Position numbers and translations under genes: made by a program. The notes beneath the pieces were generated by a model. It did not search any database. It saw only the letters and a program-made list of their open reading frames with translations, and was not told where the DNA came from. This document shows positions 1 through 29,524 of a stretch of DNA of 29,524 bases, piece by piece (position 1 is the stretch's first letter; every line of letters starts with the position of its first letter). This stretch comes from a virus, in the IMG/VR virus record IMGVR_UViG_3300020420_000047, positions 1 to 29,524 of that record; one strand, written 5' to 3'.

Positions 1-917
1 GAATACAATTCGTTTAGATGAAACCCTGCAACACTACTTTTATTGCCTTCTTGAATCCATTTACCATTTTGCATCATGTAAGGTTTATCGGATTCATCAA
101 TAAGAACTCCACAACTCTTACAAACATAATTTACATTTTTTAAATCTTCATCCCATTTTATGTTTGACCATTCTAAATGTTGGTAAGTCTTACAATGTGG
201 ACAAGGCACATGATACTTTCTTTGATCTGATGTATTCCAAGCATCTTGAATTCTGCTCATGCCATCAATGGTTGGTGTTGATGTCATAATGATTTTACGA
301 TTCCAAAAGGTTGAAGTTCTTTTTCTTGCTAAATCTACAGGATCGCCTTCAGGAGTTGGTTGGTATCTATCAACCTCGTCTAACAAAACAATCCTACATG
401 GCCTTGATGATAATGATGCTGGTGAGTTACTTCCTGAGATAACTACAAAACCACCGCCAAATGATTTAGATAATATGGTATTACCACTATCTCTGCTTTT
501 AGAATCTTTTACTTTACCTCTAAGAGCATCAGATGCAGAAATCATTTTAGATAATCTTTGTGTTGAAAAGGCTCTTGCCATTTCTAGTGTTGGCATAACT
601 ACCAACATTGGTGCTGGATCGTGAGCGATATGATAGCCAAGTATGTTTAAAAGTATTTCAGTTTTACCAACTTGTGCAGATGACATGATAACAATGCTTT
701 CAATATCTCTATCATTGAGTGTGTCCATGATGCCACGTTGATATTCAGCACGACTTGTTTTCCATTGACCAGCTTCCGCACTAGATTCGGATGTTAAGAC
801 TCTATGATTGTCTGCCCATTCAGAAACTTTAAGTTTCTTTGGTGGCTTGAATGTCTGTATTGACTGATTCCAAATTATTCTCAGAGTTTTTTGGAAGTCC
901 TGTGTTTGCGAGTTCAT
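1..917 (-). CDS. terL: Terminase large subunit, ATPase half (GpA family), runs off window start
   Basis: DNA-packaging motor ATPase of the lambda gpA family. Translating the minus strand from the ATG at 915-917, which is preceded directly by an in-frame TAA, gives 305 residues open to base 1. Visible are an N-terminal KPPKKLKVSEWAD segment typical of the family, a Walker A (SSAQVGKT, about residues 79-86), a Walker B (IVLLDEVD, about 176-183) and a Cys-pair segment (CPHC ... CKSC). The last readable residues, AGFHLNELYS, mark the border between the ATPase and nuclease regions in this family. The start overlaps the end of terS by 89 bases, so the two are probably translationally coupled. The rest of the gene is not here; its C-terminal part lies at 29124-29524. 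Family assignment is firm; the exact start is likely. Confidence 0.93.
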   Translation of the reverse strand, partial: MNSQTQDFQKTLRIIWNQSIQTFKPPKKLKVSEWADNHRVLTSESSAEAGQWKTSRAEYQRGIMDTLNDRDIESIVIMSSAQVGKTEILLNILGYHIAHDPAPMLVVMPTLEMARAFSTQRLSKMISASDALRGKVKDSKSRDSGNTILSKSFGGGFVVISGSNSPASLSSRPCRIVLLDEVDRYQPTPEGDPVDLARKRTSTFWNRKIIMTSTPTIDGMSRIQDAWNTSDQRKYHVPCPHCKTYQHLEWSNIKWDEDLKNVNYVCKSCGVLIDESDKPYMMQNGKWIQEGNKSSVAGFHLNELY

Positions 918-1347
918 TTAGTGCTTCATGTACTTCGGTTGTGATTAAATCTTCTACTTCAGCATAGGATTTAAGACCTAAAACCTGATGTGTAACCTTT
1001 GCTGGTATATTTAATAGTTTTGAACGACAATTTGCAATTAAGTTCTGCCAAGTATCAACAACATCATCAGAATGTACTAACTTGCTTGATAAAACTGCAA
1101 CTTCTATCTCTTTATGATCTGCTTGATTTTTAGTTAGCCTTAATTTTTCTTCATTGATGTCATTTGGCACATCTTTTAGATGCAACCTTGCTCTTTGTCT
1201 AAGATATTCTATATATGCTTTACGACAAGCATCCATATCCATACCACCACGACCAATGCCTTTAGGTAGTATGCCTTGAGATACAAGATTAGATACATAT
1301 TGTTTGGTCAATCCTAAGTGTTCACCAACTTCTTTTTGATTAGCCAT
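829..1347 (-). CDS. terS: Terminase small subunit (Nu1-like)
   Basis: Recognises the packaging site and recruits the large subunit. The protein is 172 residues, close to lambda Nu1 (181). It opens with a winged-helix DNA-binding segment (MANQKEVGEHLGLTKQYVSN, then a GILPKG turn), followed by a charged region and a C-terminal helical part expected to contact TerL. An in-frame start four codons upstream exists, but the ATG at 1347 matches the family N-terminus and overlaps the stop of the preceding 30-codon ORF by eight bases. It lies immediately upstream of and overlaps terL, the standard terS-terL arrangement. Confidence 0.88.
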   Translation of the reverse strand: MANQKEVGEHLGLTKQYVSNLVSQGILPKGIGRGGMDMDACRKAYIEYLRQRARLHLKDVPNDINEEKLRLTKNQADHKEIEVAVLSSKLVHSDDVVDTWQNLIANCRSKLLNIPAKVTHQVLGLKSYAEVEDLITTEVHEALNELANTGLPKNSENNLESVNTDIQATKET

Positions 1348-1432
1348 TTCTACCACCAATGACTTGCTGTTGCTTCATTTGCTGTAAAAAATATGTTGTT
1401 GGTATAGATTGTTGCTGTTGTGGTTGTGCCAT
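1340..1432 (-). CDS. Tiny glutamine-rich ORF before terS
   Basis: A 30-residue reading frame beginning MAQPQQQQ and containing a second glutamine run (QQQ near residue 23). Its ATG is two bases after the stop of the 47-residue gene upstream, and its stop overlaps the terS ATG by eight bases, so it is spaced exactly as a coupled gene would be. No clear Shine-Dalgarno is visible. I do not recognise it. It could be a real small protein, or a leader whose translation hands ribosomes to terS. The support is packing, not homology. Confidence 0.45.
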   Translation of the reverse strand: MAQPQQQQSIPTTYFLQQMKQQQVIGGRNG

Positions 1433-1434
1433 AA

Positions 1435-1578
1435 CTACATTTTAGCTAATTTTTTACCTAATCTGCGCCTTTTGTGCTTATTCATGCTTGAAGTCTTGAG
1501 TTTTTTTCTTCCAATGCTGGTTTTTTTGTATTTATGCCTAACTTCGTTAAATTTAGTTTCTTTTTTTATTTTAGCCAT
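1435..1578 (-). CDS. Small, very basic protein
   Basis: A 47-residue protein starting MAKIKKETKF with about 40% Lys plus Arg, including KHKRRR near the C-terminus. The ATG at 1578 has AAGG eight bases upstream (ttaaggtaaaaaatg on the minus strand). The composition suggests binding to nucleic acid. The C-terminal half has a vague resemblance to basic ribosomal proteins such as bL34, which I do not consider evidence of homology. It lies between a tail completion gene and terS, in tight array with the tiny Q-rich ORF. Function unknown; a role near the packaging site is speculation. Confidence 0.6.
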   Translation of the reverse strand: MAKIKKETKFNEVRHKYKKTSIGRKKLKTSSMNKHKRRRLGKKLAKM

Positions 1579-1682
1579 TTTTTACCTTAAACAAACTCAA
1601 TACTTGTAAGCTGTGACTAAAAAAATAACGAGCGTCAAATCACCCACAACATATACAGCTAGACAGTACCTTTGCATACCCC
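1579..1682 (-). other. Non-coding gap upstream of the terminase genes
   Basis: About 104 bases with no credible ORF on either strand. The part near 1620-1685 is richer in C on the plus strand than the surroundings (caaatcacccacaac, gcatacccccta). In lambda-type phages the cos site lies just upstream of terS, so this is one place to look for it. No characteristic cos features were identified by eye. Confidence 0.4.
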
Positions 1683-2348
1683 CTATCTCCTTCTCATTGT
1701 TTTTAACGCTTGTTTAAGATTTTTTTCAAAAGTTTTGCCGATACCTCGCTTCTGCCCAAAGACCACACCTTGTACTGTTTTTTTAAATGGAAATTTAGGT
1801 CTGTACTGTGCTTGACCTACATAGTTAGCTACCATTCTTATTCTTTTTCCAGCAGGATTAGCTTTGTTTCTTCCATACCTTTCCCAAATACCACGATTGT
1901 TTTCTCCTGTTAATCCTTTTGGTATGCCTTCAAAGAATTTATTCTTATCATCAAATAATTTATTTCTTGTTGATCTTGTTAAGTTACCAAACTTATTTAG
2001 CTTTATATTATTAGTAGGCACAATAATTCTTTTATTGTTAGGTTGCCTTGTGCCACCTTGTATTTGGAACTTCATATACTTCTCTCTTGCAGATTCAACA
2101 AATACATAAGCTGTTAAATTTTTCTTAGTAGATTTTTTGTATCTAAAACCGCCAACAGTAAATGGTGTTGCACCACCATCAAATGTATCTTTAGCTTTTT
2201 GTTTTAATCCATTAGGATTGTTTTTATCTATAGATGCAAAAGCAACTTCATTAATTGTTTTTGACATAACAAAAGGCAATTGCGTCCTTTGCATTGAATT
2301 AAGGTTTTTGCTTAATTGTTTGAAATCTGCTTTTAAATTTAAATTCAT
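1683..2348 (-). CDS. Tail completion protein, lambda gpZ-like
   Basis: Likely minor tail protein needed to finish the tail before it joins the head. The 221-residue product starts MNLNLKADFKQLSKNLNS, has the VMSKTINEVAFAS segment that resembles the conserved early helix of gpZ, and ends with a basic helical tail (FEKNLKQALKTMRRR) matching the gpZ pattern. The frame stays open upstream to 2474, but that part overlaps the HNH gene by more than 60 bases and a hairpin, so the ATG at 2348 is preferred. In lambda, Z sits between FII and U; here that slot is empty and the gene is beside the terminase, on the same strand. Assignment is by motif, moderate confidence. Confidence 0.62.
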   Translation of the reverse strand: MNLNLKADFKQLSKNLNSMQRTQLPFVMSKTINEVAFASIDKNNPNGLKQKAKDTFDGGATPFTVGGFRYKKSTKKNLTAYVFVESAREKYMKFQIQGGTRQPNNKRIIVPTNNIKLNKFGNLTRSTRNKLFDDKNKFFEGIPKGLTGENNRGIWERYGRNKANPAGKRIRMVANYVGQAQYRPKFPFKKTVQGVVFGQKRGIGKTFEKNLKQALKTMRRR

Positions 2349-2356
2349 AATTAAGA

Positions 2357-2404
2357 TGGTGCGGTAGTAGGAGAAAATATATTTGGAGAGAGACCACCGC
2401 ACCA
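2357..2404 (-). repeat. GC-rich inverted repeat between HNH and gpZ-like genes
   Basis: Left arm tggtgcggtagt (2357-2368) and right arm accaccgcacca (2393-2404) form a 12-bp stem with one mismatch that is a U-G wobble in the leftward transcript; the loop is 24 bases. It is conspicuous against the AT-rich background and fills the only gap (2349-2412) between two genes. There is no following T-run in the leftward direction, so it is not a classic terminator. It could be an RNA processing or stability element, a protein-binding palindrome or part of a packaging or homing site. Confidence 0.7.
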
Positions 2405-2412
2405 AAAGTACA

Positions 2413-2886
2413 TTATATATTTCTTTCCTTGTGTTCAACAATATTTTTACACCACCAATAAAGCTGTGCATCATTTAAAGTTGATTTCATAAAATTAACA
2501 GTCTTACAAACTAATTGGATATTCCCTACCACATAACCTTTATCTGAATCTTTGCGGTCAATTGAACAAGCATAATCTGTTTTGCCACCACCTCTGTGCC
2601 AAGTCATATTTATCCCAGATAATGCACATTTCCCTTCTTGTTTGTCCCAAATGCTATTTATATATTCAATCTCTATATCCCATTCAATACCAGAATTTCT
2701 TCTACTAGATTTTAATTGAGTAAATAATTTATTTAGATAACTATAAGGGGTTTGATTTTTTGTTGCTACTCTCTTTTCTTGATTACAAGTCTTGCAATCA
2801 GACCTAAAGTAAATACCTTTTGCATTTTCACCTTTTTCAAACATTTCGTCTGGCAAAGTTCTTTTGCAGCTTTTACATTTTTTCAT
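2413..2886 (-). CDS. HNH endonuclease with N-terminal zinc ribbon
   Basis: 157 residues. The N-terminus has paired cysteines (CKSC near residues 4-7 and CKTC near 31-34) likely to bind zinc. The C-terminal half carries the HNH-type pattern SIDRKDSDKGYVVGN followed by IQLVCKTVNFMKS, as in phage-borne HNH nucleases. The ATG at 2886 overlaps the end of the upstream gene by 14 bases. HNH proteins near terminase genes can either take part in cos cleavage (HK97 gp74 type) or be free-standing homing enzymes. The sequence alone does not decide. An inverted repeat lies directly downstream. Confidence 0.85.
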   Translation of the reverse strand: MKKCKSCKRTLPDEMFEKGENAKGIYFRSDCKTCNQEKRVATKNQTPYSYLNKLFTQLKSSRRNSGIEWDIEIEYINSIWDKQEGKCALSGINMTWHRGGGKTDYACSIDRKDSDKGYVVGNIQLVCKTVNFMKSTLNDAQLYWWCKNIVEHKERNI

Positions 2887-3373
2887 CTGTCTTAGAAATA
2901 TAAGACGATATTTTAGGTAAAAAACCTTGTTTTGTCAGTTTTACAAATAATAAGAAAACATCATGGTCAATCATATTTATTAATTCATCTGCTGAAACAA
3001 CTACTGCATATTTACTAAATTGCTTTTGCACATTTCTTTTACCAGCATGATCCTTACATACAAATACTTCAACATCAGTTTCTTTATGTTTTAGTTTCCA
3101 AGTATCTACAGGAAGTGGCACTATACCTTCTTTATTTAGCTGATCTTGTAAAGACTCCCATGCTCTAAGCATCATGTTAGCCATATCTTCTAAATCGCCT
3201 GATTTATCAGGAAATGATAGACATAAATTATATTTGGTTTGTGCTAGTTTAAACCTTTTTTGAAAATCCATATTGACCAATCTGACAGGTTCATCGACAC
3301 CAAAGTCAGTAACTAATTGCTTCTCAAGCTGATTGATGTTTTTTATTATTTCTAATATTGAATCAGAATACAT
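2873..3373 (-). CDS. Hypothetical protein of the replication block
   Basis: 166 residues starting MYSDSILEIIKNINQLEKQ. The ORF could extend to 3454, but that stretch is a hairpin and repeat region and gives an atypical N-terminus, so the ATG at 3373 is chosen. The protein looks soluble and mixed alpha/beta, with no transmembrane segment or recognisable motif. A lysine-rich centre (KLKHKETDVEVFVCKDHAGKR) may contact nucleic acid. It lies between the putative origin and the HNH gene. Function not recognised. Confidence 0.75.
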   Translation of the reverse strand: MYSDSILEIIKNINQLEKQLVTDFGVDEPVRLVNMDFQKRFKLAQTKYNLCLSFPDKSGDLEDMANMMLRAWESLQDQLNKEGIVPLPVDTWKLKHKETDVEVFVCKDHAGKRNVQKQFSKYAVVVSADELINMIDHDVFLLFVKLTKQGFLPKISSYISKTDEKM

Positions 3374-3386
3374 ATTTTTAATTTGG

Positions 3387-3494
3387 TTTGGTTGGCATGG
3401 TTGGTGGTTGTATACATAGGAATGTATATACAACCAACCATTTTCCAATGACATTTACCCTTAAACCACCTGTTTTACCAACCAAAAACAACCA
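3387..3494. repeat. Iteron-like TGGTTG repeats with hairpin; possible origin
   Basis: The 139-base gap between the primase-helicase gene and the next gene holds at least seven copies of the core TGGTTG or its complement CAACCA. They lie at about 3389, 3398 and 3405 in one orientation and about 3431, 3434, 3478 and 3489 in the other. Between the two sets is a hairpin: tggttgtata (3405-3414) pairs with tatacaacca (3427-3436), and an alternative 7-bp stem (3411-3417 with 3422-3428) closes a 4-base loop. Repeats plus a palindrome next to a primase gene resemble a phage replication origin, but a transcriptional control site is also possible. Confidence 0.6.
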
Positions 3495-3512
3495 TTTACA
3501 AACCATAATCAT

Positions 3513-5327
3513 TTAAAATATCTCCGAATTGTATTCATTAGTTTGATAACCTCTACCTTTTTCGTAGGTTAAAACATCTTGCTCTACTAACTTTCTAAGC
3601 CATGTTTTGACTGTAGAATCATTTAGATTAGTAATCTTAGTTATCTCTGCCTGTCCTAACCATACTGATGCAGGTTCGGTAGCTTTATCTTGTGCAGTTT
3701 TAATCGCATCTACTATAGCTTGTCCTTTATCGGATATTTTTGTTTTCTTTGGCATTTCTCCAACATCTATAAGTTCTAATGCACCAGATGTCATATCATG
3801 AAATGGTAATTTTTGTTCTACAAATTTAAAGTTCTTTGGCATTACAGGCTTACCATCTTTGACTAATGTTTGACTAAATTCAACAAACATATCGCTACCC
3901 AAATTAGTTCTAGCAACTCGATATTCCCAATCTACAGATGCCTGTATAACAGAACTACCTCTAGCACGACTATTACTTGAATGACCTGTGTGATGCACAA
4001 TGCAAATGCAAGTAGAATATGAGTCTCTTAAATCATCTATCCTCTCAATAAATGCTGACATATCTTCAGTAGAATTTTCATTACCAGCACCAAAGTTTCT
4101 TTGTAAAGTATCAACCACAATCATTCTAACTTTACCTGTTTCATCTTGTGTTCTATCTATTGTATCTTTTAACAATTGATGATCTTTATCATCTAATAAT
4201 CTTGCACCTCTGGTTGATATTAATAATGGTGCATCTTTTACTCTAGTAGCATTTAACTGTTGCCATGCTAAGAACCTTCTGGATATTGCTCTCATGCCTT
4301 CACCAGCTAGATAAACAACAGAACCCTGCTCAGTCGAATGTCCGTGCCAATCACGACCTAAAACAATATTACAAGCCAAATCTACTGTGACAAACGATTT
4401 ACCACTTTTAGGTTGCCCAAAAATCGCTACAACAGAATCTTCTTCACATATATCTTTAACAACCCAAACAGGTGGAGTTATATTCTGCATGATGTCATTA
4501 ACCTGAATCAAATCAAAAGAAACCCTTTTCTTTATTTGATTGTTCAAACAATAATCTAAAAACTGCTGTGATGATGAAAAGAAATCATTTACTTTGGCAT
4601 CATATAAATCATCTTTGTCTTTAAATTCTCTTGGTGGTTTTACAATGATTACTTCTTTTGCTATCTGACCAAGTTTGTCTTTTAGTTCTTCAGAACATTT
4701 TTTACCAGCTTCATCATTATCAGGAAAAATAATAACCCTTCTGTCTTTCAAAGGTGTCCAATCCTGTTTGTCTAAATTATTTACACCACCATGCCATGTG
4801 CAAGTATCACCATCATAAATACTTTTACAACCTAACAATGCTTTCTCACCTTCATTGATGATTACATAATCTTCAGGTTTATTGCTTTCACAATATATCG
4901 GCAAAATACCATCAGGTCTTTTCATAACCCATTTATCTTCAACTTTGTTAAATGGTGCATACTTCTGCTTGATGTAATGGTCTGCTGGAAATCTCATAAC
5001 ACAAAATGAATCTGTATATCTAAGATAAACAATTGACTCAGTTTTGAGTTGATACATATCTTTGTCTGTAAATAATCTGGCAGGTTTAGTAGATTTGACA
5101 GGCTCGTAACCTTTTAAGAAATCATTGGGATCTAAACCATTATTTTTAATAAATTCTATTAGTCCATAACCTTGATTATTTTCAAAATCAAAAAATGTAC
5201 CTTGTTCTAAATTTAATGCCAGACTACCTTTACTTCCCCAACGATAGTATGAGCCATCTTTTTTTGATGGCTCACCTAATATTTGGACTGCGACTTCAGG
5301 TGCAATCTTTTCCCATTCTAAATCCAA
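3513..5327 (-). CDS. Primase-helicase (TOPRIM plus RecA-like ATPase)
   Basis: 604-residue replication protein likely to unwind DNA and lay primers at the fork. Domains in order: an N-terminal region with a primase-like fold but no zinc-binding cysteines (1-75); a TOPRIM domain with NEGEKA (158-163) and FPDNDEAG (201-208); a RepA/AAA_25-type ATPase with Walker A GQPKSGKS (304-311), Walker B MIVVDT (402-407) and the HHTGH motif (445-449); and a C-terminal winged-helix-like tail (about 555-595). The start is a TTG nine bases after the SSB-like gene's stop codon. No ATG is possible there because an in-frame TGA lies just upstream, so coupled translation is likely. It is the only large replication gene; no DNA polymerase was found. 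Confidence 0.88.
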   Translation of the reverse strand: MDLEWEKIAPEVAVQILGEPSKKDGSYYRWGSKGSLALNLEQGTFFDFENNQGYGLIEFIKNNGLDPNDFLKGYEPVKSTKPARLFTDKDMYQLKTESIVYLRYTDSFCVMRFPADHYIKQKYAPFNKVEDKWVMKRPDGILPIYCESNKPEDYVIINEGEKALLGCKSIYDGDTCTWHGGVNNLDKQDWTPLKDRRVIIFPDNDEAGKKCSEELKDKLGQIAKEVIIVKPPREFKDKDDLYDAKVNDFFSSSQQFLDYCLNNQIKKRVSFDLIQVNDIMQNITPPVWVVKDICEEDSVVAIFGQPKSGKSFVTVDLACNIVLGRDWHGHSTEQGSVVYLAGEGMRAISRRFLAWQQLNATRVKDAPLLISTRGARLLDDKDHQLLKDTIDRTQDETGKVRMIVVDTLQRNFGAGNENSTEDMSAFIERIDDLRDSYSTCICIVHHTGHSSNSRARGSSVIQASVDWEYRVARTNLGSDMFVEFSQTLVKDGKPVMPKNFKFVEQKLPFHDMTSGALELIDVGEMPKKTKISDKGQAIVDAIKTAQDKATEPASVWLGQAEITKITNLNDSTVKTWLRKLVEQDVLTYEKGRGYQTNEYNSEIF

Positions 5328-5335
5328 ATTGCAAC

Positions 5336-5971
5336 CTAAAAAGGAATTTCATCATCCTCAAAAGCGTTAAAATTTTTAGCTTCATCTTGGGTGTCACCAC
5401 CTGACTTGGGGAGAAAATCATGTTGTTGATTATCAGATGGTGACTCGTTATACCAATCAGGTACAACAAATTCTGTAGGTCTATCTTTCATTCCAACAAA
5501 TTCAAAATGCGGAATAGAAGTGCTACCTTTACCGATTGAAATGCTTTCTGAACCTGTATATTTTACTACAGGTAATTTACCTGCGTTTTCTGGTTTCTGT
5601 GTTTCTGCAAAGAAACTAGCACCCATTTCTTGAAAGCCTTTATATTCTCCAAATGAGTGTCTTTGCCACAATGATACAGGGTGAGTTATGTTATCCTTAT
5701 CATTTACAAATTTTGGTAATACCCAAACTGAAAAGGCTTTTTTGTATTCATCATCAGGTCTGGCCATATGTGTAAACAAATCTTTTTGCCATACATAACT
5801 ATAACCTTCACCAGAAGTATATTTTCCCCAACCCATCAACATGGTGTCAGGATCAATCATAAAATAATTTACATCGATACTTTCTTTACCACGATACCAA
5901 CACTTTTCTTGAAAATGATGTTTTAAGTAAGGCGTATCTTCTGAATCAAAAATAAATGGATTGTCTGTCAT
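5336..5971 (-). CDS. Probable single-stranded DNA-binding protein
   Basis: 211 residues. The C-terminus is acidic and ends DDEIPF, the terminal peptide by which bacterial SSB proteins recruit partners. A low-complexity linker (about 165-200, rich in S, D, N and Q) precedes it, as in SSBs. The N-terminal 160 residues are rich in aromatic residues (WYRGK, MGWGKY, YSYVWQ, SVWVLP) suited to stacking on ssDNA, but they do not show a standard SSB OB-fold signature that I can recognise. The ATG overlaps the upstream stop as ATGA. It lies directly before the primase-helicase, consistent with replication. It might also serve recombination with the YqaJ-like nuclease. Confidence 0.72.
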   Translation of the reverse strand: MTDNPFIFDSEDTPYLKHHFQEKCWYRGKESIDVNYFMIDPDTMLMGWGKYTSGEGYSYVWQKDLFTHMARPDDEYKKAFSVWVLPKFVNDKDNITHPVSLWQRHSFGEYKGFQEMGASFFAETQKPENAGKLPVVKYTGSESISIGKGSTSIPHFEFVGMKDRPTEFVVPDWYNESPSDNQQHDFLPKSGGDTQDEAKNFNAFEDDEIPF

Positions 5972-6174
5972 ATTGTAATATCTCCTTTAATTAGTTTTAA
6001 ATAACAATGTTTTAAAAACTCAATATTCATTTCAACAAAGACATCTAGTTCTAAAGCTGCTTCTTCTTTGACAGATTTTTCAGTCAAATAACGAAGCCAG
6101 ATATTAGTACAGAAGTCTTGAAAATGAACATCATCTTCTAAGTGATATTGTCCATTTGTCAGTTGTTCTGTCAT
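5968..6174 (-). CDS. Small acidic hypothetical protein, first gene of leftward operon
   Basis: 68 residues, starting MTEQLTNGQYHLEDDVHF, rich in acidic residues and leucine, predicted helical, with no known motif. The ribosome site is ggagaaaattcaATG, very like the leader of the rightward genes. It is the first gene reading left from the divergent control region and overlaps the SSB-like gene as ATGA. Being first in the leftward operon, it may be regulatory, but nothing in the sequence shows that. Confidence 0.75.
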   Translation of the reverse strand: MTEQLTNGQYHLEDDVHFQDFCTNIWLRYLTEKSVKEEAALELDVFVEMNIEFLKHCYLKLIKGDITI

Positions 6175-6198
6175 TGAATTTTCTCCATGAAGTGCAAC

Positions 6199-6226
6199 CT
6201 TAAACTATTATTTATTTTTTTGTCAA
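6199..6226 (-). promoter_or_regulatory. Candidate leftward promoter
   Basis: On the minus strand a perfect -35 TTGACA (6226-6221) is followed after 16 bases by TTTAAG (6204-6199), a weak -10. Between them lies AATAGTTTAA-like sequence, resembling the operator AATAGTTGTAA used by the rightward promoters. It is the best promoter candidate for the leftward replication genes. Confidence 0.45.
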
Positions 6227-6245
6227 TAATAATTGTAAAAAAAAG

Positions 6246-6300
6246 TTGCAATAGTTGTAATAATAGTTTTAAATAACACTTGTAATTAACAACTAAGGAG
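6246..6300 (+). promoter_or_regulatory. Rightward promoter/operator copy 1
   Basis: Contains TTGCAATAGTTGTAA (6246-6260), identical over 15 bases to copy 2 at 10027. A weak -10 (TTAAAT, 6269-6274) is followed by the shared leader ending aaggagaaaattATG. From TTGC to ATG it is 61 bases, against 60 in copy 2. It should drive the block 6307-10019. Confidence 0.62.
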
Positions 6301-6306
6301 AAAATT

Positions 6307-6645
6307 ATGAAATCTAAACAAATTAAATACAAGGGATATACTTTAGAAGGTCTTGAATCAAGAAATAATTTGACAGTCAATCTAAAAAATCCAAGTGGTT
6401 ATTCTATGTATCATCAATTTTATGATTTAGATACATGGACATCTAAAAGGTCAGTATTCAAAGCACTTACTAAATTTGATGGTTTTGAAGATGCAAAAAA
6501 ATTTATAGATTTGATTGAAGCTACATCACGTGAGGAAGCATATATACAATCAAAATCTTATTTTCCACAATCTAAATCAACAGAAGAGGTTAAGCAAAAA
6601 AAACTTAAATTAGCTGAATGGCGAAAAACAAGGAGAAAACAATGA
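6307..6645 (+). CDS. Hypothetical protein, first rightward gene
   Basis: 112 residues starting MKSKQIKYKGYTLEGLESRN. The N-terminal half looks beta-rich (IKYKGYTLEG, NLTVNLKNPSGY), followed by helices and a very basic tail (KQKKLKLAEWRKTRRKQ). It is soluble with no known motif. The ribosome site AAGGAG is perfect, and the gene sits directly behind promoter copy 1, so it is likely among the first proteins made. Its last codons form the ribosome site for the next gene. Early phage proteins of this size often act on the host, but no function can be assigned. Confidence 0.8.
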   Translation: MKSKQIKYKGYTLEGLESRNNLTVNLKNPSGYSMYHQFYDLDTWTSKRSVFKALTKFDGFEDAKKFIDLIEATSREEAYIQSKSYFPQSKSTEEVKQKKLKLAEWRKTRRKQ

Positions 6646-6851
6646 AAAAATATTATTTCAAAGACGAGAAAGGACATTATCGAGTTTCTTGCAATCCGAT
6701 TGATTCCGTATGGGCAATTAATTGTGATAGAGATTTTGACTCTATAAGACGAGCAAAACAATTTGCTAAGAAAAACAGAGCATGGATCTATGTCGAAAAG
6801 CACGAAAATGGATTTGTTGAAAGATTAGAAGTACCAAGGAGAAAACAATGA
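6642..6851 (+). CDS. Small basic hypothetical protein
   Basis: 69 residues starting MKKYYFKDEKGHYRVSCN, rich in K, R and aromatic residues. The ATG at 6642 follows aaggagaaaacaATG and overlaps the upstream stop; an upstream start at 6618 has no such site. The pattern GHYRVSCNP ... WAINCDRDFDSIRRAKQFAK suggests a small alpha/beta fold of the kind often seen in phage early regions. It ends VPRRKQ, its last codons again doubling as the next gene's ribosome site. Function unknown. Confidence 0.8.
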   Translation: MKKYYFKDEKGHYRVSCNPIDSVWAINCDRDFDSIRRAKQFAKKNRAWIYVEKHENGFVERLEVPRRKQ

Positions 6852-7009
6852 AAGCACTAATAGTTAAATGGCAAGACACCAACAAATATGTCTTACACGT
6901 TAAGTCCAATAATGATCTATTGCTGCAAAGAAAAAAACAACAACACGAACATTTAAATCCCAAGATTGTATCTTGGGATGAATGGGAACTAATCCAAAGG
7001 TGTCAATAA
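6848..7009 (+). CDS. Small hypothetical protein (53 aa)
   Basis: A 53-residue ORF starting MKALIVKWQDTNKYVLHVKS and ending ELIQRCQ. The ATG overlaps the preceding stop and is placed behind a perfect aaggagaaaacaATG site, so translation is very likely. The stop shares one base with the next ATG. It has a basic centre (QRKKQQHEHLN) and three tryptophans. I do not recognise it. Confidence 0.72.
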   Translation: MKALIVKWQDTNKYVLHVKSNNDLLLQRKKQQHEHLNPKIVSWDEWELIQRCQ

Positions 7010-7242
7010 TGAAAGTATATGTAGTACAAAATCCAATGGATGCTAGTGACTCAACAGTAGTTTTTACTTCCAAAGCTAAAGCTGAATACTATGCTAGAAG
7101 CACAAACCAATCTGACTTTGGTGGAGAAGAAGTATATACAGTTGAAGTGCATGAGTTTGAAATATCAAAGCAAGGCATTTTACAAGCCATAAGTGCTGGT
7201 GCTGATATTTGTGGCGGTAGTGATATTGGTTATGAAATATAA
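7009..7242 (+). CDS. Hypothetical protein (77 aa)
   Basis: Starts MKVYVVQNPMDASDSTVVF. The ATG at 7009 overlaps the upstream stop by one base, and a longer in-frame start at 6982 would overlap the previous gene, so the shorter form is used. The pattern KVYVVQNP ... VFTSKAKAEYYAR ... VYTVEVHEFEI resembles small phage proteins with a beta-alpha-beta fold in which a helix of the type SKAKAEYYA follows the first strand. The C-terminal part is glycine-rich. Function unknown. Confidence 0.75.
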   Translation: MKVYVVQNPMDASDSTVVFTSKAKAEYYARSTNQSDFGGEEVYTVEVHEFEISKQGILQAISAGADICGGSDIGYEI

Positions 7243-7472
7243 TGAAAGAAGATCATAAAATGCAAAACTCATGGGAAGCCATGAGTAAGGCAAGGACAGC
7301 AAAATATAAAGCCTATAAAAAAGATGTCATGCCAATTATCAAGGAGATACAAGCATCAGGTGTTAAATCTTTACAAGGTATCGCTGATGCTTTGTCAGAT
7401 AGAAAAATAAAAACCAGATATGGCAAAGATATTTGGCATCCCTCACAAGTTAAGAATTTATTAGAACGATGA
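7242..7472 (+). CDS. Small HTH protein resembling a recombinase C-terminal domain
   Basis: 76 residues. The segment PIIKEIQASGVKSLQGIADA, then LSDRKIKTRYGKDIW and HPSQVKNLLER, matches the helix-turn-helix 'recombinase' module that follows the catalytic domain of large serine recombinases (pattern G-x-S-L-x-x-I-A ... T-x-x-G-x-x-W ... V). The catalytic domain is absent, so it is probably a stand-alone DNA-binding protein, not a recombinase. Start may be 7242 or the Met at 7260. It could be the regulator of the AATAGTTGTAA operators, but this is only a guess from position. Its last seven codons were copied in the downstream methyltransferase duplication. Confidence 0.7.
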   Translation: MKEDHKMQNSWEAMSKARTAKYKAYKKDVMPIIKEIQASGVKSLQGIADALSDRKIKTRYGKDIWHPSQVKNLLER

Positions 7473-7499
7473 TTCCATTTCCAGATAAGAAATACAATA
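7451..7499 (+). repeat. Duplicated junction, copy 1 (gene end plus methyltransferase start)
   Basis: A 49-base block that spans the last codons of the HTH gene and the first 10 codons of the first methyltransferase. It matches 8000-8048 at 45 of 49 bases. The part upstream of the ATG is nearly identical although it codes only in this copy. Confidence 0.85.
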
Positions 7500-7999
7500 C
7501 TATTGTAATTGACCCACCTTACGATATATCTATGTCAGGCAAAGTCAAAAAAAGACCTAATAAAAAAGAAAAATTAGATTATCCAACGATGTCTCTAAAA
7601 GAAATACAAAATTTACCAATACAAGATTTATGTAATGTTGGTTGTCATGTCTATACTTGGACTACCAATAAAATGCTTCCATATACTTTTGATATTTTAA
7701 AGTCTTGGGATATAAATTATCATCTAACTATGGTTTGGACAAAACCTGCTGGGATAGCACCGTGTATGGGGTATGTGTTTGGTACAGAATTTTGCTTACT
7801 CGGTTTTGCTGGAAAACCAATGCAAAAATTTAAAAACATAGGTAAGTTGAATTGGTTTCATCATCAAAGTATAAAACCACACTCTACAAAACCACAGTCT
7901 TTTTTTAATTTAGTTGAAGAAATGTCACCTAGTAATTATTTAGAAATGTTTGCACGAAAAAAAAGAGATGGTTGGGATGTATGGGGTAATGAAATTTAA
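7469..7999 (+). CDS. MT-A70-type DNA adenine methyltransferase, copy 1 (DPPY)
   Basis: 176 residues. Motif IV is DPPY at residues 15-18, the catalytic loop of N6-adenine methyltransferases, within the MT-A70 fold (YPTMSLKEIQNLPIQ, VYTWTTNKM, MVWTKP). The C-terminal motif EMFARKKRDGWDVWGNEI binds the SAM cofactor in relatives. It probably modifies phage DNA to escape host restriction. It starts with an ATG overlapping the preceding stop (cgATGA) and has no strong Shine-Dalgarno. It is a paralogue of the next gene: both begin MIPFP and KKYN and end GWDVWGNEI, yet the middles have diverged strongly. Confidence 0.88.
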   Translation: MIPFPDKKYNTIVIDPPYDISMSGKVKKRPNKKEKLDYPTMSLKEIQNLPIQDLCNVGCHVYTWTTNKMLPYTFDILKSWDINYHLTMVWTKPAGIAPCMGYVFGTEFCLLGFAGKPMQKFKNIGKLNWFHHQSIKPHSTKPQSFFNLVEEMSPSNYLEMFARKKRDGWDVWGNEI

Positions 8000-8048
8000 T
8001 AAGAATTTATTAGAGCGATGATTCCTTTCCCAAATAAGAAATACAATA
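8000..8048 (+). repeat. Duplicated junction, copy 2 (relic of upstream gene end)
   Basis: Second copy of the 49-base block at 7451-7499. The bases before the ATG at 8018 (taagaatttattagagcg) are a non-coding relic of the HTH gene's 3' end, which shows that the duplicated unit began inside that gene. Confidence 0.85.
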
Positions 8049-8554
8049 TTATCTATGCTGATCCAGCTTGGTCTTACAAAGATAAGGCAAGTGCTGGACA
8101 GCGTGGTGCAAGTTTCAAATATCCAACACAATCACAAGATTGGATCTGTAATTTACCTGTTGCTGATATTTCTGCCGATGATTGTGTTTTGTTTTTATGG
8201 ATCACTATGCCTAAATTAAATGAAGTTATGGAAGTTATTGATGCTTGGAATTTTGAATACAAAACTTGTGCTTTCACTTGGATAAAAAAAAATAAGATAA
8301 AACCTACTTGGTTTATGGGCATGGGAAGGTGGACAAGGGCAAATGCAGAATTATGTTTGTTAGCCACAAAAGGAAAACCACAAAGAATAAATGCTGGTGT
8401 GCATAGCGTTGTAGATACACCGATTGAAAGACATTCAAAGAAGCCTGATTGTGTGAGAGATAGGATTGTTGAACTGTGTGGAGATTTACCAAGAATAGAA
8501 TTATTTGCAAGAGAGAAAACCGAAGGTTGGGATGTTTGGGGAAATGAAATCTAA
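8018..8554 (+). CDS. MT-A70-type DNA adenine methyltransferase, copy 2 (DPAW)
   Basis: 178 residues. The catalytic motif is DPAW (15-18), closer than copy 1 to the DPPW of MT-A70 enzymes, followed by SYKDKASAGQRGASFKYPT, which is typical of phage and prophage MT-A70 proteins. Further conserved blocks are LFLWITMPKL, FTWIKKNK and RANAELCLLATKG, and the C-terminal LFAREKTEGWDVWGNEI. Probably an anti-restriction methyltransferase with a target different from copy 1. It ends over the start of the next gene. Confidence 0.9.
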   Translation: MIPFPNKKYNIIYADPAWSYKDKASAGQRGASFKYPTQSQDWICNLPVADISADDCVLFLWITMPKLNEVMEVIDAWNFEYKTCAFTWIKKNKIKPTWFMGMGRWTRANAELCLLATKGKPQRINAGVHSVVDTPIERHSKKPDCVRDRIVELCGDLPRIELFAREKTEGWDVWGNEI

Positions 8555-8744
8555 AAAGAAATTAAGACTGCGACTCAATATGTCGCACGATTCTGTTTAT
8601 ATTAATTTTGATGATTTTAGATGTGTCTTTAAAGAACATGGCATTACCTGTGTTTATTTGGTTGGTAAAGAAGAACCGATTGAATGTCGTGACTCTGTTG
8701 ATGAAATATCAGATCAAGTTTATGAGCATTATGCAAAAAGTTAA
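8544..8744 (+). CDS. Hypothetical protein (66 aa)
   Basis: Starts MKSKKKLRLRLNMSHDSVYI. The ATG at 8544 lies inside the last codons of methyltransferase copy 2, and a second ATG at 8580 (MSHDSVYINF) is possible; the true start is uncertain. A basic N-terminus is followed by a beta-rich segment (SVYINFDDFRCVF, ITCVYLVGKEEPIEC) and an acidic helix. Soluble, no recognised motif. Its 3' end overlaps the next ORF. Confidence 0.6.
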   Translation: MKSKKKLRLRLNMSHDSVYINFDDFRCVFKEHGITCVYLVGKEEPIECRDSVDEISDQVYEHYAKS

Positions 8745-9012
8745 AAGAACCTTTAGTTCTGCGGTTAGGCAACCATATCAGGATGCCATAGGTATAATAT
8801 TGAAGATCATTGATTATCATAACGAACAAGCTAGAAAGGATTTTGGCAACTCTGAATTTCATAGCAAACAAGCTACTGTTTTGAAATTATGGATGATTGA
8901 TATGAAAGAATTTATTACCAACAATGAAAAAAAAGAATCCCTATCAGTACAAACAACCAAAGAAAAAACAGGGCGAGAAAAAGTTTTATCAAGCATTGAT
9001 GAAAATGTATAA
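8731..9012 (+). CDS. Hypothetical helical protein (93 aa)
   Basis: Starts at the ATG at 8731 (MQKVKRTFSSAVRQPYQDAI) or at 8722; longer in-frame starts overlap the previous gene heavily and read like out-of-frame sequence. The product is predicted largely helical (IILKIIDYHNEQARKDFG, ATVLKLWMIDMKEFI) with a charged, probably disordered tail. It lies directly before the exonuclease gene, so it may belong to the recombination module. No motif recognised. Confidence 0.62.
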   Translation: MQKVKRTFSSAVRQPYQDAIGIILKIIDYHNEQARKDFGNSEFHSKQATVLKLWMIDMKEFITNNEKKESLSVQTTKEKTGREKVLSSIDENV

Positions 9013-9035
9013 ACAAAATAAACAAGGAGAAGAAG

Positions 9036-10019
9036 ATGAAAACAAAAAAGATTGAACATACTGCTGAAGCTGTTGGAAAACTTACTGTAGATTATGAGCC
9101 ATCAGCGAGTATTTTAGAGCCTATAATTACAGGACAAAATCCTTATCAAACTAGAAATCAAGTGTTAGAGAATTGTCATAAAGCCATGAATGGTGAAGAT
9201 ATAAGAATACCAACTAATAATTATATGGAAGTTGGAAATGTCTTAGAAAAACCTGTGGCAGAATTGGCCTGTAAAAGGATTGGCTTATTAGATGCAGAAT
9301 TAGTTATTACTGAAGCAGTTAGGCACAAAAGAATCACTTTGAATGGCTCAATAGATGCTATTGGTGTTGCAGACAATCTATTTATTACCAAAGATGTAGA
9401 GAAAGGTTTTTATTGTCCAGAACTTGAAGAAGGTGAAGGAATCAAAGTTAATGGTAAAGGAATTATGGAGATAAAAATAACCAATGCACCATTAACTGAA
9501 AGCCTACCAACCTATCGTGGTGTCATACAGGTCAAGGCTTTAATGGCAATAACAGAATTTTCTTGGAGTGTTGTTTGTGTTTTAAATGGTTCTGATCTAA
9601 GAATGTATTTCTATCAGCGTGATGAACAATGGGAGAAAGATGTGCTTGAGCCTAAAGTTATAGACTTCAACAGCAGAATAGCTAATTGTGATTGGTATGA
9701 TCCTTTTGATACTAAGGAAGCTGGATATATCACACCGCAAGACAATGGTGAGTCCACAGAACTAACAAAGCAAGACCAAGTACAGATAGATAACATTGTG
9801 GCTTGGGAAGCACAGATAAAGAACCTGAAAGACAATATCGAAGAAGCTAAGAAAAGCATTATGATGTCTATGAAAGAAGCTAAAGAAGGCTATTCTGAAA
9901 GCCATAAGGTTGTTTGGCAGACTGTTAATTACAAAGCACAACCTGAAAAGGTAGTACCAGCAAAAGAAGCCTATACTTCAAGAAGATTTAGTATTAGAGA
10001 ATTACCAAAAAAAGATTAA
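9036..10019 (+). CDS. YqaJ-like viral recombination exonuclease
   Basis: 327 residues. Pattern of the YqaJ/lambda-exonuclease PD-(D/E)XK family: glutamates in MEVGNVLEKPVAELA (about 64-78), NGSIDAIG with the catalytic Asp near 107, MEIKITN with Glu145 and Lys147, and Gln165 in GVIQVKALMAI. The C-terminal third is coiled-coil-like (IDNIVAWEAQIKNLKDNIEEAKKS), as in longer family members. It should resect double-stranded DNA for recombination or genome maturation; the annealing partner may be the SSB-like protein, as no RecT, Erf or Bet gene is visible. The start has a strong aaggagaagaagATG site. Good confidence. Confidence 0.86.
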   Translation: MKTKKIEHTAEAVGKLTVDYEPSASILEPIITGQNPYQTRNQVLENCHKAMNGEDIRIPTNNYMEVGNVLEKPVAELACKRIGLLDAELVITEAVRHKRITLNGSIDAIGVADNLFITKDVEKGFYCPELEEGEGIKVNGKGIMEIKITNAPLTESLPTYRGVIQVKALMAITEFSWSVVCVLNGSDLRMYFYQRDEQWEKDVLEPKVIDFNSRIANCDWYDPFDTKEAGYITPQDNGESTELTKQDQVQIDNIVAWEAQIKNLKDNIEEAKKSIMMSMKEAKEGYSESHKVVWQTVNYKAQPEKVVPAKEAYTSRRFSIRELPKKD

Positions 10020-10026
10020 ATAATTC

Positions 10027-10080
10027 TTGCAATAGTTGTAAAAATCATTAATATAATAGTTGTAATTATCAATAAAGGAG
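10027..10080 (+). promoter_or_regulatory. Rightward promoter/operator copy 2
   Basis: Carries two AATAGTTGTAA motifs (10031-10041 and 10055-10065). A perfect -10 TATAAT (10052-10057) lies 29 bases before the ATG, with TTGCAA at 10027 as a -35-like box at long spacing. The second motif overlaps the -10 and start region, as an operator would. The same aaggagaaaattATG leader follows. Confidence 0.68.
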
Positions 10081-10086
10081 AAAATT

Positions 10087-10407
10087 ATGAAACTTGCAAA
10101 AAACATTTTATCTTTTGAAAGAGTTGGATATAAGTATGCAATAGCAGAAGTTGCAGATTCAATATGTGGTTGGAAAGTTTTAGAAAAGAAAAAACTAACC
10201 AATGATGATCCTGCAATGTTTTGTGTTGTTAAAGGCAAAAAAGTAGTTAAAGACAATGCAATTTATTGGCAAACAAAAAGACTTTGTAATGATAAAAAAT
10301 ATTGTTTTGATTACATACAGTTTTTGTTAGGCAAAACTCAGATTGAGCCAAAAGTAAACTTTAACAATTCAAACTTAGAACACTTAGCAAACAAATTTAA
10401 ATTTTAA
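10087..10407 (+). CDS. Hypothetical protein under its own promoter
   Basis: 106 residues starting MKLAKNILSFERVGYKYAIA, basic, with five cysteines (CGWKVLEKKK, FCVVKGKKVV, RLCNDKKYCFDY) but no clear zinc motif. It lies at the end of the rightward block behind promoter copy 2 and a perfect AAGGAG site, so it can be expressed apart from the methyltransferase and exonuclease genes. No recognised family. The gene is followed almost at once by the convergent lysozyme gene. Confidence 0.8.
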   Translation: MKLAKNILSFERVGYKYAIAEVADSICGWKVLEKKKLTNDDPAMFCVVKGKKVVKDNAIYWQTKRLCNDKKYCFDYIQFLLGKTQIEPKVNFNNSNLEHLANKFKF

Positions 10408-10411
10408 AATA

Positions 10412-10846
10412 TCAATTCTCCCCTATAACGAGTCGGTAGTTTCTATCGGCTCGTTTTTTCACTTGTTTTGCATAAGTTGAATCCAACAGTTCTTCACCAG
10501 CTAGTTCAAAATCTCTTTCTTCTAAGGCTTCAATCATTCTGGTGAACTTGCACAACTTTTTGATGCCAAGATTGAAACATAGGTCGCATAGGACTAATCT
10601 AACATTGTATGGCATTGATTTCCAAAAAGGTATGTTTCTATCAAGATCAGCAAACACACCTTCCATATCATTAATCAACAACATTTCAGCTTCAACAGAA
10701 GTGATGCCATTTTGTTCAATATTTCTACCAACACCTATGGTCAAAAATCCGCTAGTGCATTTATAAGGGTGTAATTTGATGCCCTCATTTTTGATGAGCA
10801 TTTCTTTTAAATCATCAATTAATTCTTGGGTAACTCCTGTTTCCAT
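10412..10846 (-). CDS. Endolysin: T4-type lysozyme (glycoside hydrolase family 24)
   Basis: Cuts the glycan strands of peptidoglycan at the end of infection. 144 residues with the family's catalytic spacing E-x8-D/C-x5-T: Glu21, Cys30 and Thr36 in NEGIKLHPYKC and TSGFLTIGVGR. A Cys in the second position is a known natural variant. There is no signal peptide or N-terminal anchor, so release depends on the holin just upstream; the two genes overlap by one base. The last codons of the gene contain the terminator for the opposing rightward operon. Confident. Confidence 0.92.
   Translation of the reverse strand: METGVTQELIDDLKEMLIKNEGIKLHPYKCTSGFLTIGVGRNIEQNGITSVEAEMLLINDMEGVFADLDRNIPFWKSMPYNVRLVLCDLCFNLGIKKLCKFTRMIEALEERDFELAGEELLDSTYAKQVKKRADRNYRLVIGEN
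10427..10459 (+). terminator. Rho-independent terminator of rightward operon, inside lysozyme gene
   Basis: Left arm aacgagtcggtag (10427-10439), loop ttt, right arm ctatcggctcgtt (10443-10455): a 13-bp stem with two G-U pairs, running into tttttt (10454-10459). It stops + strand transcription 20-50 bases after the last rightward gene and lies wholly in the lysozyme coding sequence. Confidence 0.82.
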
Positions 10847-11226
10847 TACTTCGTATCAGTTCTTTTTAATTTGTCATAAGACCTCAAACCTGACATACCA
10901 AGTAAAGCCATAAGGATTGCAGATAATTGTGAGAAATCAAACTCAGGCATTTCAATCTGAGTCCCAGAAGTTTTAATTATCACTTCTAATATTGGTGCAA
11001 GAACAAAATGATAACCAAGTGCAAAACTACAAATCCAACCAACAGAAGGCCGCCAATTGCGTTGAAATGGAGAACCCTTTGCTTCTATTTTATTTACTTC
11101 AATTTGAGCAAGATTAGCCTGATGAAATAAAGTAGCAAGTTCGTGATCTAGTTGTGCTTGTAAATCTTTATCTTTTACAAACTTACCAACAATATCACTT
11201 ACAGGTTTTATTAAATTTTCAATCAT
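10846..11226 (-). CDS. Holin, GTA-type three-transmembrane family
   Basis: 126 residues. It has an N-terminal soluble helix (MIENLIKPVSDIVGKFVKDK), a GSPFQRNWRPSVGW motif characteristic of the GTA_holin_3TM family, and hydrophobic segments at about 64-85 and 103-118. It should permeabilise the inner membrane so that the lysozyme can reach the wall. The ATG at 11226 overlaps the preceding gene's stop by eight bases, and the gene is followed directly by lysozyme. Good confidence. Confidence 0.85.
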   Translation of the reverse strand: MIENLIKPVSDIVGKFVKDKDLQAQLDHELATLFHQANLAQIEVNKIEAKGSPFQRNWRPSVGWICSFALGYHFVLAPILEVIIKTSGTQIEMPEFDFSQLSAILMALLGMSGLRSYDKLKRTDTK

Positions 11227-11581
11227 CGTTTTTACCTTCTAATATTTTTTGTAATTTTATAGCTTTTTCATGTGCTGTATCAGCGTGTAAATCTTTATCA
11301 ACTATTTTTTCTAATTTAAGGCTTTCTATTTTATTATTGCTTATATACCGCCATGTGTAGCCATCACGACCATAAATGCCAAATACTGTGGTAGATATGC
11401 CTATTTTGATTATCATAGCTTGTTCGCCATCTAATAAGACCTTATCGCCTTCCTTGAACTGTGAATTAAGTTTGAATTTAAGACCTTTGATGAATGATAC
11501 GGAATAGTCTTTGAGAGCAAGACCACCTAAGACACTTGCTAAAAATATTGATATTTCAAGATAATATTCTTCAAGATTCAT
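11219..11581 (-). CDS. Membrane protein with MscS-like beta domain, in lysis group
   Basis: 120 residues. One hydrophobic segment near residues 8-30 (EISIFLASVLGGLAL) is followed by FKEGDKVLLDGEQAMIIKIG, then TVFGIYGRDGYTWRYISNNKI. This looks like the beta domain of small mechanosensitive channels (F-x-x-GD-V ... G-x-A-x-V ... T ... IPN-x-x-I). The start is the ATG at 11581, one base after the upstream stop; a further Met at 11599 would overlap. It lies between two other membrane proteins of the lysis group. It may assist or time lysis, or adjust the membrane's response to tension. Family resemblance is by eye, not a search. Confidence 0.6.
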   Translation of the reverse strand: MNLEEYYLEISIFLASVLGGLALKDYSVSFIKGLKFKLNSQFKEGDKVLLDGEQAMIIKIGISTTVFGIYGRDGYTWRYISNNKIESLKLEKIVDKDLHADTAHEKAIKLQKILEGKNDD

Positions 11582-11582
11582 T

Positions 11583-11819
11583 TCACATGAAGAAAGCATT
11601 GATTACTAAAGATGTGAGCAAAGTAATAACAATACCAGCTACTTGCCACAATCTAGTGTTTTGTGTGTTGATGTCAGTTTCTATTGAATCTAATCTGCGA
11701 AAATTTTCTTTCCACTTTTGTTCGCACACTCTTTCATGTCGTTCTAAAGAATTAGCTACTTGCTCTACAGTAGGTCGTTTAGCTAATGGTTTTTTACTTG
11801 CTATTTTTTTTCGTGGCAT
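11583..11819 (-). CDS. Coiled-coil protein with C-terminal membrane anchor (XhlA-like)
   Basis: 78 residues. A basic N-terminus (MPRKKIASKKPLAKR) precedes a coiled coil (about 20-58, ERHERVCEQKWKENFRRLDSI) and a single C-terminal transmembrane segment (VAGIVITLLTSLVINAFF). This layout is that of XhlA/hemolysin-type phage proteins that work with holins. The ATG at 11819 follows gaaggtgcagaca, a good ribosome site; a GTG three codons upstream is less likely. Part of the lysis group with the next two genes. Confidence 0.68.
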   Translation of the reverse strand: MPRKKIASKKPLAKRPTVEQVANSLERHERVCEQKWKENFRRLDSIETDINTQNTRLWQVAGIVITLLTSLVINAFFM

Positions 11820-12033
11820 TGTCTGCACCTTCTAAACTTTCTTGCAATAATTTTGACTTTAAATCTACTAATTGTTTTTTATCTGAAAATTCTCTAGCCA
11901 TTGGTTCTAACTCGATACATCTACTTTGCAAAGATAAAATGTCATCAAACAAACTTCTTTGTTGATCTGTCATATCTTCTTTATTGAATTCTTCTATTTC
12001 TCCATTATCTTTTTGTATTTTTAAATTAGTCAT
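11794..12033 (-). CDS. Small coiled-coil hypothetical protein
   Basis: 79 residues starting MTNLKIQKDNGEIEEFNKED at 12033, two bases after the upstream stop; a start at 12045 overlaps that gene and is less likely. Helical with heptad-like pattern (SLQSRCIELEPMAREFSDKK) and a basic tail. Overlaps the XhlA-like gene by 26 bases. Similar short helical proteins occur between tail fibre and lysis genes in other phages, but I cannot name a family. Confidence 0.7.
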   Translation of the reverse strand: MTNLKIQKDNGEIEEFNKEDMTDQQRSLFDDILSLQSRCIELEPMAREFSDKKQLVDLKSKLLQESLEGADNATKKNSK

Positions 12034-12034
12034 T

Positions 12035-12319
12035 TTACTCTTCATCTTCTATTGGTTCTAAGAAACCTTTAATTTTTTGTTCTTGTTTTATTGCTAAATC
12101 TATATCTTCTGTATTTACAAAAAATTCATTATTCTCTTCAATAATTAAATTTTTACTTTTTTCTTTGTTTAATTGTGCTACATATTTTAAGGTGTTGTCA
12201 TTTGGGTTGTCATAAAAAATACAAACTCTTTTGAACTCTTCATCTTTTTCATCAAAATCAACAATATAGCTTGTTTCTTCAACACCGCTCACATATTCAT
12301 TTATTTTTTGTTTAGCCAT
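12035..12319 (-). CDS. Hypothetical acidic protein
   Basis: 94 residues starting MAKQKINEYVSGVEETSYIV. Rich in D, E, N and K, with alternating strand-like segments (YIVDFDEKDEEFKRVCIFYD, LIIEENNEFFVN). No membrane segment. It lies two bases after the stop of the fibre-related gene and before the small coiled-coil gene, so it may be a fibre accessory or assembly protein. Not recognised. Confidence 0.72.
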   Translation of the reverse strand: MAKQKINEYVSGVEETSYIVDFDEKDEEFKRVCIFYDNPNDNTLKYVAQLNKEKSKNLIIEENNEFFVNTEDIDLAIKQEQKIKGFLEPIEDEE

Positions 12320-12321
12320 AT

Positions 12322-12999
12322 TTACGCAAAAGTAAGAGTTGTTTGAGTCGAAGGTGCGGAAAAAGGTGGATATGTAGATGTGTTATTGTTTGGTGCTGGT
12401 ACTGATTGATTTGCACTATTATCCCATCGCCAAATTACATGGGGCGTTGGATCAGAAAGTGCTTCTGTGAATGAAGCATCACTTCTTAAAAAAGAAGTAC
12501 TGCCAACAGTAAAACTTGTAAAAGCACTAGAATTTGTGTTTGAAATACTACCAGCAGATGTTCCGACATATAACTGCAAATTACTTAAATTTACAGTTGT
12601 AGTTGTACTTGCAAGAACAAAAGCACCCAATATAGTATTACCATTCAAAAAACCTGTAGCGGTTGTTGGACTTAGTGCCTGACCTGTTAAGGGAAAATAT
12701 ACATTTAGAAGTTGTCCTGAAGGCGTGAAACCCATATATCCTCTGTAGCGATACTGTACAGAAAAGAAAGTAAAAACACCTGTACCAACTGTTACACTTG
12801 GATTAGTAGGTGCAGAACTAGCACCATAAAAATCATCAAAATCAATAGTTGTTCCTTGAGTGCTATTAATAGTTTTGCCAGAAGCAGGAGTTAATCCTCT
12901 AATATCAGTATCATTTAAAGAACAAGAAGTACCTGTAGTACCACCAGCTTCAACATGAATAGCGTTCAAAGATAAAGCACCTGAAGTTGGTAAGGCCAT
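12322..12999 (-). CDS. Virion-associated protein with marine-phage N-terminal motif
   Basis: 225 residues. The N-terminus (MALPTSGALSLNAIHVEAGG, then SLNDTDIRGL and FDDFYGAS) is a short module that I know from tail fibre and other virion proteins of many marine phages, where it probably serves for attachment to the virion. The remainder is a Ser/Thr/Asn-rich beta structure (TTTTVNLSNLQLYVGTSAGS), consistent with an adhesin or receptor-binding tip. The ATG overlaps the stop of the S74 fibre gene as tAATGg. Likely a fibre-tip or distal adhesin. Confidence 0.68.
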   Translation of the reverse strand: MALPTSGALSLNAIHVEAGGTTGTSCSLNDTDIRGLTPASGKTINSTQGTTIDFDDFYGASSAPTNPSVTVGTGVFTFFSVQYRYRGYMGFTPSGQLLNVYFPLTGQALSPTTATGFLNGNTILGAFVLASTTTTVNLSNLQLYVGTSAGSISNTNSSAFTSFTVGSTSFLRSDASFTEALSDPTPHVIWRWDNSANQSVPAPNNNTSTYPPFSAPSTQTTLTFA

Positions 13000-14129
13000 T
13001 ATTTACTCTCTAATTCTTTTATTTTTGCTGATAAATCTTTAACAGCTTCAATTAATACCGCAGTTATTCTGCTGTAATCCACAGACTTAGTACCCATTTC
13101 ATCATCAGCAATCAATACAATTTCTGGTAAAATCTTTTCAACTTCTTGGGCAATAACTCCAATATTTTCTTTACCATCCCTTATATAAGTTACACCTCTT
13201 AGTTGTTCAACTTTAGCCAAACCATGTTCAAGTGTTTCTATATTATCTTTTAATCTTTCATCTGAGAAAGCGGTGACATTATCATTAAAAGTTGCTGCAC
13301 CTGCTTCGGAAATATCAAGGGTAAGGGCAGTTATAAGTGACGAGCCATCAGTACCTTGAAATTTTATATCTTTATCTGCTACACCAGCTTGAATCACAAA
13401 ATCGCTAGAACTATTAGTAAATCCACCAAAAGTAGTGCCACCATCTTTTAAATTTATATCACCTCCGTCTGCATCAAGATTTATATCACCAGAAACATCT
13501 AAAGTTAAATCTCCTGTCCTTGTAATACTAGAGCCACCGACATCAATAGATCCATTAAAAATAGCATTCCCTGCTTCTGACATATCTAAGGTTAATGCAC
13601 TTATAACCCCACCACCATCATCACCTTTAAAAATTATGTCTTTATCTTGTACTTTAGACTCTATGACAAAATCAGAAGATGAATTTACAAAATCTCCTAT
13701 AGTAGTACCACCATCTTTAAATGTTACATTACCACCATCAGCATCAAGAATGATGTCACCAGCAGAATCAATTGTTAAATCACCACTAGATAAATCTATT
13801 TCTGTTCCATCAATGGTTATGTTATCAACAGTAACACCGCCATCAGCATCTAATATACCTGTGGTCGTTAAGTTTCCGTTGACTGTCAAAGCACCTGATG
13901 TTTCATTACTTGCCGTGATTGATAAAGGTAAAGTAATCCAAGCATTGTTTGCAGAATTTCTTAATTTCAAAACATTAGCAGAAGTATCAATCCACCATTC
14001 ATAAGCAAATGTAGTAGACGGTTCTGATGAACCTGAGTTGTTAGATACAATGGCATCTAAAGCATTGTTTAAATCTGCCCTAAAATTTGCACCTGTTTGG
14101 TTTGCTATATCATAATCGTGTTGTGCCAT
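12999..14129 (-). CDS. Tail fibre with C-terminal S74 intramolecular chaperone
   Basis: 376 residues. The N-terminal 75 residues probably attach it to the tail (NFRADLNNALDAIVSN, YEWWIDTSANVLKLRN). Two 90-residue repeats (about 116-205 and 206-285) form the shaft. From residue 288 the sequence FSDERLKDNIETLEHGLAKV ... VIAQEVEKILPEIV ... YSRITAVLIEAVKDL is the Peptidase_S74 chaperone, which helps trimers fold and then cuts itself off before the conserved Ser (here Ser289 of SDERLK). The C-terminus ends in a coiled coil. The start has an AGAGG ribosome site. High confidence in the S74 domain. Confidence 0.9.
   Translation of the reverse strand: MAQHDYDIANQTGANFRADLNNALDAIVSNNSGSSEPSTTFAYEWWIDTSANVLKLRNSANNAWITLPLSITASNETSGALTVNGNLTTTGILDADGGVTVDNITIDGTEIDLSSGDLTIDSAGDIILDADGGNVTFKDGGTTIGDFVNSSSDFVIESKVQDKDIIFKGDDGGGVISALTLDMSEAGNAIFNGSIDVGGSSITRTGDLTLDVSGDINLDADGGDINLKDGGTTFGGFTNSSSDFVIQAGVADKDIKFQGTDGSSLITALTLDISEAGAATFNDNVTAFSDERLKDNIETLEHGLAKVEQLRGVTYIRDGKENIGVIAQEVEKILPEIVLIADDEMGTKSVDYSRITAVLIEAVKDLSAKIKELESK
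13245..13784 (-). repeat. Two in-frame 270-bp repeats in fibre gene
   Basis: Encodes residues 116-205 and 206-295 of the fibre; the unit begins GDLT and includes DADGG, KDGGTT and SSSDFVI at the same offset of exactly 90 residues in both copies. The similarity fades near the end of the second unit, where the S74 domain begins. Suggests a segmental duplication of the fibre shaft. Confidence 0.8.
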
Positions 14130-17100
14130 TTAAAAACCTCTTGCTATATAGTCGAAAGTCCTAGCAACAATTGTACCACTACTGTTTTTAAAAGTAATTG
14201 TAAAACCAGATGTAGTAATACTGCCTATTTCATAAAAATCACCACTAGCCATATTTTGTGCTGTAACTGCTATTTTAGGTGCAACTAAAAATGGTGTGCC
14301 ATAACTTACACTTAATGCACTTGTACTTGATGTCAATTGTTGTGTATCTATTTTTGCAAAAGTTTCTAGTGTTGCAGATAGCGATGATATAAATACCTGA
14401 TGAGTAATATCACCTGATGTGACTAATAATTTAAATTTAAAAGCACGGCCATAATAATTTCCTATTCTAAAATTTTGGAAATCAGTAAAGGTTGGACTAC
14501 CACTTGGATCATCATTTGTGGTCGCTATTTGCAATTGAACTTCGACATCATCGTAAGTGTTTGAGTCTATTGAATCCCATGTGTCTATATTGCCTGATCT
14601 TGAATCAAAAAAATCTGTAGTAGAACTTGTGGTAAAAGCTAAAGCAGAACTAAGCCTGTAAGATTGTGCAGCTATGCCTGTATCAATAACATCTGCAAAT
14701 TCATAGCTACCTGAAAGACTTACACCACCAGCAGAGTCTATCAAACCAACTTCATCTATAAGTCCTAATGAATCAAAAAGAGTGCTGCCTTCTAATTTCA
14801 ATAAACTATCTGCTGCCACCATATTGGTTTTTGTACCAGAAAAAGAAGGATTTTCAGTTCTTGTTAAAAATGTTTGCGATTGAAAAAGGTCTGGTGTGAC
14901 TGTATTTACTACAGAAGTTGCATTAGCAGATTTTATACCCAAAGAATCTACCGCCTTGATAAGATAAGTTCCAACTAACAAAGGCACTTCTGCTGAATTA
15001 GAAATACCTGATACTGCTTCACCCACTTGAGTTGATTGTGACCATTGTGCAGATGAAGTAACGGAAGAATGTCTAATTTCAAAAGTACCACCTATCTTTA
15101 CATCTAAATCTGTGGTGGGTGTCCAACTTAAAGTAGCTGTATTAGAATCTGCTCTCAAATATAAATTTGAAACATCAGCAGGTATAGCAGTCAAACCATT
15201 TATTCTTTGAGTTGCAGATGCAAAAGCTGAAGCCACTCCAACAGTATTTACCGCTCTTACTCTAAATTCATACAAAGCTGGTTCTATGTCAAAAAATTCA
15301 AAATTAGTATTTTCAGATGTACCTGCACCTTGAAAAGATGCTTCGGTGGACTTTTTGAATTCAACATCATAGTGATCTATTGTGACACCTAAATCTTCCC
15401 ATTCAGTATTTACTGAAGCACCAAAATTTAAAGTTGCTTTTGCTTTTACACCTGAACCTTGTGTAGTGGTAAATAATTCTTCTGTAACAGAACCAATAGC
15501 AGGTGTATTGACATCAGGCAAAATGCTAAAATTTTTGACTTCAAATGTTTTTGTTGCAAAATCTGAAAATACACCAAGTCTATTTTTTGCTCTTACAGAA
15601 ACAAAATATTGACCTGCTTCTAACTTATCTACAGTAAAACTTTCATTTATAGTTCTACCTTCAAAATCAAAGCTAGACTTATCACTTAACCTTACTGTGT
15701 TTAATTTGTTAATGCCTATCTCATAAGATTCTACTGATGAATTTTTGGGTTGTGTCCAACTAATAGTTAATCTGTTAAAAAGTGTAGGTGGTATAGCAAT
15801 TAGTTTTTCAGAGATAGTACCTATAGTCGGTTTTTCAACAGTAGCAAAATCAGGTAAGTTTGTATTTGGTGCTGTATCTTCCGCAGATATTACACCAAAA
15901 TTATAAACATCATCATCATATTCTCTGGCTGTAATTTTTACTTCATCATCATTTTTTATTGCAAGTTTCATTATTTTGAATTTTTTACCTTGATTAGAAT
16001 TAAGAGTATTCCAGCCTAGAGATTCCAAAGAAATAAATACAACATCGCCTATTTCTGCCCTAAGGCCTTCTATTGTAGAAGTAAAGTTAAAAACCAAAGA
16101 TTGCCTTGATTGTTTTAGATTTATTGTAGAAATCATCATTGCTCTTTCCATTTGGTCTGTAAATGGAAGTTCTATTGCTTTTTCTAAAGTCAAGCCATTG
16201 TCTTGAGATTTAAAGGTAGAACTTTCCACAATTGCAAAATCACCCTGCATATCTCTATTAACATTGAAAAAATTTGCTCTAATTCTATTAGCTTTGTATT
16301 CTTTGCCACCTAAAGCTAATTCAAAAGCACCTACAATATTGTCCTCATTAAAAGTTTGTACTGCTGTACCTGTATCATCAATAATTAATTTATATTTACC
16401 ACCTGTATAAATTAAAGAACCTCTACAAGATGTCAGAAGTTTTTCTATATTATCAATAGCTTTGTTGTTTGTTCCTAAAACTCCATTGCAAGTATATTTT
16501 TTTTGTGTCTTATCACCTACTGTAACAGTAGTATTACAAATATTTCTTGCAGCAGTAAAAGAAGCGGTATCTATATCTGATGTCGGTATTGACCTACCAT
16601 AAATTGTGTTAGTCAGATAATCTTCTATGCAATCTGCTGGATTATCACTAAATACTTTTATTGTTGAACCGCCTGAAGTGACACTTCTTGTTTTTTTTCC
16701 AATTACATCAAAATTTACTTGCGGTATTCCTGTGTTACCAAATATTTCAGGAACAAATTCCAATCTTATAATTGCATAAGCAACACCTTGTAATTTATCT
16801 GATGATGTCCAAACACCATCTGTTTCTAAAATTAAATCTGTATCAGCAGTTTGTGTTTCTGTACCATTGTAAATTTCAAATTTGACCACATTTTTATACT
16901 TATCATTTATGCCTTGTGAAGCACCAAACCAGATATTGAAGTCAGTTTCTAACAAAGGATCATTGTTAAAATATATTTGACTGATTCCTTGTATTTCTCC
17001 CTCTGCGATAGCATAGACAATGTGAAGAAACTCATTGTTATCACCTGAAACATGATAAAAAATAGGTGTGCCACCAACCCTTCTTTTGCCATATATTACA

Positions 17101-17396
17101 GGTAATGGATTTGTTGAGCCTTGTTGATTAGAAAGCACACTCCTTGCTTGTGATGACATAGTTTCAGGAAAGTCCATATCAGCCAAGCCTATTAACTGAG
17201 TACCAACATAAGCACCAACAACTACTGTGGCCACACCAATTGCTATTGCTGTACCAACTGCAATTCCTGTAACACCTACAGTACCAGCAACAGCAGTACC
17301 TATGGCAGCGAAAACAGGTGCAGCAGCAGGTAGGGCAAAAAGACTACCTGTAAAAAATATAGAAACTAAAAATAATATTGTGGTTTTAATTTTCAT
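14130..17396 (-). CDS. Tail tip attachment protein (lambda J-like) with FN3 domains
   Basis: 1088 residues, the largest gene. After a hydrophobic N-terminus it carries the tip domain (NPLPVIYGKRRVGGTPIFY, IVYAIAEGEIQGISQIYFN) typical of J-type proteins and the phage-tail_3 region. Three fibronectin type III-like modules follow (about 520-625, 635-735 and 740-835; e.g. LTISWTQPKNSSVESYEIGI, LYEFRVRAVNTVGVAS). The last 250 residues are beta-rich and may meet the receptor. Residues 1-21 (MKIKTTILFLVSIFFTGSLF) look like a signal peptide, followed by a Gly/Ala-rich hydrophobic stretch. It overlaps the upstream gene by 11 bases. Confidence 0.85.
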   Translation of the reverse strand: MKIKTTILFLVSIFFTGSLFALPAAAPVFAAIGTAVAGTVGVTGIAVGTAIAIGVATVVVGAYVGTQLIGLADMDFPETMSSQARSVLSNQQGSTNPLPVIYGKRRVGGTPIFYHVSGDNNEFLHIVYAIAEGEIQGISQIYFNNDPLLETDFNIWFGASQGINDKYKNVVKFEIYNGTETQTADTDLILETDGVWTSSDKLQGVAYAIIRLEFVPEIFGNTGIPQVNFDVIGKKTRSVTSGGSTIKVFSDNPADCIEDYLTNTIYGRSIPTSDIDTASFTAARNICNTTVTVGDKTQKKYTCNGVLGTNNKAIDNIEKLLTSCRGSLIYTGGKYKLIIDDTGTAVQTFNEDNIVGAFELALGGKEYKANRIRANFFNVNRDMQGDFAIVESSTFKSQDNGLTLEKAIELPFTDQMERAMMISTINLKQSRQSLVFNFTSTIEGLRAEIGDVVFISLESLGWNTLNSNQGKKFKIMKLAIKNDDEVKITAREYDDDVYNFGVISAEDTAPNTNLPDFATVEKPTIGTISEKLIAIPPTLFNRLTISWTQPKNSSVESYEIGINKLNTVRLSDKSSFDFEGRTINESFTVDKLEAGQYFVSVRAKNRLGVFSDFATKTFEVKNFSILPDVNTPAIGSVTEELFTTTQGSGVKAKATLNFGASVNTEWEDLGVTIDHYDVEFKKSTEASFQGAGTSENTNFEFFDIEPALYEFRVRAVNTVGVASAFASATQRINGLTAIPADVSNLYLRADSNTATLSWTPTTDLDVKIGGTFEIRHSSVTSSAQWSQSTQVGEAVSGISNSAEVPLLVGTYLIKAVDSLGIKSANATSVVNTVTPDLFQSQTFLTRTENPSFSGTKTNMVAADSLLKLEGSTLFDSLGLIDEVGLIDSAGGVSLSGSYEFADVIDTGIAAQSYRLSSALAFTTSSTTDFFDSRSGNIDTWDSIDSNTYDDVEVQLQIATTNDDPSGSPTFTDFQNFRIGNYYGRAFKFKLLVTSGDITHQVFISSLSATLETFAKIDTQQLTSSTSALSVSYGTPFLVAPKIAVTAQNMASGDFYEIGSITTSGFTITFKNSSGTIVARTFDYIARGF

Positions 17397-17802
17397 TACT
17401 TAATCTATATGCAGAATCAAAAAAGTTAAAATCAGCTATTGGTAAAATTGCTGTGCCTATGGTTTCATCTACTGATGCCATTTTACTACCAATACAAATA
17501 TGGCATGAATCCCAATTATCATTATGTTTTACTAATATATCTCCAAAAATTGCTTTTGTTGGGTGATATTCAACGAATCCTAATTGCAAACATCTGCCAG
17601 ATATTCTTTGTCCAAATTTTTTTTGAAACTCAATAGCACCTTCTTTATCAGAATATTTTTTGTATATAATTTTTAATAAATCTGTACCTAAAACTTTATC
17701 AAAATATTCAACTATAAATGTATTACAATCGTTTGTTCCCCATGCAAAAGGTTGTTCTAATTTAGATTCGATGTATTGATTTGCTTTTTTTATATCTATC
17801 AT
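17386..17802 (-). CDS. Tail tip NlpC/P60-like cysteine hydrolase (DUF6950-type)
   Basis: 138 residues. PFAWGTNDCNTF around residues 18-29 places Cys26 as the likely nucleophile, and SCHICIGSK puts His101 as its partner; this is the fold and pattern of the NlpC/P60-like phage tail proteins annotated as DUF6950. It probably cuts a peptide bond in the cell wall during DNA entry or acts in tail assembly, like lambda gpK. The start overlaps the upstream stop as ATGA. Confidence 0.76.
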   Translation of the reverse strand: MIDIKKANQYIESKLEQPFAWGTNDCNTFIVEYFDKVLGTDLLKIIYKKYSDKEGAIEFQKKFGQRISGRCLQLGFVEYHPTKAIFGDILVKHNDNWDSCHICIGSKMASVDETIGTAILPIADFNFFDSAYRLSNEN

Positions 17803-19568
17803 CTTATTTCGGTTGGCAGATTAATTGTGCTTAATGGTGAACCATAATTTACTGTAGATGTAGCTTTTACAGGTCTTTCTAAAACACCACTTGAGCCACC
17901 ACCAAATTCTGAACTAGAAGCAGATTCTGTTAGCGTGATTGTAAAATAATCTGTATTTGAAGCATCAACTACTGTATGTGATTTATTTAACAAACTTCTA
18001 TCTAAACCGCCTACATCATCTATGCCTGATAAAGATATGGTGTCGCTATTTGCCAGACCATGACTTGCATAATGAACTTTTACAGTAGCGGAAGAAGCGG
18101 TAGTTTCTATTGGATTAGTTACTATAATAAATGTATCTAATGTCGCTGAATTACCACCACCTCTTGTGGTACTTGATGCAGATGTTGCTACCGTGATTGT
18201 AATGCTATTTGCAGTTATGCTAGTGACAGTATGACTTTTGTTTAGATCGGAAGCTGGTATGCCACCAACTGCTGTTGCATTAGCAATTGTAATCAAATCA
18301 CCTGCTGCAATATTATGTTGTGCAAAATCAATGATTACAGATGTTGAGCCAGATGTTGTTCTAAAAGGATTTGCTAAAATGTTATTTCTTTCTGTTACTG
18401 CAACAGTCAAAGTATCAGTAGTTCTTGATGTTATTTTTTGATTGTTACTTAAAACTGTACTACTAATCCCACCTACACTTGTTGTTTCTAAATTAAAAGA
18501 TACATCTTCATTCACTTTGGCAAAGTTATCTACATTGACAGTAATTAAATTAGAACCAGAAACAGTCTGTAATAAGACAGGCACAATTAATTCATCGTCT
18601 ATTGTGATTTCACTACCACCAAATTTACCTGATTTAACAGATGTAACTGTATTTGGAACTGCGATAGTAAAACCAAAACCATCTGAATCTATTGATGTTA
18701 TAGCGTGTGTTCCTGCACCCTCTGAAAAATTTATAGCTGAACTTAAAATATACTCACCATCATCAAAAGTGACCGACTCAAAACCATTTATTTCTATAAG
18801 CTGGCCTACAGTAAAAGTTGATGTGCTTCTATTTGCATAATTGAAATGGATTCTTACAGAGCCAGATTGTAAAGTCGCTGATGGGTTAGTAGGACTGTGT
18901 TCTTTAAAAATACTTTTTTGTGCTGGTGAAGTATTACTTATTGGTGATGTAACATTACCTTGAGTGCTTATACTTGCACTACCGCCACCTGAAGCAGTCG
19001 CACCTGTAGTCAATCCCCAATTTAATTCTTTGACTATTACTGAACTAAATCTAAATCCTGTATCGCCATCAAAGAAACTTTGCTGAGATTCGTTATTGGT
19101 GAATCTTGCATTGATCTTATCAAAATCTACAAAAAGAGAACTTGCTTGTACTGCTACTGTGCTTGTACCAGCTTCGACATCTTCTTTGATAACAGGGTTA
19201 TTTATTCTGCCAGAAAATATTAACAAAGGGTCAGAAACAATAGCTTCGTTTGAATCTAAAAATGCTTTGTAAATTTGTACTTGTCTATCTAAATATTCAT
19301 CAGTCAAAAATAAATTTACATAAGTTGTGGGAATGCCTGATAAAGCAATATTTATACTTTCTATATTTGTTTCGTTAGTTTCAACAATATCAGAAAAACT
19401 TAGAAAATCTCCTGTAGGAGTATATTCATTGCCATTATATGTTACAGGTATATATGCATCTGAAAGATAATAAACAACACTATCAAAAGAAAGTACTAAT
19501 AAATGAAATGGTTTATTTGCAGATTTAACAATTTCAGTTTGAAATGCACTTGTACTTCCTCTATCCAT
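17799..19568 (-). CDS. Tail tip/baseplate protein with four FCCH-like repeats
   Basis: 589 residues. The first 185 resemble the DUF2163-type tail proteins (FHLLVLSFDSVVYYLSDAYI, SINIALSGIPTTYVNLFL, YLDRQVQIYKAF). From about 228 to 566 follow four tandem beta modules of about 80 residues with the pattern S-x-VxVx(F/Y)A-x-HxxxxxDxIxIxxxxxVGGxxxxxLNKSHTVT. They resemble the repeats often labelled 'ubiquitin-activating E1 FCCH domain' in phage proteins; no enzymatic role follows from that name. More than half of the protein is therefore insertion. It may present the repeats on the tail tip. Confidence 0.75.
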   Translation of the reverse strand: MDRGSTSAFQTEIVKSANKPFHLLVLSFDSVVYYLSDAYIPVTYNGNEYTPTGDFLSFSDIVETNETNIESINIALSGIPTTYVNLFLTDEYLDRQVQIYKAFLDSNEAIVSDPLLIFSGRINNPVIKEDVEAGTSTVAVQASSLFVDFDKINARFTNNESQQSFFDGDTGFRFSSVIVKELNWGLTTGATASGGGSASISTQGNVTSPISNTSPAQKSIFKEHSPTNPSATLQSGSVRIHFNYANRSTSTFTVGQLIEINGFESVTFDDGEYILSSAINFSEGAGTHAITSIDSDGFGFTIAVPNTVTSVKSGKFGGSEITIDDELIVPVLLQTVSGSNLITVNVDNFAKVNEDVSFNLETTSVGGISSTVLSNNQKITSRTTDTLTVAVTERNNILANPFRTTSGSTSVIIDFAQHNIAAGDLITIANATAVGGIPASDLNKSHTVTSITANSITITVATSASSTTRGGGNSATLDTFIIVTNPIETTASSATVKVHYASHGLANSDTISLSGIDDVGGLDRSLLNKSHTVVDASNTDYFTITLTESASSSEFGGGSSGVLERPVKATSTVNYGSPLSTINLPTEIR

Positions 19569-19572
19569 CTCA

Positions 19573-20175
19573 TTAAAAAACTTCTATTAGTGACATGGTA
19601 AAACCAAATAAAGCAGTAGTATCAGTATTAAATTGTGAAATATCTTGTGTAAAAGCTACAGTAAAAGGTACAGATGCAATCGTAATGGTTTCATCGTTAG
19701 CGACAGCATTTAAAAGATTCGGTGCAAAATTTATGGAAGTAGTACCTGAACCAGCAAAATCTACATCAGCAGTAGCCATATACACTTTTGTATGACCGCT
19801 AAATTTAAAAAAATCACCTGTTTTTATTATTCCTGATTGTGCGGATGAGAATCCATCTAAAGTTGCCTGACTTGCACCAACTGATACAGCACCATTAACT
19901 ACAGGCGATTCTGAAGCATCGCCTTGAGTCGTACTTATTACAGGCGGTGTATAGGTAAAGGTTTCAAATTGCCCTTGTTGTTTGACTGCAAAAGCGTAAA
20001 TAGGTGCAAACTCTGCCCTAGTCATTGGTGGAAACTCAACATCAAGTTGCCATCTTTGACCACCTCTTCTCCTTACTTGTCTTTTTAAGTTCTGTGTTAT
20101 TGATACCAATGTAGGCTCAATAGATTTGATTGTTACGCTACTAGCTGATGGTGATGTGGGAAAAGTGCCACTCAT
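19573..20175 (-). CDS. Minor tail protein, distal-tail-like
   Basis: 200 residues. The N-terminal half has the pattern VTIKSIEPTLVSITQNLKRQ, GGQRWQLDVEFPPMTRAEFA and IYAFAVKQQGQFETFTY, known in minor tail proteins at the tape-measure end of siphovirus tails. An inserted beta domain (about 95-170) holds a Gly/Ser-rich turn. It ends with TTALFGFTMSLIEVF. It lies between the tape measure (ATGA overlap) and the tail tip genes, the slot of lambda gpM/L. Confidence 0.7.
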   Translation of the reverse strand: MSGTFPTSPSASSVTIKSIEPTLVSITQNLKRQVRRRGGQRWQLDVEFPPMTRAEFAPIYAFAVKQQGQFETFTYTPPVISTTQGDASESPVVNGAVSVGASQATLDGFSSAQSGIIKTGDFFKFSGHTKVYMATADVDFAGSGTTSINFAPNLLNAVANDETITIASVPFTVAFTQDISQFNTDTTALFGFTMSLIEVF

Positions 20176-21815
20176 GTTAAGAAACCTCTTCTACCTCTTT
20201 TGTTAAATTCACTTTCTATTATGGCAGATATTGTAGGTGCATTTTCTGTTATTGCACTTATAGTATCTTTTGAATCAAAGGCTTGTATATTATAAGTAAT
20301 GTTTACAGGCATACCGCCAGAAGCCATGCCACCACCTAATCTATTGTTTGGAATTATTGTACCTGTTTTATTTGGTACAAATAATTCTGCACCAGCTTCA
20401 CCGACTAGATAAGGTCTGTTTGCTGTAACAGTACCGCCTCTTTCTTTTTTACCTAGTCCACCAAGAAAAGAAGTAAAGCCACCTGTGATTTTATCTATAA
20501 TTAATTTTCTAATTGCTATTCTTAATAATTCTTTAATAACAAAGTTTGCAAAATCTTTAAAGGCAAATTTACCTGACATCAAACCATCGACTAAAGTATC
20601 TTCAAATTTTTTCATAGCTTGAACAGTTGTATTTTCTATTGCCTTCCCTGTATCTTCTAACTCTTGCTTAAACTTAGCTAATGGACTCAAAGCATCTGTA
20701 AATGATTGCATACCTCTATTCGCAAATTGATCTGTGCCATTGGTTAAAGTATTCATAGCTTCAACTGAAGTACCAATCAAACCTTTGTATTCTCCTATTT
20801 TTCCTATTATTCCTGAAAAACCTTCTTTGGTTTTACTTTCAAATTCTAATTGTCTTTCTATTAATGAATTAATGGCATCTTCGTTCATGCCAAAAAAGTT
20901 AGTTGCTTCTAACAAACTTTGTTGCAAAGCAGTTACCATTTGACCGCCACCAATGACTAATTCTTGTATGGCTAATAAGGCTTTTTCTACACCATTGATA
21001 ATATTTGTTGCCAATGCTTCGCTAAATTTAGCTATGCCACCTTCGTTTTCAGCAAAGGTTTTAAACATTGTAGTGAATTGATTTACAAAAGTTTGCAAGA
21101 TTGGTGTAAAAGCCGCAAAGACATTATCTTTCAGACTGTTTAATTGTCTGCTTAAAATATTAGAAGTATCGTTGAATCTTTCAACAGCATCTACAGCTTC
21201 ACTTGATATACCAATACCAAGTTCCAACATTTTATCTTTTAGTCCAGCAACAGCATCGCCACCTTGATTTAATATTGCAAATAGTTGTTGTCCTGAACGA
21301 CCAAATAAATTAGTTAATGCAGAATTTTTTTCTGCTGAAGAACCTAAAGCGGCTATACCATCTGCTGTTTCAAGTAATAATTGTTCTGTACCTTTAAGGT
21401 TTCCTGAACTATCTCTAATGGAAACACCTAAGTCTTTAAATAAATCTGCTTGTGTTTTAAGACCTCGACCAGCTTCACCAATATTTTTACTAAATTTAAG
21501 TAATGCTTTATTAGCGCCTTCTGACGAACTTCCAGCTTCTTCTGCGGCAATTTGAAAGGCTTGTAAAAATTCTACAGATACGCCTAATTGATCTGACGTT
21601 TTTCCAAGCGTATCTATATAGGCAAATGATTGTTTTCCTAAAGCGGCTAATGCAAAGCCAACACCACCAATGGCGGCAGTTAAGCCACCAAAAACTTTTA
21701 GTGCTTTGCCAACACCGCTTTTTATTTTATTAAGACTTTGTGAAACCTGATTAAAAACAGCTTTGGTTTTATTGACCGCAGAAATGACAATATTTAATTT
21801 ACCTAAGTTACCCAT
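20172..21815 (-). CDS. Tail length tape measure protein
   Basis: 547 residues. N-terminal helices (VNKTKAVFNQVSQSLNKIKS), a hydrophobic segment (about 41-60, VFGGLTAAIGGVGFALAALG), a conserved tape-measure domain (LGKTSDQLGVSVEFLQAFQI, LFGRSGQQLFAIL) and a C-terminal segment (GGTVTANRPYLVGEAGAELF, VPNKTGTIIPNNR) seen in many tape measures. Its start overlaps the stop of the frameshifted chaperone by eight bases. At roughly 0.15 nm per residue the tail would be about 80 nm, fairly short. Confidence 0.9.
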   Translation of the reverse strand: MGNLGKLNIVISAVNKTKAVFNQVSQSLNKIKSGVGKALKVFGGLTAAIGGVGFALAALGKQSFAYIDTLGKTSDQLGVSVEFLQAFQIAAEEAGSSSEGANKALLKFSKNIGEAGRGLKTQADLFKDLGVSIRDSSGNLKGTEQLLLETADGIAALGSSAEKNSALTNLFGRSGQQLFAILNQGGDAVAGLKDKMLELGIGISSEAVDAVERFNDTSNILSRQLNSLKDNVFAAFTPILQTFVNQFTTMFKTFAENEGGIAKFSEALATNIINGVEKALLAIQELVIGGGQMVTALQQSLLEATNFFGMNEDAINSLIERQLEFESKTKEGFSGIIGKIGEYKGLIGTSVEAMNTLTNGTDQFANRGMQSFTDALSPLAKFKQELEDTGKAIENTTVQAMKKFEDTLVDGLMSGKFAFKDFANFVIKELLRIAIRKLIIDKITGGFTSFLGGLGKKERGGTVTANRPYLVGEAGAELFVPNKTGTIIPNNRLGGGMASGGMPVNITYNIQAFDSKDTISAITENAPTISAIIESEFNKRGRRGFLT

Positions 21816-21963
21816 TGTTTTCCATTTTGCTATTCAATTCCTCTAAATATGCCAACCAATAAATAAACTCATCTATGGTCATGCTCTTTTGCAACTTCTC
21901 TACTGTCATGCCGAGCCTGTCTGCCAGAGCAAACATAGCAAATAAATCAGGATCGGCTTTTAC
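21808..21963 (-). CDS. Tail assembly chaperone, -1 frame extension (gpT-like)
   Basis: A 51-codon open stretch in the -1 frame after the gpG-like gene, encoding VKADPDLFAMFALADRLGMT and later DEFIYWLAYLEELNSKMENN. It has no start of its own near the junction, is open from just after an in-frame TGA near 21980, and stops inside the tape-measure start. The LFAMFALADRLGMTVEKL pattern is typical of the second chaperone part in siphoviruses. It should be made as a fusion of 163 residues with the upstream 112. Too short for ordinary gene callers. Confidence 0.8.
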   Translation of the reverse strand, partial: VKADPDLFAMFALADRLGMTVEKLQKSMTIDEFIYWLAYLEELNSKMENNG

Positions 21964-22298
21964 TTTTCCTGTGCTGCTTCAGATGTAACACTACCTAAAA
22001 TTTCAGAAGCAACATTTGATAAAACTTCAACATCAGCTTTATTCATTAATGCTTCTTTATCAGCTAATGTGAATAACTTATTACCTTCAGAATCAAGACT
22101 TTTAGTAATGATTGCATAAACCATTACTTCTAAGTCACCACCATTTGCCATTTTGTAGAGTTTTTTAGACTCTTGTAATGTCAATGGTTTTGTAAAAATT
22201 TCTAAAGGTTGATCTTCAGTTCCCCATTCTTTGACTTCAATTTTTTTTATTTCTTGTGAGTCAAAGTGAGCAACGACATTATCAATTGCTTTAGTCAT
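21960..22298 (-). CDS. Tail assembly chaperone, gpG-like
   Basis: 112 residues, starting MTKAIDNVVAHFDSQEIKKI. Contains the ITKPL-like segment FTKPLTLQESKKLYKMANGG and VYAIITKSLDSEGNKLFTLA, as in gpG-type chaperones that coat the tape measure during tail assembly. It lies between the tail tube and tape-measure genes, and at its stop codon carries a slippery site that gives the longer gpGT-like form. Not expected in the finished virion. Confidence 0.82.
   Translation of the reverse strand: MTKAIDNVVAHFDSQEIKKIEVKEWGTEDQPLEIFTKPLTLQESKKLYKMANGGDLEVMVYAIITKSLDSEGNKLFTLADKEALMNKADVEVLSNVASEILGSVTSEAAQEK
21963..21969 (-). promoter_or_regulatory. -1 ribosomal frameshift site in tail chaperone gene
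   Basis: The heptamer GGAAAAG (codons GAA AAG in frame 0) stands immediately before the UAA stop. A -1 slip moves Lys-tRNA from AAG to AAA. A TGA in the -1 frame near 21980 limits the possible slip point to the last five or six codons, which contain no better slippery sequence. Confidence 0.7.
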
Positions 22299-22300
22299 TA

Positions 22301-22690
22301 TTAGTAAGTACCAATAGTCAATGCACCTGTGCCTTGAAATGCAACAGTCATTTCGACAAGTCCATCGTGTGCAGCACTTCTAGTAATATCAGTTACAATA
22401 GCACTTCCTGACAGCTTATATGCACCACTTCCTGTACCTTCAGGTGCTAGATTTAAAGTAAATGAAGATCCTATAGTCAAAGAAACTTGACCACTTGTAT
22501 CAGTATCATCAAAGAATAAATCTATTGAACCTGAAAATTCAGTAAGAGTAGCTTCAAATGTTTTTGCTGAGTCACCCATAGAAGTTGATTCTGTAGTGTC
22601 ACCTGTTTGTGTGATACTGTAAGACCTAACTTCTGCTAAAGCATTACTGCCTGTCTGTACTACACCAGCTTTACCTGTAAATGTTGCCAT
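22301..22690 (-). CDS. Major tail (tube) protein
   Basis: 129 residues, beta-rich, starting MATFTGKAGVVQTGSNALAE. Motifs EVRSYSITQTGDTTESTSMG (the 'W/Y-S ... T-T-D' strand pattern of tail tubes) and EFSGSIDLFFDDTDT followed by LSGSAIVTDI fit the tail tube fold. It stacks in rings to make the tail shaft. It lies where lambda gpV lies, ahead of the chaperone and tape-measure genes, and is smaller than gpV because it lacks the Ig-like domain. Confidence 0.85.
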   Translation of the reverse strand: MATFTGKAGVVQTGSNALAEVRSYSITQTGDTTESTSMGDSAKTFEATLTEFSGSIDLFFDDTDTSGQVSLTIGSSFTLNLAPEGTGSGAYKLSGSAIVTDITRSAAHDGLVEMTVAFQGTGALTIGTY

Positions 22691-22692
22691 CT

Positions 22693-22830
22693 TTAATCCT
22701 CTTTAGATTTTGTTTTAATTTTAGACTCTTTTTCAAGAGTCCACCCATTTGCTTTAAGATTTTCTACTTCAGAGTCAAAAACAATAATTTTGCTTTTGCC
22801 ATCAGAAGAAACCATTACATTTTTATCCAT
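22693..22830 (-). CDS. Small protein between tail terminator and tail tube genes
   Basis: 45 residues starting MDKNVMVSSDGKSKIIVFDS and ending in a lysine/glutamate tail. The ATG at 22830 has AGAGG eight bases upstream, and its stop lies two bases before the tail tube gene's ATG at 22690. Placement and ribosome site argue that it is real. The compact N-terminus followed by NLKANGW recalls short phage proteins of the 'xxKAxGW' kind found near head and tail joining genes. Function unknown. Confidence 0.68.
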   Translation of the reverse strand: MDKNVMVSSDGKSKIIVFDSEVENLKANGWTLEKESKIKTKSKED

Positions 22831-22841
22831 AATAAAAACCT

Positions 22842-23288
22842 CTATAAAGCGACATCTGCTGCCACTTCTGTAGTTTGATAACCTATATTATATACCATAG
22901 TCATTACTGCGATAGGTTGTTCACCCTCACCATTATAATTTATTTCTGTAGAATCTAGGAAAGAATCTCTGGCTAAATTATTGTGAGTTACATCTGCACC
23001 CATAGCAGCTTCAACTTCTTTTGCAATTGTGTCGATTGTATCGTCATAATTGCTATTTGCTTTGACATACGTTTCAACTACTAGAGATAAATTCCTTTGT
23101 AATGTCCTTGTTGAACCCATTTCTAGTAATTCTGAATCTTCAGATTTTGTATAAATAATTATTGCTGGTAACTTAGAATCTTCTAAATTATAAACTCTAC
23201 TTTGAAAAACATTAGAACCTGTGGTTGTCAAACCTGTCAAAGTTGTGCCTACCCTTTCTCTAATTTGTTGTCTAATGTGATTTGCCAT
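22842..23288 (-). CDS. Tail terminator protein (gpU-like)
   Basis: 148 residues with N-terminal helix (MANHIRQQIRERVGTTLTGL), the strand pattern SKLPAIIIYTKSEDSELLEM, RNLSLVVETYVKAN and a C-terminal segment IAVMTMVYNIGYQT. It fits the tail terminator/minor tail protein U fold that caps the tail and joins it to the head. It occupies lambda's U position, between the FII-like gene (whose stop overlaps this ATG) and the tail tube. Confidence 0.72.
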   Translation of the reverse strand: MANHIRQQIRERVGTTLTGLTTTGSNVFQSRVYNLEDSKLPAIIIYTKSEDSELLEMGSTRTLQRNLSLVVETYVKANSNYDDTIDTIAKEVEAAMGADVTHNNLARDSFLDSTEINYNGEGEQPIAVMTMVYNIGYQTTEVAADVAL

Positions 23289-23635
23289 TATTGCTCTTGT
23301 AATATTAAAGCTGTAATACCTGTGTTGTCAGGTTGGACATTTACAACTGAATAAGTTTTTGCACTTTTGATAGTGTTACCATCTAAATCGGTTTGTGCTG
23401 AAAAAGCCAACGAATCTCCATGACTTGCAGAAGATACATCTTTAGTTTTGCAATATGCGACAGGTGTACTGCCTTCCACACCAACAGTCAGGCCGTCTAC
23501 TGATAAATATTCATCTTCCAGAATTACCTTGATAGTAGAAGCAGAACCGCCTGATGGCGTATATGTAGCAGAAACACCATGTCCAAATGAAGCGTCAAAG
23601 TAGCCATCAAAATCAGCATCAAATTCTAAAGCCAT
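23288..23635 (-). CDS. Head-tail attachment protein (lambda gpFII-like)
   Basis: 115 residues. The segments ATYTPSGGSASTIKVILEDE, VGVEGSTPVAYCKTKDVSSA, HGDSLAF and YSVVNVQPDNTGITALIL line up by eye with lambda gpFII (there VEGSSPSLFVRTDEV, RRGDTL and VDRVSPDDGGSCHLWL). It forms the ring on which the completed tail docks. The neighbours, a small capsid-associated gene upstream and a gpU-like gene downstream, fit the lambda order. Confidence 0.78.
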   Translation of the reverse strand: MALEFDADFDGYFDASFGHGVSATYTPSGGSASTIKVILEDEYLSVDGLTVGVEGSTPVAYCKTKDVSSASHGDSLAFSAQTDLDGNTIKSAKTYSVVNVQPDNTGITALILQEQ

Positions 23636-23842
23636 TTATTTGCCTTTTCTTTTTTTAACTTTGACTTCTGATTTTTCTAAACCTATGCTTCTATCTTTTT
23701 TTTCAGATACTTTGCCTTGTGATATTTCTGCCTTGCCATAACTTATTAAAGTGTTAGCGGTATCGTTATCTAATTCGACAACATCACCAGCAGAAACTTT
23801 TTTACCAGAAGCCATTGTATCTCTAAGAATTAAAACTTTCAT
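23636..23842 (-). CDS. Small head-associated protein
   Basis: 68 residues starting MKVLILRDTMASGKKVSAGD. The ATG at 23842 follows aaaggaaagtaaa, so it is preferred over an upstream in-frame start that would cover the hairpin after the capsid gene. The pattern VLILRDTMASGKKVSAGDVVELDN and LISYGKAEI is common in small phage proteins next to capsid genes. The tail is very basic (KVKKRKGK). It might be a head decoration or joining protein. Moderately confident that the gene is real; function is by context. Confidence 0.75.
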   Translation of the reverse strand: MKVLILRDTMASGKKVSAGDVVELDNDTANTLISYGKAEISQGKVSEKKDRSIGLEKSEVKVKKRKGK

Positions 23843-23862
23843 TTTACTTTCCTTTTTTTTTG

Positions 23863-23895
23863 AAAGGGCAGTAGAGAAAACCCCTACTGCCTTTT
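23863..23895. terminator. Strong hairpin after the capsid gene (attenuator or stability element)
   Basis: Left arm ggcagtag (23867-23874) pairs with ctactgcc (23884-23891) around a 9-base loop, extended by aaa/ttt pairs. In the leftward transcript it lies about 20 bases after the capsid stop codon. It is not followed by a clean U-run, so full termination is doubtful. It may raise capsid mRNA stability or reduce read-through. Confidence 0.6.
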
Positions 23896-23914
23896 CAGTT
23901 GTTAAGACCATCTA

Positions 23915-26626
23915 TTAACTTGCGTTACAGAATGATACTGCGTGTCTTACAGCAACATCAACTGATTGCAATGCAACCACTCTTACTGTACCAGAAGTAC
24001 TATTAGTAAAAGGATCCACAACTATATCAAGACCGCCAAAGAAACCTATTAATAGGTCATTGAAGTTTCCAAATACATAGTTGTTTGCAGTTAATTGATT
24101 TGATACCACTACAGGATAACCATTAACCTGATTGTTCTCCGCAACAAATAAACCACTACCAGAATCTTTAGCAGTTGTTTTCAAAGTTCCAAAGTTTGTA
24201 GGGTTAATGATGTAAGCTAAATCGCCTACTAAAGCATTATCTACAGCTACAGCAGTTTCAATAGATACCATTTCTGCAAAAGTTGGTGCAGCAGCACTAC
24301 TTAAAGAAACAGTATTGATACCTGAAGTGTTAGTGATACCTGTCGGATTTCCACTTGAGCCACTACCTTCTAAAGCACCATCATCAATTGCAATTGCCAT
24401 TGATTTTGCTAGATCGTCACGAACTAAATTTTCAACATCTAAAGATGATTGAAGCATAAGCTGACGAGTTATATCAGTATGCACTCCTAAAGTCTTAGGT
24501 GTCATGGTTACAGAACCAATTACCATTTCAGACTCACCTGATGCACCACCTTCTGAACTAATAAATGCAGCAGAAGCAGCAGATGTTTTCTTAGGGATTT
24601 TTACATCACCTGATAGTCCATTTAGATTTGTAGCTAATGGCATTACAGCAGATGAATTTCTAAGTACATCAATAAAACTTTCAGGTCTAAAGTCTTGCCC
24701 TATAAGTCCAGCATCATCGGAAGCATTTAAATCTCTTGTGTTCCAATTAGCCATTACTTCAGGCGGTAACATTATACCTTGTGCAGTTCTGCCATAGTGT
24801 TTTGATGCTTCTTCTGAACATTCAAATTCAAATTCTGCATCCCTTTGTGCTTTTCTGTCAGTAGGATTTGCTAAAGCATTTATTGCTTTCATAATCGAAA
24901 ACTGACGGACTTGCTTTTTACTCATGCCAATTTCAGCAGTTTCTAAAGGTTTGTCAGTTGCTATATTTTCTAACAAAATACCTCTAAATTCTTCTACTGA
25001 GTTGCCATCTTGAATTGCCTTGTCAGCTAAATCTCTTCTGTTGTGTCTAACAGCTAAATCCATAATTTCTTTAGAATTTCTTACGAATTCGGCTTTAGCT
25101 TCAGCAACAGATTGTTCTCTAACTTCATCAAGGTTTATTTCATTTTTAACTTCTTCAGTCATTGTCATTACCTTTATGGTTGTTTGTTTATCTTTAGAAC
25201 GACCCACTCCTACTTGCATAGAAGCGTCTGCTGGTACAGAAACAATTGACACCTCTAATGGTGTCGTTTTCACTCTGTACACAGGCTTATCATCTTCCAT
25301 TTCCCTCATTCGTTCCATGCCATTTATTTTGTAGCCAACGCTGATATTTTGACGAATACCATCTTTGACATCTTGAAATATTTCTTCTGCCAATTCGCCT
25401 CGACCAAAGCGAACTATTGCCTTTGCACTTTTTTCAGAAGAATTTATTTCATACCTTTCGACCACTCCAATTTGTTTTGTCATGTCATGGTCAAGTAATA
25501 AAGGACTTCTGCCACTACCAATAAAACTAGCGTCAATGTCCTCTTCAGAATGTGAGATTATCTCCATGCCAAAATCTCTTTCAACAGGTTCTTCGGAACT
25601 GACTCCGATTCTCACTCTTCTGTTTTCTTCATCGATGTGTGATGCTCTTGAAAGGTCTAGAGTTCGATAGACAATATCGGACTTATCTAGTCTTTCTTCT
25701 TCATCTTCATCTTTTTCTTCATCATGGTATGGACGAGATTCCATCATTTCTTTGTCCTCATCTTCCATACTTTCCATCATACCCTCATGCTTCGCAAATG
25801 ATACAACATAAGTATCATCTGTTTCTTCCACATTAAGGATATGTCTATTTTCTTTATATTCCATAGATTTATCCTCTTTGTTTTTGGTTGATAAAGGGTG
25901 TCCTTCAGGAAGCAAATCTTGGTCATGTTTGCCACCCTGAAATCTTCCATTCCGCAAAGCGAAAAGGAAACTGTTTACTCTCGCATACGCCCATTGTTCA
26001 GCAGAACCAACATTAGGTCTTACTGAAGCAGGATTGGTTTTGTATGCACCAATACCTCTTTCAAAGACTGCGAGTAATGTTCTATAAGTTGTTCTTTTGG
26101 TTGTTGCATTTCCTACTTCTTCATTATGTTCTTCAACCTTTTTTTTCAATCCTTTTTCGACAGCATCAGAAACTTGTCTGTCTTGTTGTGCTTGACTAGC
26201 TGAACCAGATTCTTTTTGTTCTACATATTTGATAGCTTCTAAAACTACATCTTTCATTCTTTGTTCACCCAATGTTCCTATAACTCCCCACTTCATTTGT
26301 GCTATAACACCTGCAATATTTGATGGTCTGGCTTTTTTTTCACCAGATTTAAATTGGCTACCATCTTCAAAATGTCTTGCAACCCATGCTTCTCTTTCTT
26401 TAATCCAAGAAAGCACTCCTTCTGTTTCTTCGCCGTTTCTTGCTTTAGTCCATAAATTGAATGCTTCATTACCTCTAATGTTGCCACCAGCTTTGTAAAT
26501 ATCTGGGTCATTTTCTTTGACACCAGCAATGAAACCATAATCAAATTGTGGATAATTTGAATTTCGTAAAGAAATTTTTTTATCTTCACCTTTGGTTGGG
26601 AAATCAGTCAGATCGTGTTTACTCAT
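23915..26626 (-). CDS. N-module, prohead protease and HK97-type major capsid protein in one ORF
   Basis: 903 residues in a single frame. Residues 1-140 (ISLRNSNYPQFDYGF, WIKEREAWVARHFEDGSQ) and about 155-245 (TTYRTLLAVFERGIGAYKTN, QWAYARVNSFLFALRNGRFQ) are two modules known to me from phage head genes. An acidic, probably disordered linker follows (280-312). Residues 315-480 are the HK97-type protease, with likely catalytic His380 in LLLDHD and Ser429 in NISVGY. Residues 490-580 look like a scaffold-like delta domain and 620-903 like the HK97 capsid fold. The ATG at 26626 has AAGGTGG upstream; a TTG nine codons earlier overlaps portal. Two internal ATGs with ribosome sites lie at domain borders. 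Confidence 0.87.
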   Translation of the reverse strand: MSKHDLTDFPTKGEDKKISLRNSNYPQFDYGFIAGVKENDPDIYKAGGNIRGNEAFNLWTKARNGEETEGVLSWIKEREAWVARHFEDGSQFKSGEKKARPSNIAGVIAQMKWGVIGTLGEQRMKDVVLEAIKYVEQKESGSASQAQQDRQVSDAVEKGLKKKVEEHNEEVGNATTKRTTYRTLLAVFERGIGAYKTNPASVRPNVGSAEQWAYARVNSFLFALRNGRFQGGKHDQDLLPEGHPLSTKNKEDKSMEYKENRHILNVEETDDTYVVSFAKHEGMMESMEDEDKEMMESRPYHDEEKDEDEEERLDKSDIVYRTLDLSRASHIDEENRRVRIGVSSEEPVERDFGMEIISHSEEDIDASFIGSGRSPLLLDHDMTKQIGVVERYEINSSEKSAKAIVRFGRGELAEEIFQDVKDGIRQNISVGYKINGMERMREMEDDKPVYRVKTTPLEVSIVSVPADASMQVGVGRSKDKQTTIKVMTMTEEVKNEINLDEVREQSVAEAKAEFVRNSKEIMDLAVRHNRRDLADKAIQDGNSVEEFRGILLENIATDKPLETAEIGMSKKQVRQFSIMKAINALANPTDRKAQRDAEFEFECSEEASKHYGRTAQGIMLPPEVMANWNTRDLNASDDAGLIGQDFRPESFIDVLRNSSAVMPLATNLNGLSGDVKIPKKTSAASAAFISSEGGASGESEMVIGSVTMTPKTLGVHTDITRQLMLQSSLDVENLVRDDLAKSMAIAIDDGALEGSGSSGNPTGITNTSGINTVSLSSAAAPTFAEMVSIETAVAVDNALVGDLAYIINPTNFGTLKTTAKDSGSGLFVAENNQVNGYPVVVSNQLTANNYVFGNFNDLLIGFFGGLDIVVDPFTNSTSGTVRVVALQSVDVAVRHAVSFCNAS
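25160..25175 (-). promoter_or_regulatory. Internal ribosome site and start before the capsid domain
   Basis: AAAGG (25171-25175) lies eight bases before ATG (25160-25162), in frame, opening the product MTEEVKNEINLDEVREQ. It falls exactly between the protease and delta/capsid domains, so a free capsid protein of about 415 residues could be made from it. Confidence 0.5.
25862..25878 (-). promoter_or_regulatory. Internal ribosome site and start before the protease domain
   Basis: AAGAGG (25873-25878) lies eight bases before ATG (25862-25864), in frame, opening MEYKENRHILNVEETDD. It lies at the border of the N-module and the linker plus protease, so a product without the N-module is possible. 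Confidence 0.48.
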
Positions 26627-28118
26627 CGTTCCCACCTTGAATATCAGCTTCAACAGGTATTTTCATACCAAAAGGTTGGAATGCTGTTTTAACACCATAT
26701 TGTTCTGCCAACTTTTGTTCTCTTTCATGTTGTTCAAATAACTCCTCAACATCCCTACCATAGTTTGCTTGAACATCTTGAAATGTTACTAGACCTGACT
26801 GCATACCACTTATTGAAGCCATCATTTCTTTTTGTGGGTCTACCCATGAAAAACTTCTTGGTATAAAGTTTGCTGAATTAGCAAACTTATCGTATCTGCT
26901 CATTGGCAAAGGTTGGTTGGTACTTGGAGATGTTGAGATAGCACCACTTGATATTGACATCTCTAACCATTTTTCAAAAACAGGTCTAACGAAATGGTCA
27001 ATGGTAAATCTTTGATATAGTCTGTACATTTCTCTATCTTCTAAAGCACCTGCCCTTAATGAACTGTAATTTACTGAACTTAGGTCATTTGTTAAAGCGT
27101 GATAAGAAATGTTTAAACCAGAAGCAATGCTTCTTAAAACCTGAGTGCTAAATGATTCAAAAGCTGATGTTGGGTGGTCAGGATCAAAAGCCTTGAAATC
27201 CATACCTGCTGGTAGTTGCTCAAATGTTCCAGCTTCAGCGTTCATTATTGGAACATATTCTTCATCTTCGCCATCACCCACATAGCCATCACCATCAGGA
27301 GAAACAAAGAAACCCATCTTACTTGCCGATACTCTTGCAGAAACTATTTCAGCTTCTAAATAACCATTTAATAATTTTATGTTTGCCATCGCTGACGAAG
27401 TAAATGGTACACCTCTATTTTGTTCAGGTCTGTTAGGTATGTAAGCATGAATCATTTCATCTGCATTGACTCTGATGTGTTTTTGATTTGCATAGAATTG
27501 ATTATCAAATGGGTGATTAGCAAAAAGATGGTAGGCAACAGGTTTGTTTTTTGCATTTAATTCAACTCCCATTTTAATTTTATTACCGCCCTTTTCTGCA
27601 TTGTCATTTTTAGTTTCGTCTAAATGGTCTGCTTCCAAAAACTCTATCTGATAACCAAACTCTGAATCTCTCGATTTGACATGACGAACTAACACTTCAC
27701 CATCCCTTGCTAAAGATTCAATAAATAATTTTTGACAGTCTATAAATGTCAATCTGCCATTGGTTGTACAATTACCCAACCTACACCATTGATGCCATTT
27801 TTGTTCAATAATTCTATTTGCTACTAAATCCAAACTGCCATCATCGTTTCTTGCTTTCATTGATAAACGAATACCATTGTTGCCAACAACATTTGATTGC
27901 ATAAGATTTAAATATCTTTGCACATAACTATCGTTTCTGGCCAAATCCCTTGATCTATCTCTAAGCAGTCTGAGATTAGTTTTTATTTCTTCATCAGCAG
28001 ATGTAGAAGTTTGTAAAAAATCAGAAAACAATCTGCCTGTACTTGCACCATTGTATTTTCTTAAATTTAATGTTTTTCTTCTTTTTGGTTTTCTTGTAAA
28101 TCTATCGTACCAAGCCAT
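26619..28118 (-). CDS. Portal protein (lambda gpB family)
   Basis: 499 residues. Blocks of the Phage_portal_2 (lambda) family are present: RDLARNDSYVQRYLNLMQSN, VVGNNGIRLSMKAR, SLARDGEVLVRHV, YQIEFLEADHLDE, GVPFTSSAMANIKLLNGYLE and LNISYHALTNDLSSVNYSS. It forms the dodecameric ring through which DNA enters and leaves. The start overlaps the connector stop as tgATGG; the end overlaps the capsid-fusion start by eight bases. Confidence 0.92.
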   Translation of the reverse strand: MAWYDRFTRKPKRRKTLNLRKYNGASTGRLFSDFLQTSTSADEEIKTNLRLLRDRSRDLARNDSYVQRYLNLMQSNVVGNNGIRLSMKARNDDGSLDLVANRIIEQKWHQWCRLGNCTTNGRLTFIDCQKLFIESLARDGEVLVRHVKSRDSEFGYQIEFLEADHLDETKNDNAEKGGNKIKMGVELNAKNKPVAYHLFANHPFDNQFYANQKHIRVNADEMIHAYIPNRPEQNRGVPFTSSAMANIKLLNGYLEAEIVSARVSASKMGFFVSPDGDGYVGDGEDEEYVPIMNAEAGTFEQLPAGMDFKAFDPDHPTSAFESFSTQVLRSIASGLNISYHALTNDLSSVNYSSLRAGALEDREMYRLYQRFTIDHFVRPVFEKWLEMSISSGAISTSPSTNQPLPMSRYDKFANSANFIPRSFSWVDPQKEMMASISGMQSGLVTFQDVQANYGRDVEELFEQHEREQKLAEQYGVKTAFQPFGMKIPVEADIQGGNDE

Positions 28119-28708
28119 CAGAATTTAACCTCTATCGTATTACCTGACCTTTGTTTATTTTTAATTCTAGCCTTTTTAATTTCTTCCAAGTATTCAGCAT
28201 GGTATCTATCTCTAAATGTTAATAATTCATCTATAGACATTCTTGATAAAGAACGACCAGCTATTGAAAAAGAAGATTGATCTATTGATGCTCTATTCTC
28301 CAAAACAGCTTCTATATTATCCAAGACCTTTTTTGCGTGACTTCTTAAATCAGCATTGGTATTAGCTAGATTTTTAACTACTGTGCTTCTGCCTGTATCA
28401 ATCCTAATTCTTTGTGAATCGGATGTCCTAGTAATAAAAGCGTTCCAAATATAATCGCCATCAGAATAACTAGCTGTAGTTGAAGATGCTACTTCAACAA
28501 AATAAGTATCATCGGCTTCGGTTGCTGTGATATCAAACTTATGACTGCCACCGCCACCACTATCTTCGTGAAATTCATAAGTAAGTGCATAAGCAGATGT
28601 AGGATATTCGTCAGCAATATCATCTCTACGCCACAATAATCTATCACCCACTACGATAGTGTCAGGTTCTTGTGTTGGATAATTGGCTCTGTCAAATAGG
28701 TTGGACAT
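28118..28708 (-). CDS. Head-tail connector with gpW-like C-terminal domain
   Basis: 196 residues. The N-terminal 110 residues are beta-rich (DTIVVGDRLLWRRDDIADEY, THE Gly-rich loop EDSGGGGSHKF). The C-terminal 80 (LRSHAKKVLDNIEAVLENRA, DQSSFSIAGRSLSRMSIDEL, LTFRDRYHAEYLEEI) match gpW-type head completion proteins, which typically carry the (S/A)Y(S/T)I-x-GR-x(L/M) pattern. It should plug the portal after packaging. It is the first gene of the structural run after the + strand insert, and a two-domain version of lambda W. Confidence 0.78.
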   Translation of the reverse strand: MSNLFDRANYPTQEPDTIVVGDRLLWRRDDIADEYPTSAYALTYEFHEDSGGGGSHKFDITATEADDTYFVEVASSTTASYSDGDYIWNAFITRTSDSQRIRIDTGRSTVVKNLANTNADLRSHAKKVLDNIEAVLENRASIDQSSFSIAGRSLSRMSIDELLTFRDRYHAEYLEEIKKARIKNKQRSGNTIEVKF

Positions 28709-28753
28709 ACTCTAAATACAAAAATTTCTTCTAAAAAGATAGAATTAAAAAGC

Positions 28754-28762
28754 ATTTTATCA
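28754..28762 (-). promoter_or_regulatory. Possible leftward promoter for head genes
   Basis: On the minus strand TGATAAAAT, an extended -10-like sequence, lies about 45 bases upstream of the connector ATG. No good -35 is seen. A promoter is expected here because the terminator at 29093-29124 should stop transcription coming from terL. Confidence 0.3.
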
Positions 28763-28801
28763 TTAAAAGATAAATAAAATTAATTTAATTTATTTGTAAA
28801 T

Positions 28802-28859
28802 AATAGTTGTAATTTTTTGAAAAGTTGCTAATATAATAACCATAATTTACAAAAAGGAG
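28802..28859 (+). promoter_or_regulatory. Rightward promoter/operator copy 3
   Basis: AATAGTTGTAA (28802-28812) lies 19 bases before a perfect TATAAT (28832-28837), which is 28 bases from the ATG. The leader ends aaaaaggagaaaattATG, as in the other two copies. It drives the isolated + strand gene at 28866. Confidence 0.65.
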
Positions 28860-28865
28860 AAAATT

Positions 28866-29081
28866 ATGAAAAAAATTAGTCAAGAAAAATTAAATGCTTA
28901 TAGTTCTCAAAAACTATTACAAATTTTACAACAATCTTTTATGGCTAGAACTTTAGCAAAAAAAGATAGCAAAATATCTTCTAAAGATATTGGTGAAATA
29001 CAAAAAGAAATAGTTAAAACTATTTGGAAAAACTTTCCTGAAGTAGCAAAAAAAGAAGGTTTAAGAAAATTTAGAAATTAA
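28866..29081 (+). CDS. Isolated + strand small gene in the morphogenesis operon
   Basis: 71 residues starting MKKISQEKLNAYSSQKLLQI, basic and helical (SFMARTLAKKDSKISSKDIG, EIQKEIVKTIWKNFPEVAKK), with no known motif. Its size and charge would fit a DNA- or RNA-binding protein. It stands on the strand opposite all neighbours, with its own promoter (copy 3), a perfect AAGGAG site and a terminator 12-40 bases downstream: the layout of a moron, a late-added autonomous gene. Its promoter links it to the rightward early genes, so it may be early. Function unknown. Confidence 0.8.
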   Translation: MKKISQEKLNAYSSQKLLQILQQSFMARTLAKKDSKISSKDIGEIQKEIVKTIWKNFPEVAKKEGLRKFRN

Positions 29082-29092
29082 TTTTTACCTAA

Positions 29093-29124
29093 CAAAAAAG
29101 CCACCTAATCAGGTGGCTTTTTTT
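29093..29124. terminator. Bidirectional rho-independent terminator
   Basis: A perfect stem agccacct (29099-29106) with aggtggct (29111-29118), loop aatc, flanked by a run of A on the left and a run of T (29118-29125) on the right. It works in both directions: for the + strand gene ending at 29081 and for terL, whose stop codon lies at its edge. Confidence 0.92.
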
Positions 29125-29524
29125 TACCAATTATTAACCCAAGTATTTTTTCTTCTACGATTGATTAGATTCTTTCTTTTCTCTTGTTTTGGTTGTGCTT
29201 CTTGCGATTCGCTTTTGGTTTTTATTTTATTTAGATTTGGAGAAAGAATATAAAATCCTGATAAAGCATAGATAAAAGTATCTAAGGCTTCGTTTCTTTC
29301 TCTTGTTTGTTTCCAAACTAATTTCTTTTGTCCACGATAAAACTTGATAATTCTTTTTTCTGCGGTTAGTTGTTTAAAATATTCTTCATCAACTGTACTT
29401 GGGAAATGGATATATCCAGCTTGATCTTCTTCTGCAACATTCAACCAACTAAACAAAGTATCTTTAGCGGTATCAGTTCCGATTGGATAAAGGCTTACTC
29501 TTTGTCTGCCTGATTGTGTTGGTC
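29124..29524 (-). CDS. terL: Terminase large subunit, C-terminal part (GpA family), runs off window end
   Basis: 132 residues open to base 29524. The frame reads GRQRVSLYPIGTDTAKDTLF, then GYIHFPSTVDEEYFKQLTAEK, which correspond to the end of the nuclease region of gpA-type terminases, and closes with a basic, probably disordered tail (KTKSESQEAQPKQEKRKN). An inner TTG at 29456 is not a real start. Together with 1-917 it gives 437 residues of a protein usually around 600-640; the missing part is most of the nuclease domain. A terminator follows directly. Confidence 0.88.
   Translation of the reverse strand, partial: PTQSGRQRVSLYPIGTDTAKDTLFSWLNVAEEDQAGYIHFPSTVDEEYFKQLTAEKRIIKFYRGQKKLVWKQTRERNEALDTFIYALSGFYILSPNLNKIKTKSESQEAQPKQEKRKNLINRRRKNTWVNNW

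Follow-up and report, generated by a model that had tools for sequence, protein, structure and literature searches.

How does a phage that encodes its prohead protease and its capsid protein as a single polypeptide deal with protease dosage? Such a fused gene poses a problem, namely one protease for each subunit of the shell. We examined this question in a 29,524-nt stretch of marine phage DNA (IMG/VR record IMGVR_UViG_3300020420_000047, hereafter the window), where one gene may resolve it through in-frame starts nested at its module borders.

A three-module fusion gene next to the portal

The gene is a single 903-aa frame (99.6 kDa) whose ATG lies inside the last codons of the upstream portal gene (Table 1). 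The original prediction was that this frame joins an N-terminal head module, a prohead protease and an HK97-type capsid, here N, P and C (C being aa 489-903). Domain matches bear out this architecture: Peptidase_S78 at aa 374-474 (34.4 bits, cut-off 21), Phage_capsid at aa 644-899 (132 bits, cut-off 24.2) and phrog_617 across aa 320-900 (E 3e-137). The predicted catalytic residues of the protease, His380 (LLLDHD) and Ser429 (NISVGY), are present in 104/104 and 103/103 of the homologues covering each position.

The name "head module" for aa 1-254 fared less well. It is backed by a weak match to DUF5824 at ~aa 176-223 (25.3 bits against a cut-off of 25, with N searched alone) and by predicted viral structures. 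The structural model of N (mean pLDDT 78.3, pTM 0.54) matched uncharacterised or protease-linked viral models only (XkdF, a prohead protease and a ChaB-named protein), and a PDB structure search with it returned nothing at E<=0.001. N is similar to regions of other phage prohead-protease proteins and is absent from some fusions.

Some homologues carry an inserted domain of ~128 aa in which His, Cys, His and Met residues are conserved (THALRF ... YYYCVNHSGMGG). The insert follows window-equivalent aa 149 in L021, L061 and L062 and aa 284 in L120, placing it in the N module in one case and at the start of P in the other, and it therefore seems mobile. Judged by eye it looks like a cupredoxin (blue-copper) domain; a Pfam search of the insert gave no match. 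Elsewhere in the window (7469-8554), two neighbouring genes both belong to the MT-A70 family (adenine methyltransferase type).

Table 1. Features of the fusion gene and its surroundings in the window
Feature	Coordinates	Strand	Remarks
Portal gene (Phage_portal_2), upstream of the fusion gene	26619..28118	-	Overlaps the fusion gene start by 8 nt
Complete fused ORF, N-P-C	23915..26626	-	903 aa, 99.6 kDa
N module, aa 1-254	25865..26626	-	Mostly helical; weak DUF5824 match
Prohead protease module (P), S78 type, aa 255-488	25163..25864	-	His380 and Ser429 conserved
Putative delta/scaffold region, ~aa 489-637	24716..25162	-	Boundary inferred from 8gta alignment; removal at maturation expected
Mature HK97-type capsid region, ~aa 638-903	23918..24715	-	Phage_capsid match; 8gta alignment
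Candidate internal start 1 (N|P border)	25862..25877	-	AAAGAGG-ATAAATCT-ATG; ATG at 25864; 8-nt spacer
Candidate internal start 2 (P|C border)	25160..25175	-	AAAGG-TAATGACA-ATG; ATG at 25162; 8-nt spacer

Candidate internal starts at the module borders

Two in-frame ATGs fall at the borders between modules, each exactly 8 nt downstream of a Shine-Dalgarno (SD)-like motif, as originally described and as the sequence confirms. Initiation at the first would yield a protease-capsid product of 649 aa (71.2 kDa) and at the second a capsid-only product of 415 aa (44.3 kDa). AAGAGG-N5-9-ATG occurs 5 times in the window against 1.1 expected, and three of the remaining instances precede predicted genes, which start at 14129, 20175 and 22690; the motif therefore serves as an SD in this genome. 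The AAAGG-N6-10-ATG pattern is at chance level (8 found, 8.8 expected), and other in-frame ATGs of the fusion gene, for example at aa 284-295, match or beat both border ATGs in score; we therefore dropped any judgement of the SD-ATG motifs from the window taken by itself. A putative start-site signal rises above chance only through conservation in homologues. Predicted SD energies in this genome are -7.2 kcal/mol for the full-length start, -5.8 for the second start and -3.4 for the capsid-only start; as the latter is the weakest, SD strength alone does not predict the capsid-only form as the main product. Local folding of the RNA close to the border ATGs is weaker than near other ATGs.

Conservation of the border sites across fusions

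Two scans of IMG/VR yielded 148 loci. In 133 of these a single frame covers N, P and C, usually beside a portal gene. Split versions of the gene were sought among these homologues and none was established (138 loci have N and P in one frame, 133 all three modules). When 106 distinct proteins were aligned, the linkers varied in sequence and length, and a Met was kept at the start of P and of C. An ATG lies at most 60 codons after the protease PAD motif in 96/96 testable homologues. We scored conservation over 24 clusters at 80% identity (23 N|P and 22 P|C borders). The frequencies of G at -10/-9 are 0.78/0.78 at N|P and 0.95/0.95 at P|C, compared with 0.12/0.40 for a background of 484 other in-frame ATGs. 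Position -10 is a codon third position, for which the expected G was derived from the whole-gene codon usage of each gene. G is found there at 18/23 N|P borders against 5.7 expected (P=6e-9) and at 21/22 P|C borders against 6.4 expected (P=1e-12), P values that are indicative, since they treat as independent clusters of homologues that are not phylogenetically so. The original prediction had staked itself on conservation of the SD/ATG pairs among homologous fusions, and this check did not refute it: the pairs at both borders are conserved across the 24 clusters at the nucleotide level.

The P|C site extends to distant relatives. It is kept in fusions that do not have this N module, such as those of Escherichia phage ep3 and Pseudomonas phages Persinger and PPpW-3, and also in Rhodobacter phage RcCronus, Dinoroseobacter phage R4C, Halomonas phiHAP-1, Vibrio VP882 and others; in Escherichia phage vB_EcoM-ep3 it reads GAGG-ATTCACGA-ATG. 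The sites of Mano and FoX2 are weak, and Synechococcus phages L156, L158 and L159 keep the P|C Met with the SD absent. In S-CBS3, an SD-ATG is present at the start of P. Relatives with 61-67% identity are found on contigs titled Flavobacteriaceae, Sphingobacteriales and SAR86 (L174, L175 and L177); as these titles disagree for so similar a gene, the assemblies may simply include contigs of phage origin.

We quantified this conservation in two further sets. In a viral set of 39 clusters, which partly overlaps the first set through recurring contigs and is thus not fully independent of it, G at -10 was found in 33 cases against 15.0 expected at P|C (P=2e-11) and in 10/12 against 3.2 at N|P (P=3e-5). 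Position -7 was also enriched in G in this set (P=0.01 and 0.0008), as expected for sites with GGAG as the motif. The second set comprised 80 prophage loci from diverse hosts, in which a blind rule assigned the P|C site to whichever ATG came first downstream of the protease PAD motif. Here G at -10 was found in 50 loci against 29.5 expected (P=6e-8), mean SD energy was -5.3 against -2.0 at other ATGs, and energies of -4.5 or lower were reached by 70% of the sites against 16% of other ATGs. The excess of G held upon clustering at 60% identity (33 against 18.5, P=2e-6) and 50% identity (18 against 11.2, P=0.002); at the strictest clustering, 45%, the third-position signal is weak (9 against 5.4, P=0.03) and the energy difference persists.

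Since P|C conservation is both stronger and far broader, the gene might make two products rather than three, with a functional start at P|C and an N|P motif that is secondary or restricted to some lineages. Consistent with this, the SD at N|P is weak or absent in 4/23 representatives (L120, L121, L125 and L129, -2.0 to -0.2), and at this border L143 lacks both the start codon and the SD. We consider this reading improbable, though the best placed of the alternatives, given the third-position G at N|P in both the 24-cluster and the partly overlapping viral sets and given L118, where GTG replaces ATG at N|P behind an intact SD of the same kind and spacing. Roseobacter phages CRP-821 and CRP-406 also argue against it: like CRP-811, they have a different N-terminal region (phrog_2859), and in both of them P begins at an SD-ATG. 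The N-terminal region of CRP-811 (L150 2326-3130), possibly a further module, carries a Tudor-like domain (PF11160), with several SD-ATG candidates upstream of P. In CRP-823 (L152 2767-5695), an extra T relative to CRP-821 (TTT to TTTT) breaks the frame and sets N apart from P-C, which is suggestive of a natural separation and may be a sequencing error.

The module borders coincide with gene borders elsewhere, as would be the case if the motifs were relics of the ribosome-binding sites of formerly separate genes, with no present function. Salinibacter phages keep the capsid in a gene of its own, directly after one that holds N and a protease-like region, and lambda has a free-standing capsid gene E. 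The Salinibacter split, which falls at the same border, also counts in favour of the nested reading. The Salinibacter protease-like region is our own reading from YGHG, GLSTG and EVSITPQP motifs; a family search of it matched no family. A relic would decay, so that the retention of the third-position G and the start codon in homologues down to ~35% identity, across widely diverged linkers, makes this reading very improbable.

We give equally little credence to a constraint on the protein, such as a Glu/Lys-rich linker or a protease cleavage site, that would yield the motif indirectly. The linkers contain much Glu, Lys and Arg, residues with SD-like codons, and recoded sequences retain about half of the SD energy. 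Yet the codon at -12..-10 may specify K, E, T, Q, L or R and its third base is almost always G, so the constraint is on the nucleotide; in the 24-cluster set, G is not significantly over-represented at third positions -1, -4, -7 and -13. Recoding with the protein held fixed also weakens the SD at both borders (z=7.0 at P|C and 3.5 at N|P, against -4.2 at other Mets). Finally, internal SD sequences in general have been suggested to make ribosomes pause, and pause sites aiding domain folding would suit a location at domain borders, but pausing needs no start codon at a fixed spacing and leaves the ATG-to-GTG exchange and the weaker local RNA structure unexplained, so we regard it as just as poor a candidate.

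Probable nested products and comparison with known head genes

Altogether, nested translation within the fusion gene is strongly supported by these patterns of conservation, and the gene is very probably a translationally nested head gene with three in-frame starts and three products. We infer that ribosomes would start on one mRNA at 26626 (99.6 kDa), 25864 (71 kDa) and 25162 (44 kDa), so that one gene would probably supply numerous capsid subunits without protease and a smaller number with it. The three products would share the capsid domain and could thereby co-assemble, and the minority longer forms (P-C and N-P-C) would supply the procapsid with protease and, in the case of N-P-C, with the N module. 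Once inside, the protease would remove the delta region and itself, converting every precursor into an identical mature subunit, and the purpose of the arrangement would be to limit the number of protease copies per head.

The solved mature capsid chain of phage R4C (8gta) fits this scheme. Its sequence is identical to that of R4C gene product residues 362-629, and the internal Met of this product is residue 189, so that the mature chain starts 173 residues later and all precursors could converge on one mature subunit. Alignment with 8gta places the mature capsid start of the window gene near aa 638; the protease-free precursor would thus consist of a ~150-aa delta/scaffold region followed by the mature capsid, as in HK97 gp5. 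Because precursors could converge in this way, mass spectrometry of mature virions would discriminate poorly between them.

The closest precedent in principle is lambda C/Nu3, in which an in-frame internal start in the head-protease gene gives a protease-free partner; in the lambda record, nu3 (5132-5737) ends together with C (4418-5737) in the same frame. The window gene has the corresponding features, in-frame SD-ATG pairs at module borders that are conserved at the nucleotide level in homologues. Lambda differs in keeping its capsid gene, E, apart from this pair, whose common C-terminal portion consists solely of scaffold; the products of the window gene would have the capsid itself in common. 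The lambda protease is moreover annotated as S49 family, while the window gene encodes an S78-type protease and has two candidate internal starts. Herpesvirus UL26/UL26.5 also comprises nested protease-bearing and protease-free head proteins with a common C-terminus, but these arise from separate nested transcripts and carry scaffold rather than capsid protein.

With an S78-type protease and an HK97-type capsid in one frame, the window gene shares module order and homologous sequence with the phrog_617 / NF045541 fusions, from which its additional N module sets it apart. It scores 133.3 bits against NCBIfam NF045541 ("prohead protease/major capsid protein fusion protein"), below the cut-off of 525, and thus belongs to the wider protease-capsid fusion kind, outside the named family. 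The phrog_617 / NF045541 records examined annotate one protein and no internal start. In HK97, gp4 and gp5 are separate adjacent genes for the protease and a capsid precursor bearing a delta domain; the capsid-only product would resemble gp5, and HK97 capsid structures are among the matches of the window capsid.

Genes of the Gifsy-2 type likewise combine protease, scaffold and capsid with an SD-ATG at a border. In 12/12 clusters (L172 22471-24561, L255-L334) GAGGA + 9 nt + ATG stands between protease and scaffold, evidence that is weaker because the residues around the site are also conserved. Their protease is ClpP-like and unrelated to that of the window gene, which matches Peptidase_S78 and is thus not of this type. 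Pseudomonas phage MD8 gp5 is described as such a ClpP-scaffold-capsid fusion in a single gene, and the passages on the fusion do not mention an internal start (PMC8508860). We lean towards the view that protease-capsid fusions with unrelated protease families have repeatedly adopted an internal border start that sets the protease-to-capsid ratio, here in three tiers with the N module.

The protease-capsid fusion family is already known. In the literature, of which subscription papers were thinly covered, we came across no mention of internal starts for its members, and we provisionally regard these starts as a new observation. Nested starts would be a specific answer to the protease-dosage problem for a widespread phage family. 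They also suggest that records with one "major capsid protein" of ~600-900 aa may omit the true capsid precursor, with consequences for how genes are annotated, structures modelled, proteomics data searched and capsids engineered.
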